From: Gelidibacter gilvus
GTDB taxonomy: Bacteria; Bacteroidota; Bacteroidia; Flavobacteriales; Flavobacteriaceae
NCBI RefSeq assembly: GCF_004115975.1
Contig: NZ_SDDZ01000004.1
Location: 186,001-250,000, forward strand
Direction of reading: 5' to 3'
DNA length: 64,000 bases
Shown here piece after piece: positions 1 to 64,000 of this stretch (within the stretch, counting starts at the first letter, position 1; each line of letters begins with the position of its first letter). Below the pieces are notes generated by a model. It saw only the letters and a program-made list of their open reading frames with translations. It was not told the DNA's origin and ran no database searches. The position numbers and the translations under genes were made by a program.

Positions 1-1
1 A

Positions 2-94
2 ACATCGTTAAAATATCAAAGAAAAGTATCTGTAGCGGTTAAGAGAGCGCGTCACCTTGCGTTGATGCCTTATGTAGCAGATTTATTAAAATAA
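2..94 (+). CDS. rpsR: 30S ribosomal protein S18, C-terminal fragment
   Basis: Only the last 30 codons lie in the window; the frame is open to the left edge and ends with TAA at 92-94. The peptide reads TSLKYQRKV then [13 protein letters not shown], the conserved C-terminal rRNA-binding end of bacterial S18. It lies 13 bases upstream of rplI, the usual rpsF-rpsR-rplI order, so the two are very likely co-transcribed from a promoter outside the window. The fragment is too short to appear in an ORF list with a length cutoff. Confidence 0.93.
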
Positions 95-107
95 TAAAAA
101 CATAACT

Positions 108-569
108 ATGGAACTTATATTAAAACAAGACGTTGAAAATTTAGGATTTAAAGACGATGTTATAACGGTTAAGAACGGTTATGGTAGAAATTTTTTAATT
201 CCTCAAGGTTTAGCGATAATGGCAACGGTTTCAGCTAGAAAAGTATTGGCTGAAAACTTGAAGCAACGTGCTTATAAAGAGAAACAAATTATTGAAGAAG
301 CTCAAAAAGAAGCTGAAGCAATAAAAGCATTGGAAATTAAATTAACTTCTAAAGCTGCTGCTGGAGCAACTGCTGGAGATAAGATATTTGGTTCAATAAC
401 CAATATTGACTTGGCGAATGCATTGAAAAATGCAGACATTATTGTTGATAAAAAATATATCGCCATTACAGGTGGTAATATCAAACGTTTAGGTCAATAT
501 GATGCGGTCATCAGACTTCACAGAGATGTTACCGTTGATATGGTTTTTGAAGTTATTGCAGAATTATAA
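108..569 (+). CDS. rplI: 50S ribosomal protein L9
   Basis: This is a structural protein of the large ribosomal subunit that binds 23S rRNA near the L1 stalk. At 153 aa it matches the usual 147-150 aa of the family. The N-terminal domain has the family signature (VKNGYGRNFLIPQGLA, about residues 21-36). A long charged connecting helix follows (about 45-80), then the C-terminal domain (about 85-150). The ATG at 108 gives the canonical start MELILKQDVENLG. It follows rpsR by 13 bases and is followed by a strong intrinsic terminator, so it is the last gene of the rps/rpl operon. Nothing is unusual in the protein. Confidence 0.97.
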   Translation: MELILKQDVENLGFKDDVITVKNGYGRNFLIPQGLAIMATVSARKVLAENLKQRAYKEKQIIEEAQKEAEAIKALEIKLTSKAAAGATAGDKIFGSITNIDLANALKNADIIVDKKYIAITGGNIKRLGQYDAVIRLHRDVTVDMVFEVIAEL

Positions 570-587
570 TTTTCAAAACAAATTTTT

Positions 588-624
588 AAAAAGCCTCAAT
601 CCTTTATTGGAATGAGGCTTTTTT
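588..624 (+). terminator. Intrinsic terminator after rplI
   Basis: A hairpin with arms AAGCCTCA and TGAGGCTT (591-598 / 613-620) is extended by CC/GG pairs towards a short loop and followed by a T-run. It sits about 20 bases after the rplI stop and ends the ribosomal protein operon. Confidence 0.85.
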
Positions 625-733
625 CATAAGTGGAAATTTACGTTTCCACAGAAAGTAGCATAATGTTATGGGGAGTTTGGGCAGAAGGAGTTTTGCACAA
701 ATACCTATCTCGACATTTATAATCTAATAGTTA

Positions 734-758
734 AGAGATTTCCGCCTTCGCGGAAATG
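734..758. repeat. REP-like palindrome (TTCC-GC-CTTCGC-GGAA type)
   Basis: A short palindrome with arms TTTCCGC and GCGGAAA around a small CTTC-type core sits just upstream of the next gene. It belongs to the same family as the CCTGC...GCAGG palindromes at about 3391-3421, 39003-39060 and 39250-39295, whose conserved outer context is GAGATT...GGAAT. Its role is unknown; it lies in the 5' leader of the gene at 772. Confidence 0.6.
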
Positions 759-771
759 AAAATACTTTGCA

Positions 772-1248
772 ATGAAATACACAAGACTCACCAAAGAACA
801 ATTTGAAGAATTGCACCAGGAATTTATTAATTTTCTGGCCGCACAATCCATTACTGCTGAAGAATGGACAGAAATTAAATCCAATAAACCAGAGGTTGCC
901 GAGGAAGAACTCGATGTGTTCAGCGATTTGATTTGGGAAGGTGTTTTAAGGAAAGTAGCTTATTTAGAACATATTTCGCCACAACAAATGCATTTGTTCC
1001 ATTTGAGGGAAAACGATATGCAACTGATTGCCATAAAATTAAAGATTGACACCGTTGACTTAACCACTTCCGAAGGTTTTGAATGGTTCAGAGCAAATCT
1101 TCTATCCGATGATGTCGAATTCCTAACCGCCAACAAAGCCTATTCAGAAGATAAAGCCCTAGACAAATTTAAGCTCATCCAACAAGGCGGCGTCATCACC
1201 AAAGGCGATCTGTATAAGTATTTTGAGAAGTTGGTGGGGAAGGAGTAG
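772..1248 (+). CDS. Conserved Bacteroidota protein, DUF6495-like
   Basis: This is a 158-aa soluble, acidic, mostly helical protein with no signal peptide or membrane segment. The N-terminus (MKYTRLTKEQFEELHQEF) and the EEELDVFSDLIWEGVL segment at about residues 43-58 resemble a family of unknown function that I associate with Flavobacteriales (DUF6495). The family name is from memory and unchecked. The ATG at 772 is the first in frame after the REP-like palindrome. The gene stands alone on the plus strand, with the rplI terminator upstream and a repeat-filled spacer downstream. No function can be assigned. Confidence 0.72.
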   Translation: MKYTRLTKEQFEELHQEFINFLAAQSITAEEWTEIKSNKPEVAEEELDVFSDLIWEGVLRKVAYLEHISPQQMHLFHLRENDMQLIAIKLKIDTVDLTTSEGFEWFRANLLSDDVEFLTANKAYSEDKALDKFKLIQQGGVITKGDLYKYFEKLVGKE

Positions 1249-1772
1249 AGTTGGAAGCACGAAGCACGAAGTTGGAAGTAGGAAGTTTGAGTTTCTTGTT
1301 TCGAGTTTCTCGTTTCTTGTTTGATGCGTTTCAAATTCAATTTCAACTTCAATTTCGACTTCAACTTCAATTTCACCGCGTTCCTTGCGCCAAGCATGGT
1401 ATTCTTTGCGGTTAACTTAAAAGGTGTAAAGAAAGAATAAAGCTTGGATATTCAAAATTCGAAATTCAATAGTCAAGGTTAATAAGGTTTACTTCGATAT
1501 TTGCTATTCAAACTTCAATATTCAATATTCAAAGTTTTTCCCCTCCGTTAAAGCTTCCCGCCTCCGCAAAAGCTGCGGACGGGCAAGCGAACAGGCAGGC
1601 TAGTTTCTTGTTTGATGCGTTTCAATTTCAATTTCAACTTCAATTTCAATTTCATTTCCCGCCTCCACAAATGCTACCCGTCTTCACTTTGTTACGCGCG
1701 GGCAGGCGGACGGGCAGGCAATTTAATCGTCATCACGAATTCTGCGAAAATCTGCGAAATCCGCGGGAAAAC
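1249..1772. repeat. Repeat-filled intergenic spacer
   Basis: No gene is seen here. The spacer holds two related blocks (about 1300-1380 and 1600-1660). Each starts with GTTTCTTGTTTGATGCGTTT and continues as degenerate runs of TTCAATTTCAACTTC. Between them is an A/T block of ATTCAATA-type words (about 1450-1530) and two GC-rich copies of a CCCGCCTCC...GCGGACGGGCAGGC element (about 1548-1605, 1660-1718). It ends with the ATCTGCG-type repeat at 1741-1774, which abuts the end of the permease gene. The same TTCAATTTCAAC words recur at 23650-23830. Confidence 0.7.
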
Positions 1773-3014
1773 CTACTCATACCGCAACGACTCCACAGGA
1801 TCCAGTTTAGCGGCCTTTACAGCCGGAAGCAACCCAGCAACCACGGCTACGATAAAAGCTATCGTAAACGCACTGAACATGGCTAGCCAAGGTGTTGAGA
1901 ATTGAAAGTTGGCGGCGGCCGACACGCCATATCCGATCAGGACACCAAGTATGATTCCAAGAATGCCTCCCAATTGACCAATAATGATAGCTTCCATGAA
2001 AAACTGTGTAGCAATAGTTTTCCTTTTGGCACCCAGAGCTTTCCGCACCCCAATTTCCCGCGTGCGTTCCGTCACCGAAACAAACAGAATGTTCATGAGC
2101 GCAATTGAAGATCCTAAAATTGTGATCATGCTGATCACCCATGCGGCAACATAGAGATACCCAGTAATGGATCCAATACGGTTGATCAAATCGTCACTGC
2201 GTTCTATTCCAAAATCGTTTTCTTCAATAGGATTTAAGTTTCTGATATTCCTAAACGTTAAGATGGCATCATCCTGTGCGCCCGCCAACATATCCTTTTT
2301 GTCCGTTTTAACACTCAAACTATAGTTGATATTCGGACCTGTAAAGAGTGTTCTGGCTTTTTGGATGGGAATCATCATGCGTAAATCTTGATTGTTTCCA
2401 AAACTCGAGCCTTTAGCTTTTAAAACCCCAATCACTCTAAATTTGGCGCCTCTAACGCTGATGGTTTGCCCAATCGGATTGACATCACTCAAAATCGCTT
2501 TTGCCAAATCACTTCCAATCACACAAAAATTAGTGCTGTTTTCGATATCAAAATAATTGAATTCGCGACCTTCGCTGACTTCTAATCCAGAGTTTTGGAT
2601 GTAGTTTTCATTGACGCCCAAAACCATTACTTCAGGATCCGATTTTTTATTTTCGTATTTCACTTCCGCAGTTTGGGTGCCCACAAAAGAAACGGAGACT
2701 TGGGTAAACGGAAACTTATATTTGTCTTCAAAATCTTTTACATTTCTATAGGATATAATCGGATTGATCTTCTGCACTTCTTTTCCGCTTTGACGTTGGG
2801 TAGTAAATTCATACCGCTGAAAGTTAAACGTATTGGCACCCATCGAAGAGAAATCGCTTGAAATGGTGTTTTCCAAAGCCGACACTGCGCTCAAAATCCC
2901 TACCAAAGCCGTTATGCCAATGGCAATGATCAAAATGGTCAAAATGGTACGTAACAGTTGGGTGCGAATGGAATTGAGGGCAATTCTAATATTCTCTCTG
3001 AATAATGAAAACAT
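1773..3014 (-). CDS. ABC transporter permease, MacB/FtsX family
   Basis: This 413-aa inner-membrane permease has the MacB layout. One N-terminal membrane helix (about residues 18-45, TILTILIIAIGITALVGIL) is followed by a large periplasmic core (about 50-270, MacB_PCD-like). The C-terminal FtsX domain has three helices (about 285-310, 335-360, 380-400) and the loop TERTREIGVRKALGAKRKTI, the family coupling motif. Such permeases pair with an ATPase subunit to export peptides, lipoproteins or drugs, or to drive cell-envelope machinery. No ATPase lies next to it, so its partner must be elsewhere. The ATG at 3014 gives a normal start. It is transcribed alone, convergent with the hypothetical gene at 772. 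Substrate unknown. Confidence 0.9.
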   Translation of the reverse strand: MFSLFRENIRIALNSIRTQLLRTILTILIIAIGITALVGILSAVSALENTISSDFSSMGANTFNFQRYEFTTQRQSGKEVQKINPIISYRNVKDFEDKYKFPFTQVSVSFVGTQTAEVKYENKKSDPEVMVLGVNENYIQNSGLEVSEGREFNYFDIENSTNFCVIGSDLAKAILSDVNPIGQTISVRGAKFRVIGVLKAKGSSFGNNQDLRMMIPIQKARTLFTGPNINYSLSVKTDKKDMLAGAQDDAILTFRNIRNLNPIEENDFGIERSDDLINRIGSITGYLYVAAWVISMITILGSSIALMNILFVSVTERTREIGVRKALGAKRKTIATQFFMEAIIIGQLGGILGIILGVLIGYGVSAAANFQFSTPWLAMFSAFTIAFIVAVVAGLLPAVKAAKLDPVESLRYE

Positions 3015-3109
3015 ATATGCTGGGTGTTCTTGTTATGGTTGAATGACTATAAGACTACAAACAGTCAATAAAGTTACTATAAATTTGAAATAAGCGGAGG
3101 TTTTTTTTA

Positions 3110-3178
3110 TTTCCCGCAGATGACGCAGAGATTCGCAGATAATTTCTGCGGAAATCTGCGCGATCTGCGGGAAAAAAA
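3110..3178. repeat. Dispersed ATCTGCG-type repeat
   Basis: A run of CTGCG-containing words in both orientations forms an imperfect palindrome that begins with CCCGCAGAT and ends with ATCTGCGGGAAA. Related copies occur at 1741-1774, 39088-39108, 39645-39690 and 53776-53822, all intergenic. No coding potential. Confidence 0.6.
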
Positions 3179-3230
3179 GTACGCGATTTCAGTCCGGAAG
3201 AAATTGACAAACGTCTTTAAATATTTTTAT
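3179..3230 (+). pseudogene. Decayed copy of the hisS 5' end
   Basis: Bases 3181-3213 match hisS codons 12-22 (3481-3513) at 28 of 33 positions. They translate as TRDFSPEEIDKR against TRDFNPEEVAKR in HisS. Weaker similarity continues for some 15 bases, but with in-frame stops TAA and TAG. The copy lies exactly 300 bp upstream of the functional segment. This looks like the remnant of a tandem duplication or of a replaced hisS start, with the REP-like element and promoter now between them. Confidence 0.65.
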
Positions 3231-3360
3231 AGACATAGCCATGCTCTGTGAATCTCCTTTTTCTCTGTGCAGGCTCTGTGAAATAGTTTTAGCTCGGAAA
3301 CATGAAGTTAGTACAAGCAATAAGCAAGCAATTTATTGGTTCAAATTCCTATAATTATGA

Positions 3361-3368
3361 TATTTTTG
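3361..3368 (+). promoter_or_regulatory. Candidate -7 promoter element of hisS
   Basis: TATTTTTG fits the Bacteroidota -7 consensus TAnnTTTG and lies 80 bases before the hisS ATG. A TTG lies upstream at 3346, but the spacing is shorter than the usual 19-21 bases. A CCTGC palindrome (3391-3421) would fall inside the 5' leader. Confidence 0.45.
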
Positions 3369-3387
3369 CAGAAGAAGTAATATTAAA

Positions 3388-3422
3388 CAAGAGATTCCTG
3401 CCTTCGCAGGAATGATAAACGA
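3388..3422. repeat. REP-like CCTGC/GCAGG palindrome upstream of hisS
   Basis: GAGATTCCTGCCTTCGCAGG followed by AATGA forms a short hairpin (TTCCTGC / GCAGGAA). It belongs to the dispersed family also seen at 39003-39060 and 39250-39295. It sits between the candidate promoter and the start codon, so it would be transcribed as part of the leader. Confidence 0.65.
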
Positions 3423-3448
3423 GATCCCCGCATGCGCGAGGAATAAAT

Positions 3449-4828
3449 ATGGCAAAAAAACCAAGCATCCCAAAAGGCACACGCGATTTCAATCCCGAAG
3501 AAGTTGCAAAACGCAATTATATATTTAATACAATCCGTCAGAGTTTTGAACGCTTCGGATTCCAACCCATTGAAACCCCTAGTTTTGAGAATTCAGAAAC
3601 CTTGATGGGCAAATATGGCGAAGAAGGTGACCGACTGATTTTTAAGATCTTGAATTCTGGAGATTTTTTGAGTAAAGCCGATCAATCTGCTTATGATGCT
3701 AAGGACTCGACGAAAATAACCCCTTCCATTTCCGAAAAAGCACTGCGTTACGATCTTACCGTACCGTTTGCGAGGTACGTGGTACAGCATCAAAACGATA
3801 TCGAATTTCCATTTAAACGCTACCAAATCCAACCGGTGTGGCGGGCAGACCGTCCGCAGAAAGGGCGATTTAGAGAGTTTTTCCAATGTGATGCGGATGT
3901 CGTCGGTTCACAGTCTTTATGGCAAGAAGTGGAATTCGTCCAATTATATGATGCGGTGTTCACAGCTTTAAAATTGGAAGGCGTGACCATTAAAATCAAC
4001 AATCGTAAAATTTTGGCCGGAATTGCGGAAGTGATTGGCGCACAAGATAAGTTGATCGACTTTACCGTGGCCCTCGATAAATTAGATAAAATAGGCGAGG
4101 CCAAGGTCAAGGAAGAAATGTTGGGGAAAGGGATTCCGGAGGCTGGAATTGACAAATTGCAACCCTTGTTTAGTTTGTCAGGAAGTTTTGAATCGCAGAT
4201 TGCACAATTGAAATCCATTTTGGAAACGTCTGAAGAAGGCAAAAAAGGCATTTCGGAACTTGAGTTTATCGATAAAGCCATTTCCGAATTGAAATTGGAA
4301 TCGGCGAGTTTGCAATTGGATGTGACTTTGGCCCGCGGACTCAATTACTACACCGGTGCCATCTTAGAAGTCTCGGCTCCAAAAGGCGTCGATATGGGTT
4401 CCATTGGTGGTGGTGGACGCTATGATGACCTTACCGGAATTTTCGGATTGAAGGATGTGAGTGGTGTGGGCATCAGTTTTGGATTGGACCGTATCTATTT
4501 GGTCTTGGAAGCCTTGAACTTATTTCCAGAAACCATCACCAATACTGTAAAAGCCCTATTCATTAATTTCGGCGATGCAGAAGCTATGGCAAGTATGAAA
4601 GCCATTAAAGAACTTCGGAAAAATGGCATCAATGCCGAATTGTACCCGGATAACAAAAAAACCGTCCGACAGTTTAATTATGCCAACAAGCGCAACATCC
4701 CGAACGTTGTTCTGGTGGGCGCCTCAGAGCTGGAGAATGGAACCTATACGCTTAAAAATATGGAAACTGGGGACCAGCAATCGGTGGATTTGAAGACTTT
4801 GGTGACGTTGTTGGGGAGTCGTAAGTAA
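3449..4828 (+). CDS. hisS: Histidine--tRNA ligase
   Basis: This 459-aa class II aminoacyl-tRNA synthetase attaches histidine to tRNA-His in the cytoplasm. The N-terminal KGTRDFNPEE and the motif 2 region (WRADRPQKGRFREFFQCDAD, about residues 129-148) are family hallmarks. Histidine motif A (ARGLNYYTG, about 294) and the GGGGRYDDL segment (about 317) are also present. Motif 3 (GVGISFGLDRIYLVLE, about 340) and the C-terminal anticodon-binding domain (about 365-459) complete it. Length is typical. ATG 3449 gives the standard MAKKPSIPKGTRDF start. It has its own promoter region and is followed by a repeat array, so it is probably monocistronic. Confidence 0.97.
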   Translation: MAKKPSIPKGTRDFNPEEVAKRNYIFNTIRQSFERFGFQPIETPSFENSETLMGKYGEEGDRLIFKILNSGDFLSKADQSAYDAKDSTKITPSISEKALRYDLTVPFARYVVQHQNDIEFPFKRYQIQPVWRADRPQKGRFREFFQCDADVVGSQSLWQEVEFVQLYDAVFTALKLEGVTIKINNRKILAGIAEVIGAQDKLIDFTVALDKLDKIGEAKVKEEMLGKGIPEAGIDKLQPLFSLSGSFESQIAQLKSILETSEEGKKGISELEFIDKAISELKLESASLQLDVTLARGLNYYTGAILEVSAPKGVDMGSIGGGGRYDDLTGIFGLKDVSGVGISFGLDRIYLVLEALNLFPETITNTVKALFINFGDAEAMASMKAIKELRKNGINAELYPDNKKTVRQFNYANKRNIPNVVLVGASELENGTYTLKNMETGDQQSVDLKTLVTLLGSRK

Positions 4829-4954
4829 TCACGCTGTTGGGTTGTTTCGCAGAGCTTCGCAGAGAATCACAGAGTTTCACGGAGAAGGTTAAAGAGGTTG
4901 AGATAATAAAGATAGACTACTTTTTATAAGGAAAACGGCAGAGTGGGCGCCGTA

Positions 4955-5725
4955 TATCTAGGTGACAGGCAAATGTCAGGGTGAGCGCAGTCGAACCCCA
5001 TTCTTATTATGAATTGTGGTTTTGCGTATCAAGCCCTTCGACTGCGCTCAGGGTTACAGGCAAGTGTCAGGGTGAGCGCAGTCAAATGTCAGGGTGAACG
5101 CAGTCGAACCCCTGTATTATCACGAATTATATTCTTGCGTATCAAGCCCTTCGACTGCGCTCAGGGTGACAGGCAAGTGTCAGGGTGAGCACAGCCAAAT
5201 GTCAGGGTGAACGCAGTCGAACCCCTGTATTATCACGAATTATATTCTTGCGTATCAAGCCCTTCGACTGCGCTCAGGGTGACAGGCAAGTGTCAGGGTG
5301 AGCACAGCCAAATGTCAGAGTGAGCGCAGTCAAATGTCAGGGTGAGCTCATTCGAACCCCATTCTTATCATGAATTGTAATATTGCGTATCAAGCCCTTC
5401 GACTGCGTTCAATGTGTCAGCCAAATGTCAGGGTGAGCACAGTCAAATGTCAGGGTGAGCTCATTCGAACCCCATTCTTATCATGAATTGTAATATTGCG
5501 TATCAAGCCCTTCGACTGCGCTCAGGGTGACAGTCCAATGTCAGGGTGAGCACAGCCAAATGTCAGGGTGAGCGCAGTCGAACCCCATTCTTATCACGAA
5601 TTATATTTTTGCGTATCAAGCCCTTCGACTGCGCTCAGGGTGACAGGCAAGTGTCAGGGTGAGCACAGCCAAATGTCAGGGTGAGCGCAGTCAAATGTCA
5701 GGGTGAGCGCAGTCGCACCCCTTGT
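4955..5725. repeat. 113-bp tandem repeat array with 22-bp sub-repeats
   Basis: Six copies of the landmark AAGCCCTTCGACTGCG start at 5031, 5144, 5257, 5392, 5505 and 5618. The period is therefore 113 bp, except for one step of 135. The 22 extra bases in that step equal one additional copy of a 22-bp sub-repeat (TGTCAGGGTGAGCGCAGTC plus AAA), which is itself tandem inside each unit. Each unit holds the 13-base inverted arms TTCGACTGCGCTC and GAGCGCAGTCGAA about 45 bases apart, so each can fold into a hairpin. No open reading frame runs through the array. It fills most of the 975-bp gap between hisS and the convergent surface-protein gene. Confidence 0.93.
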
Positions 5726-5732
5726 TATCATC

Positions 5733-5770
5733 AAAAAAAAATCGTCTACCCTTTTTAGAGAATAGACGAT
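5733..5770 (-). terminator. Intrinsic terminator of the 1049-aa surface protein
   Basis: On the minus strand, arms ATCGTCTA / TAGACGAT (5741-5748 / 5763-5770) are followed by a run of eight T. Related hairpins end the two paralogous genes upstream (9965-10002 and 11092-11130). Confidence 0.88.
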
Positions 5771-5803
5771 TAATGTTACTTGTTTGGTTAAACCTATAGG
5801 CTA

Positions 5804-8800
5804 TTATTGAATTACAACCTTTTTGCTATAACTATCCGTGCTGGTTTCTACCTGGATAACATAATTCCCAGCAGCAATATCTTTAACTGGAATTTTAAAC
5901 TCCTGTGAGTATTGAGTGTCCGACATATTCCAAGTTTTGACCGATTGCCCAATCATATTGATTAGGTGCACCTGGCGCACTTCGATACTTGAAGGTGTGT
6001 TGACGTAGATCTCTGCTGTTCTTTGCAGATACTTTACACTGACATCCTTAAACTCTTGATCAATGGATGACAAAGTAGAGTCTGTTGTAAAAACAATCGA
6101 AAAACGATCGGTGTATTGGCCAGCCTGCATTGGCATTTGGAAAGTCTTAGCGTTGATCTTGGTATAAGTATCCATTTGCGCATCATAAACAAAAACATCA
6201 ATAGGCGCATCAAAATTCTCTAAACCTGTTAAGGCGAGTTCAATATTTCCAGCAATGTTTAAAGACATGTCCAATGGATATTTTTTATTGATATCAAAAG
6301 CACCAACCCCTTGGATCACGAATTTTTTATCCTCTATGGCGAAAGAAAGATCGCTTGGGAAGTTATCGCTATTCAAGCCATCATAACCGTAGTCAATACC
6401 ATCAGTAGCCATATTATCAGGCGTGAAACCTAATAACAACGATCTTATGGCGCCTTCTGGTGTGGTGAATTCTATACGTACACGTTGAATGGCATTGGCA
6501 TTAGACGTGGTTCTTTTTTGAACCTTATCTATATTGTTTTCGGGAGTTCTTAAAAATACAGATTCTCCGTCTTTTTCTTTAGCAAAGATACGTTGGCCAT
6601 TGTTAAATTCGATATTTCCGCCTTTATCATTCACCTCTACATAAAAACCTTGTCCTACAGGAATATATTGTCCAGGGATTTTCTCTGCGTTACCAGAGCC
6701 AGCAAATCCCGATGATGTTGAGGAGCCAGCTGGAGGTCTTACCGCCGCAACTGAACCTGTTTTTACATAGTAAGAATAGCGTCCTTGATAAGCAGCAAAT
6801 ACGTGGGTTTTACCTTCTGGTGATTGCTCCCAAAATTGAAGTGCGCTGCCAGGTTTAAGAACCTTTGCATTGTCAACAAAAAATTGATCGGCATCAATTG
6901 CTGATGGATATGGATTGCCAACCACCACTGCTTGACCTGGTCCACCGACTGGCACATGGATAGTGCCATTATTAGGTTGGCCTTTAAAGGTGTAATTCTT
7001 ATCTTCAGCATTATAAGCTCCAGCACCTTTCATTAAAAAACCAAGACCAACTGGTATCGCTGATTGCTCATTAATACGCTTCCATACATTATAATCATCA
7101 GCGCGACCCTTATAAGTATATAACCAGCGTTTGCTTAAGGTTACTGCTGGTGATGTTGGGCTACCATTAATATTTGCAGTCCATAGTACTGGCAAATCAC
7201 CATCATGAAGAACACCTGCCAAGCTAAACGTTCTTGAGCCTTCAGAACCAGCAGTACTCACTGGGCTTCCCCAATAGTTATAATTGAACATATTACCAGT
7301 CCCTTGTTGGTCACGCATTAAAACACCTGTACCTGTTCCAAGAACACTGTTTTCTTTTTGAATTAATTGGGATTCACCCACCAATTCCAAAACGGCGCCA
7401 TTATTTATATTTAGATATTCTGAAACTTCTAAGCTTTGCCCGTCATTCGAATCGCTGTTTTTAACGATCAATCTTTTGGAGTCTACCAAAAGTCCAGATA
7501 ATATGATGTTCTGATCTGTTGCGGTAATATTATGGGCAATCTTTACAATATTCCATTCTATTACAGTCTTTTTGTCAATACCGATTGAGCTTGGTGTTTG
7601 TTGGTCTTTTCCATTTTTCCAGGTTTTATCCTTTGACCAATCGCCGTCTTCTTCTGTAGTATAAGGTAGTGGTGCAGATTCAAGTTGCAATTTTTTCATT
7701 CCGGTCAATATTCCAACTTTGCCTAATCCTGAATTGTCTGCCAACTTCCCAGCAGAAATATCAACCCCTTGATTCATTTGGTAATAGCCTTCTAAGTCGT
7801 TCCATTTCAAACCTGAAATATCAAGTCCAAGTACTGAACCTCGCACTGCTGTGCCGTTTTTCTCAATCTCTTGATTCATCATCTGACGGATTTGAACTTC
7901 TGTCAAACCTTTGTTCCAGATGCGGACTTCATCCATGGAGCCGTCATAAAAGTCTTGGAGTAGGTTAGCGGAGTTTCTTGTAGCGCCGAATATGGCAGCA
8001 TCACTATTAACGTTTGGTTTTGGGCCTGAGTTTTCAGCGACTAGAATACCATCAATATATAATCTGTAGGTATTTCGATTATAAGTAACCGCCACATGAT
8101 ACCATCTGGAATTATCTATTTCTTGAGGCGCTTGTATGTTGCCATCGGAATAACTAAAAGTTAGTTTTTTACCGGTCAAAGTTAAATCATAACCGTTATT
8201 TAAATTATCGCTAGTTCCACCTCTTTTTGAAATTAAGGTCTCCTTTTTCGTTGAACTCGTTTGACGTTTAATCCATAGTTCCATGCTGAAATCAGATCCT
8301 AAATTGAATTCATTACCAAAGTTGGCATAACTCTCTTTGCCATTAAAATCGATATCATTTGTTGGGACATAGTAATGGATTGTAATTTTCATTTGGTGCA
8401 CAAAGCCTTTATTTTTATTACCAGAATTATTGATAATTGCAAGTACAGCTCCAAAACTTGAATGATTTATATCACTAGATGTCCAGGTCGTATTCCATAA
8501 ATCATTCGGACCTCCGTAAGTTATATCATCATCTTTTCGCCAATTTGCACCTTCCGATTTATTGGTCTTAATAACTTCTCCTCTTTTAACCAAACTAACA
8601 ACTTCATCATTAATGTTATTCTGCCCTTGATTGTCAGCGTTTCTTTTTATGTAGAGCTCAATCCCTAGAATGACAGCTTCTGTAGGAATAGTAAAACCAT
8701 ATTCTGATGATCTTAAGTTATATGATCGCGTTGATCCATTTTTATTAAACTCAACATTTGTAGTGGTATTATTAGAGTCTGAAATACCATTAGGATTTTT

Positions 8801-8953
8801 CCAATGTTCATATTTTTTTTCACTTGTCAAAGATTCCCCTTTTCCAGCTTGCCTGGACACTTGAGTTTCTTTTACTATATTTTGTCCAAAAGACATCCCA
8901 GTAAAAAACGTTAAAAAAATAAATGGTAATAAGTAGGTGTAATGTTTCTTCAT
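5804..8953 (-). CDS. T9SS-secreted LamG-domain surface protein (1049 aa)
   Basis: A signal peptide (MKKHYTYLLPFIFLTFFTGMSFG, then Q) starts the protein. Residues 25-190 form a beta-rich domain of the type YGFTIPTEAVILGIEL...DLWNTTWTSSDINHSSFG. A LamG/concanavalin-like domain follows (about 200-365), with the YHVAVTYNRNTYRLYIDG core. Residues about 430-810 are a flavobacterial surface-protein region (NYWGSPVS, GNPYPSAIDADQF, PVGQGFYVE). Residues about 820-930 carry the QRVRIEFTTPEG...GIDYGYDGLNSD module shared with the two neighbouring paralogues. The last 80 residues are a type A T9SS sorting domain ending in YSKKVVIQ, so the protein should be exported and anchored on or released from the cell surface. 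Probable role: glycan binding or adhesion; no catalytic motif was seen. Monocistronic, with its own promoter and terminator. Confidence 0.88.
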   Translation of the reverse strand: MKKHYTYLLPFIFLTFFTGMSFGQNIVKETQVSRQAGKGESLTSEKKYEHWKNPNGISDSNNTTTNVEFNKNGSTRSYNLRSSEYGFTIPTEAVILGIELYIKRNADNQGQNNINDEVVSLVKRGEVIKTNKSEGANWRKDDDITYGGPNDLWNTTWTSSDINHSSFGAVLAIINNSGNKNKGFVHQMKITIHYYVPTNDIDFNGKESYANFGNEFNLGSDFSMELWIKRQTSSTKKETLISKRGGTSDNLNNGYDLTLTGKKLTFSYSDGNIQAPQEIDNSRWYHVAVTYNRNTYRLYIDGILVAENSGPKPNVNSDAAIFGATRNSANLLQDFYDGSMDEVRIWNKGLTEVQIRQMMNQEIEKNGTAVRGSVLGLDISGLKWNDLEGYYQMNQGVDISAGKLADNSGLGKVGILTGMKKLQLESAPLPYTTEEDGDWSKDKTWKNGKDQQTPSSIGIDKKTVIEWNIVKIAHNITATDQNIILSGLLVDSKRLIVKNSDSNDGQSLEVSEYLNINNGAVLELVGESQLIQKENSVLGTGTGVLMRDQQGTGNMFNYNYWGSPVSTAGSEGSRTFSLAGVLHDGDLPVLWTANINGSPTSPAVTLSKRWLYTYKGRADDYNVWKRINEQSAIPVGLGFLMKGAGAYNAEDKNYTFKGQPNNGTIHVPVGGPGQAVVVGNPYPSAIDADQFFVDNAKVLKPGSALQFWEQSPEGKTHVFAAYQGRYSYYVKTGSVAAVRPPAGSSTSSGFAGSGNAEKIPGQYIPVGQGFYVEVNDKGGNIEFNNGQRIFAKEKDGESVFLRTPENNIDKVQKRTTSNANAIQRVRIEFTTPEGAIRSLLLGFTPDNMATDGIDYGYDGLNSDNFPSDLSFAIEDKKFVIQGVGAFDINKKYPLDMSLNIAGNIELALTGLENFDAPIDVFVYDAQMDTYTKINAKTFQMPMQAGQYTDRFSIVFTTDSTLSSIDQEFKDVSVKYLQRTAEIYVNTPSSIEVRQVHLINMIGQSVKTWNMSDTQYSQEFKIPVKDIAAGNYVIQVETSTDSYSKKVVIQ

Positions 8954-9053
8954 AATCTGTAGGTACTATTATTCCGGCAAGAAATCCGAACATATGTTGA
9001 TAAATTTGGGTTGAAAAAACGGAAACGTGGTTAGCCGTTAACGGAGGGAAGCA

Positions 9054-9061
9054 CAAAAATA
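9054..9061 (-). promoter_or_regulatory. Candidate -7 promoter element of the 1049-aa protein
   Basis: On the minus strand TATTTTTG fits TAnnTTTG, about 100 bases upstream of the ATG at 8953. No clear -33 TTG was seen. Confidence 0.4.
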
Positions 9062-9358
9062 TGGCGACATCTAACAGAGAAGAAATAATTTCGATATGTA
9101 GCAATATTAATCGATACATAAATAAAAGTGTAAATTTCGACGACCAAGGGTATTTTTTAGGAGGTTTAATTTGAATTGTCAACGTGCTTCAGCACTATTT
9201 GCAAACTTCAACCGCCAATTTAGTTCGTCCATAATATTCTGTACGTTTTCTCGGACAACAGGCAAAACTTCGATAACTTTATGGGAATCTAATCCAATTC
9301 ACCTTTAAATGGAGACGTATAGGTTATAGCTGGATTTTTCAAACAGTTCCATAACAAA

Positions 9359-9428
9359 AAGATTCCTTTCCTTTTTTAAGGGAAGGTGGATTTAAGCTCA
9401 GAACACAGCTTAAAGTCGGAAGGGTCAA
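9359..9428. repeat. Double-hairpin dispersed element, copy 1
   Basis: A CCTT...AAGG stem (about 9366-9388) is followed by TGG, then a second stem TTTAAGCT/AGCTTAAA (about 9391-9414), then GTCGGAAGGG. The architecture matches the element at 39511-39575, although the stems differ in sequence. The next 50 bases hold a further palindromic word (CCTCCCAAGTTTCATAACCT and following, about 9469-9500). Confidence 0.6.
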
Positions 9429-9514
9429 AAATTTAAAACCCATTACCTAATTTAATTAAAGGATAAAAACCTCCCAAGTTTCATAACCTGAAAGGTTTAG
9501 TTCCAAAAAATCTT

Positions 9515-9960
9515 TGCAACTCCATTCAATCTTTGCTCCCTGTTTATAAATTATAGATGAATATAAGTTTTGCCGCATCAGTGTAATTCGTGTCTAAAAA
9601 AAAACCGTGTGATTACTTCTCGCAAAGCCGCATAGTGTTAGTTTAAATGATGTTTCATTCTCACCTAAAATCAGTGAAACACCATTCAATCTTTGCTCCC
9701 TGCTTACAAGTGTTAGAGAAATATAACTTTTGACATGTCAGTGCAATCAGTGAAATCTGTGCCTAAAAAAAAACGTGTAATCATTTCTCACAGAGCCACA
9801 GAGTTACAGAGTTAGTTTATATGATGTTTCATTCTCACCTAAATCAATGAAATACCATTCAATTGCTTCCTGTTTATAAATTATAGACGACTATAAGTTT
9901 TGCCGTGTCAGTGTAATCCGTAAAATCTGTGTCTAAAAAAAATGTAATTATATCGGCACG
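9515..9960. repeat. Imperfect tandem repeat, units of 160 and 173 bp
   Basis: Three degenerate units are marked by CCATTCAAT at 9522, 9682 and 9855. Shared words include CTCCCTG(T/C)TTA, ATAAGTTTTG, TCAGTG(T/C)AAT and GTGTCTAAAAAA. Unit 2 ends with a CACAGAG-type dispersed repeat (9788-9814). No ORF of note; the rest of the 8954-10115 spacer shows no gene. Confidence 0.75.
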
Positions 9961-9964
9961 TGTC

Positions 9965-10002
9965 AAAAATAAATCGTCCACCCTAATTAAAGAATGGACG
10001 AT
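9965..10002 (-). terminator. Intrinsic terminator of the 253-aa paralogue
   Basis: Arms ATCGTCCA / TGGACGAT (9973-9980 / 9995-10002), read on the minus strand, are followed by a T-rich stretch. The loop (CCCTAATTAAAGAA) resembles that of the terminators at 5733-5770 and 11092-11130. It lies about 115 bases after the gene's stop. Confidence 0.78.
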
Positions 10003-10115
10003 TGATAATGATAAGTCCAGAATAAACTACAGACAATAAATTTGAATTTGAAAACACTCACAGCCTCACTTATGCCTTAGAAATGTTGCAATGCACCAGT
10101 GCGCACTAAGCTCAC

Positions 10116-10877
10116 TTAATTTATCAAGATGCGATTATAGCGCGAATTTTGATCAGATTCCAAGACGGTTAAAATAACTTGGCTCTGAAGATGTGCCATG
10201 CATAGGGCATAGGTGTCAGATGCGCTGTTTAAGTCATGTGAACTGATCAATTGACCTTGAAGCGTATACAATTTCAAATAGAGTGGAACCCCATGGGTTT
10301 TGACGTGAATGGCCTTAGAGTTTTGATAATAATTTAAGGTGACATTATTTAAAGCGTTTTCAACATCAGTAAGCAAGTGATGTGTTTTATGATTGGAAAA
10401 GGTAATAAAAAATCGATCTTTATAAACACCGCTTTCCATGGTCTTTTTATAACTGACGTCGTTAATGCGTTGGTAGGTATTTTCCCAAGCGTCATAAATA
10501 AACACAGAAATAGGAGTATCAAAGTGCTCAAGGTCGGTCAAAGAAATTTCAATGGGTCCCGAATTGGTCAAGAACATCCCAAAAGGATAGCGTTTCGATT
10601 CACTATAGGTACCGACGCCTTGAATCACATAGCGCTGGGAATCAATCATCCAATTCAGATCATCTTTAAGCTTGTCTCGATTACGGGCATCGTAGCCATA
10701 ATCAATACCATCGGTGGCACTACCATCCTTGGTAAAGGCCAGTAATAAGTGGCGGACGTAGCCTTCAGGGGTTTTAAAATCAATACGGACGCGTTGGACA
10801 TTGCTTTTGTTTTCCGTTTGCGCACTAAGTGATGCAACCCAAAAGAAGGCCAGAAATAGGTAGGTTAAGTTTTTCAT
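10116..10877 (-). CDS. Short secreted paralogue carrying only the shared C-terminal module
   Basis: This 253-aa protein has a signal peptide (MKNLTYLFLAFFWVASLSAQ). Residues about 25-160 align with the C-terminal module of its two large neighbours: QRVRIDFKTPEG, LLLAFTKDGSATDGIDYGYD, YVIQGVG and HFDTPISVFIYDAWENTYQRI. It lacks the LamG and middle regions. The last 80 residues follow the layout of a T9SS sorting domain (LYTLQGQLIS) but are clearly divergent: the usual G-Y-hydrophobic segment is replaced by ALCMAHLQSQVILTVLE. Sorting through T9SS is therefore uncertain. It has its own -7 box 28 bases upstream and its own terminator. It is probably a partial gene duplicate that remains expressed; function unknown. 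Confidence 0.8.
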   Translation of the reverse strand: MKNLTYLFLAFFWVASLSAQTENKSNVQRVRIDFKTPEGYVRHLLLAFTKDGSATDGIDYGYDARNRDKLKDDLNWMIDSQRYVIQGVGTYSESKRYPFGMFLTNSGPIEISLTDLEHFDTPISVFIYDAWENTYQRINDVSYKKTMESGVYKDRFFITFSNHKTHHLLTDVENALNNVTLNYYQNSKAIHVKTHGVPLYLKLYTLQGQLISSHDLNSASDTYALCMAHLQSQVILTVLESDQNSRYNRILIN

Positions 10878-10904
10878 TACTATTATTTAAAGATTAGGGG
10901 CATG

Positions 10905-10912
10905 CAAACCTA
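10905..10912 (-). promoter_or_regulatory. Candidate -7 promoter element of the 253-aa protein
   Basis: TAGGTTTG on the minus strand fits TAnnTTTG and lies 28 bases upstream of the ATG at 10877. No -33 TTG was found at the expected distance. Confidence 0.45.
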
Positions 10913-11091
10913 AACAATAAATATGGTTTTCTCTATGAAAAACTTTCAATTGAGATTAAGTGTAATTATTTGTAAGTCAATAACTACACGTTGTGTTCTG
11001 TGTCAAAAAATAAAGGCACTTTCAGGAATTTTTATGACCAAATTTTCGAAATGCCATTCATTTATTTATGTGTTGAACATATAGTGGAACA

Positions 11092-11130
11092 CAAAAAAAA
11101 TCGCCTACCCTTTGTTAAAGAATAGACGAT
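11092..11130 (-). terminator. Intrinsic terminator of the 3758-aa protein
   Basis: On the minus strand the stem is ATCGTCTA...TAGGCGAT with one C-A mismatch, followed by a T-run. It is the third member of the terminator set shared by this paralogue cluster. Confidence 0.83.
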
Positions 11131-11157
11131 TGGCAATAGTTGGTTGGTTAGACCGAA

Positions 11158-14100
11158 TTAAAATTTAATAATGATTTTCTTATTATAACTGTTCGTGTTG
11201 GTTTCTACTTGAAGAATATAGTTTCCTTCCGCAACATCCTTAACCGGAATCTTAAACTCCTGCCCAAAATTCATATTGGTCACATTCCAAGATTTAACCG
11301 CTTGACCAACCATGTTTATCAAGTATAGTTGACGCACCTCAATACTTGCCGGAGTCTTCACATAGATCTCATCTGTTTTTTGCAGATATTTCACGCTAAT
11401 CTCCTTAAAGTCTTGATCAATGGTGGACAAGGTGGTATCTGGTTGGAACACGAGAGAAAAACGACCGTTATAGTTGCCAGCCTCTAAATTTATTTGGAAA
11501 CTAACTGTGTTGATTTTGGTATAAGTATCCAATAACGCATCATGCACATAGACATCAATTGGCTCGTCAAAATTCTCAAGGCCTGTCAAAGCAATCGCCA
11601 CATTTCCAGTGATGCCCATAGTCATATCCAATGGATATTTTTTGTTGATGTCAAAAGCACCAACCCCTTGGATCACGAACTTTTTACCTTGGATGGCAAA
11701 AGAAAGATCACTAGGGAAATCATCACTATTGGAAGCATCATAGCCATAATCAATACCATCAGTGGCGGCGTCATCTGGGGTAAATGCCAAGAGTAAATGT
11801 CTTGTTGCATTTTCTGGAGTTGTGAACGCCAAACGGACGCGTTGGATATTATCCTCAAATACGGCGGCTTCATCTTGAGTCTTTGAGCTTTTGAATGCAT
11901 CTGCAGTATTTCTAAAAAAGACTGATCCACCTCCTGCTTCCCTTGCAAAAATTCGTTGTGAATTTTTAAAGATGACATCTCCTCCAGAACCACTTCCTTC
12001 CACAAAAAATCCTTGCCCGACAGGTATCGCTAATGTAGGTTCTTTAAGCGCATTACCACTATTTGCTATTCCTGGTGGAGTAGCTGCTGAAACACCGCCA
12101 GATCTATTGAGATAGGAATAGCGACCTTGGTACGCTGCCAAATAGTGAGAGTTGTTTGATGGCGCCTGTTCCCAGAAAATAAGCGCTCCTTCAAGGAGGG
12201 CAGATTCATTGTACACAATAAACGCATTAGCATCAATTGCTGAAGGATACGGGTTACCTATTAAAGTGGTTAACAATCCTGGATTAATCGTTACTGCAAT
12301 CTCTCCATTATTTGGTTGTCCTCTAAACGTGTAGTTTTGATCAGAAGAACCTTGAGGGCCTGTCCCTTTCATTAAAAACCCAAGCCCAACATTTACGGCT
12401 GTGTTTTGGGTAATACGGTTCCATCCATTATATTCATCAAAATCACGATTTTCAAAAGTGTACAACCAACGGGTGCTCAAGGTTACTGGTGAGGTACTAC
12501 CATTTAGTCCGCTGGTCCATAGAACAGGACTGTTACCATCATATAAAATTCCCGCTAAAGAATAGGTTCTTTTGCCTGCTGTTTCAGCGTTGGTTACCGG
12601 ACTTCCCCAATAGTTATAATTAAACATATTACCTGTGCCTTGTTGGTCGCGTTCTAAAATACCCGTTCCTGGGCCAACGAAACTTTCATCAGTTAGTTGT
12701 AGCAATTGCGATTCTCCTACAAGATCCAAGACGGCACCATTAGCAATGTTTAAATATCTCGTAACCTCTATACTTTGGCCATCATTTACATCCGAATTTT
12801 GAATAGTCAATCTTCCAGCATCCACCAAAAGACCTAAGACTTTAACCTCCTTATCTGTGGCGGTGACATCATGACCCGTTCTTACAATATTCCAATCAAT
12901 AGGTGTGATGCCATCTATTCCTACTGAGTTTGGTGGTCGTTGTACAGTTCCGTTTACCCAAGCGCTAGGACTGTTCCAATTGGTGTTGTTCCCTGAACTT
13001 ACATAAGGTATTGGCGCGGAATTTGGTTGGTTAATAGAATTCATATTTCTTAATTTACCAACGACATTGCCTGTCTGAGTAGGTAAGCCACCGCAATTAA
13101 AATCCATACGGTAATACCCATCTAAATCTACCCAGTTCAACCCAGGAACATTTAACGGAACCACTTCACCGTCAACTGCAGCCCCATTACTTTTGATTTG
13201 TTGATTCATCATTTGACGAATCTGGTCTTGTGTAATAGTTGCTTTCCAAATACGCACCTCATTAATGTAGCCATTAAAATAACGTACGGGTTTGTTTGGA
13301 AGACTATTGGCATGATCCATGGCGCCCAATAGGAACGGTGAGGTATTTGTTATGGGCGCAGTAGCGCCAGTGGCAGAAGCAACTGAAATTCCGTCAATAA
13401 ATAATTGATATGTACCATCTCCAAAAGTGACCGCTACATGGTACCATCTATCCGTCGTTAAATCATACGGGGAGGTCATAGTACCTGAGCTATTCCAATT
13501 AAAGATAAGTGTACGGTCGTTTAAACTTAAATCATATCCAGTAGCATTATTGTTGGCATTGCGTTTTGATAGGATGGTTTGGGTTCCAGTAACTGAATTT
13601 GGTTTCACCCAAGCTTCAAAGCTAAAGTTGTTACTACGATTGAATGCATCTCCAAAAGTGGCATAATCGTCAATACCATCAAAATTGACCGTTGAGCAAT
13701 CTTCAAGTGTAACCGTGACATCACTACTACACCCCGCAACGGTCCACGTTAAGATGTAAGTTCCAGCCCCGCCACCCGTAAAGGTTGACTTAGGGTTACT
13801 AGGCTCTGAAAAAGTCGGTGTACCACAATCACTAGGACCACTAGTAACACTCCATATGCCCTTTGCGTTAGTGCCTGGAATGTTAAAATCCAAAGTTGTA
13901 TCCGTAGGAAAATAAGCTTGATCTGTAATATTTTGTGCCGCTGTTTTTGTATTGTCATAGGCGTTTAACTTGACGGTTGCCACACCACACTCCCCACTTA
14001 CAGGCGTGATAGCTTTGCCTGCATATGCAAAGGTGGCAGCCACACTAACATGAGTCGTTCCGGCCTCAGTACCTAAGCAGCCATTGATCTTACTAGTAAT

Positions 14101-17100
14101 ACCAATTGTATTCAACCCAGGGGTTACTGGTTGATAAACAAAAGTTCCATTGGTTACTGATGTAATATTATTACCCTCAATTACTATAATATCTTCATCT
14201 AAAGGATTACGTGGCACTTGAAATTTATCTATGGCCCATGCGCTAGAGGTGGTGGCAACGTAACGAAATCTGATTTTTAAATTTGCCTGTCCTATATAAT
14301 TTTGTAAATCAATGATGGTACGATTAAACCCGGTATTGTGATTACCAGAGTTAGCAGGGCCCGAAATAGTACTTAAATCAATATTATAAGTTGCCCCTCC
14401 ATCCAACGATAACTCGATTATGGCTTGTGCCCCAACTTTTAAATCATAAGCTTGCCAAAATTCAAGAGTTCCGGTCGTCAAACCAAAAGTATTAAATGTT
14501 GGGGATTCCAAAATAGAATTATAAGCTCCGTTGACAACTACAAATTTACCGTCATTAGAATTATAGTTGTAATCTTGAATGGTGCCGGAATTTGCTCCTA
14601 CCCAAGGTCCTGCGCTAGTACTACTTCCAGATGCATTTAATTTTTTGTCTTTGCCATCAACTAACCACCCTTCCGCGTTTGCACTATTAAAGTCACCTTC
14701 ATCTTCCAATAATTGACCAGTCCCATAACCGCTAGTATAAGAATAGTTTACACTTTGTCCAAAACAAATAGTTTGAAGTTTATCTGGGCTCACCGTAGGT
14801 TTTATATTTGAAGGAATAACGTTTACAAAGGCTATAGCCGAATTTTTAATGCCACAAGGACCACTTGCTAAAACAGCTCTAAATAGGGTAGTTGCAGTGA
14901 TACCTGTAAAATTATAGGTATCTGTAGTATTTGAGATAGGTGCCCATGTTTGACCACCATTTGTTGAAGATTCCCAACGAAGAATAGCACCAGAATGCCC
15001 CGATAAGTTCAGGGTGCCGTTTCCTTCGTGACAGGCAATAATATTATTGCTTATCACGGTTGGGTTATCATTGGCATAACCTGTTATACTACCGCCTGTA
15101 GTATCAGAAAAAATAGTAATTGTTTGAGGTGTTGACTCAACTTTTATACATCCCGCAGAAGCTGCTATGGTATTCGTTATTGTGTATGTTCCAGCAGCAC
15201 TCGTGCTAAGATCAATTGCTCCTGTAATACTATTTAAACCTAGCGATAAACCAGACGGCGAAGAGGTATAGCTAAAGATACCGGCACTACCACCTGCTGC
15301 ATATGATAATACAGGGTTCGGTTTAGTTTTACAATATTGGGTAGCATCATAGATAAAGTCTGCAACTGGCAATGGGTCAATGGTAACATTAGCGGTCGCA
15401 ACAACTTCTGCACAACCACCAGAAGTAGGAATTGTAAACGTTATTATATGGTTACCAACGGTACTTGTACTCGGTGTAATGGTGCCCGAAGAATTTATAG
15501 TTAATCCCGCAGAAGCTGAATATGTTCCCTCACTATTATTTGATCCATTTAATGTCACAGGATAAGTATTACTATCTGATTTACAATACGCCGCTGCACT
15601 ATAAGTAATGGAGGCAATTGGTAAAGGTGTTATGATTATATTCTGTTTTTCCTGAACTTCAGCACAACCTCCACTTACTTCGGCAAAAGTGTAATATATC
15701 GTGTGAGAACCTAGAGTACTGGTACTTAAATCAATTTCTCCAGTAGAGGGATTGATAACTAAACCACTTGAACCAGTAAATTCACCACCAGGTTGAAACC
15801 CTGGAGTTGGAACCGGGTTTGAACCATTACTACAATAGTTTGTTGCGCCATATGAGAAACTGGCATCTGGTTTGGCTTGAATGGTTATTTGGAAAGTCTT
15901 CTCTACAGGCGTCGTACAACCGTTAGGATTATTAGCGGTATAGGTAATTATATAAGTTCCAGGAGACACTCCATTAGACGAGAATTCTCCGGTACTACTA
16001 TTAATTGATAAACCAGCACTTGCCGAATATGAACCTCCCAAGCTATTGGTAACAGTAATCTCGTTTGGTGTATAAGTCAACACATCAGACTCACAATAGA
16101 TTGATTTAGCATAAGAAAAAGCAGTTATTTCTGGTAAAGCGTTTATAGTAACGGAAGTAGTTGTTTTTACTTCATCACATCCGCCAGCTGCAGGAATCGT
16201 ATAGGTTACAGTATAAGTTCCAGCCGTACTTGTACTTGGTGTAATTGCTCCTGTGGTAGCATTTAAACTAAGGGTTGGTCCACCAGAATCGACAGTATAA
16301 GAATATGTACCACCTGTATAGGCGTTGGTGCCAGTTAAAGTAACGGCTTCCGGGATGTTGTTGTCTGTACAAAATGGAGTTACATAGCTTATATTGGCTG
16401 TTGGTACCTGGGTTACAGTTAGGCTTGCCAAATTAGTATTGGCTTCTGAACAAGCACCACCATCACTAATTAAATGTAATGTATATGCACCTGCATCAGC
16501 TACCTCAATATCCTGCAGTTGTAACGAAAAGGTTGTTGTAGCTCCTGAAGTAACCCTAGTTACCGTTCCTCCGCTAACATCAACACCATCTTTCTTCCAT
16601 TGGAAAGATCCGATATTTCCAGTTGACTGCGCAGTAAAAGTCACGGCATTTCCAACACATTCGGTAACGGCTTGCGGTTGCGATGTGATGTTTATATCTT
16701 TATTTACAGTCAGTTCCGCGACCGCTGAAGTTACAGATTCACATGTCGCATTTCCTCTTACAATTACATAATAAGTTCCAGCATCAGATGAAGTCGTATT
16801 TGCAAAGTTTAAGGTATTGGTGGTTGCTCCTGTAATTTGTGGCGGACTATTAGTTACTAAAGTTCCAGTTCCTGGCGTTCCTTTATACCACTGATAGTTG
16901 AGATTGTCTCCAGAGGCAACAATGCTAATGGCGGCAGGTTGACTGGCACAGACCCCTATATTTTCAGTGTTTTCATTTATAAATGGTTTTTTATAAATAT
17001 TAATAATAAGGTTTTCAATTACTGCGCTACAAGGTCCAGTGGCATCTGGATCATTTGTCGTATAAGTTAAAGTTACAGTACCATTATTAATATCTGCAGT

Positions 17101-20100
17101 GCTTGGAGTATAGATTGTAGATGTTGCCGTAGTATTGGCGAAACCGCCGTTATTATTGGAGCTTGAAGTCCAGGTACCAGAAGTAGCACTTCCATTATTT
17201 AAATCTGCAACTATTGAAGAAGATTCGTCTGAACAGATATCAGTGTCTCCACTAAGCACTACACTTACCGCTTTATTGATGGTAACTACCGTTGAATCTG
17301 AAACGGCTGAACAAGGGCCATCAGGATCGTTGGAGGTGAAGGTTAATGTTACGGTTCCATTAGCGACATCTGTAGTACTTGGCGTATAGCTTGTAGACGT
17401 TGCCGAACTATTTCCAAAACCGCTATTGTGATTTGAACTTGAAGTCCATGTTCCCGATGTTGCACTGCCTCCTAAACTGCCATTAAGTGTGACGATTCCT
17501 CCTTCACATATAATTGCCGTCGCTGGTCCTGCGTCTATAATTGCAGCCTCATTGACTACTATGTTTACAGTTTTTTCAACCGGCACGCAAGAAGCATTAG
17601 TACTTGATTTAAGTTTTAAAACAACAAGTCCATTATAGTTAACGGCTGGTGTAAAAGTGACATTTTGTGGGGTTGTAGAAAATCCAGATGGAGGACTTAA
17701 AGTCCCTCCTCCAGAAACTATAGACCATTCAGCAGTTGCTCCTGCAGGTCCGCTTACCGATGCACCAGATAAGGGTATTAGTGATGGAGTACTCGATTCA
17801 CATACAGGACCGTAGGTACCTGTTATTATTGTAGGTAATTGATGAATATTAAAAGTTCTTGTATCTTGTATTGGAGTACAACCTCCAGGTGCATTTGTGG
17901 TAAGGGTCAGGGTAACTGGACCAAAATAATTTGGCACTGGTGTATAGGTAACAGATGCAGGATTATTGGTTTGAGCTATATTACTTAAGGTGCCACCACC
18001 ATATGTAATTGACCATGCAGCCATTGTATTGCCATTACCACCTCCAACACTCGCGCCAGTTAATGTTATCGCGGTCGGGTTAGCAGATTCGCAAATATCT
18101 CCTTGGGTACCAGCCTCAACTATTGGTGCTTCATTGATAGTGATCGTTCTATTGGCGTTGACACTAGGACATGTTCCAGGAGTATCAGTCGTTAAGCGTA
18201 AAACGACGTCGCCATGAAAGTTTGCTGCAGGGGTGTAAGTTACATCGGCAGGAGTTGACGTCATGGCAGTAGTAGATAATGAACCTCCGCCTGAAATAAT
18301 CGTCCACTGACCTTGCGCTCCACTACCGACACTAGCGCCAGATAATAGTATCGATGACGGGTTTACTGCCTGGCAAACCGTTATGGTCGGACCTGGTGTG
18401 ACCGTGTTTAAAGGATTTACAACTATTTGAGCAGTAGGTTTTGGGTTTGGATAGGTGTAGGTGCATGATTCTTGATTTGTGTATTCAACACTCTGTATAA
18501 TAACATCGGTGGTTGTTGCAAGTGCAGGAATAGTAAAAGTAGCCGTGGCGATAGTGCCATTACCAGCACCTAACGAAATTGTTTGGTTATTGCCTGGTCC
18601 AACTTTAAAAGTAACTGTTGTATTTGGTGTACCACTAAAGGTAACTGAGCCAGAAGATCCAGTACATATAGCACCGTCACTAATAACGTTAGCTGTTGGA
18701 GTACCACGCAAGAAGATTTTCATATCGTCTTTAGCTCCCTGACCGCAATTATTGGCACCAGTAGGTTTTTTTGTTTGAATTGTAATGGTAATAACTTGAC
18801 CAGGCACTATTGGTTGACGAAATCTATACCGAGCATCTAGATAATCACCGCTATTACCAGGACCTATTTTTTCGAAAGTTCCTCCCGCATCGCCATCACT
18901 CCACCACCATTCACCTTTACCGCCCTGACCATAATTTTTTGAACTGACCCCAGTAACATTACCGTTTAATACGATATAATTCAAACCATCAGCTACACAA
19001 ATATATTGGTCCGGTCCTGCATTGGCAGAGACTGATCCAATATTTACTTGCCTTGTTGCTATTGGACTAGTACCGCCGCATATATTGGTAGCAGAAACCG
19101 CAACATTTCCAGCTTGAGCACCTGAGGCGATATTAACGGTCACCTTATTTGTTCCAAAACCGCTTGTAATGGTAAATCCAGCAGGGAATTGCCAATTATA
19201 AGTTTGCACATTTGGATCGGGTGTTACTTCGTAAGTTTCATTACTCACCGGACAAATAACAAATGAAGTGGAAAGAGTATCTAAATTTAAAGGTATAGTT
19301 GGCGTGCCATTAAATATTCGTAAAGTTCCCGATTGAGATGCTGCACTTTCAGCGCCACATCCAATCGGTGTGACAGTGAAATCATAAATTCCTACCATAG
19401 CTGCATTGGACGTGGTGCCTGTTACAGTATATATCTGTGTAGTAGTATTATAAGATCCAGATAAAGTAATCCCAGCACCTGGAGAAGCAGTGACGGTTGC
19501 ACCAGCTCCAGAGCCTCCGTTTGTAATTTTAAAATTCATTGCAGGAATCGCACTTCCCGCACAAATATTCGGATTTAGGTTCCCTGAAGTCAAGGCTAAA
19601 CTTACGTTATTGGCTACCGAGATTACCACTGGTTTCACGGTGTAGCAACCCGCAGTGTTTACGCTTCTTATATGATAGGTTCTATTTGCGGTTGGACTTA
19701 CATTTGCATTGATAGCATTTGCTCCGCTATTCGCATCTGCAGCAGAATTATGAAATGTCAGACTAGTACCCGCATGGTTAGAGACCGTGGTGCTCAAATC
19801 GATAGAAGCCCCATTACAAATCTCGGCAGGCGTGACATCAAATGTTGGTAAAGGATTAATAGTTATGAGTATGGAGGCGGTACTATAACATCCATTTGTA
19901 AATTTACTCCGAACATAATAAGTAGTGTCAGAAATTGGATTTACGGTCGCAGTTATTGCGCTGGTGCCATTTTCGGCATCAGACTGGTTTGCATGGAAAG
20001 TTACGGTATTACCATTAGTATTTGTAACAAGTGTATTTAGATTAATTGATGTTTGGCTACTTGCACAAACAGAACCATTGGCAACCGTTAGAGATGGGAT

Positions 20101-22434
20101 ATCAGTTATTGAAATGATAATCTCCCCAACCTGAAAGCACCCTGTGCTGAGTTGTGTTCTTGCCCAATAAGATGTTTGTGTAGTTGGACTAACGGATGAA
20201 GGAATTGCAGAAGTTGCATTAGTAGCATTAGCTTCACTGGCATAAAAGGTTTTTGTGCCATTGGTGGTGACTAAATTATTTAAATCTACTGAGGTTGATC
20301 CGCTGGAACAAACCGCACCATCATCGATCGTAAGTGTTGGTAATGGATTTACTGATATAATTACTGAACTTGTGTTATAACATCCAGTTACAGAATCCTC
20401 AGATCGTGCATAATACGTTGTAGTTACAGTTGGTGATACGTCTTTATCAATACCACCAGTGTTGCTTTTGGCATTTGCTAGTGATGAATGATACGTAAGA
20501 TTTGCACCAGTAAATAGAGTGGAAAGGTCAACAGAAGCTCCAATACAGATTGTTGGATTAGCTCCCGTAGTTATAATAGGTAGCGGATTTACAGTTATGG
20601 TTAGTTGCGATGTTACAAAGCAACCTGTATTAAATCTACTACGCACAAAATAGTCCCTAGTTGCGGATGGGCTTACTACATTTGATATTGGGCTATTGCC
20701 ACTGGCAGCATTGGCCGCTGTATTATGAAAGGTTACAATGGCATTTGGGCTAGTAACAGTAACTAAAGAGTTTAAATCAATATTGGTTTGATTACTGGCA
20801 CAAATTTCACCATCTTGAATGGTGAGAATTGGCTTCGGATTTACAGTAGTTACGTTTATAGATTTTGTAACTGAAGAAGGATTTACGCAACTCGCAGTTG
20901 ACGTTACCGTTAATTCAATTGTATTTGGTCCAGCAACAGTTAAGGCATTTGTAGTTAAGGTTGCAGTAGTTGAAATTACTGCACCATTCAACGTCCACTC
21001 ATAGGTTGCACCACCAAAATTTTGAGGATTTCCAATGGTGAAGGTCGCATTATCACCTTCACAAATATTTGAGGGTGTAATGATATCGAAATTAACCGTT
21101 TTAACCGGATTTACTGAGATAGTAGATGCATATTCTTTAGTTGGAGCACAATCTCCTGTACCAATAGTCATAATCACTTTAACCACAGCGCTAGGTGCTG
21201 TCCATCTGTTGTAGCTAAAATTTAGCCCAGTACCTTCTCGTTCGTTATTTACAAACCATTCATAAGTCACTGCATCTGCACCCTCCCCAGAAGGTTTGGC
21301 TGTAAAATTCAAGGTTTCAAAATCACAAATAGTAGTTTTATTTTCCGTTATAGTATATGAAACTGTTAAAGGAGATGTATATGGTTGAACGGTTACTGTG
21401 GCGTTTTCTTTACCAATTTGTCCATTGGCATCTGTTACTGTTAGTTCAACGATGTTTTCCCCAACATCTGAACAATTAAAATTTGTTTTGTTTGTTTCGA
21501 AGGTCAATCCACCGCAAGAATCTGTGGAATTATTGTTAACAGCATCATCAGCTATGGTAATGGTACCAGTAGCATCAAGCTGTATTGTAATGTCTTTTGT
21601 TACTACATTGGGAGCAATAGTATCTTCAACCGTTACAATGGTGGTACATGTAGAAACATTTCCACTATTGTCAGTGATAGTAAGTGTGACAGGATTAGGT
21701 CCTATGTTGGAACAATCAAAATTCGTGACATCAATAGAAGTAGAAGCAATACCACAAGCATCGGTAGAACCATTGTTAATATCAGATGCGGAAATTGCAG
21801 CATTACCCGTATCATCTAATTGAATTATAAAGTTAGCAACGCAAGATGCAGTGGGAGCCATGTTATCTTCTACATTTATAATAGCGTCACAAGTCTCAGA
21901 TTCACCATTTGAATCCGTTACTGTTAATTTAACCGTTTGTACTACTCCAATATCATCACAATTAAATTCAGTTTTATCTAAAGATAATGTCATAGTAAGT
22001 CCAGGATCGACGGTTGATGAATTATTAACTTGATCTGGCGTTAAACTCGCTCTGCCGTCAATATCCAATTGTATGATAAACGTTTGACAAATTGCAATAG
22101 GTGCAGCGGCAATAATGGTATTCTTGAAAAAGCCAAAATGTATATCCTTTTTTCCAACCCCAATTAAAACCTCATTTTTGTAAAATTTTACTTTCTGCAA
22201 ATTAGGTGTACTAACAAACCAATCCGCCGGTCCCGTCAACCCAGAAACATCTAAGGCTTTAAATGTAGTTTTGAGGGGTTTAAAATCACTACTGTTTAAT
22301 GAATTTCCCTGAGCAAACATGGAAGGAGTAAAGGCTGAATCACTTTTAGACTTCGAAAAACCATCTTCAGCTAACGCTAGAAAAAGTAGGAGTGAAGTTG
22401 TTATTAGATAGATACTTTTCATAGCGGCAATCAT
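11158..22434 (-). CDS. Giant T9SS-secreted multidomain adhesin (3758 aa)
   Basis: The signal peptide region is MKSIYLITTSLLLFLALAEDG. The listed start is M1 (22434); M5 (22422) is equally likely. Residues about 115-350 hold HYR-like repeats (TLTITDNSGNVSTCTTIVTVEDTIAP). Residues about 540-940 hold PKD/Ig-like repeats of about 80 aa with ITINPLP, ICNGASIDLS and TTYYVRS. Residues about 1300-1750 have repeats of the GGGTLS...VTYTP type. Residues about 1980-2400 have repeats with STAGTYTVTYTIPAAGGC. A LamG domain lies at about 2913-3078 (WYHVAVTFGDGTYQLFIDG). The last 680 residues match the 1049-aa neighbour, ending in a T9SS type A sorting domain (residues about 3672-3758, YNKKIIIKF). The many domains suggest a long, rigid, cell-surface adhesin of about 390 kDa. 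It has its own promoter and terminator. No enzyme motif was seen. Confidence 0.88.
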   Translation of the reverse strand: MIAAMKSIYLITTSLLLFLALAEDGFSKSKSDSAFTPSMFAQGNSLNSSDFKPLKTTFKALDVSGLTGPADWFVSTPNLQKVKFYKNEVLIGVGKKDIHFGFFKNTIIAAAPIAICQTFIIQLDIDGRASLTPDQVNNSSTVDPGLTMTLSLDKTEFNCDDIGVVQTVKLTVTDSNGESETCDAIINVEDNMAPTASCVANFIIQLDDTGNAAISASDINNGSTDACGIASTSIDVTNFDCSNIGPNPVTLTITDNSGNVSTCTTIVTVEDTIAPNVVTKDITIQLDATGTITIADDAVNNNSTDSCGGLTFETNKTNFNCSDVGENIVELTVTDANGQIGKENATVTVQPYTSPLTVSYTITENKTTICDFETLNFTAKPSGEGADAVTYEWFVNNEREGTGLNFSYNRWTAPSAVVKVIMTIGTGDCAPTKEYASTISVNPVKTVNFDIITPSNICEGDNATFTIGNPQNFGGATYEWTLNGAVISTTATLTTNALTVAGPNTIELTVTSTASCVNPSSVTKSINVTTVNPKPILTIQDGEICASNQTNIDLNSLVTVTSPNAIVTFHNTAANAASGNSPISNVVSPSATRDYFVRSRFNTGCFVTSQLTITVNPLPIITTGANPTICIGASVDLSTLFTGANLTYHSSLANAKSNTGGIDKDVSPTVTTTYYARSEDSVTGCYNTSSVIISVNPLPTLTIDDGAVCSSGSTSVDLNNLVTTNGTKTFYASEANATNATSAIPSSVSPTTQTSYWARTQLSTGCFQVGEIIISITDIPSLTVANGSVCASSQTSINLNTLVTNTNGNTVTFHANQSDAENGTSAITATVNPISDTTYYVRSKFTNGCYSTASILITINPLPTFDVTPAEICNGASIDLSTTVSNHAGTSLTFHNSAADANSGANAINANVSPTANRTYHIRSVNTAGCYTVKPVVISVANNVSLALTSGNLNPNICAGSAIPAMNFKITNGGSGAGATVTASPGAGITLSGSYNTTTQIYTVTGTTSNAAMVGIYDFTVTPIGCGAESAASQSGTLRIFNGTPTIPLNLDTLSTSFVICPVSNETYEVTPDPNVQTYNWQFPAGFTITSGFGTNKVTVNIASGAQAGNVAVSATNICGGTSPIATRQVNIGSVSANAGPDQYICVADGLNYIVLNGNVTGVSSKNYGQGGKGEWWWSDGDAGGTFEKIGPGNSGDYLDARYRFRQPIVPGQVITITIQTKKPTGANNCGQGAKDDMKIFLRGTPTANVISDGAICTGSSGSVTFSGTPNTTVTFKVGPGNNQTISLGAGNGTIATATFTIPALATTTDVIIQSVEYTNQESCTYTYPNPKPTAQIVVNPLNTVTPGPTITVCQAVNPSSILLSGASVGSGAQGQWTIISGGGSLSTTAMTSTPADVTYTPAANFHGDVVLRLTTDTPGTCPSVNANRTITINEAPIVEAGTQGDICESANPTAITLTGASVGGGNGNTMAAWSITYGGGTLSNIAQTNNPASVTYTPVPNYFGPVTLTLTTNAPGGCTPIQDTRTFNIHQLPTIITGTYGPVCESSTPSLIPLSGASVSGPAGATAEWSIVSGGGTLSPPSGFSTTPQNVTFTPAVNYNGLVVLKLKSSTNASCVPVEKTVNIVVNEAAIIDAGPATAIICEGGIVTLNGSLGGSATSGTWTSSSNHNSGFGNSSATSTSYTPSTTDVANGTVTLTFTSNDPDGPCSAVSDSTVVTINKAVSVVLSGDTDICSDESSSIVADLNNGSATSGTWTSSSNNNGGFANTTATSTIYTPSTADINNGTVTLTYTTNDPDATGPCSAVIENLIINIYKKPFINENTENIGVCASQPAAISIVASGDNLNYQWYKGTPGTGTLVTNSPPQITGATTNTLNFANTTSSDAGTYYVIVRGNATCESVTSAVAELTVNKDINITSQPQAVTECVGNAVTFTAQSTGNIGSFQWKKDGVDVSGGTVTRVTSGATTTFSLQLQDIEVADAGAYTLHLISDGGACSEANTNLASLTVTQVPTANISYVTPFCTDNNIPEAVTLTGTNAYTGGTYSYTVDSGGPTLSLNATTGAITPSTSTAGTYTVTYTIPAAGGCDEVKTTTSVTINALPEITAFSYAKSIYCESDVLTYTPNEITVTNSLGGSYSASAGLSINSSTGEFSSNGVSPGTYIITYTANNPNGCTTPVEKTFQITIQAKPDASFSYGATNYCSNGSNPVPTPGFQPGGEFTGSSGLVINPSTGEIDLSTSTLGSHTIYYTFAEVSGGCAEVQEKQNIIITPLPIASITYSAAAYCKSDSNTYPVTLNGSNNSEGTYSASAGLTINSSGTITPSTSTVGNHIITFTIPTSGGCAEVVATANVTIDPLPVADFIYDATQYCKTKPNPVLSYAAGGSAGIFSYTSSPSGLSLGLNSITGAIDLSTSAAGTYTITNTIAASAGCIKVESTPQTITIFSDTTGGSITGYANDNPTVISNNIIACHEGNGTLNLSGHSGAILRWESSTNGGQTWAPISNTTDTYNFTGITATTLFRAVLASGPCGIKNSAIAFVNVIPSNIKPTVSPDKLQTICFGQSVNYSYTSGYGTGQLLEDEGDFNSANAEGWLVDGKDKKLNASGSSTSAGPWVGANSGTIQDYNYNSNDGKFVVVNGAYNSILESPTFNTFGLTTGTLEFWQAYDLKVGAQAIIELSLDGGATYNIDLSTISGPANSGNHNTGFNRTIIDLQNYIGQANLKIRFRYVATTSSAWAIDKFQVPRNPLDEDIIVIEGNNITSVTNGTFVYQPVTPGLNTIGITSKINGCLGTEAGTTHVSVAATFAYAGKAITPVSGECGVATVKLNAYDNTKTAAQNITDQAYFPTDTTLDFNIPGTNAKGIWSVTSGPSDCGTPTFSEPSNPKSTFTGGGAGTYILTWTVAGCSSDVTVTLEDCSTVNFDGIDDYATFGDAFNRSNNFSFEAWVKPNSVTGTQTILSKRNANNNATGYDLSLNDRTLIFNWNSSGTMTSPYDLTTDRWYHVAVTFGDGTYQLFIDGISVASATGATAPITNTSPFLLGAMDHANSLPNKPVRYFNGYINEVRIWKATITQDQIRQMMNQQIKSNGAAVDGEVVPLNVPGLNWVDLDGYYRMDFNCGGLPTQTGNVVGKLRNMNSINQPNSAPIPYVSSGNNTNWNSPSAWVNGTVQRPPNSVGIDGITPIDWNIVRTGHDVTATDKEVKVLGLLVDAGRLTIQNSDVNDGQSIEVTRYLNIANGAVLDLVGESQLLQLTDESFVGPGTGILERDQQGTGNMFNYNYWGSPVTNAETAGKRTYSLAGILYDGNSPVLWTSGLNGSTSPVTLSTRWLYTFENRDFDEYNGWNRITQNTAVNVGLGFLMKGTGPQGSSDQNYTFRGQPNNGEIAVTINPGLLTTLIGNPYPSAIDANAFIVYNESALLEGALIFWEQAPSNNSHYLAAYQGRYSYLNRSGGVSAATPPGIANSGNALKEPTLAIPVGQGFFVEGSGSGGDVIFKNSQRIFAREAGGGSVFFRNTADAFKSSKTQDEAAVFEDNIQRVRLAFTTPENATRHLLLAFTPDDAATDGIDYGYDASNSDDFPSDLSFAIQGKKFVIQGVGAFDINKKYPLDMTMGITGNVAIALTGLENFDEPIDVYVHDALLDTYTKINTVSFQINLEAGNYNGRFSLVFQPDTTLSTIDQDFKEISVKYLQKTDEIYVKTPASIEVRQLYLINMVGQAVKSWNVTNMNFGQEFKIPVKDVAEGNYILQVETNTNSYNKKIIIKF

Positions 22435-22512
22435 ATTAAATTGGTTGGTTAACTTTTAACAACAACCATTAGGTAGGATCTTCATGGCCATTGTTTTTTA
22501 GTGAGGGATATA

Positions 22513-22520
22513 CAAACATA
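22513..22520 (-). promoter_or_regulatory. Candidate -7 promoter element of the giant adhesin
   Basis: TATGTTTG on the minus strand fits TAnnTTTG, about 80-90 bases upstream of the start. All three paralogues of the island have such a box. Confidence 0.42.
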
Positions 22521-22870
22521 ACAGAGCCACAGTCTTGAATGAAAAAAAGTCGTTCAACTACCATAATTAACTTTGAGTGTGATTTTGGATGTTAAAGAAA
22601 CGTTATTTAACGTTTGGAGACATTGTAAATAACTGATGGTTAGAAATGTGAAGAAACCATTTAACAATAGAATTCAGAGTAATGAGCGCGCATTTTTTAA
22701 GTTTTTCCCTCGCTTCGGATGAACTCGCAGGTAGACAAGCCATCTCCTGCTATCGCTTCGTTTTGGAAGGGCAATCAACTTCTAAATCACAAAATACTAG
22801 AAAGATGGTCTTACTTCAATATTCTGAATTTTAAGCCAATAAAATTGCTGTTCTAAGATCGGGGATGACC

Positions 22871-22914
22871 CCTAGATACTCCCTAGATATTCCCTACATA
22901 CTCCCTACATACTC
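22871..22914. repeat. 11-bp tandem repeat, 4 units
   Basis: There are four consecutive 11-base units, CCTAGATACTC, CCTAGATATTC, CCTACATACTC and CCTACATACTC. It is non-coding. Confidence 0.88.
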
Positions 22915-23300
22915 AGTAGAAAACTTCTAGCAAAAAGAGCCATTTTCAAGAGGTTCCAAGTCGGTCCTTCTTGGTGATTTTCAACCGCAATGTCCTATCT
23001 AAACAGATTAAAAATAGGAGTTGCAATGCGAATGTTAATAATTGGATTTCCAGTATCAGGATATTGTATGGACAAAAACTCAAGGTTCCGAATTTAAAAT
23101 TCAAAGTTTAAGCCTTTCAATTTCCAGCCTTCGCTTCACTTCGAAAGGGGAGGTAACATCAACTTCACAAAATATGAGCAAAAACGGACTACTTCAAGGT
23201 TGGATATTCGACATTCAGTGTTCTGCATTCAATATGCGTTAGTAAAGCACAATGAGTGTGATGTTATTTAAATAGTAATAGCGTATCAACTTGGGGTTTC

Positions 23301-23333
23301 CTTCGGGTCAACTTCGGGTCAACTTCGGGTCAC
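23301..23333. repeat. 11-bp tandem repeat, 3 units
   Basis: There are three consecutive units of CTTCGGGTCAA (the last ends in C). It has the same period as the array at 22871 but an unrelated sequence. Confidence 0.85.
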
Positions 23334-23613
23334 GGTTTCCGAATTCTCTTATTACTCAAGAAAGACAGCATTCAGTCGGCAGTATTCCATCCTCCGCATA
23401 AACTGCGGACGGAGGAAATTTCTTCTTCCTGCCCGTCCGGTAGTCTGGCAATTTCAGATTCCCGTGCTACGGTGAGACATCATCAACTACAATCCTCTCC
23501 GTGAATTCTCAGTGAATCTCTGTGGTACAGCTTTTTGCTCCTCTATAATCGGTCCGACGCGCAAATCTCCGTGAATCTCCGTGCCTTCTCTGCGAAACTC
23601 CGTGATACAGTTT

Positions 23614-23830
23614 TTTTGTCACCCATCATCCAACGTTCATAACTCAAAACTCAAGCCTTTCAATTTCAATTTCAACTTCAATTTCAACTTCCCGTCCTCA
23701 GTCACCCGTCATCCAACGTTCATAATTCAAAACTCAAGCCTTTCAATTTCAACTTCAATTTCAACTTCCCGTCCTCGGTCACCCGTCATCCAACGTTCAT
23801 AACTCAAAACTCAAGCCTTTCAATTTCACC
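23614..23830. repeat. 77-83 bp tandem repeat with an internal 6-bp ladder
   Basis: Three units are marked by CAACGTTCATAA at 23631, 23714 and 23791 (steps 83 and 77). Each carries AACTCAAGCCTTTCAATTTC followed by a variable ladder of TTCAAT/TTCAAC words. The 6-bp difference between units equals one word. It abuts the 3' end of the OmpA gene. The same ladder occurs at 1320-1380 and 1615-1660. Confidence 0.85.
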
Positions 23831-23839
23831 TTCACTCGC

Positions 23840-25729
23840 CTACTTTAATATCAAAAACTCACAACGTCTATTGATCGAATGCTCTTCCTCAGTACACTTA
23901 TCGCCACAATCTACGAGTGGGAAATGTTCGCCGTAACCTTTAGAACGCAAGCGTTTTCTATCGATGCCATTGTCCACCAAATACTCAAGCGTGGCCGCAG
24001 CTCGGTTGTGCGATAAATGCAGGTTATAAAGGTCCGAAGCGCGATTATCGGTATGTGCTCCCAATTGGATTTCCATACGTGGGTATTTGTTCAACAGAGC
24101 GACCAAAACATCCAAAATTCTCTCGGCTTCAGGTTTGATCTCGTACTTATTGAAATCAAAATAAATGTTTTCCAATTCAATATAGAGATAACCATCATCC
24201 TTGGTCACCACAATATCTTCGGCATCATCATAAGATTCGATGGAGAGTTCAATGTTATAGGTGATATTGCCGTCGTCGTTGGTGGTAAAAACCTCTGTGG
24301 TTGGGATATAAAAATCGCGATGCGCTTCAATGGAATAGTCTTTATTGGGCTCTGTATTGAAAACATATTCAGCATCTTCCCCAACCACCATTTGACCGAC
24401 TAAAATGTTGTTTTCGTCAAATAATGTAACGGTGGTGCCTGGAAGGAGGTTTTGTGAAATTTTATCACGTACACTTCCTTCTACGGTAAATTGACGCTCG
24501 TTGACCGTACGTGTAAAAGCATATAAATTGTCATACCCTGCACGATTGGAAGCGAAGTACCCCGTATCGTCTTTTTCATTGACGATATAACCAAAATCGT
24601 CCATTTCAGAATTGATCGTTTCCCCAAGATTCAAGGGTTTGGAATACACGTTATCGTAAACCCGACTCACAAAAAGATCCAAGCCGCCCATGCCTTGATG
24701 GCCGTCTGAGGCAAAATAAAGCGTGCCTTCTTCGACTACAAACGGAAACTGTTCCCGTTGCGCGGTGTTGATGGTTTTTCCCAAATTAACGGGAGTCCCG
24801 TAGCTCTCATCTACATAGCCTTCATAACTGGAGGTGATATCCACATAAAAAATATCAAAGGAGCCTAAAGTGCCCGGCATATCACTGGAAAAATAGAGGC
24901 GCGAATTGTCTGGGCTGAGCACCGGATGTTGGGTAGAGTAGAGGTCACTGCTAAACGGGAGTTCGGTAATATGAGACCACTTCCCATCTATAAATTCTGC
25001 TTTAAACAATTTGACCGTGGCTACAAGTTCTTCGCCAATAAGCACGCGCTTATCATTGGTTCTTGAAAAGTACATGGTCTTGCCGTCGCTGCTAAAGGTA
25101 GCGTCGCTTTCGTGGGTTTTGGTATTTATTTCTTCGGAAAACGGCTTGATATTGACCAGCCGCTTTTCCTTGGTCACTTCGGCTAGGTACAAATCTAGAT
25201 AAGGCTGATTATTCCAGCTATAGATTGGGTTCTCACGATTCCTGAAGGATGAAAAGACGACCTTATCGCCAAAATAAGCAATGCCAAAATCGCCCGTACG
25301 CGAACTTTGGGTCATTATTTTAATCTCGTAAGTAAACGGCACCAATCGGTTAAGGTTGGAAATGAATTTTTCGGTATCTATAGCAAATCCGAGGTATTCG
25401 CCCATGATTTCATCGGCTTTGGCATAATCTTTTACCCCTCTTAAAGCTTGGGCATATCTGAAATAGACCTCTGGTTTTAAACTGTCCTTAAAATGGGTGA
25501 ATAGTCCCGTATATGGCGTTCTGGCCAGTTTCATTTCAGAATTGTAATAATAGGAATCGGCCAGGTTTTGAAGTACTTCCTGACTTTGGCCAAGCGATTG
25601 GTACATTTTTGCGGCTTCGGCATACGACTTTTGCGCAAAAAGTTGGTTGGCCTTTTTTATGCTCGGTCTTTGCGCATGGACCGTCCATGAGGCAGCAAGT
25701 AAACATAGAAATAGGCAAACGTTCTTCAT
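23840..25729 (-). CDS. OmpA-family periplasmic/outer-membrane protein, PorE-like
   Basis: From the ATG at 25729 the protein is 629 aa with signal peptide MKNVCLFLCLLAASWTVHA. An in-frame ATG 36 bases upstream would overlap the preceding gene and lacks a signal peptide, so it is rejected. Domain order is TPR-like helices (about 20-100) and a PD40/WD40-like beta-propeller (about 140-400, with TMYFSRTND, RLYFSSDMPGTLGSFDIF and LYFASDG blades). A carboxypeptidase-regulatory-like fold (about 415-500) and an OmpA C-terminal peptidoglycan-binding domain (about 515-629) follow. The OmpA part shows IYFDFNKYEIKPEA, AHTDNRAS and LSHNRA; the D and R are the diaminopimelate contacts. The order TPR-propeller-CRD-OmpA matches PorE of the T9SS. 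It follows porP/sprF by 10 bases and likely anchors that system to peptidoglycan. Confidence 0.88.
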   Translation of the reverse strand: MKNVCLFLCLLAASWTVHAQRPSIKKANQLFAQKSYAEAAKMYQSLGQSQEVLQNLADSYYYNSEMKLARTPYTGLFTHFKDSLKPEVYFRYAQALRGVKDYAKADEIMGEYLGFAIDTEKFISNLNRLVPFTYEIKIMTQSSRTGDFGIAYFGDKVVFSSFRNRENPIYSWNNQPYLDLYLAEVTKEKRLVNIKPFSEEINTKTHESDATFSSDGKTMYFSRTNDKRVLIGEELVATVKLFKAEFIDGKWSHITELPFSSDLYSTQHPVLSPDNSRLYFSSDMPGTLGSFDIFYVDITSSYEGYVDESYGTPVNLGKTINTAQREQFPFVVEEGTLYFASDGHQGMGGLDLFVSRVYDNVYSKPLNLGETINSEMDDFGYIVNEKDDTGYFASNRAGYDNLYAFTRTVNERQFTVEGSVRDKISQNLLPGTTVTLFDENNILVGQMVVGEDAEYVFNTEPNKDYSIEAHRDFYIPTTEVFTTNDDGNITYNIELSIESYDDAEDIVVTKDDGYLYIELENIYFDFNKYEIKPEAERILDVLVALLNKYPRMEIQLGAHTDNRASDLYNLHLSHNRAAATLEYLVDNGIDRKRLRSKGYGEHFPLVDCGDKCTEEEHSINRRCEFLILK

Positions 25730-25739
25730 AGCTCTTTTT

Positions 25740-26681
25740 TTAGAAAAATCTTGGGGACTTATCATATCCTTTCGGGGTTCCTAATTTATTGATATCAAAT
25801 AAAATCATTATTTCATGCGATCCAGAATTGAATCTCCCCAAATTGGATAGCGTATGATCATAGGCATAGCCAATCCGCAACGATGGACTCACCCTGAAAT
25901 TCACAAGGCCCATAACCGCATCATCCAGTCGGTACCCTGCGCCAACTTCAAACGTATTGTTGAACAGCACGTTGGCTGTAAGATCAACGGATAAAGGAGC
26001 GCCCGAAACCGCCTTGGTCATAAAGGCAGGTTTTAATTTTAAGTTCTCATTCATTTCAAACACATAACCTCCGGTCAGAAAAAAGTGCATCTCTTCAACA
26101 CCGTTGGCCACAATGCCACTACTATTTTCAAGATGTTTTGAATTCAATAGGTTAGGGGCTGAAAAACCGACGTAATAGTTGTCTCCAAACACATAAGCGC
26201 CTGCGCCAATATTAGGGAAGGTCTTGCTCAAATTATTGGCGAAAGCTGGATCTGGCAACGCGTCTGAATAAACAAAACCGTTAAAGTTGGTATTGAAAAA
26301 CGTCGCACCTGCTTTGACGCCCAACGAGAGTTTTGTGGTATTTCCTAAGCGCAGAATATAGGCGAAATCGGCATAGACGTTGGTTTCATTCACCACATCG
26401 CCAATTTGATCGTTGATGATCGAAAGGCCCACCTGAATTTTTTCCTGCAATGGTACATGGACAAAAAAGGAACCTGTAGTTGGTCCGCCCACGGAGCCTA
26501 CCCATTGCGCCCGGTATAAAGCACCCAAATTGATGTCATTTCCTTCAGTGGCATAGGCAGGATTGAGGACACTCATATTATACATGTATTGTGTATACTG
26601 AGGGTCTTGTTGCGCCATACCGGAAAGTCCTACCATGAGGACGAAACCGAGAAGCGTATATTTTAAACGTTTAATTATCAT
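25740..26681 (-). CDS. Type IX secretion membrane protein, PorP/SprF family
   Basis: This 313-aa outer-membrane beta-barrel protein has signal peptide MIIKRLKYTLLGFVLMVGLSGMA. The family start QQDPQYTQYMYNMSVLNPAYA follows directly (about residues 24-44). Other PorP/SprF marks are YRAQWVG, PLQEKIQVGLSIINDQIG and YAYDHTLS near the C-terminus. In Flavobacteria, SprF-type proteins are needed for secretion of the particular large adhesin encoded next to them and are thought to hold it at the surface. Here the adhesin gene ends 17 bases upstream and the OmpA gene starts 10 bases downstream, so the three form a tight export-and-anchor cassette. Confidence 0.93.
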   Translation of the reverse strand: MIIKRLKYTLLGFVLMVGLSGMAQQDPQYTQYMYNMSVLNPAYATEGNDINLGALYRAQWVGSVGGPTTGSFFVHVPLQEKIQVGLSIINDQIGDVVNETNVYADFAYILRLGNTTKLSLGVKAGATFFNTNFNGFVYSDALPDPAFANNLSKTFPNIGAGAYVFGDNYYVGFSAPNLLNSKHLENSSGIVANGVEEMHFFLTGGYVFEMNENLKLKPAFMTKAVSGAPLSVDLTANVLFNNTFEVGAGYRLDDAVMGLVNFRVSPSLRIGYAYDHTLSNLGRFNSGSHEIMILFDINKLGTPKGYDKSPRFF

Positions 26682-26698
26682 AGATACCTTTATTCAGA

Positions 26699-29600
26699 TT
26701 ACCTGCTAAGGTAGACTCTACCTTGTATCGTTTTATTGTTAGTGTCTTTGAGTTCCAAGATATAAAAATAGACCCCTACCGGTAAGATCCCGCTGCCAAC
26801 CTCGCGACCCTGAGTGGATCTTCCATCCCAATTAGGTGTGTTGGCATCACCTTTATAAAGGATATTGCCGTAACGGTTATAAATTTGCAATTGGAAATTA
26901 GGGTACAGTTCTCTCAGATTTTTGATCAGGAAATCGTCGTTGATGTTGTCACCATTCGGACTAAAGCCATCGGGAATAATGATCTCCAAAGGTTCACAAG
27001 ACTCGATGCTGACCGTTACTGCCAATCGGATGCCCGTACTACAGCCATTAGTTGTGCTATTTGAAGCGTAATAGGTAGCACCATCTGTTAAAGGTGTGTC
27101 TTCAGGATATGGATTGCCATTTTCTACGGCATCGTACCAGATTATCGTATCTGCGCCAATAAGATTGCTCGTTAAGTCGGCAATTGTAGGGGCATCGTCG
27201 ATACAAAAGAAATCGCCGTCCGTAATCAATTGAGGGGTTGGGGCCTGTTCGATATTAAAATCTACCGTTGGAAGCGTGCCGGATGCGGTACCGCAATTGG
27301 TAACAGGATTCAAAAGATTTAAGATGGTGAATGTTGTGGTGCCGACAGACGTCAATTCCGATGCCGGTACATTAATGACCGTACTGCCATTGCTGATGGT
27401 TACGGTGATGGTTTGTTCTGTGCTATTGGCGCCTGAGAGCGAATAGGTAAGGCTATAGTTTCCATCAGAAAGCTGACTTGCGCCAGATAGGTTAACGTCT
27501 ATAGCATCCTCCAAACAGATGGTATCTGCGCTTAGGGTAAGTCCGGTAATATCGGGTTGTGGAATAAGGGCCACAACGACAGTTGCGGAATCCGTGCCAC
27601 AAGCGGTGGTTACCGAATAGGTATAAGACCCGGCACTATCTTGTGCAGGATCAAAGAAGCCGCTGCTACTTGCCAAGGCAGGCGACCATGTGCCTCCTAG
27701 GTCTGGTGTGCCTCCTAGACGTTCAAATAGATCTTCTGGGGCATCGTTGGTACAGATAGCCAATCGGCCGTCAGACCCTGCTTCAGGTAATGGGTCGATG
27801 GTAACGGTGACAGTGGAAGAGGCAACGCCACAAGGTGATGTTCCAGTAACTGTATAGGTGTACGTCCCAACAGCATCTTGCGACGGATCGAAAACACCCG
27901 TTCCACTTGCCAATGCAGGCGTCCACGTGCCACCCGATTCTGGACTGCCACCCAAACTGTTAAATAAGTCTTCGGGTGCACTTTCAATACATATTAATAA
28001 AGTGCCATCAATTCCAGGATCTGCCTCAGGATTGAGGGTTACTTCCACCGTTGCTGACGCTTCGCCGCACGGCGGAGTTCCCTGAACGGTATACTTATAA
28101 ACCCCTGCAGCATCTAGCGCCGGATCAAAAACGCCAGTTCCACTTGCCAAGGCAGGTGACCAAACGCCTCCAGTTTTAGGAGTACCGCCCAAACTATCAA
28201 AAAGATCCTGTGACGTGTCCGTGACACATAAAATCAAACTGCCGTTAGTACCAGCATCGGATAATTCGCTGATGGTCACGGTGACCGTAGCTGTGGCATC
28301 CCCACAAGGTGAAATTCCAACAATGGTATAGGTGTAAATGCCTTCGGCATCTTTGGTCGGATCGAAGACACCCGTGCCACTAGCCAAGGCAGGTGACCAA
28401 GTGCCGCCTGTTTGCGGAGTGCCACCCAAGCTATTAAATAAATCTTCCGGAGTGCTGTTCATACATAGGGTTATGTTTCCGTTGGTTCCAGGTTCAACAC
28501 CCGGATTCACCGTCACTTCAACCGTGGACGACGCTTGTCCGCAAGGCGCAATGCCCTGAACGGTATAAGTGTAAATTCCAGCAGCATCTAGTGCCGGATC
28601 AAAAACGCCCGTGCCACTTACCAAGGCAGGCGACCAAACACCGCCAGCATCAGGACTGCCTCCCAAACTATTAAAAAGATCCTGTGCAGCATCATGGCTG
28701 CATAAAATCAAACTGCTATTGCTACCAGCATTCGGTAGCGGATTGACGGTTACGGTGACCGTTGACGTGGCATCTCCACAAGGAGAAATGCCAGCAATGG
28801 TATACGTATAGATTCCCGCTGCATCTTGCAACGGATTGAAAACGCCGGTGCCACTTGCCAATGCAGGAGACCAAGTGCCTCCCGTTTGTGGCGTCCCACC
28901 CAAGCTGTTAAATAAATCTTCAGGAGCGCTGTCCACACAAACGGTTAAACTTCCGTTGATTCCAGGTTCTGATCCCGGATTAACGGTCACATTTACGGTT
29001 GCGGTAGCATCTCCACATGGCGCTATGCCCTGAACGGTGTAGGTATAAATTCCCGCGGCATCTAGCGCTGGATCAAAAACACCCGTGCCACTTGCCAATG
29101 CAGGCGACCAAATACCTCCAGTTTCAGGAGTGCCTCCCAAAATATCAAAAAGATCTTGAGGAGCCTCATGGCTACATAAAATCAAACTGGCGTTGCTACC
29201 AGCGTTCGCTAGCGGATTGACGGTTACGGTGACGGTGGATGTGGCATCCCCACAAGGTGAAATGCCAGCAATTGTATAGCTGTAAATTCCCGCTGCATCT
29301 TGCGCCGGATTGAAAACACCCGTGCCGCTTGCCAATGCAGGCGACCAAGTACCTCCAGTTTGAGGCGTTCCGCCCAAGCTGTTAAATAAATCTTCCGGGG
29401 CGCTGTCCACACAAACGGTTAAATTGCCATTAATTCCAGGTTCTGATCCCGGATTGACGGTCACATTAACGGTTGCGGTAGCATCTCCACAAGGCGCTAT
29501 TCCCTGAACGGTGTACGTATAAATTCCCGATGCATCTTGCGCCGGATCAAAAACGCCCGTGCCACTTGTCAATGCAGGAGACCAAATGCCTCCAGTTTCA

Positions 29601-31681
29601 GGAGTGCCTCCTAAACTTTCAAAAAGATCCAGAGCAGCCTCATGGCTACATAAAATCAAACTGGCATTGCTGCCAGCATTCGCTAGTGGATTGATGGTGA
29701 CGGTGACGGTGGATGTGGCATCACCGCAAGGTGAAATCCCAGAAACTGTATAGGTGTAAATTCCAGCAGCATCTAGCGCCGGATTGAAAACACCTGTGCC
29801 ACTTGCCAATGCAGGGGACCAGGTGCCACCAGTTTGAGGACTCCCGCCCAAGCTATTGAATAAGTTTTCGGGTGCGCTGTCAAAACACAGCGTTAAGCTG
29901 CCGTTGGTTCCTGGTTCTGATTTTGGATTCACGGTAACGTCTACAGTTGCCGAAACCGGACCACATGGTGCAAGACCTTGAATGGTATAGGTGTAAATTC
30001 CCGCAGCATCTAGCGACGGATCAAAGACGCCAGTGCCACTTGACAGTGCAGGCGACCAAACACCTCCAGTTTCCGGAGTGCCTCCCAACCTTTCAAAAAG
30101 ATTCGTTGAAGCATCATTGCTACACAAAATCAAACTCCCATTTGTACCGGGGTTTGGTGGTGGAACGATGCTGACAGTGACCGTTGCTGTGGCAATTCCG
30201 CAAGGTGAAATTCCAGAAACGCTATAGGTATAAATTCCTTCGGCATCTTGTGCTGGATCAAAAATGCCCGTGCCGCTTGCCAATGCAGGTGTCCACGTGC
30301 CACCAGCTTGTGGCGAACCACCTAAACTGTTAAATAAATTGGTTGGCGTGCTGTCATAGCAAAGGGTTAGATTCCCGTTGCTTCCAGGATTTGCTTCCGG
30401 ATTGACGGTAACTTCTACCGTTGCCGATACATCGCCACAAGGAGGAACACCCTGAACCGTATAAGTGTAAATTCCCGCAGCGTCTTGGGCGGGATTAAAA
30501 ATGCCCGTGCCACTTGCAAGCGCAGGAGACCAAATGCCTCCAGGTTCTGGAGTGCCGCCCAAACTGTCAAAAAGATCCTGCGAAGCCCCATTGCTACATA
30601 ATATTAAGGAGCCATTGGTGCCAGGGTTGGGCGCTTCGATAATAAAAATACTGACCGTTGCTGTGTTGGAAGGGCAATACTCGGAGCTGACTTCATAGGT
30701 GAAGATGTACGGACTTCCCGCTGAGGTCATGGACGTCACGTTGACCGTGCCTATATTTCCATTGGATGTTGACAGGGGACCGGACCAAGTACCGTTGGTA
30801 TCAGGGCCACCCAAAAGTGCATCAAATAGATTGACGGTATTGGTGCTGGCCAAGCCTGATTCGCAGATTTCCATTTCGCCATTACCACCAGGGTTGTTGG
30901 GTGCTATGATTTCAACCGTTACCTGCAAACGTTCTGTGCTTTCACATGGCGGGTCAATGGTAGTTGCATAATAACTTTGGCCATTCACCAAAGGCGTTGA
31001 CAAAGCTAAAGGGGATCGTGATGAAGTCGTGCTGTACCAATTATTATTTCCGGAGGCCACTAAGTCGGCAACAGTAGCTTGAGTGTCCCCACAAAATATC
31101 TGAATGGCATCTCCTGTAGGAACAGGTACAAGGCCCACATTGACATAAACAGAGAGACGTGAGGTTCTGCAACCTGTATTGGGATTGGCCTGATCGACAT
31201 AGTAAATGGTACTATCCACTAAAATAGTGGTAGGATCCAAAGGACTGCCTCCAGAATCTACACTATACCATTGAAGATCGTTTCCAACCGCATATAAATC
31301 GGCAATCGTAGCTTCTTCTGGATGGTCCACACAAACGCCCTGAAAGCCTAAGCCGAAAGGCACGCCGTAAATTTCTACATCTACCCGTTGCCGTGTTCCA
31401 CACGTTCCCGAATTGTCATCGGCATAGTAATCTCTGCCATTGACAAGACCTACGGTATTTGAAAGCGGGGTGGTAGAGGTTGCGGAGGCATACCATCTGA
31501 TGCCACCACCATTATCAGTGGCCACAAGATCGGTCACCTTAGGAACATCAATATCACAAAAGCTCTGAAGTGGCGTGGTTACCGTTGGACATTGGCCAAA
31601 GGAATTTAAGCTAACGCCCATAAAGCAGATGAGGGCAACTAAAAATTTATTATAAAGATTGGCTTTTGTAATTTTTCTCAT
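26699..31681 (-). CDS. Gliding-type repeat adhesin with CHU_C/T9SS type B C-terminal domain (1660 aa)
   Basis: The protein has an N-terminal signal region (FLVALICFMGVSLNSFGQ). Residues about 30-270 hold three Ig-like segments of the GNDLQWYSVDSGGSPLDPTT type. Fourteen repeats follow (one degenerate, thirteen of 79 aa) with core LFNSLGG(T/S)P...GG(T/I)WSPALASGTG, over residues about 270-1375. After two further Ig-like segments, the end is a gliding-motility C-terminal domain (GFSPNGDNINDDFLIKNL, LQIYNRYGNILYKG, ending GRVYLSR). That is a type B T9SS sorting signal, whose members usually need a cognate SprF, and a porP/sprF gene lies 17 bases downstream. Likely role: SprB-like filamentous surface adhesin for gliding or attachment. 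It is probably co-transcribed with the LysM gene 43 bases upstream. Confidence 0.92.
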   Translation of the reverse strand: MRKITKANLYNKFLVALICFMGVSLNSFGQCPTVTTPLQSFCDIDVPKVTDLVATDNGGGIRWYASATSTTPLSNTVGLVNGRDYYADDNSGTCGTRQRVDVEIYGVPFGLGFQGVCVDHPEEATIADLYAVGNDLQWYSVDSGGSPLDPTTILVDSTIYYVDQANPNTGCRTSRLSVYVNVGLVPVPTGDAIQIFCGDTQATVADLVASGNNNWYSTTSSRSPLALSTPLVNGQSYYATTIDPPCESTERLQVTVEIIAPNNPGGNGEMEICESGLASTNTVNLFDALLGGPDTNGTWSGPLSTSNGNIGTVNVTSMTSAGSPYIFTYEVSSEYCPSNTATVSIFIIEAPNPGTNGSLILCSNGASQDLFDSLGGTPEPGGIWSPALASGTGIFNPAQDAAGIYTYTVQGVPPCGDVSATVEVTVNPEANPGSNGNLTLCYDSTPTNLFNSLGGSPQAGGTWTPALASGTGIFDPAQDAEGIYTYSVSGISPCGIATATVTVSIVPPPNPGTNGSLILCSNDASTNLFERLGGTPETGGVWSPALSSGTGVFDPSLDAAGIYTYTIQGLAPCGPVSATVDVTVNPKSEPGTNGSLTLCFDSAPENLFNSLGGSPQTGGTWSPALASGTGVFNPALDAAGIYTYTVSGISPCGDATSTVTVTINPLANAGSNASLILCSHEAALDLFESLGGTPETGGIWSPALTSGTGVFDPAQDASGIYTYTVQGIAPCGDATATVNVTVNPGSEPGINGNLTVCVDSAPEDLFNSLGGTPQTGGTWSPALASGTGVFNPAQDAAGIYSYTIAGISPCGDATSTVTVTVNPLANAGSNASLILCSHEAPQDLFDILGGTPETGGIWSPALASGTGVFDPALDAAGIYTYTVQGIAPCGDATATVNVTVNPGSEPGINGSLTVCVDSAPEDLFNSLGGTPQTGGTWSPALASGTGVFNPLQDAAGIYTYTIAGISPCGDATSTVTVTVNPLPNAGSNSSLILCSHDAAQDLFNSLGGSPDAGGVWSPALVSGTGVFDPALDAAGIYTYTVQGIAPCGQASSTVEVTVNPGVEPGTNGNITLCMNSTPEDLFNSLGGTPQTGGTWSPALASGTGVFDPTKDAEGIYTYTIVGISPCGDATATVTVTISELSDAGTNGSLILCVTDTSQDLFDSLGGTPKTGGVWSPALASGTGVFDPALDAAGVYKYTVQGTPPCGEASATVEVTLNPEADPGIDGTLLICIESAPEDLFNSLGGSPESGGTWTPALASGTGVFDPSQDAVGTYTYTVTGTSPCGVASSTVTVTIDPLPEAGSDGRLAICTNDAPEDLFERLGGTPDLGGTWSPALASSSGFFDPAQDSAGSYTYSVTTACGTDSATVVVALIPQPDITGLTLSADTICLEDAIDVNLSGASQLSDGNYSLTYSLSGANSTEQTITVTISNGSTVINVPASELTSVGTTTFTILNLLNPVTNCGTASGTLPTVDFNIEQAPTPQLITDGDFFCIDDAPTIADLTSNLIGADTIIWYDAVENGNPYPEDTPLTDGATYYASNSTTNGCSTGIRLAVTVSIESCEPLEIIIPDGFSPNGDNINDDFLIKNLRELYPNFQLQIYNRYGNILYKGDANTPNWDGRSTQGREVGSGILPVGVYFYILELKDTNNKTIQGRVYLSR
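27560..30640 (-). repeat. Thirteen in-frame 237-bp repeats arranged as A/B dimers of 474 bp
   Basis: Each unit encodes 79 aa. Units alternate between an A form (LILCS, GGIWSPAL, VQG(I/T)(A/P)PCG) and a B form (LTVCVDSAPEDLFNSLGG, GGTWSPAL, ISPCG), so the true period is about 158 aa / 474 bp. For example, GTCCACACAAACGGTTAA recurs at 28931 and 29405. The dimers in the middle are almost identical, which indicates recent unequal recombination. Confidence 0.92.
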
Positions 31682-31724
31682 AAATATAAAAGGCGATTCA
31701 ATTGATCAAAACCGTTTCTTTAAA

Positions 31725-34520
31725 TTAGTTGGCTTCCCGGATGTTCGCATCTGAATCATATTGTAAAATATAAATACCTTCGTTGCTAAAACCTCCTAAA
31801 ATGTTCTTTTCGTAATCAAATTTCAGCTGCGTATATTCCGTAATGTCATTTACAGCAGAATCTTCAAAGCTTTGTTGTTGGATAAGCCTTAACAAGCTGT
31901 CAAATGTAATATCAAATCCCAACATTACATTTGCCGAAGGCAATAAATTATATTCTTTTTGATAAGAACTTAAAAACTGCTTTGAACTCGCGGTTGATTT
32001 AGCTGGAATTAAAGAAGGAAAAACCATGTTTAGGATACGGAATCTTTTTTCGGATACATGGCCCTCGGCAGGAATTAATGCCGATTCCAAAACCGCCAAT
32101 TGCAGATTGTAGTTGGATAGTTCACTCAAAAGGACATTGGTGGTGTTTAGGAATACACTGGTTCTTTCACTATCAATAACTACAAAGTTGAGTTTATCTT
32201 TTTTAAACTTCGCTATCAATTCGCCTTCACTGAAGGACCCATTCTTTTTGATGGTGACAAAGTCTATGTTTGGTGCGTATTCAGAAATAAAGGTTTTGCT
32301 TTCCGTACGATTGACATCATTAAGCACGATAATATGCGCTTCTTTGGCCATCAAATAATCCAGTATTTTTTTTCGTTGGACATTGTTTGAAGGAATGGCA
32401 CTATATAAATTGCTGGAACTGCTTTGAAAGTCCATGGTAGAGGCCGTGATGACTGGGATATGGTTGTCCGCAGTAAACGCCGCAACTTCTTGCTCTATGG
32501 TGTCATAAAACGGCAAGATAATGGCATCATAATCGTTGATCTTCTGCTCTTCAAGCAAAGGCATTATTTTAGAATTCCGTATGCTGCTTTGCGCTTCTAC
32601 GACGTCAACATCCAAAGATAGATACATTTTTCTGATGGAATCTATGGCGATAGTGGCGCCCTTATAAAACTCTAGATGGACACGTTTGAAATCGTCCGTA
32701 ACACTTTTAAAATTGTCATTGGTTTGTTGGGATTGATAGTCCTCTTGTGAAAACGGAAGGAAAAACAATAGTTTCTTAAGTTGCGATGTGTTTGCCGACT
32801 TCGTTAAATCGACGGGAATTGAAAAATCCCTTACCGATTTTGGAGTGCTTATCAGTTCTGCAGGAGCTTGAGATGGCTTAGCAGCATCTGGCATTTTGAT
32901 GATCGTGCCTATCTGTACGGATTCTTTTAACTGCGGATTTAGGACAAGGAAATCTGCTGTAGACATGCCCGCCCTTTGCGCCAATCCGTAAAGTGTATCA
33001 TTAGGTTGGATTTCATAGGATAGAAATCCGATTTCTGAAGGACTTGAGATTGCCGTTTCGGCTGGAGTTTTGATTTTTTCTTTAGGAAGAGTAGCAGGTG
33101 CTGCTGTTGTATCTGCTGTGGTTTTAGCAACCGTTTCTATAGCTTCTTCTTCAATGGTAGCAGCTGGTTTTGTGATTATAGGTGTAGCTTCCGTTGTTTT
33201 AGCTTGTTCAACTTTAGTAACGACTGTTTCTTTTTCAGCGGAAACGGTTTCAGGTTCTTTAGGTTCTTCATCGGCAGTAACGACTGTTTCTGGGAGTACT
33301 GGAAGAGTTTCCGTTGTTTTAGGTTGTTTTACAGCAGTAACGATTGTTTCTTTAACAACGGTTTCAGTGGGTTTAGCTTGTTCAACTTTAGGAACGACTG
33401 TTTCTTTAACAGTAGGAACAATTTCCGCTGTTTTTTCTTTGGTAGTAACAACCACTTCTTTTACTAGAGGAACAGTTTCCGTTGCTTGAGCTTGTTCTTT
33501 AGTAGTAACGACTGTTTCTTTAACAGTAGGAACAGCTTCTGTAGCTTTTTCCTTGGTAGAAACCACTGTTTCTGTGATTGTAGGAACAGTTTTGGTTTGT
33601 TCTACCTTAGTTAAGTCTTCTTTTGGCGTGGTGTTTTGATCGACGGCTTGGTGTTCTCTTTGAGCAACCTCGGGTGTTGGTCTGGATCCTATTTCTTCAG
33701 ATGGCATCGAAATGATCTGCCCAACCGGAAGTTGGTTTTTAATTTCTGGATTCTGTCGCACTAATTCGGCGACGGTCGTATTAAACCTTAAGGAGAGTCC
33801 GAACTTCGTATCTCCGTATTTTACGGCATAACTGTAGGTGTTACCCGCATCTAATTGTGTTTTTCCAGGAATCCAAATCGGTTGTAGCGCAATTAATCCG
33901 TTGGAAAGTCTTCTTGAATTCGCCTCAGTCAACTGATCAACGGTCAATCCGTTGGCATTTGCAATGCGAGCAAGTGTTTCGCCTATAGCCACCATATGTC
34001 GTTTTCCATCGTGGGCAGGCCCCGTTTGTTGCGATAGGTTAGGAGCGTTGCTTGTTGAAGCGGTTATGGTTTTTGATGGCGTAGACTCGGGATAAGAGGA
34101 AGTCGGATATATCTCCAAAACATTGCCAACCTGAAGGCCTTCAGTGATTTGCGGGTTTTGCGATTCGAGTTGGGTAATGGTCAGCCCAAAGCGTTTTGCG
34201 AGGCTATATTTTGTTTCTCCAGTTTTGACCGTGTAGCTTATGGAAGAAGGTGCTACCGAAGCTTTTATGGAATCGGAAGCACTTTCAAGAACTGGTGTTT
34301 TGATTTTACTTTCAGGAATCAAAAGCACTTCATCTACCTTGATGCCATCGATGACCTCAGGATTTATTTTCTGAAGGTCGTAAGGGGTAACGTTATATTT
34401 TTTCGCAATGGAAAATAGAGTTTCGCCACTGCTAACCGTATGCTTTTTAAGGCCTTCCTGTGCAATGCTTGTGTAGAAACATAAGAATAATAGCGTAAAA
34501 CATTGAAAAAGTCGCTTCAT
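31725..34520 (-). CDS. Multi-LysM peptidoglycan-binding protein with periplasmic-binding-protein-like C-terminus
   Basis: From the ATG at 34520 the protein is 931 aa with signal peptide MKRLFQCFTLLFLCFYTSIAQ. The reading frame extends 56 codons further upstream, but that part has no signal and is non-coding in character. Four LysM domains lie at about 26-70, 95-140, 175-220 and 228-273 (for example HTVSSGETLFSIAKKYNVT). A low-complexity linker (about 290-490) is built of TVPTVKETVVTTKE-like 14-residue words rich in T, V, K and E. A fifth LysM follows (about 497-542, NDTLYGLAQRAGM). Residues about 580-920 look like a type 1 periplasmic-binding fold (KLLFFLPFSQEDY, YDAIILPFYDTIEQEVAAF, GFDITFDSLLRL). 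It probably sits in the periplasm bound to peptidoglycan. First gene of the adhesin/SprF/OmpA operon. Confidence 0.87.
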   Translation of the reverse strand: MKRLFQCFTLLFLCFYTSIAQEGLKKHTVSSGETLFSIAKKYNVTPYDLQKINPEVIDGIKVDEVLLIPESKIKTPVLESASDSIKASVAPSSISYTVKTGETKYSLAKRFGLTITQLESQNPQITEGLQVGNVLEIYPTSSYPESTPSKTITASTSNAPNLSQQTGPAHDGKRHMVAIGETLARIANANGLTVDQLTEANSRRLSNGLIALQPIWIPGKTQLDAGNTYSYAVKYGDTKFGLSLRFNTTVAELVRQNPEIKNQLPVGQIISMPSEEIGSRPTPEVAQREHQAVDQNTTPKEDLTKVEQTKTVPTITETVVSTKEKATEAVPTVKETVVTTKEQAQATETVPLVKEVVVTTKEKTAEIVPTVKETVVPKVEQAKPTETVVKETIVTAVKQPKTTETLPVLPETVVTADEEPKEPETVSAEKETVVTKVEQAKTTEATPIITKPAATIEEEAIETVAKTTADTTAAPATLPKEKIKTPAETAISSPSEIGFLSYEIQPNDTLYGLAQRAGMSTADFLVLNPQLKESVQIGTIIKMPDAAKPSQAPAELISTPKSVRDFSIPVDLTKSANTSQLKKLLFFLPFSQEDYQSQQTNDNFKSVTDDFKRVHLEFYKGATIAIDSIRKMYLSLDVDVVEAQSSIRNSKIMPLLEEQKINDYDAIILPFYDTIEQEVAAFTADNHIPVITASTMDFQSSSSNLYSAIPSNNVQRKKILDYLMAKEAHIIVLNDVNRTESKTFISEYAPNIDFVTIKKNGSFSEGELIAKFKKDKLNFVVIDSERTSVFLNTTNVLLSELSNYNLQLAVLESALIPAEGHVSEKRFRILNMVFPSLIPAKSTASSKQFLSSYQKEYNLLPSANVMLGFDITFDSLLRLIQQQSFEDSAVNDITEYTQLKFDYEKNILGGFSNEGIYILQYDSDANIREAN

Positions 34521-34841
34521 TTTAATCGCTAAATGGTTAATAGTTAGGTCAAGATCATAATAATTCCCGATAAAAATACCAAAAAATCCGTCAAGAGTAC
34601 TATTCTCGCGTGGAAATATCGGTTTTTTATCAATAATTTTTTTAAATGGGGGAAATTGTGGTTTCAAATTCCAAGTTCGAAATTCCAAGTTTAAGCGTTT
34701 CGACTTCCCACCTCCGCTTCGCTTCGAATGTGCGGGTAAGTTTTAAGTAGAAGGTTAAAAAACAGAAATCACAAAAATTAAAGCAGTTTTATAATTTGTT
34801 ACTATCTTCACGTTTCCTAAAAATCAATCTATTTCTGCGTT

Positions 34842-36719
34842 ATGCTCCAAAACCAACATGATATATTACAAATCCTTTTTGATGCCGTTTCTGAAGGAGT
34901 CGTAGTGGTGGATGAACACCAAAACATTGTATCTACAAATTCGTCGGCAAATGCCATGTTTGGATATGAAAACAATGAACTTGTAGGACAGACTTTGGAC
35001 ACCTTAATCCCCAGCGAGTATCACCAAAAGCATGTGGGGCATTTTAATAGGTTCTATAAGCATAGTGAAAAACGACGCATGGGCCAGGGGCGTAATTTAT
35101 ATGGTCTCACCAAAAGCAAGAAGCGCTTTCCGGTAGAGGTCGGACTGAATCCTTTTACCCTTTATGGGAAAACTTTGGTAATGGCACTGGTTGTGGATAT
35201 TACAGAGCGACGCGCAATTGAAGAAAACCTGAATTTAAAAAGTGAGGCCCTACAATCGGCCGGCAACGGTATTGTAATTTGTGACGCCTTACAAAAAGAC
35301 CATCCCATTCTTTATTTTAATCCCGCTTTTCAGAACTTAACGGGCTATACTTCTGAAGAAATCCTAGGAAAGAATTGCCGGTTTCTTCAAGGTGATGATA
35401 GGGATCAAGAAGGCTTGCTTGCCGTACGTGACGCCATAAAAAACGGGCATAGTTGTCAAGTGATCTTACGGAATTATAAAAAGGATGGCACTTTATTTTG
35501 GAATGAACTCTATATCAACCCTATTAAAGATACCAGCGGATTGATAACGCATTTTGTTGGGATTCAAAATGATATTACCCAACGCAAGAAAGCGGAAGAA
35601 GAACGCAACTACCTCACCAAGATCTTTGATGATTCTCTCAATGAAATATTTGTTTTTGACTCCGATACCTTAAATTTTGTGAACGTCAATTATGGCGCTC
35701 AAAAAAATCTGGGTTACAGTCTTGAAACCCTCAAAAGCATGACGCCGGTAGATATCAAACCGAATTATTCTGAAACGGAATTTAGAGCACTGCTGGCCTC
35801 TTTAACAAATGATAAAGAGGATAAAATGGAGTTTGAGACCATTCATCAACGAAAAGATGGCACCACGTATCCTGTCCATATCACCTTGGAACTTTCTATT
35901 TTGGGGGATCGAGAGGTGTTTATTTCTATTGTTTTAGACATCACCGAGCAAAAGAATTACACCAAAAAGTTAGAGGAAACGGTCGAGTTGAGAACTAAGC
36001 AACTGGAAATAGCTCTCGAAAAGGAAAAGGAGCTTAATGATCTCAAAACCAAATTTCTATCGCTAGTGTCACATGAATTTAAAACACCTTTGAGCGGTAT
36101 TCTCACATCTTCCATACTCTTGGGGAAATACACATTAGAAGAACAACAGGGCAATCGTGATAAACACATCAAAATCATCAAGGATAAAGTGAATTACCTG
36201 AATACGATTTTGAACGATTTCTTGTCCATTGAAAAACTGGAAACTGGAAAAGTAAATTATAAATTCAGCACTTTTAGATTGAGCAAGGTCGTGAATGAAG
36301 TGGTTTATAATGCCAACATGCTCTTGAAGGAAGGCCAGCAGGTGAAATATCCAGAGAATATTGATGATATTTCTTTAACCCAAGATGAGAAAACCATAGA
36401 ATTGGCCTTGTCAAATCTGGTGCATAATGCCATTAAATATTCCTCCGAACATACAGATGTGACCATAAAGATCACTCAAAACAGTAAGGACACCATTTTT
36501 GAAATATCCGATTCGGGTATCGGAATCCCTGAGAAGGATCAAAAAAATATATTTAACCGCTATTTTAGATCAGAAAATGTATTGACCACACAAGGCACAG
36601 GAATTGGATTGAATATCGTAAAATCGCATATAGAAAATTTAGGTGGTTCCATAAGCTTTAAAAGCAAGGAACATGTTGGATCAACTTTTATATTAACCAT
36701 CCCAAATAAAGCACAATAA
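34842..36719 (+). CDS. LOV-PAS sensor histidine kinase
   Basis: This 625-aa cytoplasmic kinase has no membrane segment. PAS1 spans about 7-122. The second sensor domain (about 138-246) carries the complete LOV signature GKNCRFLQG at 176-184: the adduct-forming Cys179 and Gln183, plus flavin-contacting Asn211 (NYKKDG), Asn221 (FWNEL) and Gln242 (GIQND). PAS3 spans about 258-370, with a coiled coil at about 370-405. The HisKA box has phospho-acceptor His411 (SLVSHEFKTP). The ATPase domain has the N box (NLVHNAIKYSS, 525-535), G1 (DSGIGIP, from 557) and G2 (GTGIGLNIV, from 585). LOV domains bind FMN/FAD and form a cysteinyl adduct in blue light, so blue light or redox is the likely input. It overlaps the response regulator gene by one base (TAATG). 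Confidence 0.9.
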   Translation: MLQNQHDILQILFDAVSEGVVVVDEHQNIVSTNSSANAMFGYENNELVGQTLDTLIPSEYHQKHVGHFNRFYKHSEKRRMGQGRNLYGLTKSKKRFPVEVGLNPFTLYGKTLVMALVVDITERRAIEENLNLKSEALQSAGNGIVICDALQKDHPILYFNPAFQNLTGYTSEEILGKNCRFLQGDDRDQEGLLAVRDAIKNGHSCQVILRNYKKDGTLFWNELYINPIKDTSGLITHFVGIQNDITQRKKAEEERNYLTKIFDDSLNEIFVFDSDTLNFVNVNYGAQKNLGYSLETLKSMTPVDIKPNYSETEFRALLASLTNDKEDKMEFETIHQRKDGTTYPVHITLELSILGDREVFISIVLDITEQKNYTKKLEETVELRTKQLEIALEKEKELNDLKTKFLSLVSHEFKTPLSGILTSSILLGKYTLEEQQGNRDKHIKIIKDKVNYLNTILNDFLSIEKLETGKVNYKFSTFRLSKVVNEVVYNANMLLKEGQQVKYPENIDDISLTQDEKTIELALSNLVHNAIKYSSEHTDVTIKITQNSKDTIFEISDSGIGIPEKDQKNIFNRYFRSENVLTTQGTGIGLNIVKSHIENLGGSISFKSKEHVGSTFILTIPNKAQ

Positions 36720-37774
36720 TGAAAAAAATACTATTGATTGAGGACGATGCCGTTTTAAGAGATAATACTGCAGAACTCCTGGAACTGTTAAGCTATCAAG
36801 TAACCGTCGCATCTAATGGTAGAATAGGTGTGGAAAAAGCAAAAACACAATTCCCAGATATCATAGTTTGTGATATTATGATGCCGGAACTGGATGGCTA
36901 CGGCGTTTTGGAACAATTGGCCAATGATGACCAAACCAAGCACATTCCTTTTATTTTTCTATCCGCAAAAACAGAACGTCACGACGTAAGGAAAGGAATG
37001 AATTTAGGTGCAGACGATTATATCACCAAGCCTTTTAGTGAAGATGAGTTGGTAAGTGCCATTGAAAGCCGCTTGGCTAAAGCCTCCATCTTGAAAGAGA
37101 TTAGAGGAAGAGAGGAAGCTTCGGGTTCTGACGATAAAACGGAGGAAATCAATACCCTTAGCGACCTAAAGAGTTATTTTGAGACCGATGGAACGTTCCA
37201 TAATTATCAGAAAGGTGAAGACATTTATGAAGAAGGCCAAAATTCCAATGCCATATTTTTGATAAAGGAAGGGATTGTAAAATGCCATAAGCTTGACGAA
37301 CAAGGAAAAGAACTGACCACTGCTTTGCATAAAGCTTCAGATATATTTGGCTATACGTCATTTCTTCAAAACATACCCTACCAAGAGACATCCACAGCGC
37401 TTAATGATTCCAAATTGGTGGGTATTTCAAAAGATCAACTCAAAAAGATTTTGGATAAGAACACCCATATTACTTTTGAACTTATTGAATTGCTCACCGA
37501 TGATCTGAAGGGCGTAAAGGATCAATTGTTGCAAATGGCCTACAGTTCGGTCCAAAAAAAGACCGCGAGTACCATATTAAAATTCGCAGAAAAGTTGGAC
37601 CCCAAACATGGAGGTGCCATTAAAATTTCTCGTAGCGATTTGGCAAGTGTCGCTGGGATTGCAACCGAAACACTGATTAGAACCATTTCCAATTTTAAAA
37701 AAGAAGGCCTGATAGAGATTGAAGGCAGAAATATAAAAATCTTAGACCTCAAAGGACTTCAAGAAATATTTTAG
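36719..37774 (+). CDS. Response regulator with receiver, cNMP-binding-type and Crp/FNR HTH domains
   Basis: This 351-aa protein has a receiver domain at 1-120 with the acidic pair Asp9/Asp10, phospho-acceptor Asp52 (CDIMMPELDG), Ser82 and Lys104 (YITKPF). Residues about 165-265 form a Crp-type cyclic-nucleotide-binding-like beta-roll (YQKGEDIYEEGQNSNAIFLIKEG). Residues about 290-345 form a Crp/FNR winged helix (ISRSDLASVAGIATETLIRTISNFKKEG). No cysteine cluster for an FNR iron-sulphur centre was seen. The receiver therefore gives a Crp-like regulator phospho-control. It is translationally coupled to the LOV kinase, its likely phosphodonor. Two ATGA-N6-TCAT dyads upstream of usp genes downstream are the obvious candidate targets. 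Confidence 0.92.
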   Translation: MKKILLIEDDAVLRDNTAELLELLSYQVTVASNGRIGVEKAKTQFPDIIVCDIMMPELDGYGVLEQLANDDQTKHIPFIFLSAKTERHDVRKGMNLGADDYITKPFSEDELVSAIESRLAKASILKEIRGREEASGSDDKTEEINTLSDLKSYFETDGTFHNYQKGEDIYEEGQNSNAIFLIKEGIVKCHKLDEQGKELTTALHKASDIFGYTSFLQNIPYQETSTALNDSKLVGISKDQLKKILDKNTHITFELIELLTDDLKGVKDQLLQMAYSSVQKKTASTILKFAEKLDPKHGGAIKISRSDLASVAGIATETLIRTISNFKKEGLIEIEGRNIKILDLKGLQEIF

Positions 37775-38084
37775 TGAAATCCCTGTCTGCCGACAAGCAG
37801 GCAAACCTCAAAAGCGGAGCGCATAGAGTTTTTTTTGTTATCCAAAGAGCTATCGAAATACGCCTTCTCGTTTTTAATGGAATCGAAATTAAAGACAATG
37901 CGTTGAGTTCATTTTTTCCAGGCTTTCGCAAATATCTGCAAGTTCGTCGCCGACGCTAAGGCATAAGTGATATCCTCCATATCCTAATCCTTCAAAATGA
38001 TATGGGTTACGGCTCAATTTATTTATCACAAACAATTCAATGTCATGTGTAAATTCTTTTATTAAATGCTATAACCGGACAGAC
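37775..38084. other. Spacer between regulator and Usp cluster
   Basis: No convincing gene. An imperfect GCCTG/CAGGC palindrome (about 37784-37806) resembles words at 42387-42410. The rest is A/T-rich leader DNA before the operator listed at 38085. Confidence 0.5.
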
Positions 38085-38098
38085 ATGACCGATATCAT
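38085..38098. promoter_or_regulatory. Candidate Crp/FNR-type operator, copy 1
   Basis: ATGACCGATATCAT is a perfect ATGA-N6-TCAT dyad with the half-site spacing of Crp/FNR sites (TGA-N6-TCA). Its first base lies 36 bases before the TATATTTG -7 box, placing its centre about 42 bases upstream of the expected transcription start, the class II activator position. The site at 39713 has the same core and offset. Confidence 0.65.
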
Positions 38099-38120
38099 TT
38101 CACAGGAGAATACATCCTTA

Positions 38121-38128
38121 TATATTTG
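38121..38128 (+). promoter_or_regulatory. -7 promoter element of the first usp gene
   Basis: TATATTTG is a full match to TAnnTTTG, 28 bases before the ATG at 38156. No -33 TTG stands out, which fits an activator-dependent promoter. Confidence 0.6.
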
Positions 38129-38155
38129 TTCTGCTTACCATAATGGCGGATCAAC

Positions 38156-39001
38156 ATGAAGAATATACTATTACCAACTGACTTTTCTGAAAATTCTTGG
38201 AATGCAATTGTTTACGCGCTTAAGTTTTTCGATAAAACACCATGTACATTCTATTTGCTACATGTTAATTCCTTAAGTTATTTAGCAGCGACGGATTCGC
38301 CATATATTCAAACCAAGGATTTTGTTGAAAACACGTTTACAAAACCTGCCAAAAGGCAATTAAATACCCTTTTGAAACGAATTTCAGCAGAATTCCCAGT
38401 GAAACCTAACCATCATTTTTTTACGCTTACCGATTATAATTTTTTTGTGGATTCCGTTCGTAATCATGTGGTGGAAAAAAAGATTGATATGATTGTCATG
38501 GGCACAAAAGGCGCCAGTGGCTTGAGAAAGGTGATTATTGGGAGTAATGCGGCAGATGTCATAAAAAAAGTACAATGCCCAGCTTTGGTCGTTCCAGAGG
38601 ATGCGAAATTCACCACTTTGGAAGAGGTTGCTTTTCCAACAGATTATCTTTTGACTTATGCTGTAGATCTTTTGAAACCACTTTATAATATTCTGGAGGC
38701 GCATCAGTCGAGTTTACAGGTGTTGCATGTGACCAATAGAGATGATACGTTGACCATTGCTCAGCAGGACAATAAAGATGTGCTCAATGAATATTTTCAT
38801 AAATTCGAATGCCAATTCCATAAACTGACCAACAGAAACGTGGAAGATGCCATTGAATGTTTTGTGCAAAGTAGGGATATCAAGATGGTGGCCATGGTAG
38901 CAAAGAACCTGAATTACTTTCAGCGGATTTTATTCCATAATAAAATTGAAGAAATGACTTACCATACGCATATTCCGTTTTTGGTGATGCACGACAAATA
39001 A
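38156..39001 (+). CDS. Tandem-domain universal stress protein (Usp 1)
   Basis: This 281-aa cytoplasmic protein consists of two UspA domains. The first (about 1-147) starts MKNILLPTDFSENSWNAIVYAL and carries the ATP-binding signature VMGTKGASG...IIGSNAADVI (G-2x-G-9x-G-S). The second (about 160-281) keeps the fold marks (VAFPTDY at its start, MVAK near the end) but lacks the G-x-x-G loop, so it is probably nucleotide-free. Usp proteins help survival under starvation, oxygen or energy stress by largely unknown means. It is separated from the other four usp genes by 781 bp of repeats but has the same type of operator and promoter as the next one. Confidence 0.93.
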   Translation: MKNILLPTDFSENSWNAIVYALKFFDKTPCTFYLLHVNSLSYLAATDSPYIQTKDFVENTFTKPAKRQLNTLLKRISAEFPVKPNHHFFTLTDYNFFVDSVRNHVVEKKIDMIVMGTKGASGLRKVIIGSNAADVIKKVQCPALVVPEDAKFTTLEEVAFPTDYLLTYAVDLLKPLYNILEAHQSSLQVLHVTNRDDTLTIAQQDNKDVLNEYFHKFECQFHKLTNRNVEDAIECFVQSRDIKMVAMVAKNLNYFQRILFHNKIEEMTYHTHIPFLVMHDK

Positions 39002-39510
39002 AATTCCTGCGCAGGCAGGAATCTCCCACATTCCTGCGCAGGCAGGAATCTCATAATTATCTATCCTACTCTTATTTTTCTCTCCCGCAGATTTGCGCGG
39101 ACTTGTACTTGGTTACAAAGAGTGACACAGAGTATCACAGAGATTGCTCGGAGTTGCACAGAGATTTTTTTCTAAGAAAACGAGAACTCAGGCCAAGCAT
39201 GGAGAGAATTTAATATTCGTTATCGGCTTAACCTATTCTAAAAATTTCCCGACTTCGCAGGAATCTCCCACATTCCTGCGAAGGCAGGAATCTCATAATT
39301 GTCTATCCTACTCTTATTTTTTCTCCCGCAGACCCGCCTACAGGACGGACAGGTTGCGGAGGTTTCCGCGTATTTGTATGCGGTTGCACAGAGCTACACG
39401 GAGTATTCGCGGAGTTGCACAGAGATTTTTTTCTAAGAAAACGAGAACTCAGACCCAGCATGGAGAGAATTCAACGGATTAGCAAAGTAATCATCAGGCC
39501 CAATCTAAAA
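39002..39510. repeat. Intergenic duplication of REP-like, CTGCG and CACAGAG repeats
   Basis: Two related blocks (about 39003-39215 and 39240-39475) share the same order: ATTCCTGCG...GCAGGAAT palindromes, TCTATCCTACTCTTATTTT, CCCGCAGA, CACAGAG words, then GAGATTTTTTTCTAAGAAAA and GCATGGAGAGAATT. The landmark GAGATTTTTT occurs at 39161 and 39422, a step of 261 bp. The second block carries an extra GC-rich insert (about 39335-39360). No credible gene, although an open frame runs through it. Confidence 0.75.
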
Positions 39511-39575
39511 TTCTCCTCCTTTTAAAGGAGGAGTGGCTTCTGCTTCAGCACAGAAGCAGAAGACGAGGTGGTGGG
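39511..39575. repeat. Double-hairpin dispersed element, copy 2
   Basis: A perfect 10-bp-arm palindrome (CTCCTCCTTT / AAAGGAGGAG, 39513-39533) is followed by TGG, then CTTCTGCTTC / GAAGCAGAAG, then ACGAGGTGGTGG. It has the same two-stem plan as 9359-9428, with different stem sequences. Confidence 0.75.
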
Positions 39576-39712
39576 AATCCAGGAATATGCAGGGTTACAC
39601 AGAGCTGCTTTTCGGTTGGTGGATTTATCAGTGTTGAACAGAAACCATCTGCGCTCATCTGCGAAATTTGCGGGAAACTTCTCACTAATCCCCAAACTTA
39701 ACCACTCTCCAA

Positions 39713-39726
39713 ATGACTTATATCAT
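39713..39726. promoter_or_regulatory. Candidate Crp/FNR-type operator, copy 2
   Basis: ATGACTTATATCAT matches the site at 38085 in 12 of 14 bases, including both half-sites. It lies exactly 36 bases before a -7-like box, the same offset as copy 1. The repeat-rich DNA just upstream is not shared between the two promoters, so the conservation is local to the site. Confidence 0.65.
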
Positions 39727-39748
39727 AGTTTTTATGGTTTTAATCCCT

Positions 39749-39756
39749 TAACTTTA
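39749..39756 (+). promoter_or_regulatory. -7-like promoter element of the usp operon
   Basis: TAACTTTA matches TAnnTTTG at all but the last base and lies 27 bases before the ATG at 39783. A weak box with a well-placed operator suggests activation. Confidence 0.45.
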
Positions 39757-39782
39757 TCCCATATCAAATAAATTCTAGCACT

Positions 39783-40646
39783 ATGATTTCTATACTTTTT
39801 CCTACGGATTTTTCTAAAAACTCAATGAATGCCATCACCTATGCCTTGGAGTTTTTTAAATATGAAAAGGTTGCGTTTTATTTCATGCACGCCTACCAAA
39901 AGGACGTTTATGATCATGAGGATTTACTGTCCCGTGATAATTTTGATGATGTTTTGGAGCGTGTAAAAGCACAATCTGAAGCCAGTTTGGAAGAACTTTT
40001 GAAGACGGTCAATGAAATGGCGCCGAATCCGCGATATACCTATCACAGTATTTCGGCTTTTGGCTCCCTTGTAGAAGAAGCCAATGAAATTGCCGACCGA
40101 AAGAATATCGATTTGATTGTTATGGGAACAAAAGGCAAATCTGATGATCGTAAAATTGTTTTTGGAAGCCAAACCTTCCAAGTCTTAAAATATGTGCAAT
40201 GTCCGGTATTGGCCATTCCGAAAAATTATACCAACACCCAGCCTAAACGTATTTTATTTCCAACCGATTATCTCATACCCTACAAGCGACGGGAATTGAA
40301 ATTATTATGCGATTTAGCAGCGCCATACAGAAGTATTGTGGATGTGTTGTATGTTTCAAAAATTGATAAATTATCGATCAGGCAAGAAGACAATCAGGCT
40401 TTTATGAAAGGAACCATCTGCAAAACTGAAATAAATTTCATCACTGCAAACAGTCGAAAAGTTGCTGAAACAATTCAGGAATATATCAAAGAGAATGAAG
40501 TTGACATGTTGGTCATGGTCAATACCCAACATTCGTTCTTAGAAAACATGTTGTTTCCATCCAATATCGATAAAGTAAGTCTTGATCTTAAGATTCCGCT
40601 GTTAGCGATGCAAAACTCGACACGTTCGACATCAGAACTTTTATAA
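39783..40646 (+). CDS. Tandem-domain universal stress protein (Usp 2)
   Basis: This 287-aa protein has two UspA domains. Domain 1 begins MISILFPTDFSKNSMNAITYAL and holds the nucleotide-binding loop VMGTKGKSDDRKIVFGSQTFQVL, in which the usual second glycine of G-x-x-G is replaced (KGKSD). ATP binding is less certain than in Usp 1. Domain 2 (from about 157, RILFPTDYLIPYKR) lacks the loop. It is the first gene of a tight run (gaps of 7, 13 and 84 bases to the next ones) and has the second copy of the Crp-type operator. Probably a cytoplasmic stress protein. Confidence 0.92.
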   Translation: MISILFPTDFSKNSMNAITYALEFFKYEKVAFYFMHAYQKDVYDHEDLLSRDNFDDVLERVKAQSEASLEELLKTVNEMAPNPRYTYHSISAFGSLVEEANEIADRKNIDLIVMGTKGKSDDRKIVFGSQTFQVLKYVQCPVLAIPKNYTNTQPKRILFPTDYLIPYKRRELKLLCDLAAPYRSIVDVLYVSKIDKLSIRQEDNQAFMKGTICKTEINFITANSRKVAETIQEYIKENEVDMLVMVNTQHSFLENMLFPSNIDKVSLDLKIPLLAMQNSTRSTSELL

Positions 40647-40653
40647 TTTGATC

Positions 40654-41502
40654 ATGAAAAACATACTCCTTCCGACTGATTTTTCGGATAATTCTTTGAA
40701 TGCCATCCGATATGCCATTCAGCTTTTTGAAAATGACGATTGTACATTTCATCTGTTCAATGCTTATACACCAGTGGTTTATGATCTGACTTATGTGCTG
40801 CTCAGTCCTGCACAGTTTGGACTTCGTGATCCCATAAGAGCGGCTTCTCAAGAAGGTTTAGACGAACTGATCAAAGAACTTTTAAATGAATTTGGTAGCA
40901 ATCCCAACCACAAGTTTGAAACCATTGCTAGGTTTGAAACGCTTATTGCTGGAATCAAGGAATTGATTATTGAACGCAATATTGATCTTGTCGTTATGGG
41001 AACCAAAGGCGCAACCGGTGCTAAAAAAATATTGTTTGGTTCCAATACGGTTCAAGTGTTTAGGGAGATCAAGTTTCCAGTATTGGCCATCCCATCGAAT
41101 TTTGATTATGTGACACCTCAAGAGATCTTGTTTCCTACCGATTTAGAAGTGGAATTCACTATGGGACAACTTCAGGTACTTAAAGAAATAGCGAAGTTGC
41201 ACACTTCTAAAATCAACGCCTTGTACGTTAGCACAGGTCATGGTTTGAGTGAGATACAAGATCGTAATAAAACACTATTGCCTACGCTATTTAAAAGAAT
41301 GGCCTATGAGTTTCACGATGTTGAAGATATGGAGATTCCTGCAGCCATTAACAGGTTTCAAGAAGAACATTCCGTTGACATGTTGGTGATGATCAATAAT
41401 AAACAATCATTTTTTGAGAATATATTTTTCAAGGACACCATTAATCAAATCGGTTTCTATTTGAATATCCCATTTCTCGTGATTCCGTCAAAACAGGGCT
41501 AA
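40654..41502 (+). CDS. Tandem-domain universal stress protein (Usp 3)
   Basis: The ATG at 40654 is preferred over an in-frame TTG two codons upstream, because it gives the family start MKNILLPTDFSDNSLNAIRYA. The protein is 282 aa. Domain 1 has an intact loop VMGTKGATGAKKILFGSNTVQVF (G-2x-G-9x-G-S). Domain 2 (EILFPTDLEVEFTMG onwards) is degenerate. It starts 7 bases after Usp 2 and so shares its transcript. Confidence 0.93.
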   Translation: MKNILLPTDFSDNSLNAIRYAIQLFENDDCTFHLFNAYTPVVYDLTYVLLSPAQFGLRDPIRAASQEGLDELIKELLNEFGSNPNHKFETIARFETLIAGIKELIIERNIDLVVMGTKGATGAKKILFGSNTVQVFREIKFPVLAIPSNFDYVTPQEILFPTDLEVEFTMGQLQVLKEIAKLHTSKINALYVSTGHGLSEIQDRNKTLLPTLFKRMAYEFHDVEDMEIPAAINRFQEEHSVDMLVMINNKQSFFENIFFKDTINQIGFYLNIPFLVIPSKQG

Positions 41503-41515
41503 AAATTAAAACATC

Positions 41516-42358
41516 ATGACTTCAGAAAAACTACATATTTTAATCCCTACAGATTTTTCAAAAAACGCATGGAGCGCCACGGTATATGCTTTAAATCTGT
41601 ATGCCGAGCACCATTGTACCTTTTATTTTTTAAATTCTATCTCACTCGATCATACCGACTCAAGATCTTATATTACCACGCGGTTCTTGGACTCGTTGAC
41701 TGAAACTTCGAGAACCGAGTTAAGTGTACTGAAGGATCGAGCAACACAATTATATAGTAATCCGAATCATGAATTTGAGGTCATAAGCACTTCTGAAGAG
41801 ATTACGTTGGCCATAAAAAGAGCCGTGCAGATAAATACTATAGACTTGGTGGTGACAGGAACTAAAGGAGCTACTGGTGTTAATAAGTATTTTTTAGGAA
41901 GTAATACGGTCAAGGTCATTCAGAGCTTGAAAAGTTGTCCGATGCTTGCCGTACCAGATGCCTACGAATTCAAAGCTCCGAAGCATATTGCATTTCCAAC
42001 CGATTTTAACCGTGTTTACGAACCGAAAGAATTACAGGCATTACTAAATTTCGCCGATTTGTATCAGGCCCATATTTATATTTTGCACATCAATTTACAA
42101 AGTGAATTAAGTGAACGGCAAGAAAGCAATAGGAGAGCCCTTCAAGCGCATTTGGTGAAGCATCAGCACACGTTTCATTGGGTGGAGAAATCTGCGACAA
42201 AATCGGATGAGATCAACGAGTTTATTAAAGATTTGAAGATCGATGTGCTTGCCATGGTGAATTATAAGCACAGTTTTGTTGAAAGAGTCATTAAAGAGCC
42301 GGTCATCAAAAAGATAGGATTTCAACCGATGGTGCCGTTTCTGGTGATTCCAGAATAA
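41516..42358 (+). CDS. Tandem-domain universal stress protein (Usp 4)
   Basis: This 280-aa protein starts MTSEKLHILIPTDFSKNAWSATVYAL. Domain 1 keeps the loop VTGTKGATGVNKYFLGSNTVKVI, with Thr where most family members have Met/Leu. Domain 2 begins at about 158 (HIAFPTDFNRVYEP) and lacks the loop. It lies 13 bases after Usp 3, in the same operon. The conserved C-terminal pattern NYKHSFVERV...PFLVIPE resembles the other four, supporting origin by tandem duplication. Confidence 0.92.
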   Translation: MTSEKLHILIPTDFSKNAWSATVYALNLYAEHHCTFYFLNSISLDHTDSRSYITTRFLDSLTETSRTELSVLKDRATQLYSNPNHEFEVISTSEEITLAIKRAVQINTIDLVVTGTKGATGVNKYFLGSNTVKVIQSLKSCPMLAVPDAYEFKAPKHIAFPTDFNRVYEPKELQALLNFADLYQAHIYILHINLQSELSERQESNRRALQAHLVKHQHTFHWVEKSATKSDEINEFIKDLKIDVLAMVNYKHSFVERVIKEPVIKKIGFQPMVPFLVIPE

Positions 42359-42442
42359 AGTTAAAGGTTCAAAATCTCAAATGCCATGCCTATCGACAGG
42401 CAGGCGAAAATCAACTAATCAAATTGAAATAAATAGATATCC

Positions 42443-43297
42443 ATGAAAAGAAAAATATTATTGCCTACGGATTTTTCAGACAATGCGCTACAGGCCATCA
42501 ATTATGCCTTGGAACTTTATAAGGATCAAGAGTGTATTTTTTATCTTTTAAATGTGTTTTTTATAAACCCAACTAATCTTGAAAACCTAATTGGCATGGA
42601 GCCTGGCAGTGACTTATATGAGGCCACCAAAAGACATTCCGAAAATCAGTTGCATAAATTGTTGAGTGAGGTTGCTTTTAATGACAACGGAAATTCGAAA
42701 CACAGCTTTCAGACCATATCCACTTTTAATGAACCATTCCAGGCCATTAAGGCTGCGGTGGAAGAAAAAGATATTGAGATGATTGTGATGGGAACCCGCG
42801 GACAGACCAATGCCAGAAGCAAAATTTATGGAAGTACCGCTATCGATGTTATGGAAAAAATCAGGAATTGCCCGGTGATTGTAGTACCACAACTGGCTAA
42901 GCGTGAAATTCCGAAGGAGATTGTCTTTCCAACAAACTATAAAACCAATTTCAAGAAACAGGAACTAAAACATCTGATAAATATTGCAAAAAACAGCAAT
43001 GCGTCCATAAAAGTATTGCATGTTTCAGAGGAAGGAAAATTGAACGACCAACAGACCAACAACAAAAAGCTGCTGGACGAATATTTTGAAGAAGTCAGCC
43101 ATTCTTTCCATTTATTAAGTCAATTGTCGGTTCCTGAGGCCATTAATTGTTTTGTTGAAAGTAGAGAAAGTGATATGGTGGCGTTCATAAATAGTAAACA
43201 TTCATTTTTCGCAAGTATTTTTAATCAGCCCTTGGTAAAAGGGATTACCTATGATTCAAAAGTGCCGATTTTGGTGATGCATGATTTGAAGAATTAA
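42443..43297 (+). CDS. Tandem-domain universal stress protein (Usp 5)
   Basis: This 284-aa protein starts MKRKILLPTDFSDNALQAINYAL. Domain 1 has VMGTRGQTNARSKIYGSTAIDVM, a variant loop (GTRGQTNA) that departs from G-x-x-G; domain 2 (EIVFPTNYKTNFKK) is degenerate. It is preceded by 84 bases that include a GCCTATCGACAGGCAGGC-type repeat word (42387-42406) but no operator like those at 38085 and 39713. It is therefore probably read from the upstream usp operon. Confidence 0.91.
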   Translation: MKRKILLPTDFSDNALQAINYALELYKDQECIFYLLNVFFINPTNLENLIGMEPGSDLYEATKRHSENQLHKLLSEVAFNDNGNSKHSFQTISTFNEPFQAIKAAVEEKDIEMIVMGTRGQTNARSKIYGSTAIDVMEKIRNCPVIVVPQLAKREIPKEIVFPTNYKTNFKKQELKHLINIAKNSNASIKVLHVSEEGKLNDQQTNNKKLLDEYFEEVSHSFHLLSQLSVPEAINCFVESRESDMVAFINSKHSFFASIFNQPLVKGITYDSKVPILVMHDLKN

Positions 43298-43347
43298 GGA
43301 AGGAGAATTAAGTTAAGTACCAAATATTAAGAACAAAGAACAAAGAG

Positions 43348-44032
43348 TCAGGCACTTATTTTTGGAGAGCAAACAATACCGCCGGCACCTATAACCGAAG
43401 TTCGAGATCTGGGGAATGGAATATTTATTTGAACTATCAGGGAAATAATCAGACCTGGATGTTCTATCCACTAGAGTTGACCGAAGGAATGACTTATGAA
43501 TTAGTCCTTTACGCCAGGCAATCTGGTACTGACGACACCACCCTTGAGGCAGCTTATGGAGTCGCAGGTCAGGTTGAGAGCATGACCAATGCAGTTTTCC
43601 TGAGACGGGCGTGAATAATGGCGATTAAAAAAAATTTAATGGCTCATCACACTGGCTTCAACAGGAACTTATTATATCGGGATAACAGGAATTGTTCTCT
43701 CCACTAGCTCTCGTTATCTTTCTATTGATGATATTTCTTTAAGTGTATCAACACTTTCACTGAAAGATCACCAAACGGATTATGGCATCAAATTATACCC
43801 GAATCCTGTCCCATCTGGAACGGCATTTTATGTTGACGCGGGACAGTTTGAAGGTCATAAGGTCAATTTGAGTATTACTGATATTCTAGGTAAAACGATC
43901 TACAGCACTACAACACAATTTGATGCTTATAAAATCGCAATCCAGCCGAAAAGTTCATTTGGCAGCGGCGTCTATTTTGTACATTTTGACCAAGACGGAC
44001 GGACAGTTAACAAACGACTTATTATCCAATAA
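43348..44032 (+). pseudogene. Remnant of a T9SS-secreted choice-of-anchor-type protein
   Basis: The first part (43348-43614) reads SGTYFWRANNTAG...GEWNIYLNYQGNNQTWMFYPLELTEGMTYELVLYARQSG, a jelly-roll-like extracellular domain, and then meets a stop. After about 43610 the homologous sense continues in the +1 frame (TGVNNGD, then ASTGTYYIGITG, RYLSIDDISLSV) with several stops in between. It ends in a typical T9SS type A sorting domain (YGIKLYPNPVPSGTAFYV, KTIYSTTTQF, RLIIQ and TAA at 44030). There is no start codon or signal peptide, so at least a 5' truncation and one frameshift have killed it. Confidence 0.82.
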
Positions 44033-44054
44033 TTATAAATTAACTTAAATTGTG

Positions 44055-44091
44055 AAAACCCCGAGGACTTTGTCTCAGGGTTTTCTGTTTA
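44055..44091 (+). terminator. Intrinsic terminator after the T9SS pseudogene
   Basis: Arms AAAACCC / GGGTTTT (44055-44061 / 44078-44084), extended by GAG/CTC, are followed by a T-rich tail. It is the surviving terminator of the dead gene. Confidence 0.75.
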
Positions 44092-44192
44092 TGCCATTGT
44101 TGACAGAATGATGGCATGTGTTGCATACCTAGCTGAAGCCTAAGGAATAGGAGCGATGGATGAAAAGACGAAACAGCAATGATAGTTTAATC

Positions 44193-44242
44193 TAGCACAG
44201 TCGAGACGATAATTTATTAGGTTGAACTTATCGACTGTGCTA
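44193..44242. repeat. Perfect 12-bp inverted repeat
   Basis: TAGCACAGTCGA (44193-44204) and TCGACTGTGCTA (44231-44242) are separated by 26 bases and sit 36 bases beyond the stop of the minus-strand gene. It could be a terminator for that gene, but no T-run follows. The core GTCGA/TCGACTG(T/C)GC resembles the arms of the array at 4955-5725. Confidence 0.7.
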
Positions 44243-44277
44243 TAATTTAATTAAACCAATTATCTGCACTTAATAAT

Positions 44278-46002
44278 TTAGTACTTCACTATTCGGATCG
44301 TTGCTTTTTGGTTCTGACCATCTATGATTTCAAGAAGATAAACTCCAGAGGCTTGCTCTATTTCCAATTCAATATTTTTAGAATTTTGAAATTCTTTTTC
44401 CATCAAAAGTTGGCCAGTTAATGAAAATAATCTAACCTTAACTGACTTTTCAAATGTTTTAAACTCGATCGATAATTTTCCTTTGGTTGGATTTGGATGT
44501 AGGATAAATTTATCTGAAAGTGAATTCTCAATGATGTCAAGTGAAGGAGGGCTTAATTTGTGAATAAAGATATCCCAATAACCTTTTGCGGTAAGAAGAT
44601 ATTCGTTATCTGATGGATCAAAATCTACCGCATACACAAAATCTCCAGTGCTATAAATAGTGTCATTATTATTAATGGCAATCGATTTTGCTCTTGTCCA
44701 ATAAGCAGAGCCACCGTAGGTTATTTGCTTTGCCCAAATAAAACTTCCATCGGCTTGAAGTTTGAGCATAAATATATCATTAAGGTATCCCGTTAAATTG
44801 GCGATGCCATCTCCTGGATCAAAATCTACCGTATCCGCAAAATTTCCGAGTATATATACATCGCCGTTGGCATCTGTTTTTATGGAGTTTCCCATATCTA
44901 CCCCCGGTCCACCAAGTTGTTTCACCTATAGTAAATCGCCATTGAAGTCGAGTTTTTGAATGAAGATATCGCCGGAACCTGCAGAGGTCAAATTGATAGT
45001 TCCAGTATCAGGATCAAAATTACATGTCTTGTTAAAAGCACCCGTGATGTACAAATTATTGTCCAAATCTAAGGTCAACGAATATCCTTGATTCTGTCCT
45101 TCACCTCCCATCTGTTTGACCCAGGCTAAATTCCCATTGGCGGCAAGTTTCAGAATAAAGATATCACTAGAACCCATAGATGTTAAATTGGCGGTTTCTG
45201 TACCTGGATCAAAATCTATGGTACCATAAAAATAGCCAGTAGTATAAACGTTGTCATTGGTATCTGTGGCAATAGAATTACCAAGGCCATAGGATACACC
45301 GCCCATTTGTTTAACCCAAATAAAATTGCCGCTACCATCAAGTTTAAGAATGAAGATATCATCCTCCCCAAATGAAGTTAAATTCACGGTGCTTTCTCCG
45401 GGGTCAAAATCTACCGTGCCAGAAAATAAGCCAGTCACTAAAACATTATCGTTGGTATCCGTAGTGATGGCATATCCACCCGAAAATCTATCTCCCATCA
45501 TAGGTTTTGCCCAAATAAAGTTCCCATCGGCATCAAGTTTGAGTACAAATATATTAGTGATCTGCGGTACTTCTGTTCCGGTAGTCAAATTGTAAGTGCC
45601 TTCACCAGGATCGAAATCTACGGTGTCTGAAAATGTTCCTGTAATATATAGATTTCCCGATCCATCAATGGTAATCCCGTTGGCTTCATCTCTGGCACCA
45701 CTTCCAATACGCTTTGCCCAAAGTAGTTGTCCGCTGGGGTTGAGTTTTTGAATAAATATATCAAAGAATCCGGCAGAGGTTAAATTAAAAGTGTCTTCCC
45801 CAGGATCAAAATCAATAGTGTTTTCAAAATATCCAACGGTATAAACATTCCCTTCTACATCTGTAATTATTGAATTTCCTGTTTCTCGACCTTCACTTCC
45901 CATGGAGATTACCCAATCCAATTCTAGAGTTTGGCTAAATATAAAAGCCGGCATTAGCAATAATGTTGCGAATGCGAATAATAAGTTGTTGTTTGGTTTC
46001 AT
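44278..46002 (-). pseudogene. SBBP beta-propeller T9SS protein split by an in-frame TAG
   Basis: Two open frames (44926-46002 and 44278-44925) are adjacent, in phase and separated only by a TAG codon. Reading the TAG as Trp gives FNGDLL-W-VKQLGG, exactly the repeat consensus (GNFIWVKQMGG elsewhere in the protein), so it is a TGG-to-TAG nonsense change. Joined, the product would be 574 aa: signal peptide (MKPNNNLLFAFATLLLMPAFIFS), seven SBBP repeats with (V/I)DFDPG...NLTS, and a type A sorting domain (ILHPNPTKGKLSIEF, ending RIVKY). The second half has no ATG or signal of its own. It begins 3 bases after the intact paralogue and would share its transcript. Either a recent pseudogene or a readthrough site. 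Confidence 0.88.
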
Positions 46003-46005
46003 GAT

Positions 46006-47646
46006 TTAATATTTAATGAGTTTAGTAGTCCTTTTTTGTCCGTAATTATCTATCACTTCAAGAAGATAAATGCCTTGCGGTTGTCTAATTTCTAACGGCA
46101 GATTTATAAGGTCTTGGAATTGTTTTTCCATCAGCAGTTGTCCTGTTATTGAAAACACTTTAACCTTAACCCACTTCTGAAGTGTTTTAAATTCAATAGA
46201 CAAGTTTCCCTTGGTGGGATTAGGATAAACTGAAATCTCTAAGCCACGTGTTTGGTCATCTATTCCGGCTGTTTCCTGATTCCATTTCAGCAGATAAGTA
46301 TTATAGTTAAATTCTGATTTGAGATTGAACGTGTTTGGTCCGGGATCAAAATCAATCTCAGATCTAAAGTAGCCAGAAGCATAAATGCTCCCTGAAGCGT
46401 CCAATACCATTGCTGTTCCGTAATTACGTTGCGTAGGTCCGCCCAGCTGATATGCCCAAATATAGTTTCCGGACGCATCAAATTTATTTATATAAGCATC
46501 CCAACCGTAACCAGAATCAAAAATAACCGTGCCTTCGCTGGGATCAAAGTCCACATTGCCCCGAAAGGAACCTGTCGTATAAACATTGCCCAAGACATCC
46601 ACTACAATGGATCTTGCAGCACAATTAAAACCAGGTAAAAACTTATCCCAAGTAATATCGCCTGTGGCACTTAATTTAACAATCCCAATGCCCGGGCCGC
46701 CGCCACCAACGTAGATGTTTCCAGTGATATCTGTCGTCACAGCGTTTCCAGAGATATTGTTCTGGAGGTTTGTGACCCACTCAAAGTCTCCCGTAGCATT
46801 CAGTTTTAATATAAAACCAGAAGCACCGGTAAGACTCGGGGAGGTTAACTCCGTAACACCAGCTCCCGGATCGAAATCCACCGTGCCAGTAAAAGATCCG
46901 GTTAAAAAAATATTGGAAGTATTATCAATGAGCAAAGCTTCTCCGCGATCGTATTCGGTAGAGCCAATTTGTTTGACCCATTGAAAAGCACCTGAAGTAC
47001 TCAACTTACAGATAAAAATGTCGGTTTTTCCAGTGGAGGTGAGAACGCTGGTTCCGTTACCTGGATAAAAATCGACCGTATCCTGAAATTCTCCTGTTAC
47101 ATACACATCTCCTGAGCCATCTACTGCTATTGCTCTGCCACTTTCATCAGAGATGCCGCCCATTTGTTTAGCCCACAAGAAGTTGCCGTCCGGGTCAAGC
47201 TTACACACGAATATATCAGAACTGCCATTAGACGTCAAATTAAAGACATCTGTTCCTGGATCAAAATCTACCACTCCTTTAAAATTTCCAGTAAAATAGA
47301 CATTGCCCGATCCATCCACGGCAATTCCTGCTCCTTCATCTTTTTCAGTGCCGCCAAATCTTTTTGCCCAGATGAAGTTCCCGGAAGCATTAAATTTGGT
47401 GATATAAATATCAGTTTCTCCCACGGAAGTCAAATTCAAAACATCCGATCCTGGATCAAAATCTACTGGTCCGCCATTGAAGTGGCCTACACTGTAGATG
47501 TTTCCCAAATTATCTAATATCATTGAACCATTATATAAGGTTCCGTAGAGACCTCCTGTAGCAAAGGCCCAATCAAATGTAGGTGCTTGGCCATTGCTGG
47601 TATTCCAAAGTGAACAACACAGGATGGCGATAAGTAATTTTCTCAT
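46006..47646 (-). CDS. SBBP beta-propeller T9SS-secreted protein
   Basis: This 546-aa protein has signal peptide MRKLLIAILCCSLWNTSNGQ. Seven blades of about 60 aa follow the pattern GNVYFTGNFKGVVDFDPGTDVFNLTSNGSSDIFVCKLDPDGNFLWAKQMGG; six have the D-F-(D/Y)-P motif and one blade (about 300-330) has lost it. Residues about 465-546 form a type A T9SS sorting domain (LEISVYPNPTKGNLSIEF, ending TTKLIKY). It is probably a secreted or surface beta-propeller of unknown ligand. It is the only intact member of a three-gene tandem family (neighbours at 44278-46002 and 47719-48034), with a 3-base gap to the split copy. No catalytic motif was seen. Confidence 0.9.
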   Translation of the reverse strand: MRKLLIAILCCSLWNTSNGQAPTFDWAFATGGLYGTLYNGSMILDNLGNIYSVGHFNGGPVDFDPGSDVLNLTSVGETDIYITKFNASGNFIWAKRFGGTEKDEGAGIAVDGSGNVYFTGNFKGVVDFDPGTDVFNLTSNGSSDIFVCKLDPDGNFLWAKQMGGISDESGRAIAVDGSGDVYVTGEFQDTVDFYPGNGTSVLTSTGKTDIFICKLSTSGAFQWVKQIGSTEYDRGEALLIDNTSNIFLTGSFTGTVDFDPGAGVTELTSPSLTGASGFILKLNATGDFEWVTNLQNNISGNAVTTDITGNIYVGGGGPGIGIVKLSATGDITWDKFLPGFNCAARSIVVDVLGNVYTTGSFRGNVDFDPSEGTVIFDSGYGWDAYINKFDASGNYIWAYQLGGPTQRNYGTAMVLDASGSIYASGYFRSEIDFDPGPNTFNLKSEFNYNTYLLKWNQETAGIDDQTRGLEISVYPNPTKGNLSIEFKTLQKWVKVKVFSITGQLLMEKQFQDLINLPLEIRQPQGIYLLEVIDNYGQKRTTKLIKY

Positions 47647-47718
47647 AATGGTTTCTTGTTTTGATTAATAGCTATTTTATTTTCCTTCAGCGGCGTCAGT
47701 CTTTATCGATATTCCATA

Positions 47719-48034
47719 TTAAAAGCCTCTACCGCCCATTTGCTTCACCCGAAGGAAATTGCCAGTGGCATCTAATTTCAATAAAAAACATATCAGCCAT
47801 GCCAAATGAGGTCAGGGTAGAAGTAGGGTTGCCAGGATTAAAATCTGCAGTGTTTTGGAAGGGTCCTGTCGTGTAAACATTGCCTTCAATATCAGTGGTG
47901 CTGGATTTTACAAATTCACTGCCAGTTCCGTCAATCTGTTTGACCCATTGATAATCAATATTTTGAGCGAATAAAGGAGTGGAAAAAATGAAGAGAAATA
48001 CATAAGTTATGAAAAAGGTAGTTTTTTCTTGCAT
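47719..48034 (-). pseudogene. Truncated, frameshifted N-terminal fragment of a third SBBP paralogue
   Basis: From the ATG at 48034 it encodes signal peptide MQEKTTFFITYVFLFIFSTPLFAQ and one blade (VKQIDGTGSEF, NVYTTGPFQNTADFNPG, STLTSFGMADMF). At a run of six T (minus strand, about 47790) the frame slips. Removing one T restores LLKLDATGNFLRVKQMGGRG, which then ends at TAA (47719-47721). It therefore has both a homopolymer frameshift and a 3' truncation. Its promoter may now serve the intact gene 72 bases downstream. Confidence 0.83.
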
Positions 48035-48367
48035 AATTATTGGTTTAAGATTGCTGTAGATAATTGATCTCTTTTCTTCACATCGAGCGATCTTCAAAAT
48101 GTCAGCATCATTTATCAATTATTTTTTTCGGATGTTTTAAGTTGGATTATTAGTATAAATAAATAGCAACGTGTTGACCTCTTTTGCGGAAATCCGCATC
48201 AACTTCGATCAAATATTCTTAAGTTTAGGCTCTGATTAAAACAAGAAAGAAATCAAGTTTTTTTGATGGTTTTCCATTTTTACAAATAGTTCTCCTGTTT
48301 TAAACATAACACGTTAAAACAGACAAAAGCAACTACAAACCTTGATTTCAGAACCTAATTAATTGAT
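48035..48367. other. Divergent intergenic region between SBBP genes and sbcD
   Basis: No gene seen. It must hold divergent promoters. A small TGCGG/CCGCA hairpin (about 48184-48200) lies inside a wider GTTGA...TCAAC dyad (about 48173-48203). No clear TAnnTTTG box was found for either gene. Confidence 0.4.
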
Positions 48368-49561
48368 ATGAAAATATTACACACTGCCGATTGGCATATT
48401 GGAAAGGAATTGCATAAGATGGACTTAGCAGAGGATTTGGAATTGTTTTTCGATTGGTTGATCGATACCATCACCAAAGAACACATCGATTTGCTTTTGA
48501 TTTCAGGTGATGTCTTTGATCAGGCAAATCCGTCGCAAACGTCTTTAAAGCAGTATTATGGGTTTTTAAAACGGATGCTTGGTACCGAATGTAAAATCAT
48601 TTTGACGGGTGGTAATCACGATTCGGCTTCGGTTTTAAATGCGCCAAAGGACATTCTTGGGTTCTTGAATATTGATGTTATTGGTGGTGCCCCTGAGGAT
48701 ATTAAAGATCTATTTATAAAATACACTAAGAATGATGAGCAGGTGGTTATTGCCGCTGTGCCGTTTTTAAGGGATAAGGATATTAGAAATTCGGCAGCAG
48801 GAGAATCTTACGGAGATAAGGTTGAGCAGATTCGCGAGGGAATTAAAACCTATTTTTCAAATATCGATACCCATTACCATCAGTATTATCCCGGAATTTG
48901 TTTTATAGTGATGGGCCATTTATACGTTCAAGGCGCTCATGTTTCTGAAAGTATGCGGGATATCCAAATTGGCAACCAGGCGGGAGTTTCAGGAACTATT
49001 TTTGGCGATGCACCGCATTATGTGGCTTTAGGACATATTCATAAACCTTATGCGGTATCAAAGAATGTGCATTATTCCGGCTCTCCAATTTGTTTGAGTT
49101 TCAGTGAAAAAGAGGAAGTGAAACAGGTCAATATTATTTCGGTAAACGGAAAAGAAGTTGAGGTGGACATCCTGCCCATTCCAAAGTTCAGAAACTTAGT
49201 CACTTTTCAAGGCACACTCGAAGCCGTTAAAAAACAACTCTATGCTTATTCGCCCATAACGGATCTCGTTTCACTTGCTGAAATCATTGTGAATGAACCC
49301 GATGAAAACATACAGATCCGTCGGGATTTAGACGATCTATTGGAAAATTACGAGAATGAACATCTTAAAATTGTAAAATCGAAATTGAATTTTCTCAATA
49401 AAGTCCGCGGGGCTTCTGAAGCTTTTGAGCCTGGGATAAGTGTTGCCGATGTGACGCCCATGGAAATGTTTGAAAAAAGATTGGAACTTGATGGCCATCA
49501 AGAAAACACCGAAGAATTAAAAAATGCATTTCGTCAAATTTTAGAAGAGCTTAACCTATAG
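48368..49561 (+). CDS. sbcD: Exonuclease subunit SbcD (Mre11-type)
   Basis: This 397-aa metallophosphoesterase nuclease works with SbcC to cut hairpins and blocked DNA ends. The di-metal motifs are present in order: DWHIG (residues 8-12), GDVFDQ (about 48), GGNHDS (about 80), MGHLYVQG (about 180) and GHIH (about 220). The C-terminal capping domain (about 270-397) is less conserved. The ATG at 48368 gives MKILHTADWHIGKE, the usual start. sbcC follows after 3 bases, so the two are translated from one message. It acts in the cytoplasm in replication-fork and palindrome processing, relevant here because the window is full of inverted repeats. Confidence 0.96.
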   Translation: MKILHTADWHIGKELHKMDLAEDLELFFDWLIDTITKEHIDLLLISGDVFDQANPSQTSLKQYYGFLKRMLGTECKIILTGGNHDSASVLNAPKDILGFLNIDVIGGAPEDIKDLFIKYTKNDEQVVIAAVPFLRDKDIRNSAAGESYGDKVEQIREGIKTYFSNIDTHYHQYYPGICFIVMGHLYVQGAHVSESMRDIQIGNQAGVSGTIFGDAPHYVALGHIHKPYAVSKNVHYSGSPICLSFSEKEEVKQVNIISVNGKEVEVDILPIPKFRNLVTFQGTLEAVKKQLYAYSPITDLVSLAEIIVNEPDENIQIRRDLDDLLENYENEHLKIVKSKLNFLNKVRGASEAFEPGISVADVTPMEMFEKRLELDGHQENTEELKNAFRQILEELNL

Positions 49562-49564
49562 TTT

Positions 49565-52500
49565 ATGAAAATCAGTAAAATCAGTTTTAAAAATATCCAT
49601 TCGCTTCGGGGCGAACACCATATTGATTTTTCCTCAGGCCCTTTGGCAAAAAGTGGTCTATTTGCCATTACTGGCGCCACGGGCTCAGGGAAATCGACCT
49701 TGTTGGACGTCATTACTTTGGCTTTATACAATAGAGTCCCGAGAATAGGATCCATCAGCAAATCGGTTATTGAAGATGAAGGGGGCATTATGACCCGTAA
49801 TGCAACGGATTGTTATGCTGAAGTGGAATATATCGTCAACCAAAAAACATACCGCTCGCATTGGTCGATAGAAAGAAATCGCAACAACAATCTCAACGAT
49901 CGGAAACAAGAAATTATCGACGTGGCAACGGGTGCTATTCTTGAAAGTGGGAAATCTGCTGTTCCTGTCAAAAATGAAGAATTGATTGGGCTGAGTTATG
50001 ATCAATTTGTAAAGGCGATGGTATTATCGCAAGGCCAATTCAGTAAACTATTGCAGGCAAAAAGAGACGAACGGAATAAGTTGCTGGAAGATATTACTGG
50101 TGCAAAGGACTATAGATCCATCGGAATTGCTGTGTTCAGAAAGTTTAGAGCTGCTTTTGACAGTTGTAGTAAACAGGAAACCCGACTCGAAGAAGTAGAA
50201 TTACTACCTGAAGCCGAAAAGAAAGAATTAATTGCCCAAGAAGTTGCCTTAAACCAATCCAAGCTTACTCAAAAAAAGGCATTGGATGTTTTAAAAGTGG
50301 AAATTGAAAACCAAAAAGGCATTCTTAAAAACCAAACGATTTTAAATGCGAATGAAACTCAACAAAAGGAATTAGCTCAGACGATTGAAAATTTTAAGAA
50401 AGAGGAGATCATTTTAAAAAACCATTCTAAATATGTCGGGCATAGCCAGCTCATCTCTAATTTTGAACAAAAGGAGAAAGCGTTTAAAGAACATACTGGT
50501 GAACTTGCCCAAGAGCAGGTAAAGGAAACGAATATTTTAAAAGAGAAAAACGGCTTGTTGGCCGACGCGTCACTCTTGTTAAAGAAAAAGATCGACGCTG
50601 AAGACTTTGCCAGTAATTTAACCGATTTCAATAAAGCGGTAACGGCATTAAAAAAAGAAGAGGATCTGGCCAAGGCAGAGGCAAAACTACATGAAGACAC
50701 GATCAAAAAATTGCTTTTGGATATTAATAAAGATGCTGAACGCATCCGATTTTATCCGCAACCTGCTATTTTTATTGAGGGTATTCAGCCTGTTCAAGAA
50801 AAAATTGATAATTTCTTAAAAACAACGCAGATTAACAGTGATGATGAGTTGGCTGAAAGAGAAGTGAATCTCAGAGAAAAGTTACAGCTGATCCATTCGG
50901 TGAAAATTGCACTGACCCAATACAATTCCGATTTAAAAAACAAACATTCAAAAACCACCGAATTAAATGCAAGTGAGACTTTGGTTGAAAAACACACTAC
51001 TCAACTTAAAGTTTTAGAGGAGGATTTAAAGCTGTTGGAAGTAGAAGTAGATACGTTAATTAAGGAAGAAGAGATGCGTAAAAAACATCAAAGTCTGGAA
51101 GCGCACCGAAATACTTTGGTCGATGGCGAAGCGTGTCCCCTATGTGGAGCATTAGATCATCCGTTTGCCATAGAAAACCCCGTTTTTGATGCTAAAGAGG
51201 CGGTTCTAAAATCGAAAACAGAATTGTTGAACACAAAACGTGCTTTAAAAACAGCCACCCAAACCAATTTAGAGAATGAGCAGAAAAAGAGTAAAACCTT
51301 GAAACAAGACCTTCTTATTATCAAGGAGGCTATCGCGCCACAGCTTGTAGACATCGAAAAATTCAGCAAAATTTTACGCATAGAAAGCATTCCGGATCAT
51401 GAGACCCTTCAGACTTTGGAGAATGAGGTTTTGAAAGCTTCGCAATTGGTCGAACAGATTAAAAAAGCATTCCACTTACGAAACTTATTGGAGAATTTAA
51501 GCCATACCGCAAAACAATGGCATACAAGTTCGGATTTAACCACCGAAAAAGAAACCAAGAGAAAACATCTTTATGATGGTGATGCTGTAGATTCTAAAGT
51601 ACACTCTTTAATTTCGAAATGGGCTGCAAACATTGAAAACATCAAAAACAACCAGCAAGCCATTGCGTCGTTGAAAACTAAACTGGCGATTATCGCCAAA
51701 GAAAAAGAAGATTTTGAAACACAACTCCGTGAGATCTTAAAAAAGGAATCTGTTGAAAGTATTCCACATTTGAAAGCTTTTATTCTATCCGAAACAGACG
51801 CTGAGCAGATCCGTCAGAAAAAGAAAGCCATTGAATTACGGCAAGAGCGTTTGCAAACCGAAAAAGATACCGCCCAAAAGGAAATTGAAGCGTTTAAAAA
51901 ACTAATTACATCCGATGAACCTTTAGCAGCACTTGAAGTGAATTATGCTAAGATGGATGAGGCATTTGGCAGTTTAAATCAACAGATCGGGATTATTAAA
52001 AAGACCTTGGAGACCGATGCTAACGCCAAAGAAAAACAGCAGGCCTTGTTGGAAAAATTGAAAGAATTGAAAAAAGAAGAAGCCTTATGGAAAACCATGA
52101 ACGGGTTGATTGGTGATGCCGCGGGGAAAAGGTTTTCAAATTTTGTTCAAGACTTAACGCTCGAGCAGTTGATCGGGTATGCTAATTTGCGTTTAAAAGA
52201 TATGAATGATCGTTATCTGCTGGATATCCCTACGGCAGACGAAGCTGATAAAAATGATTCCTTAAAAGTGTTCGATAGCCATCAAGGCGATGCCCGACGA
52301 TCTATCAACACCTTATCTGGTGGCGAAACCTTTATGGTGAGTTTGGCGATGGCCTTCGCGCTTTCCGATCTAGCCGCAAAAAACGTCAAAATCGAATCCA
52401 TTTTTATTGATGAAGGTTTTGGTACTCTGGATCCTGAAACTTTGAACCAAGCCATCACAATCTTGGAGAAAATGCAAAATGAAGGCGATAAATCCATTGG

Positions 52501-52600
52501 AGTGATTTCTCATGTGGAAGCCTTAAAAGATCGGATTACCACGCAAATACGCTTGGAAAAAATGGGATCGGGGTATAGTAGGATTGAAATTGTAAACTGA
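49565..52600 (+). CDS. sbcC: SMC-like ATPase subunit SbcC (Rad50-type)
   Basis: This 1011-aa partner of SbcD has the Rad50 plan. The Walker A motif GATGSGKSTLLDVI lies at about residues 38-51 and the Q-loop at about 150-160 (VLSQGQFSKLLQA). Long coiled coils (about 180-500 and 560-860) flank a zinc hook CPLCG at about 526-530. The ABC signature LSGGETFMVSLAMA is at about 918, Walker B IESIFIDEGFGTLD at about 944 and the H-loop VISHVEAL at about 980. ATP-driven movement of the head gates the SbcD nuclease. It starts 3 bases after sbcD. No terminator is obvious in the 170 bases that follow. Confidence 0.96.
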   Translation: MKISKISFKNIHSLRGEHHIDFSSGPLAKSGLFAITGATGSGKSTLLDVITLALYNRVPRIGSISKSVIEDEGGIMTRNATDCYAEVEYIVNQKTYRSHWSIERNRNNNLNDRKQEIIDVATGAILESGKSAVPVKNEELIGLSYDQFVKAMVLSQGQFSKLLQAKRDERNKLLEDITGAKDYRSIGIAVFRKFRAAFDSCSKQETRLEEVELLPEAEKKELIAQEVALNQSKLTQKKALDVLKVEIENQKGILKNQTILNANETQQKELAQTIENFKKEEIILKNHSKYVGHSQLISNFEQKEKAFKEHTGELAQEQVKETNILKEKNGLLADASLLLKKKIDAEDFASNLTDFNKAVTALKKEEDLAKAEAKLHEDTIKKLLLDINKDAERIRFYPQPAIFIEGIQPVQEKIDNFLKTTQINSDDELAEREVNLREKLQLIHSVKIALTQYNSDLKNKHSKTTELNASETLVEKHTTQLKVLEEDLKLLEVEVDTLIKEEEMRKKHQSLEAHRNTLVDGEACPLCGALDHPFAIENPVFDAKEAVLKSKTELLNTKRALKTATQTNLENEQKKSKTLKQDLLIIKEAIAPQLVDIEKFSKILRIESIPDHETLQTLENEVLKASQLVEQIKKAFHLRNLLENLSHTAKQWHTSSDLTTEKETKRKHLYDGDAVDSKVHSLISKWAANIENIKNNQQAIASLKTKLAIIAKEKEDFETQLREILKKESVESIPHLKAFILSETDAEQIRQKKKAIELRQERLQTEKDTAQKEIEAFKKLITSDEPLAALEVNYAKMDEAFGSLNQQIGIIKKTLETDANAKEKQQALLEKLKELKKEEALWKTMNGLIGDAAGKRFSNFVQDLTLEQLIGYANLRLKDMNDRYLLDIPTADEADKNDSLKVFDSHQGDARRSINTLSGGETFMVSLAMAFALSDLAAKNVKIESIFIDEGFGTLDPETLNQAITILEKMQNEGDKSIGVISHVEALKDRITTQIRLEKMGSGYSRIEIVN

Positions 52601-52770
52601 TGAATTATATTCGATTTTCAGTTAATAACATTTACGGCCGCAAGACAAACTCGATTAAATCCCTATTCTGCAAAGAAAAAAATGATGCTAAAGATAAATT
52701 GATCTAAAGCATCCAAACCTATAGTTATTTTGGTCATTTTTGCGCATTCACTAAATCTAAATCCTCCTCA

Positions 52771-53736
52771 ATGATGACCCTTAGCTTTAGATCCAAGACT
52801 TTGATGCTTTCATTTTTTTGGATTTTCATTACTCTAGTGTCTTGCATTCCACGACAGAAAAGCATGGATGTCGATCAAATGCCCAAAACTGAAACCACGC
52901 CTTTATCAGTTGAAAGCTCGAGGTTTTTAAAAAACAAAGTTCAAAGGGTAAAGCTTTCGGGTAGCCAAGACAATTTAGCAATAGCAACCTGGAATATCCA
53001 ACACTTGGGCCAGTCTAAAACGGATGATGAGATCATGTTTATGGCGGAAGTTTTAAGGGATTTTGATATTGTAGCCATCCAAGAGGTGGTCGCGAAACAT
53101 CCGGCAGGGGCTCAAAAAGTAGCACAATTAGCTGACGAACTCAATAGAAAAGGGGCATCATGGGATTATAGAATTAGTGATCCTACCAAAAGTCCGTCGA
53201 TGTATATCAGTGAGCGTTATGCCTTTTTATGGAAAACCAGTAAAGTGGAGCTTGTGGGGAGAGCTTATTTAGACCAAGAATTAGAATCCCAAATTAATAG
53301 AGAGCCTTATCTCGGTAAATTCCGATTTAAAAAATTAAAACAGACTTTCTATGTCATAAACTTTCATTCCAGAACCCATAAAGACCATCCCGAACTTGAA
53401 ATAATGTATTTTAAAGATTATCCAAACCGCTTGGATTCGAATAATATTATTATAGCGGGCGATTTCAATCTCAATGAGCGCCACCCAGTTTGGAACGATT
53501 TATATCAGCAAGGCTTTAAATCCTCAGTAAAAAAAGCTAAGACCACCTTAAAACGAAAATGCCAGTTGGGCGGTTATTTAAGTCATGACATTGATAATAT
53601 TTATTATTCCAAGGGCATTTCTTTGATCAATTCTGGGGTGGTAGATTATATTGGAGACTGCGAGAACTTGGAGGCTGCAAGGAAAATCTCCGATCATTTG
53701 CCTGTTTTTTTAGAATTTGGAATGAGTGTGCATTAA
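52771..53736 (+). CDS. Endonuclease/exonuclease/phosphatase-family lipoprotein
   Basis: This 321-aa protein has a lipoprotein signal (hydrophobic stretch LMLSFFWIFITLVSC; Cys follows LVS), so it is predicted to be anchored in the cell envelope. The EEP/DNase I-like fold is shown by ATWNIQHLG (about residue 70), IVAIQEV (metal-binding Glu, about 95), INFHSRTH (about 195), IIAGDFNL (about 227, Asp/Asn pair) and ISDHLPVFLEF near the end (Asp-His). The substrate may be extracellular nucleic acid or a phosphoester; the sequence does not decide. Two consecutive ATGs start it; the first is listed. It stands alone after sbcC. Confidence 0.87.
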   Translation: MMTLSFRSKTLMLSFFWIFITLVSCIPRQKSMDVDQMPKTETTPLSVESSRFLKNKVQRVKLSGSQDNLAIATWNIQHLGQSKTDDEIMFMAEVLRDFDIVAIQEVVAKHPAGAQKVAQLADELNRKGASWDYRISDPTKSPSMYISERYAFLWKTSKVELVGRAYLDQELESQINREPYLGKFRFKKLKQTFYVINFHSRTHKDHPELEIMYFKDYPNRLDSNNIIIAGDFNLNERHPVWNDLYQQGFKSSVKKAKTTLKRKCQLGGYLSHDIDNIYYSKGISLINSGVVDYIGDCENLEAARKISDHLPVFLEFGMSVH

Positions 53737-53865
53737 GAGATTGTATTTCTGTTTTCTTTCATACACGTAAACACGTCTGCGAATATCTGCGAAACCTGCC
53801 CGTCCGGCGGGTCAGCGGGAAACAAAATCATATTTTGGTTTTTTTACCTCGAAAGTTCTTCTACT

Positions 53866-54216
53866 TTAATTAAACCACACGGCATAACCTTCCCGGCGTA
53901 GCTCTAACGCAATTTGTTCTTCAGCCTGTAATGCTTCCGCTCTTGTGAGAAATGGGTCGATATGGGTGTATAAACTAGGTCTTAAGTATAGGCCGTATTT
54001 CTCCACAATCTGAGCAGATAGTTTGTGTCCTTTCTTATTACGATACCCCGTTTTATGTTGAAGAAAACGTTCCTTAGGTGTTTTGCTGGTCTGACCAACG
54101 TACAAACATTGTAAGACGCCATTAAATTGCGGATTTGCAGTCCTGAACTTAGTGTTTTCAGAAAACACACGTTTGGATAGTTCAATAACATAAATGGTAT
54201 ATAAGGTTTTAGCCAC
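53866..54216 (-). CDS. Small GIY-YIG-type protein
   Basis: This 116-aa protein has LYTIYVIEL (about residues 5-13) and CLYVGQT (about 37-43), the two strands that correspond to GIY and YIG. KERFLQHKTG supplies the usual Arg/His helix and EAEEQIALELRREGYAVW supplies the acidic residue of the family. GIY-YIG domains cut DNA; single-domain bacterial members like this have unknown biological roles. There is no intron, phage or restriction gene nearby. The upstream gap contains an ATCTGCG/GCCCGTCCGGCGGG repeat (about 53776-53822) between it and the convergent EEP gene. Confidence 0.72.
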   Translation of the reverse strand: MAKTLYTIYVIELSKRVFSENTKFRTANPQFNGVLQCLYVGQTSKTPKERFLQHKTGYRNKKGHKLSAQIVEKYGLYLRPSLYTHIDPFLTRAEALQAEEQIALELRREGYAVWFN

Positions 54217-54281
54217 GTCTTTTTATATTAAGCAATATTTAATCATTATTATTAATCTGCTCCTGTTGGTGTTTTTCGCCG

Positions 54282-54345
54282 TTGTTGGTGTTTTCCACCA
54301 ACAATTTATCCTAGTTATGCCATTGTTGGTGTTTTCCACCAACAA
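54282..54345. repeat. Two copies of a TTGTTGGTG...CACCAACAA hairpin
   Basis: Perfect 9-bp arms around a TTTTC loop occur at 54282-54304 and 54323-54345; an incomplete half copy precedes them (about 54263-54272). A third full copy with a 4-base loop is at 63017-63038. The hairpins lie just upstream of the minus-strand GIY-YIG gene and far upstream of nrdB. Confidence 0.85.
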
Positions 54346-54586
54346 TCTGTTTACTCCTAAATCTTTTTTTTTTAAGACATTAAAAATAATTTAGAAATTT
54401 CTAGACCCATAAGAAAACTCATTTTAAATAATTTCTTCTAAAATAGTTTATGATGCACCAAAAAACAACGTCCAAATTTAGGCAATTTCGTCTTGAAGTT
54501 CTAAACTAAAGATCATGGTCAGAGCAATTCACTATAAGAGTTTTAAAAAGTCTCAAATCCAAAAAACAGAGTATTATTTCAATGTG

Positions 54587-54604
54587 TGAAACGGATATGT
54601 TTCA
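54587..54604. promoter_or_regulatory. Dyad TGAAAC-N6-GTTTCA upstream of nrdB
   Basis: A perfect 6-bp inverted repeat (GGATAT spacer) lies about 180 bases before the nrdB ATG. It could be an operator, with no known matching regulator. Chance occurrence in A/T-rich DNA is possible. Confidence 0.35.
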
Positions 54605-54672
54605 TTTTCGGTATAAAGTTCTCATTATTTTTTTTAACCTCAGTTAAGGTCAGAAAATTCCGTTTTGTTCAC

Positions 54673-54700
54673 AATTGTTGATAACCATTTGACAACAATT
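54673..54700. promoter_or_regulatory. Dyad AATTGTTG-N12-CAACAATT upstream of nrdB
   Basis: Perfect 8-bp inverted arms lie 82 bases before the nrdB start in the presumed promoter region. The sequence does not resemble the NrdR box (ACAC-AT-rich-GTGT), so if it is an operator another regulator is involved. Confidence 0.42.
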
Positions 54701-54781
54701 TTTGCTACCCTCAAAAAGTCATATTTAAAATCGGCATCTTTACACCTCAAGAAATTTTTCTAATTTTTAGCACTTATTCGT

Positions 54782-56056
54782 ATGGAAATTACCCACGTGA
54801 TTAAAAGAGATTTCACTACAAAACTCTTTCATTTACAGAAGATTACTGATGCAATATTGAAAGCGATGACCGCTGCAAAACATGGAGGGCCTGAAGATGC
54901 GCAACGCATATCTGAGAAGGTCTATGAAGCACTTTTGGACAGAAAACGAATGGATGGGAATTATATCCCCACCGTGGAGGAGGTTCAGGATTTCGTGGAA
55001 ACGAAATTGATGGAAAATGGTTTTTTTGATGTTGCAAAAGGCTATATTCTTTACAGAAATCAGCAGACCCAAAGGCGTAAACTGAACATCTTTGAAAAGC
55101 GTATCAATTTGAAGCCTTATGAATATCCCGCACTTTACGAATATGTACCGGCCATCCGTCATTCCTATTGGATCCATACCGAATTTAATTTCACAAGTGA
55201 CATCCAGGATTTCAAAACCCGATTGACGGAAGTAGAACGCAGTGCCATCAAAAACACCATGCTGGCTATCTCGCAAATTGAGGTTGCTGTTAAGAGTTTT
55301 TGGGGCGATATCTATCACAGAATGCCGAAACCTGAAATAGGTTCTGTAGGTGCCACCTTTGCCGAAAGTGAGGTGCGACATCACGATGCCTATTCGCATT
55401 TATTGGAAATCTTGGGCCTTAACGAAGAATTCAAGGATCTTAAGAAAAAACCAGCCATTATGATGCGGGTTCAGTATTTGGAAACGGCTCTTAAAAACGC
55501 AAAAAGTGAGGATAATAAAGAATATGCAGAATCTATTTTACTGTTTTCCCTCTTTATCGAACACGTGTCGTTATTCTCCCAATTCCTGATTATTATGGCC
55601 TTCAACAAGCATAAAAACATGTTGAAGGGAATTTCAAACGTGGTGGAAGCGACTTCAAAAGAGGAGCAGATCCACGGCGATTTCGGAATTGATATCATCA
55701 AAATAATCAAAGACGAAAATCCAGAGTGGTTTGACGATAACTACAACAGGATGATACAAGAAGTATGTAAAGAAGCCTTTGATTCTGAAAGCAGAATCGT
55801 GGATTGGATTTTTGAAGAAGGCGAATTGGACTTTCTGCCTAAGGCCGTCGTCAATGAATTTATAAAAAACCGATTCAACAATTCCCTTGAAAGCATAGGG
55901 ATAGAAAAAATATTTGAGATAGACCAAAGCCTTATCGCACAAACGGAATGGTTTGATGACGAGATCATCGGTACCAAACACGGCGACTTCTTCGTGAAAC
56001 GCTCTATCAATTACAGTAAAAGAACTCAAAGTATAACCAGTGATGACCTATTTTAA
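54782..56056 (+). CDS. nrdB: Class I ribonucleotide reductase radical subunit with N-terminal ATP-cone
   Basis: This 424-aa protein generates the radical used by NrdA to reduce ribonucleotides. Residues about 1-95 are an ATP-cone (ITHVIKRDFTTKLFHLQKITDAILKAM...IPTVEEVQDFVETKLMENG), normally found on NrdA. The ferritin-like core follows with predicted metal ligands Glu167, Glu197, His200, Glu260, Glu295 and His298. Tyr204 stands four residues after His200, where the radical tyrosine of classical class I enzymes sits. This arrangement is known from Leeuwenhoekiella blandensis, where the cone on NrdB sets oligomeric state and activity, and the metal centre there is of the dimanganese class Id. 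Metal type here is inferred only. It abuts nrdA with no gap. Confidence 0.94.
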   Translation: MEITHVIKRDFTTKLFHLQKITDAILKAMTAAKHGGPEDAQRISEKVYEALLDRKRMDGNYIPTVEEVQDFVETKLMENGFFDVAKGYILYRNQQTQRRKLNIFEKRINLKPYEYPALYEYVPAIRHSYWIHTEFNFTSDIQDFKTRLTEVERSAIKNTMLAISQIEVAVKSFWGDIYHRMPKPEIGSVGATFAESEVRHHDAYSHLLEILGLNEEFKDLKKKPAIMMRVQYLETALKNAKSEDNKEYAESILLFSLFIEHVSLFSQFLIIMAFNKHKNMLKGISNVVEATSKEEQIHGDFGIDIIKIIKDENPEWFDDNYNRMIQEVCKEAFDSESRIVDWIFEEGELDFLPKAVVNEFIKNRFNNSLESIGIEKIFEIDQSLIAQTEWFDDEIIGTKHGDFFVKRSINYSKRTQSITSDDLF

Positions 56057-57847
56057 ATGAACAATCTAAATCAAACCCTCGACACACAAAACTCAAAAAC
56101 AATTTCAGAAACTGACAACCTTGTAAACGCTCGAAAAGAAGCGCTCCAAAAAACGGGAGAAAAACAATCGCAAGGTTTTGAATGGCTCAATGAACACAGC
56201 CGAAACTTTTTAGGTTCAGGTTATCTAACGCCCGGCGTGACTGCAGAGGAACGCATTCGCGAAATTGCCGATAGAGCAGAACAAATATTGGGCATCCCTG
56301 GATACTCAGATAAATTTTTTGGTTATATGTCTGAAGGATTTTTCTCTTTGGCATCACCGGTTTGGTCAAATTTCGGTAAGAAAAGAGGCCTTCCAATCAG
56401 CTGTTTTGGATCGCATATTGGTGACGATATGGGGAATATTCTCTATACACAATCTGAAGTGGGGATGATGTCCAAACTAGGAGGAGGAACCTCAGGTTAT
56501 TTCGGTAAAATCCGTCATCGTGGTGCTGAGGTGAAAAACAACGGACAAGCTTCTGGTGCGGTTCATATCATGCAGTTGTTTGAATCTATGGTGGACGTTG
56601 TGAGCCAAGGCTCTGTGAGACGTGGTCGATTTTCGCCGTATTTACCAGTGGAGCATCCAGATATTATGGAGTTTTTGGAAATCGGTACTGAAGGAAACCC
56701 TATTCAGGAGTTGACCCATGGTGTAACCGTGACCAACCAATGGATGGAGGAAATGGTTGCAGGTGATGAAGAGAAACGTTCTATTTGGGCAAAAGTGCTT
56801 CAAAGAAGGGGTGAAATGGGCTATCCATATATTTTCTTTAAAGACAACGCCAATAATGGAGCTGCGGATGTTTATAAGGACAAAAACCTTCCTATTTATG
56901 CCAGTAACCTATGTACGGAGATCATGTTGCCTTCAAATGACGATTGGTCTTTTGTGTGCGTATTGTCTTCCGTGAATGTATTGCATTACGACAAATGGAA
57001 AGATACCGATGCCGTAGAGACGATGGTCTATTTCTTGGATGCCGTCATCACGGAGTTTGTTGATAAATTGGAAGCATATCGCGATTCTGAAAGTAGAGAA
57101 GACAGGCAGACCTTCCTATTTATGGAACGCGCTTATAATTTTGCCAAGGATAATCGTGCTTTAGGTCTAGGTGTTTTGGGTTGGCATTCATTATTACAGT
57201 CAAAAATGCTAGCGTTCAATAGTCAAGAGGCTTATAACCTAAACAGTGAGATTTTTAAACTGATCCAAGAAAAATCCTATAAAGCATCAGAAGAATTGGC
57301 TGAACTATTCGGAGAACCAGCCGTTCTTAAAGGTTACGGCAGACGTAATGCCACCCTGAATGCCATTGCACCAACCACCTCATCGGCGTTTATTTTGGGC
57401 CAAGTTTCTCAGGGAATTGAGCCTATCTGGTCCAACGTGTATGTGAAGGATATTGCCAAGATTAAAACCACCATAAAAAACTCTTATTTAGAAGAATTGT
57501 TGGAGGAAAAAGGTCAAAACAATGCCGACGTTTGGAGAGATATCCGTAACAACGATGGTTCTGTACAGCATCTTGATTTCTTGACCGAGAACGAAAAGGA
57601 TGTGTTTAAAACCTATTCTGAAATTGACCAATTGGATATTATTTACCAAGCGGCCAATCGTCAAAACCATATTGATCAGGGCCAATCGGTGAACATCATT
57701 GTGCACCCAGAAATGCCTGTTAAAGAAATCAATAAAATTCACGTGACCGCATGGAAATTGGGATTGAAATCGCTTTACTACCAACACAGTATGAATGCTG
57801 CCCAAAAATTTGCGCAGAAGAAAGATTGTGCAAGTTGTGAGGCTTAA
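56057..57847 (+). CDS. nrdA: Class I ribonucleotide reductase catalytic subunit without ATP-cone
   Basis: This 596-aa catalytic subunit is shorter than the common 750-aa form because the ATP-cone is missing. Active-site cysteines can be placed: Cys116 (PISCFG) and Cys301 (FVCVLSS) as the redox pair, Cys286 (NLCTE) as the thiyl radical site, and the C-terminal shuttle pair Cys591/Cys594 (CASC). SQGSVRRGRFSPYLPVEHPDI and LNAIAPTTSSAFILGQ are further family marks. Start ATG 56057 directly follows the nrdB stop, giving an nrdBA operon in reversed order compared with enterobacteria. The pair supplies dNTPs for DNA synthesis in the presence of oxygen. Confidence 0.96.
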   Translation: MNNLNQTLDTQNSKTISETDNLVNARKEALQKTGEKQSQGFEWLNEHSRNFLGSGYLTPGVTAEERIREIADRAEQILGIPGYSDKFFGYMSEGFFSLASPVWSNFGKKRGLPISCFGSHIGDDMGNILYTQSEVGMMSKLGGGTSGYFGKIRHRGAEVKNNGQASGAVHIMQLFESMVDVVSQGSVRRGRFSPYLPVEHPDIMEFLEIGTEGNPIQELTHGVTVTNQWMEEMVAGDEEKRSIWAKVLQRRGEMGYPYIFFKDNANNGAADVYKDKNLPIYASNLCTEIMLPSNDDWSFVCVLSSVNVLHYDKWKDTDAVETMVYFLDAVITEFVDKLEAYRDSESREDRQTFLFMERAYNFAKDNRALGLGVLGWHSLLQSKMLAFNSQEAYNLNSEIFKLIQEKSYKASEELAELFGEPAVLKGYGRRNATLNAIAPTTSSAFILGQVSQGIEPIWSNVYVKDIAKIKTTIKNSYLEELLEEKGQNNADVWRDIRNNDGSVQHLDFLTENEKDVFKTYSEIDQLDIIYQAANRQNHIDQGQSVNIIVHPEMPVKEINKIHVTAWKLGLKSLYYQHSMNAAQKFAQKKDCASCEA

Positions 57848-57901
57848 ATCTATGTTTGAGTAACTCATTTTAAACACAATAAAATAATAACACTAATAAT
57901 T

Positions 57902-57943
57902 AAAGAACAGGTTCAGGAGTTGCTGGACCTGTTCTTTATTTTT
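57902..57943 (+). terminator. Intrinsic terminator of nrdBA
   Basis: An 11-bp perfect stem (AAAGAACAGGT / ACCTGTTCTTT, 57902-57912 / 57927-57937) is followed by a T-rich tail, 55 bases after the nrdA stop. Confidence 0.9.
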
Positions 57944-58039
57944 ATCCTTACGCTCTTTAGCTTCGGATAGAAACCAGGATGAGGTCAGCTAAACTGTTAA
58001 ACAATAGCCTAATTCCTATCCATCGTAAATAAAAGTTTG

Positions 58040-58047
58040 TATTTTTG
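58040..58047 (+). promoter_or_regulatory. Candidate -7 element of the small membrane-protein pair
   Basis: TATTTTTG fits TAnnTTTG, 21 bases before the ATG at 58068. It lies downstream of the nrdA terminator, so the next two genes have their own promoter. Confidence 0.5.
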
Positions 58048-58067
58048 CAGGTTGAATTTTGTATGAG

Positions 58068-58343
58068 ATGTCAGAGCAGAAAGACAACACGAATATGACA
58101 CACGACGAATCCGTTTCGAAGATTCAAGAGACGCCTATTGCTTCAGTAAATAACGTCGACAAAACTGAATCCAAACGTGTTTTGAAAGCCGAAGTAGTGA
58201 AGAAAAAATCATTTAGTGACCGTATGAAAACGCATCGGTTTTTTCTTGTTCGCGGCATTTATTATATTTTTTATTCGGTTTGGGCGATTGTGATGGGCAT
58301 CGGGATGGTCATTGCTTGGCTCATTGCCATGCTGTTTATATGA
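58068..58343 (+). CDS. Small membrane protein of unknown function (91 aa)
   Basis: The start chosen is ATG 58068 (MSEQKDNTNMTHDESV); an in-frame TTG three codons upstream is less likely. Residues 1-50 are polar and charged, residues about 60-91 are hydrophobic (GIYYIFYSVWAIVMGIGMVIAWLIAMLFI), giving one or two membrane helices at the C-terminus. The charged segment KRVLKAEVVKKKSFSDRMKTHR suggests the N-terminal part stays in the cytoplasm. It overlaps the next gene by four bases (ATGA), so the two products probably work or are regulated together. I do not recognise the family. Confidence 0.7.
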   Translation: MSEQKDNTNMTHDESVSKIQETPIASVNNVDKTESKRVLKAEVVKKKSFSDRMKTHRFFLVRGIYYIFYSVWAIVMGIGMVIAWLIAMLFI

Positions 58344-58705
58344 TACGAAAACTGCCATTGCAACTGTTGCATTTTTATGTACTCCTTTCCTTTGCGGTGT
58401 TTCTAGTGGTGCAAAGTTTGAAATTCTTTTCTATTTTTGGTCCCAATTGGATCTTCCATCATCTTAATGATTTTCTGGCCATTCCTATGGTTGCAACCTT
58501 ATGTCTGCACGGCGTTTGGCTCATTAAAAAAGATAGATCCATTCGTCTGAATGGGTTTACAATCTTAAGTCTAGTAGTACTTTTTTCATTGGTTTTTGAA
58601 TATTATCTCCCGCAACAGGATTATCGTTATACTGGAGATGTTTGGGATGTGGTTTGTTACGGATTGGGAGGTCTAATTTTTTATTTTTTACAGAAAATCG
58701 ACTAA
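58340..58705 (+). CDS. Small integral membrane protein, VanZ-like
   Basis: The ATG at 58340 overlaps the previous stop (ATGA); the frame is open further upstream but in antisense-like coding of the neighbour, so this start is preferred. The 121-aa product has about four hydrophobic segments (HFYVLLSFAVFLVVQSL, FLAIPMVATLCLHGVWLI, TILSLVVLFSLVFEYYL, VVCYGLGGLIFYFLQ). The pattern FEYYLP...YTGDVWDVVCYGLGGLIFYF recurs in flavobacterial proteins that some annotations call magnesium citrate secondary transporter, a name I regard as unproven. The layout also resembles VanZ-like proteins. Function unknown; coupled to the 91-aa gene. Confidence 0.72.
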   Translation: MIRKLPLQLLHFYVLLSFAVFLVVQSLKFFSIFGPNWIFHHLNDFLAIPMVATLCLHGVWLIKKDRSIRLNGFTILSLVVLFSLVFEYYLPQQDYRYTGDVWDVVCYGLGGLIFYFLQKID

Positions 58706-58760
58706 GAATCAGTGTCATTCATAAAAATTAAAAGAAATCTATTAGCCTCTAACAATCATA

Positions 58761-58789
58761 AAACAAAAAAGCAACCGATAGCGGTTGCC
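58761..58789 (-). terminator. Intrinsic terminator of the azurin gene
   Basis: GCAACCG / CGGTTGC (58771-58777 / 58782-58788) with a T-run on the minus strand lies about 26 bases after the azurin stop. Confidence 0.88.
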
Positions 58790-58814
58790 TTAATAGTTTA
58801 GGAGAAGATATGAT

Positions 58815-59288
58815 TTACTTGACGGTTATCGTACCTCTCATAGTTCCATAATGTCCGGGAAAACTACATATAAAGGTATGAACGCCAGGCGTTTCAATTT
58901 TAAATTTAATGGCATCTGATTCGCCCGGTCCCAAGAGCTTGGCGTGTGCAACAATGGAAGACGCAAAAGTAGCTGGGATATAATCGTTTTCTCGTGATTG
59001 GAACGCTTTAGTAGCGAAGTCATCTAAATTTGTTCCTGGCTTTAAGACCACCACATTGTGTCCCATAGCTTCTTTAGGTAATTGTCCAATGTGAGTAAGT
59101 ATTAGATTGATGTCCTGTCCGGATTTTACATTAAAATCGGTCGTACCAACAAATTGCATCGCATCATTTCCTTTTAACTCGATAGTGATGGGATCATGAA
59201 TTACTGGTGAATCGTCACTGTCCTTCTTACTACAAGAAGAAAGAATTAATAGAACAGCTACTACTGGGGCAAATAATAGTTTTTTCAT
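58815..59288 (-). CDS. Azurin-like type 1 copper lipoprotein
   Basis: This 157-aa cupredoxin has a lipoprotein signal (VVAVLLILSSC, Cys19). The copper ligands of azurin are all present: His77 (GHNVV), Cys141, His146 and Met150 in the C-x4-H-x3-M loop (CSFPGHYGTM). Domain residues about 33-157 cover the whole azurin fold (IELKGNDAMQF at its start). Azurins carry single electrons in the periplasm, often to cytochrome oxidase, nitrite reductase or peroxidase. None of those partners is encoded nearby. The lipid anchor suggests attachment to the envelope rather than a soluble protein. Monocistronic with its own terminator. Confidence 0.93.
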   Translation of the reverse strand: MKKLLFAPVVAVLLILSSCSKKDSDDSPVIHDPITIELKGNDAMQFVGTTDFNVKSGQDINLILTHIGQLPKEAMGHNVVVLKPGTNLDDFATKAFQSRENDYIPATFASSIVAHAKLLGPGESDAIKFKIETPGVHTFICSFPGHYGTMRGTITVK

Positions 59289-59454
59289 TTTTTTAAATTT
59301 TATGAAGTTATTTTATAAAGTCGCTAATGTAAGATTTTTCTTGAACATTTCCAGCGTAATTTATTACATGTCAAATGTTTGTTGGATTTTCTTACGGATC
59401 AATATGCTTAAACGACTCCTTAGTTCAATAATAGTGGATGAGTAGGATTGTGAA

Positions 59455-60096
59455 TTAATTATTTAAAGTCCTTTCTTTTAATCTTTTCGTCACCCGATCT
59501 AAAATGACTTTATATAGCGGAAGAAAAAACAACCCACTGATGATCATTTTAAAAATATAATCCACAGTAGCAATTTCCACCAGATTTTCGGCAAGATAGG
59601 TGTCTGATGTTTTGTAAAAGGCAATAAAGAAAAAGGTCAAGGTGTCCATAAAATTCCCAAAAACACCCGAAGCCAATGGCGCGCGCCACCATTGTTTATG
59701 TTGCCGAAGTTTATTAAATACGAAAATATCCAAAACCTGCCCAACAACATAAGCGGCAAAACTGGCAATGGCAATACGTGCCACAAAAAGATCAAAGCTA
59801 AAGAAAGTCTCAAATCCCATCCAATCCCCCTGACGAAAAGCAACGGTAATAAAATAGGAAACCGCCAAGGCCGGAAACATGGCATAAAAAACGATCCGCC
59901 GTCCCATTCCCGCCCCAAAAAGTCGCACGGTCAGGTCTGTTGCCAAAAAGATGAACGGAAAGGTAAAAGCGCCCCAAGTGGCTTTGAATCCGAAAACCGA
60001 GATCGGAAATTGGACCAAATAATTACTGGACGCAACAATAAGAATGTGAAATCCGACCAGTAGTAAAACAAGTCGGTGATTTTTTATAGAGGACAT
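59455..60096 (-). CDS. yhhQ: Queuosine precursor transporter (YhhQ/QPTR family)
   Basis: This 213-aa inner-membrane protein has about six hydrophobic helices. Family marks are FKATWGAFTFPFIFLATDLTVRLFG (about residues 37-61), ARIAIASFAAYVVGQVLDIFVF (about 106-127) and ASGVFGNFMDTLTFFFIAFY (about 142-161). YhhQ-type proteins take up preQ0/preQ1, the precursors of the queuosine modification at tRNA wobble position 34. This reading is strongly supported by the preQ1-I riboswitch directly upstream (60106-60143), which ends about 10 bases before the ATG. Likely job: salvage of queuine precursors, shut down when preQ1 is plentiful. Confidence 0.93.
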   Translation of the reverse strand: MSSIKNHRLVLLLVGFHILIVASSNYLVQFPISVFGFKATWGAFTFPFIFLATDLTVRLFGAGMGRRIVFYAMFPALAVSYFITVAFRQGDWMGFETFFSFDLFVARIAIASFAAYVVGQVLDIFVFNKLRQHKQWWRAPLASGVFGNFMDTLTFFFIAFYKTSDTYLAENLVEIATVDYIFKMIISGLFFLPLYKVILDRVTKRLKERTLNN

Positions 60097-60105
60097 AAAG
60101 CGTTT

Positions 60106-60143
60106 CTTAGTTTTTTAAAGTGGGAGAATTTTCGAACCACCTT
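60106..60143 (-). promoter_or_regulatory. preQ1-I riboswitch upstream of yhhQ
   Basis: Read on the minus strand, a 7-bp P1 helix (AAGGTGG / CCACTTT) encloses a loop starting TTC and is followed by AAAAAACTAA, the A-rich tail that defines class I preQ1 aptamers. The aptamer ends about 10 bases before the yhhQ start. No terminator lies between them, so control is probably at translation. A further hairpin (TTTTCCAT / ATGGAAAA, about 60143-60163) precedes it, and TATCTTG (about 60172-60178) may be its -7 box. Confidence 0.85.
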
Positions 60144-60179
60144 TTCCATTTTTGATGGAAAATTAAGGGCGCAAGATAG

Positions 60180-60399
60180 TGACTATTTTAATGGCTTCGG
60201 ATGGAGAGGATTTAAAGTTATGAGTTCAGAGTTAGTTCAGAGTTATAGGTTCAGGGTTCAAAGTTATTTTTTGCGAGTTTGAACTTCGACATTCGATATT
60301 CCATATTCGACATTCGATATTTAAAATTTGGCAGTTGTTACCCTTAACTTCCCGTCTTCGCAAATACAAGGGTGGGGCTACCAATTTCTAATTCGCCAT
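60180..60399. other. Spacer with ATTCGA/CATTCGATATT words
   Basis: No gene. About 60270-60330 is a run of ATTCGATATT and ATTCGACATTC words, similar in style to 1450-1530. GTTCAGAGTTA words repeat at 60222-60262. It separates yhhQ from the MFS gene. Confidence 0.45.
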
Positions 60400-61896
60400 T
60401 TAAAACTTATCTATTTTACCAAAGTGCTTCGGCGTTAATAGTAAAACGATAAGTGTGAGAATACCCACGGTGAGCAAACCGATATAGACGGTATGTGTCG
60501 AGTCAAAAAATACATGTTGTAAATAATTTTGAACGGTAGCGTCGGAGTGTGCCGATTGTAATACTTCCACTACTTGATTTACCTTGGGTAAGGCATTTTG
60601 CAAATTTGCTGGCGCCTCCGTCAATTTATCCATGAGGACCGAATTGAATATGGCTGCAAAAACAGCAGCACCTAAGCTTTGTCCGAAATATCTAGAGAAC
60701 ATACTGGCCCCAGTAACCACACCTCTCTGTCCCCAATCTACTGTGGATTGTACGCCAACCATCAACGGCGTTGAAATCAATCCAAAACCGGCTCCCATGA
60801 GCAACTGAACACCCACCAAAGCGGCTACTGAACCTGGGTAGGGCATGAATAAGAAGCTTGACACGGCAATGATCACAATGGAAATACCGCAAAGTGCTGT
60901 ATTTCTAAAGCCAATCCGCAGATACAATTTTCCCGAAAATGATGACGATATGGGCCAAGTGATACTCATGCTCGCCAATATAAAACCTGCGGTAATCGCG
61001 CCAACGCCAATGACCGATTGCGAAAAAACGGGTAAAAACATATTCGGTCCCATGGTCATACACCCCATGCCAATGGTCGCCAGATTGGCACCCACAAGCA
61101 CGCGTTTTCGCCACACCCATCGGGGTAAGATAGGACTTTCGGCGCGCGCCTCGATTTTCATGGTTGCATAAACTAAAACTGCAGCAATTCCTATAAAAAT
61201 TAGGGTTTCATAAGAAATCCAATCCCAAGATTGCCCACCTTGCATCAATCCGAACATGATAAATCCACCGGTGACCAATAATGCCAACGCACCAAGCCAA
61301 TCGATTTTTGCGTATTTAATCGGTTTGTTTTCCTTAAGAAAAATGCTGATCATGATAATAGAACCAATCCCCACCGGAATATTGATTAGGAAGATCCAAC
61401 GCCAAGAGGCATAATCGGCCAAGGCACCACCTATCGTGGGCCCTAAAATTGCTGATACGCCCCAAACACTCGAAAGCCAACCTTGAATTTTAGCGCGTTC
61501 CTCAAGCGTATATATGTCGGCGGCAATGGTGTTGACCGTCGCCATAATCGCACCGGCACCAACGGCTTGCAGACCTCTAAATGCAATCAAACTGATCATG
61601 TCCCAAGCTCCAGCACAAGCTGCAGAGCCTAACAGAAATACAATAACGCCATAAATAAGGATCGGTTTACGACCATAGATATCGGCCAGTTTTCCGTAAA
61701 TGGGAATCGTAATGGTTTGGATCAGAAGATAAATGGAAAACAACCAGCTGAATAGAGAGAACCCACCCAAGTCGCCCACAATTTGCGGAATTGCAGTAGC
61801 CACAATGGTGCTATCCATGGCCGCTAAAGCCATTGTGAGCATTAAAGCCGCTAAAATCCAACCTCTACTTTTTTGACTTTGGACGTCCTGAGTCAT
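60400..61896 (-). CDS. MFS drug/proton antiporter, DHA2 (EmrB/QacA) family
   Basis: This 498-aa inner-membrane transporter has 14 predicted helices. The first-helix segment AMDSTIVATAIPQIVGDLGG (about residues 27-46) is the DHA2 signature. Motif A is GKLADIYGRKP (about 68-78). Motif C is present as ILGPTIGGALADYASWRWIFLINIPVG (about 150-176). Such pumps export drugs, dyes or other amphiphiles using proton-motive force. No membrane-fusion partner lies next to it. A TACCTTTG box lies 28 bases before the ATG. The TetR gene 1.2 kb away (63080) might regulate it but is not adjacent. Confidence 0.93.
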   Translation of the reverse strand: MTQDVQSQKSRGWILAALMLTMALAAMDSTIVATAIPQIVGDLGGFSLFSWLFSIYLLIQTITIPIYGKLADIYGRKPILIYGVIVFLLGSAACAGAWDMISLIAFRGLQAVGAGAIMATVNTIAADIYTLEERAKIQGWLSSVWGVSAILGPTIGGALADYASWRWIFLINIPVGIGSIIMISIFLKENKPIKYAKIDWLGALALLVTGGFIMFGLMQGGQSWDWISYETLIFIGIAAVLVYATMKIEARAESPILPRWVWRKRVLVGANLATIGMGCMTMGPNMFLPVFSQSVIGVGAITAGFILASMSITWPISSSFSGKLYLRIGFRNTALCGISIVIIAVSSFLFMPYPGSVAALVGVQLLMGAGFGLISTPLMVGVQSTVDWGQRGVVTGASMFSRYFGQSLGAAVFAAIFNSVLMDKLTEAPANLQNALPKVNQVVEVLQSAHSDATVQNYLQHVFFDSTHTVYIGLLTVGILTLIVLLLTPKHFGKIDKF

Positions 61897-61924
61897 AAAA
61901 CAAATGCGATTAATTTATTTCGCG

Positions 61925-61932
61925 CAAAGGTA
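61925..61932 (-). promoter_or_regulatory. Candidate -7 element of the MFS gene
   Basis: TACCTTTG on the minus strand is a full TAnnTTTG match, 28 bases before the ATG at 61896. Confidence 0.5.
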
Positions 61933-62026
61933 AAACTTAATAGATGAATGCTTCTGAGTAACAGCAGAGATTTTATCGACTCAAAAAAATTAAATTAAGG
62001 ATTTTTAAATTCTATTATCGACTGCC

Positions 62027-62034
62027 TACTTTTG
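62027..62034 (+). promoter_or_regulatory. Candidate -7 element of the GNAT gene
   Basis: TACTTTTG fits TAnnTTTG but lies 171 bases before the ATG at 62205, so it implies a long leader. The rest of the 308-bp divergent region shows nothing else. Confidence 0.35.
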
Positions 62035-62204
62035 AAGTAAATTTGATGAAATTGACATTCAAAAGGAAAAATTATCATGAGAGATTGTACTATTGAAACG
62101 AGAGTAACATATTTGTAAATCAAAATTGAGAGATTACATTTATCTGTGGCTGTGACGAGAACCTTGAATTATATAGTTATATTCATCCACATTTTAACGC
62201 CAAC

Positions 62205-62777
62205 ATGATTCACTATACCACAAATAAAAATAAGGCATATTTGAAAGGTATTTGTACTTTGCAAAAAGCCAATTTGAAAAACAATTTATCAGATCAGGAG
62301 ATTGAAATGTATGGTTTTGTGACTGTAGACCATACTTTGGAAATGCTTGAAGATTTGAACGCGATTGAACCCCAAATCGTTGCCAAAGATGATAAGGGAG
62401 TTATAGGATATGTTTTAGCGATGACAAAAAAATCAAAGTTCGATATCCCTATAATTCTCCCGATGTTTGAGGAATTTGAGAAAATCGATTATAAAGGGCG
62501 ATGGGTATCCGAATATAATTATTTGGTTGTTGGACAAGTTTGTGTTCACAAAAATTACAGAGGTAGAGGTGTTTTTGAAAAATGTTTTCACCTATATAAA
62601 AACACATTTGCCGGTCGCTATGACTTCGCCATCACCGAAATAGCCGTTACCAACCAGCGTTCTAGAAAAGCCCATAAAAAAGTGGGTTTCGAGGAAATTC
62701 ATACCTATACAGATTCGTATCAGACTGAATGGGTCGTTGTGCTTTGGGATTGGAACGATTCTTATCCACATATCTAA
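62205..62777 (+). CDS. GNAT-family N-acetyltransferase
   Basis: This 190-aa cytoplasmic enzyme transfers an acetyl group from acetyl-CoA to an unknown amine. The core GNAT motif is VGQVCVHKNYRGRGVFEKCFHLYK (about residues 107-130), with the R-G-R-G acetyl-CoA loop. ITEIAVTNQRSRKAHKKVGFEEIHTY (about 142-167) is motif B with the typical N-x-(R/S)-A-x-x-(L/K)-x-x-(V)-G-F pattern. The N-terminal half is less conserved, so the substrate cannot be guessed. It starts at ATG 62205 after a 308-bp divergent spacer and stands alone. Confidence 0.88.
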   Translation: MIHYTTNKNKAYLKGICTLQKANLKNNLSDQEIEMYGFVTVDHTLEMLEDLNAIEPQIVAKDDKGVIGYVLAMTKKSKFDIPIILPMFEEFEKIDYKGRWVSEYNYLVVGQVCVHKNYRGRGVFEKCFHLYKNTFAGRYDFAITEIAVTNQRSRKAHKKVGFEEIHTYTDSYQTEWVVVLWDWNDSYPHI

Positions 62778-63016
62778 GTTTAGAACCCATAATTTACTGC
62801 CAAAACATTCGTAAACTATGTCATAATTAAAACGGCATAAATCCAAAATAGATGAGTGGTTTATAGAATGCACAGAGAAGGAAAACTTCGAATTGATCCG
62901 ACTTGTTCTGGTTCATAATTGATATAGCATCTATTGTGTTCAAATGCGGTCCAAGGATATCAAAAGTGTTTCCAGTTTTATAAAAAGATAAGAATACATC
63001 TTGAGCAATTACGCCA

Positions 63017-63038
63017 TTGTTGGTGTTTCCACCAACAA
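63017..63038. repeat. Third TTGTTGGTG...CACCAACAA hairpin
   Basis: It has the same 9-bp arms as at 54282-54345, with a TTTC loop. It lies between the convergent GNAT and TetR genes, where it could act as a bidirectional terminator, though no long T-run flanks it. The remaining bases of 62778-63079 show no gene. Confidence 0.8.
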
Positions 63039-63079
63039 TCCTGTCTTAATTATCGAATTTTCATCGACTACCAATGTCC

Positions 63080-63649
63080 TTATTTATTAAACAAATCAAT
63101 CGTCTTTCCAATCGCTTTATCAAAGTTATCCCAAGATTCCTGAGAGCTTAAATCGGTAGTAATAAACTTTTTATTGAATTTGGACAAGAGCGTAAAATAA
63201 ACATAACCACCAATCATTAATTGAAAGGCATGGTTAAGGGAACTGTCTTTATTAGAAATGGCGAACATTTTTCCTATCTCCTTATTGCTGTACTTAAACA
63301 AATCACGCGTCACCTCATTATTTTCGAGCAATTGCCAACGCAAAATTTCTTGGGTCAGTTTGTTCTCCCGAAGCTCTTGTGTTCCGGCTTTCGCAAATTC
63401 CTTAAGATCTTCTACGGTTGCCAAATCTTTATCATGAAGTGCCAACATCGATTTAAAAAAATCGCCTTTTTTTGCCAGTTGGAGCAATAGGCCTTGCATG
63501 CCTCCAAAATAACGATAGATGAGTTCTTTAGAAACCCCTGCTTTTTTGGCAATCGCATTGATGCCGACGGCTTGTGGTCCTTTTTCTTCTAAAAGGGTTA
63601 AAAAACTTTCGTATATTTTCTCTTCGGTAGCGGCTCTATCTTTTTTCAT
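63080..63649 (-). CDS. TetR/AcrR-family transcriptional regulator
   Basis: This 189-aa protein has an N-terminal TetR helix-turn-helix (about residues 8-55: KIYESFLTLLEEKGPQAVGINAIAKKAGVSKELIYRYFGG). The helical C-terminal part (about 60-189) would bind a small ligand or form the dimer. It probably represses its own operon and releases DNA on ligand binding. The ATG overlaps the stop of the upstream transglutaminase-like gene by one base (TAATG), so it is translationally coupled to that gene, the most likely functional partner. Confidence 0.92.
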   Translation of the reverse strand: MKKDRAATEEKIYESFLTLLEEKGPQAVGINAIAKKAGVSKELIYRYFGGMQGLLLQLAKKGDFFKSMLALHDKDLATVEDLKEFAKAGTQELRENKLTQEILRWQLLENNEVTRDLFKYSNKEIGKMFAISNKDSSLNHAFQLMIGGYVYFTLLSKFNKKFITTDLSSQESWDNFDKAIGKTIDLFNK

Positions 63650-64000
63650 TATAAGTCGTTGAGGTTTAATACCATTCCTAATTCAATGTTTTTTCCTGCC
63701 AATGTGGGATAGGTAGCTTTCATTAAATCAAACATATAGGCCAATGGAACGTAGTCAAAGACGCCATAATCTTCCAAATACTCCATAAACTGCGTGGAAC
63801 CCGAACTATCATAAGCTTGAAACAGGGAATCATTGATCCCATCAAAATCCAAGGGCGGTAGGTTCAATTTTTCGCATAAGGTCTTATTAAAAGCTGGCGT
63901 GGCCTTCACCCATTTGCCATTTAGATAAAGTTCAACATAACCATGTGGCACCAGAACATCGTTGCCAAATTTTTCAATAATATCTTCAACAGCAATGTGA
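63649..64000 (-). CDS. Transglutaminase-like protein, C-terminal fragment
   Basis: The frame is open from the right edge of the window (HIAVEDIIEKFGNDV continues upstream of a GTG at 63951 that could be mistaken for a start). The 117 visible residues include VPHGYVELYLNGKWVKATPAFN, which resembles the His/Asp part of bacterial transglutaminase-like domains. The catalytic cysteine must lie in the missing N-terminal part. It is upstream of and coupled to the TetR gene. Function is inferred from this one motif. Confidence 0.7.
   Translation of the reverse strand, partial: HIAVEDIIEKFGNDVLVPHGYVELYLNGKWVKATPAFNKTLCEKLNLPPLDFDGINDSLFQAYDSSGSTQFMEYLEDYGVFDYVPLAYMFDLMKATYPTLAGKNIELGMVLNLNDL

Follow-up and report, generated by a model that had tools for sequence, protein, structure and literature searches.

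A putative oxygen- or redox-type kinase and receiver-Crp switch at a usp cluster of Gelidibacter gilvus, with LOV as a lineage-specific addition

The kinase, receiver-Crp regulator and usp genes that lie together in Gelidibacter gilvus (contig NZ_SDDZ01000004.1; "the window" is the whole 64-kb stretch of DNA analysed) are, on sequence evidence, a two-component switch that is widespread in the largely marine bacterial family Flavobacteriaceae. We favour, with a probability of about 0.6, an oxygen/redox-type switch in which the first PAS domain of the kinase (PAS1) would be the shared input and LOV a lineage-specific light branch. The multi-PAS histidine kinase would phosphorylate the receiver of the fused Crp/FNR regulator, which would then bind TGAY-N4-RTCA dyads at about -41 and activate usp genes in the class II manner of FNR and FixK, and probably also part of the low-oxygen respiration regulon. 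PAS1, the input common to the family, is most likely a heme domain whose signal is oxygen or another gas or redox state; LOV, placed between PAS1 and the catalytic core, would let blue light (or flavin redox state) modulate the same kinase. From the sequences we infer that heme and flavin are bound, that phosphate passes from kinase to regulator and that the regulator itself contacts the dyads, as well as the direction in which each signal acts and what the Usp proteins do.

The locus and its conservation

The coordinates originally proposed for the kinase, the receiver-Crp and five usp ORFs agree with the ORF list and with Pfam (Table 1), and the proposed overlap of the first two genes is real, the kinase stop and the regulator start sharing one base (36719). 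The Pfam domains of the kinase are three PAS stretches, HisKA and HATPase_c; the regulator has Response_reg, cNMP_binding and HTH_Crp_2, and each of the five usp products has Usp. The intergenic gaps suggest that usp2-5 are likely one operon headed by usp2.

Table 1 Features of the kinase, receiver-Crp and usp locus in the window
Feature	Position	Strand	Evidence
PAS1-LOV-PAS3 sensor histidine kinase, 625 aa	34842..36719	+	ORF + Pfam
PAS1, FixL/DosP-like, kinase residues 13-125	34878..35216	+	phmmer + profile matches to heme PAS chains
LOV domain, kinase residues 129-254	35226..35603	+	LOV residues, solved-structure matches
LOV adduct Cys179 codon	35376-35378	+	
PAS3, kinase residues 255-378	35604..35975	+	Pfam
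HisKA + HATPase_c catalytic core, kinase residues 402-622	36045..36707	+	Pfam
Receiver-Crp/FNR response regulator, 351 aa	36719..37774	+	ORF + Pfam
Receiver domain of regulator	36728..37066	+	Pfam
Receiver Asp52 codon	36872-36874	+	
cNMP-binding-like fold + HTH_Crp_2 of regulator	37199..37768	+	Pfam
Dyad ATGACCGATATCAT, 5' of usp1	38085..38098	+	
-7 box TATATTTG, starts 29.5 bases past centre of usp1 dyad	38121..38128	+	
usp1	38156..39001	+	ORF + Pfam Usp
Dyad ATGACTTATATCAT, 5' of usp2	39713..39726	+	
-7 box TAACTTTA of usp2, spacing as at usp1	39749..39756	+	
usp2	39783..40646	+	ORF + Pfam Usp
usp3, TTG start; in-frame ATG at 40654 also possible	40648..41502	+	ORF + Pfam Usp
usp4	41516..42358	+	ORF + Pfam Usp
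usp5	42443..43297	+	ORF + Pfam Usp

Conservation was followed in two collections. The named set comprises 80 loci, the closest relatives of the window and not an even sample, with 30 short loci (L009-L038) excluded from its counts; it gave a receiver-Crp alignment of 81 rows (window and 80 named) and a kinase alignment of 79 (window and 78 named). The even family sample comprises 149 Flavobacteriaceae genomes with 70 main receiver-Crp orthologues and covered 350 bases downstream of the regulator; figures on usp adjacency come from the 80 named loci alone. The conserved-neighbourhood check suggested with the original prediction bears it out: the kinase adjoins receiver-Crp in 67 of the 70 sampled main orthologues and in 78 of the 80 named loci, the remaining two of which begin at contig ends. 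The three sampled regulators that lack an adjacent kinase are L249, near a contig end, and L265 and L266, which at 50-51% identity have diverged furthest within the main set.

The window regulator possesses the complete response-regulator residue set (phosphoacceptor Asp, acidic residues, Ser/Thr and Lys). Asp52 is invariant, D9, D52 and S82 being present in 81/81 rows and T103-K104 in at least 78. The output half has the features of the CRP/FNR superfamily, a cNMP-type fold and HTH_Crp, with the class II box and spacing at usp promoters; its recognition helix is ATETLIR. The N-terminal cysteine cluster of the Fe-S FNR type is absent from the receiver-Crp, whose only cysteines are Cys51 and Cys189. 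Also absent is a LuxR HTH output of the FixJ type, the cNMP-type fold and HTH_Crp_2 (Pfam) standing in its place.

The usp promoters and other genes with the same site

Crp-type dyads had been proposed at all five usp genes. In the window they are found 5' of usp1 and usp2, that is, at two likely transcription units, and the proposal fails for usp3, usp4 and usp5; there is likewise no dyad 5' of the kinase gene. Two such sites in the window against 0.50 expected (at least two in 10 of 100 shuffles) are weak evidence by themselves; the strength of the promoter case comes from relatives. The TGAYNNNNRTCA dyad precedes 77 of the 79 first usp genes of named loci, against a background of 0.058 dyads per 200 bp across the entire loci, and in 122 of 126 dyads a -7 box, TAnnTTT[GA], begins 29.5 bases past the dyad centre, a fixed spacing that matches class II FNR promoters. 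In the even sample, 66 of the 70 main orthologues also have a dyad in the 350 bp that follow the regulator gene. The circuit of kinase, receiver-Crp and usp genes is thus upheld as a module whose promoter architecture is conserved along with its genes. Two other candidate boxes were set aside: TTGA-N6-TCAA stands before no usp gene in the window (9 occurrences there against 3.1 expected; 1 shuffle in 100 gave as many), and the generic TGA-N6-TCA is uninformative (29 against 22.6 expected).

The composite site, dyad plus -7 box, occurs 28 times in the G. gilvus genome and 0 times for the reversed control. It heads hemN, nirK and ccoS-ccoN, lies 5' of a weakly matched c-type cytochrome gene that precedes nosZ, and is found at a NapC/NirT-type cytochrome, AhpC, four usp promoters and others; two of the sites (L128 and L132) have no ORF longer than 60 aa in range. 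Among the named loci, 28/80 have at least one of ccoNO, ccoG, ccoP and a ccoI-like ATPase in the flanking DNA covered and 24/80 have two or more cco-type genes; ccoNO itself was found in 20, and 19 composite sites stand 5' of ccoNO. That the site heads low-oxygen and denitrification genes makes oxygen or redox the more probable core signal.

The same genome encodes a second receiver-Crp and a stand-alone FNR-like protein, which has N-terminal cysteines and a recognition helix near-identical to that of the receiver-Crp, and whose gene is some 3 kb away from the ccoSN promoter. Given these two proteins, the hemN, nirK, nosZ and cco sites may belong to other regulators. Composite sites also occur in genomes that lack a full-length receiver-Crp (median 6, compared with 22 in genomes that have one), a comparison confounded by relatedness and lifestyle. 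The genes bearing the site would form a low-oxygen regulon, perhaps shared with the stand-alone FNR-like protein.

The sensor domains of the kinase

Structural relatives point to heme as the probable ligand of PAS1. All 14 phmmer matches to solved structures at E<=0.01 are heme PAS domains (10jx included), and a profile search returned heme PAS at E 1e-21 to 1e-14, followed by the LOV domain of YtvA at 1e-9. His64, which aligns with the heme-ligand His of FixL, is present in 79/79 kinase rows of the named set and in 62 of the 67 kinases of the even sample; Arg84, which we take to occupy the distal Arg position of FixL/DosP, is found in the window kinase and in 70/79 named-set rows. Sampled main kinases without LOV keep His64 in 51/52 and Arg84 in 45/52 cases, those with LOV (window included) in 11/15 and 4/15, and the window kinase and three Gelidibacter LOV kinases keep both residues. 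Foldseek on the PAS1 model was dropped as a discriminator, its top matches mixing heme and LOV PAS.

We consider it unlikely that PAS1 is heme-free, binding another small molecule or serving a structural role while energy or redox state reaches the switch by another route. Such a domain would account for positions 79 and 82, where most rows have polar residues and the aligned FixL residues are hydrophobic, and for the paralogous kinases, where a histidine occupies the His64 position in 8/15 only and Tyr in the paralogue from the G. gilvus genome. The predicted PAS1 model, of low confidence around residues 61-80, also counts against heme PAS; His64 is there the first residue of a predicted helix (64-74). 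The near-invariance of His64 in kinases without LOV and the heme PAS identity of the nearest solved relatives weigh the other way.

The canonical LOV pocket of the original prediction is confirmed. C179, R180, Q183, N211, N221 and Q242 are all present, completing the photoreceptor set (adduct Cys; FMN-contacting Asn, Asn, Gln and Arg), and the solved structures that best match residues 129-257 are those of LOV proteins and LOV-FixL chimeras. The window pocket should, from these residues, be photoactive. Light as the signal of the system, also predicted, fared less well: LOV is missing from 52 of the 67 sampled kinases (15/67 have it) and from 65 of the 78 named partner kinases. Since most partner kinases lack LOV and a FixL/DosP-type PAS is what they share, oxygen or redox is the likelier core signal, and LOV is, by its distribution, a lineage-specific extra in only some members of the family. 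Its link to the switch did stand: all 24 LOV matches at E<=4e-37 in the 149 genomes sit in kinases abutting a receiver-Crp gene, so the pairing is not accidental.

That pairing and the intact window pocket speak for blue light (or flavin redox state) as the main signal, with PAS1 and PAS3 passive or serving dimerisation, a reading which we nevertheless regard as distinctly unlikely in view of the kinases without LOV. The poorer retention of Arg84 and His64 in LOV kinases looks as if LOV had taken over. However, this coupling of LOV gain to loss of PAS1 oxygen residues, strong when simply tabulated (Fisher 2e-5 for Arg84), loses significance once the tree is taken into account and is kept as a lead only, because it comes down to 5 independent pairs; the window and its Gelidibacter relatives retain both residues, and some LOV domains lack the Cys or Gln. 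Cys, both Asn and Gln are retained in 18 of the 24 receiver-Crp-linked LOV kinases (window included), Cys being replaced in 1 and Gln in 5; the 14 LOV rows of the named set (window included) show 2 replacements of Cys and 2 of Gln by Leu. LOV may signal without dependence on light. These replacements, the many relatives without LOV and its 6 switches of presence on the best tree (at least 4 counting well-supported branches) would suit a sensor of oxygen or redox alone, with LOV an evolutionary remnant or flavin redox sensor and light without a cellular role, but that is more improbable still, as the window and its close kin retain every photochemical residue and LOV keeps to receiver-Crp partners instead of being dispersed.

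In the window kinase both pockets persist, with FixL/DosP-type residues in PAS1 and the LOV set. We raise tentatively, as one joint proposal that is less likely than not, that a single kinase chain combining an oxygen PAS of the heme type with a photoactive LOV integrates both signals before a single phosphorylation-controlled FNR-like regulator; that the integrated light/oxygen signal switches usp and low-oxygen respiration genes; that LOV replaced a decaying oxygen pocket in some sister lineages; and that an Fe-S FNR in the same cell reads the same DNA box, giving it several input modes.

Known systems and implications

Bacterial LOV histidine kinases are known from Brucella, Caulobacter (LovK) and Erythrobacter (EL346). 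These and the engineered LOV-FixL chimera 4gcz likewise couple LOV to a histidine kinase, but the window kinase has a FixL-like PAS before its LOV and a third PAS after it, with a receiver-Crp as partner. FixJ is a receiver joined to a LuxR-type HTH; FixJ and FixK are separate proteins in rhizobia, whereas here the receiver is fused directly to a Crp/FNR module and the kinase carries a LOV domain. DosR is also of the receiver-LuxR type, its kinases DosS/DosT carry heme in GAF domains, and the system is not known to have a Crp module or LOV. FNR senses oxygen through an Fe-S cluster and its box has the core TGAT-N4-ATCA; the window regulator, in contrast, has a receiver and no cysteine cluster.

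The likenesses are equally specific. With FixL/FixJ-FixK2 the system shares a FixL-like PAS kinase, a CRP/FNR-type activator and the association of hemN and usp with microoxia; the available part of the Bradyrhizobium source places the cbb3 operon under FixK2 and usp, hemN and cbb3 proteins on its microoxia list (PMC6515984). With DosS/DosT-DosR it shares two-component control of many usp genes, predicted in our case; in mycobacteria, as the accessible portions of two sources describe, this is a hypoxia system over many usp genes (PMC6127331, PMC6898941), with 10 USPs among 48 genes (PMC6127331). FNR regulation of usp offers the class II position and, as here, usp and hemN among site-bearing genes: the available part of a Herbaspirillum study lists usp, hemN and fixNOP as Fnr targets and a class II site centred at -42 (PMC5934665). 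Among the titles and abstracts reached by our literature search, with subscription journals mostly outside coverage, none describes a composition of LOV kinase, receiver-Crp and usp.

If the proposed reading is true, a common bacterial group would run FixL/FixK-like low-oxygen control through a receiver-FNR fusion, and in Flavobacteriaceae photosensing by LOV would be dedicated to this receiver-Crp switch. The usp clusters of flavobacteria would gain a defined signal and promoter box, and the window kinase would be a natural counterpart of engineered LOV-FixL kinases in which the combination of light and oxygen could be studied.

Gene content and conservation of the module

The seven genes of the window (kinase, regulator and five usp) lie at the positions first assigned to them. 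The kinase comprises three PAS stretches followed by HisKA and HATPase_c, the regulator comprises Response_reg, cNMP_binding and HTH_Crp_2, and every one of the five downstream genes has a Usp match. The nearest named relatives of the regulator among the best 80 of 541 are from Gelidibacter pelagius, maritimus and japonicus (83-87% identity), and the genome is that of a Gelidibacter-like member of the Flavobacteriaceae.

The named loci are the best 80 of 541 relatives and hence close kin. Within them, the regulator is accompanied by at least one usp gene in 80/80, and the upstream kinase adjoins it in 78/80, the remaining two beginning at contig ends. A full-length regulator is present in 66 of the 149 genomes of the even family sample. 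The set examined there holds 70 main regulators (orthologous to, and including, that of the window) and 15 diverged paralogues (41-46% identity), with an adjacent kinase for 67/70 and 15/15 respectively. The regulator is not restricted to the Flavobacteriaceae: across 296 genomes of the phylum, 43 have a match at E<=1e-60, and 27 of the 43 belong to other families (34-46% identity).

Coordinates of the features discussed
Feature	Location	Label
PAS1-LOV-PAS3 kinase	window 34842-36719	
Receiver-Crp regulator	window 36719-37774	
Repeats in usp1-usp2 gap	window 39000-39640	
Partial denitrification cluster	G000:C38:60871-70500 (own genome)	L121
Stand-alone FNR-like protein	G000:C38:91849 (own genome)	L165
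Second kinase/receiver-Crp pair	G000:C40:88813-91463 (own genome)	L119
Divergent promoter pair	C42:106551-106721 (own genome)	L153, L154
Small-protein family	L075:7536-7952	L075
ATP-cone/Mrr-type look-alike	L102:16115-16954	L102

Promoter architecture and candidate regulon

Crp-type dyads had been proposed for all five usp genes. This holds for usp1 and usp2, which have ATGAY-N4-RTCAT upstream; the other three have no palindrome, and the intergenic gaps make usp2-usp5 look like a single operon. Between usp1 and usp2 lie 780 bases in which short imperfect direct repeats, e.g. ATTCCTGCGCAGGCAGGAATCTC, can be seen by eye.

Across the named loci (best 80 of 541), TGAY-N4-RTCA lies within 200 bases upstream of the first usp gene in 77/79 cases and of downstream usp genes in 130/188, the background density over whole loci being 0.058 per 200 bases. 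In 122 of the 126 dyads located at -95 to -45, TAnnTTT[GA] starts exactly 29.5 bases past the dyad centre, and any other spacing occurs at most twice. TAnnTTTG is the -7 element of Bacteroidetes, which puts the dyad centre at about -41, the class II FNR/CRP place. Within 350 bases downstream of the regulator gene (even sample), a dyad is found for 66/70 main regulators and 7/15 paralogues, and the composite site (dyad plus box) for 55/70 and 1/15. Comparison thus gives both the module and its promoter code good support.

The own genome has 28 composite sites (reversed control, 0). They precede four usp promoters, hemN, ccoS and ccoN, and genes for a NapC/NirT cytochrome, AhpC, a CBS protein, an MlaE permease, dodecin, ATP synthase beta and formate-tetrahydrofolate ligase. 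Others precede a copper nitrite reductase gene and a cytochrome c551-like gene leading to nosZ (both NCBIfam matches under cut-off; nosZ, incomplete at the stretch's end, scores 507 bits where the cut-off is 625). Some of the downstream genes match no family, and for two sites there is no clear gene. One stretch, with hemN, usp, copper nitrite reductase, cytochrome c551-like and nosZ genes and three composite sites, is a partial denitrification cluster. Among the proteins that PMC6515984 appears to assign to microoxia in Bradyrhizobium are usp, hemN, cbb3, CBS and MlaE proteins, a parallel to the own-genome set.

The 300 composite sites of the named loci (best 80 of 541) precede usp (142), a small-protein family (30), ccoNO (19), hemN (2) and other ORFs (62), with no ORF of at least 100 aa within 300 bases of the remaining 45. 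The small-protein family (138 aa in L075; no NCBIfam match), found in 40 of these 80 loci, is a recurrent candidate target. The covered flanks of 28/80 loci have at least one, and of 24/80 at least two, of ccoNO, ccoG, ccoP or a ccoI-like ATPase, the last identified just to the level of heavy-metal P-type ATPase. One site of a divergent own-genome promoter pair precedes an ATP-cone plus Mrr-type nuclease protein, with a look-alike by eye in 20/80 named loci.

Two further own-genome regulators may share these boxes with the window regulator. The gene for one, a stand-alone FNR-like protein that carries an N-terminal CxxC plus other cysteines, lies some 3 kb away from the promoter of ccoSN; the protein's recognition helix (GTATESAIR) is close to that of the receiver-Crp protein (GIATETLIR). 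The regulator of a second kinase/receiver-Crp pair is 43% identical to the window's; its kinase has Tyr at the heme-His position of PAS1 and a composite site upstream.

Oxygen and light as proposed inputs

Among the named kinases (from the best 80 of 541 loci), PAS1 is present in 78/78, LOV in 13/78 and PAS3 in 20/78. PAS1 has 14 solved-structure matches at E<=0.01, every one a heme PAS domain (FixL, DosP and, by its title, FG214). A profile built from the window and the 78 named kinases (79 rows) finds them at 1e-21 to 1e-14, followed by the YtvA LOV at 1e-9. His64, aligned with the FixL heme ligand, is present in 79/79 rows; Arg84, at the distal Arg position (FixL R220, DosP R97), in 70/79. 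His64 opens helix 64-74 in the predicted model, whose mean pLDDT of 83.5 falls to 59-64 at residues 61-80. Two results count against heme: most rows have polar residues at positions 79 and 82, and Foldseek with the PAS1 model did not discriminate between PAS kinds. From sequence, we put heme binding by PAS1 at somewhat better than even odds, and the core of the switch is likely a low-oxygen one in nature.

The original prediction was a circuit set by blue light or flavin redox state. Its LOV pocket is confirmed: C179, R180, Q183, N211, N221 and Q242 are all found, and the best solved relatives of the second PAS are LOV proteins and LOV-FixL chimeras. Since these residues are intact, light input in the window lineage is plausible, as an accessory to the probable low-oxygen core. 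LOV is carried by 15/67 main kinases (window included) and 9/15 paralogue kinases of the even sample. On the best tree (79 rows) its presence changes six times, and the well-supported branches require at least four of these changes; it is missing from Gelidibacter algens and sediminis, whose module is placed elsewhere in the tree.

The PAS1 residues are rarer in LOV kinases, a hint that light may be able to take the place of the oxygen pocket. In main kinases of the even sample, His64 occurs in 11/15 with LOV and 51/52 without, and Arg84 in 4/15 and 45/52; in the named rows (window included; best 80 of 541), Arg84 occurs in 9/14 and 61/65, and His64 in all. On the tree this test has only five independent pairs and is not significant. 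The window kinase retains both pockets.

The system is a FixL/FixK-like control in which, as a difference from that type, the receiver is fused to the FNR module and LOV is optional. No description of this composition was found in the literature searched, which lies mostly outside subscription journals.

All 24 LOV matches at E<=4e-37 in the 149 genomes lie in kinases abutting a receiver-Crp gene, and four weaker ones (E 1e-25 to 1e-21) have Pro in place of Cys; more distant LOV proteins may lie beyond the reach of this search. Of the 24, 23 retain Cys and 19 retain Gln242, while the full set C, N, N, Q is intact in 18. In five loci (L113, L114, L075, L093 and L190) the adduct Cys is replaced by Leu/Ile, or the signalling Gln by Leu. 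These LOVs are natural variants that could serve to probe whether LOV signals without an adduct.
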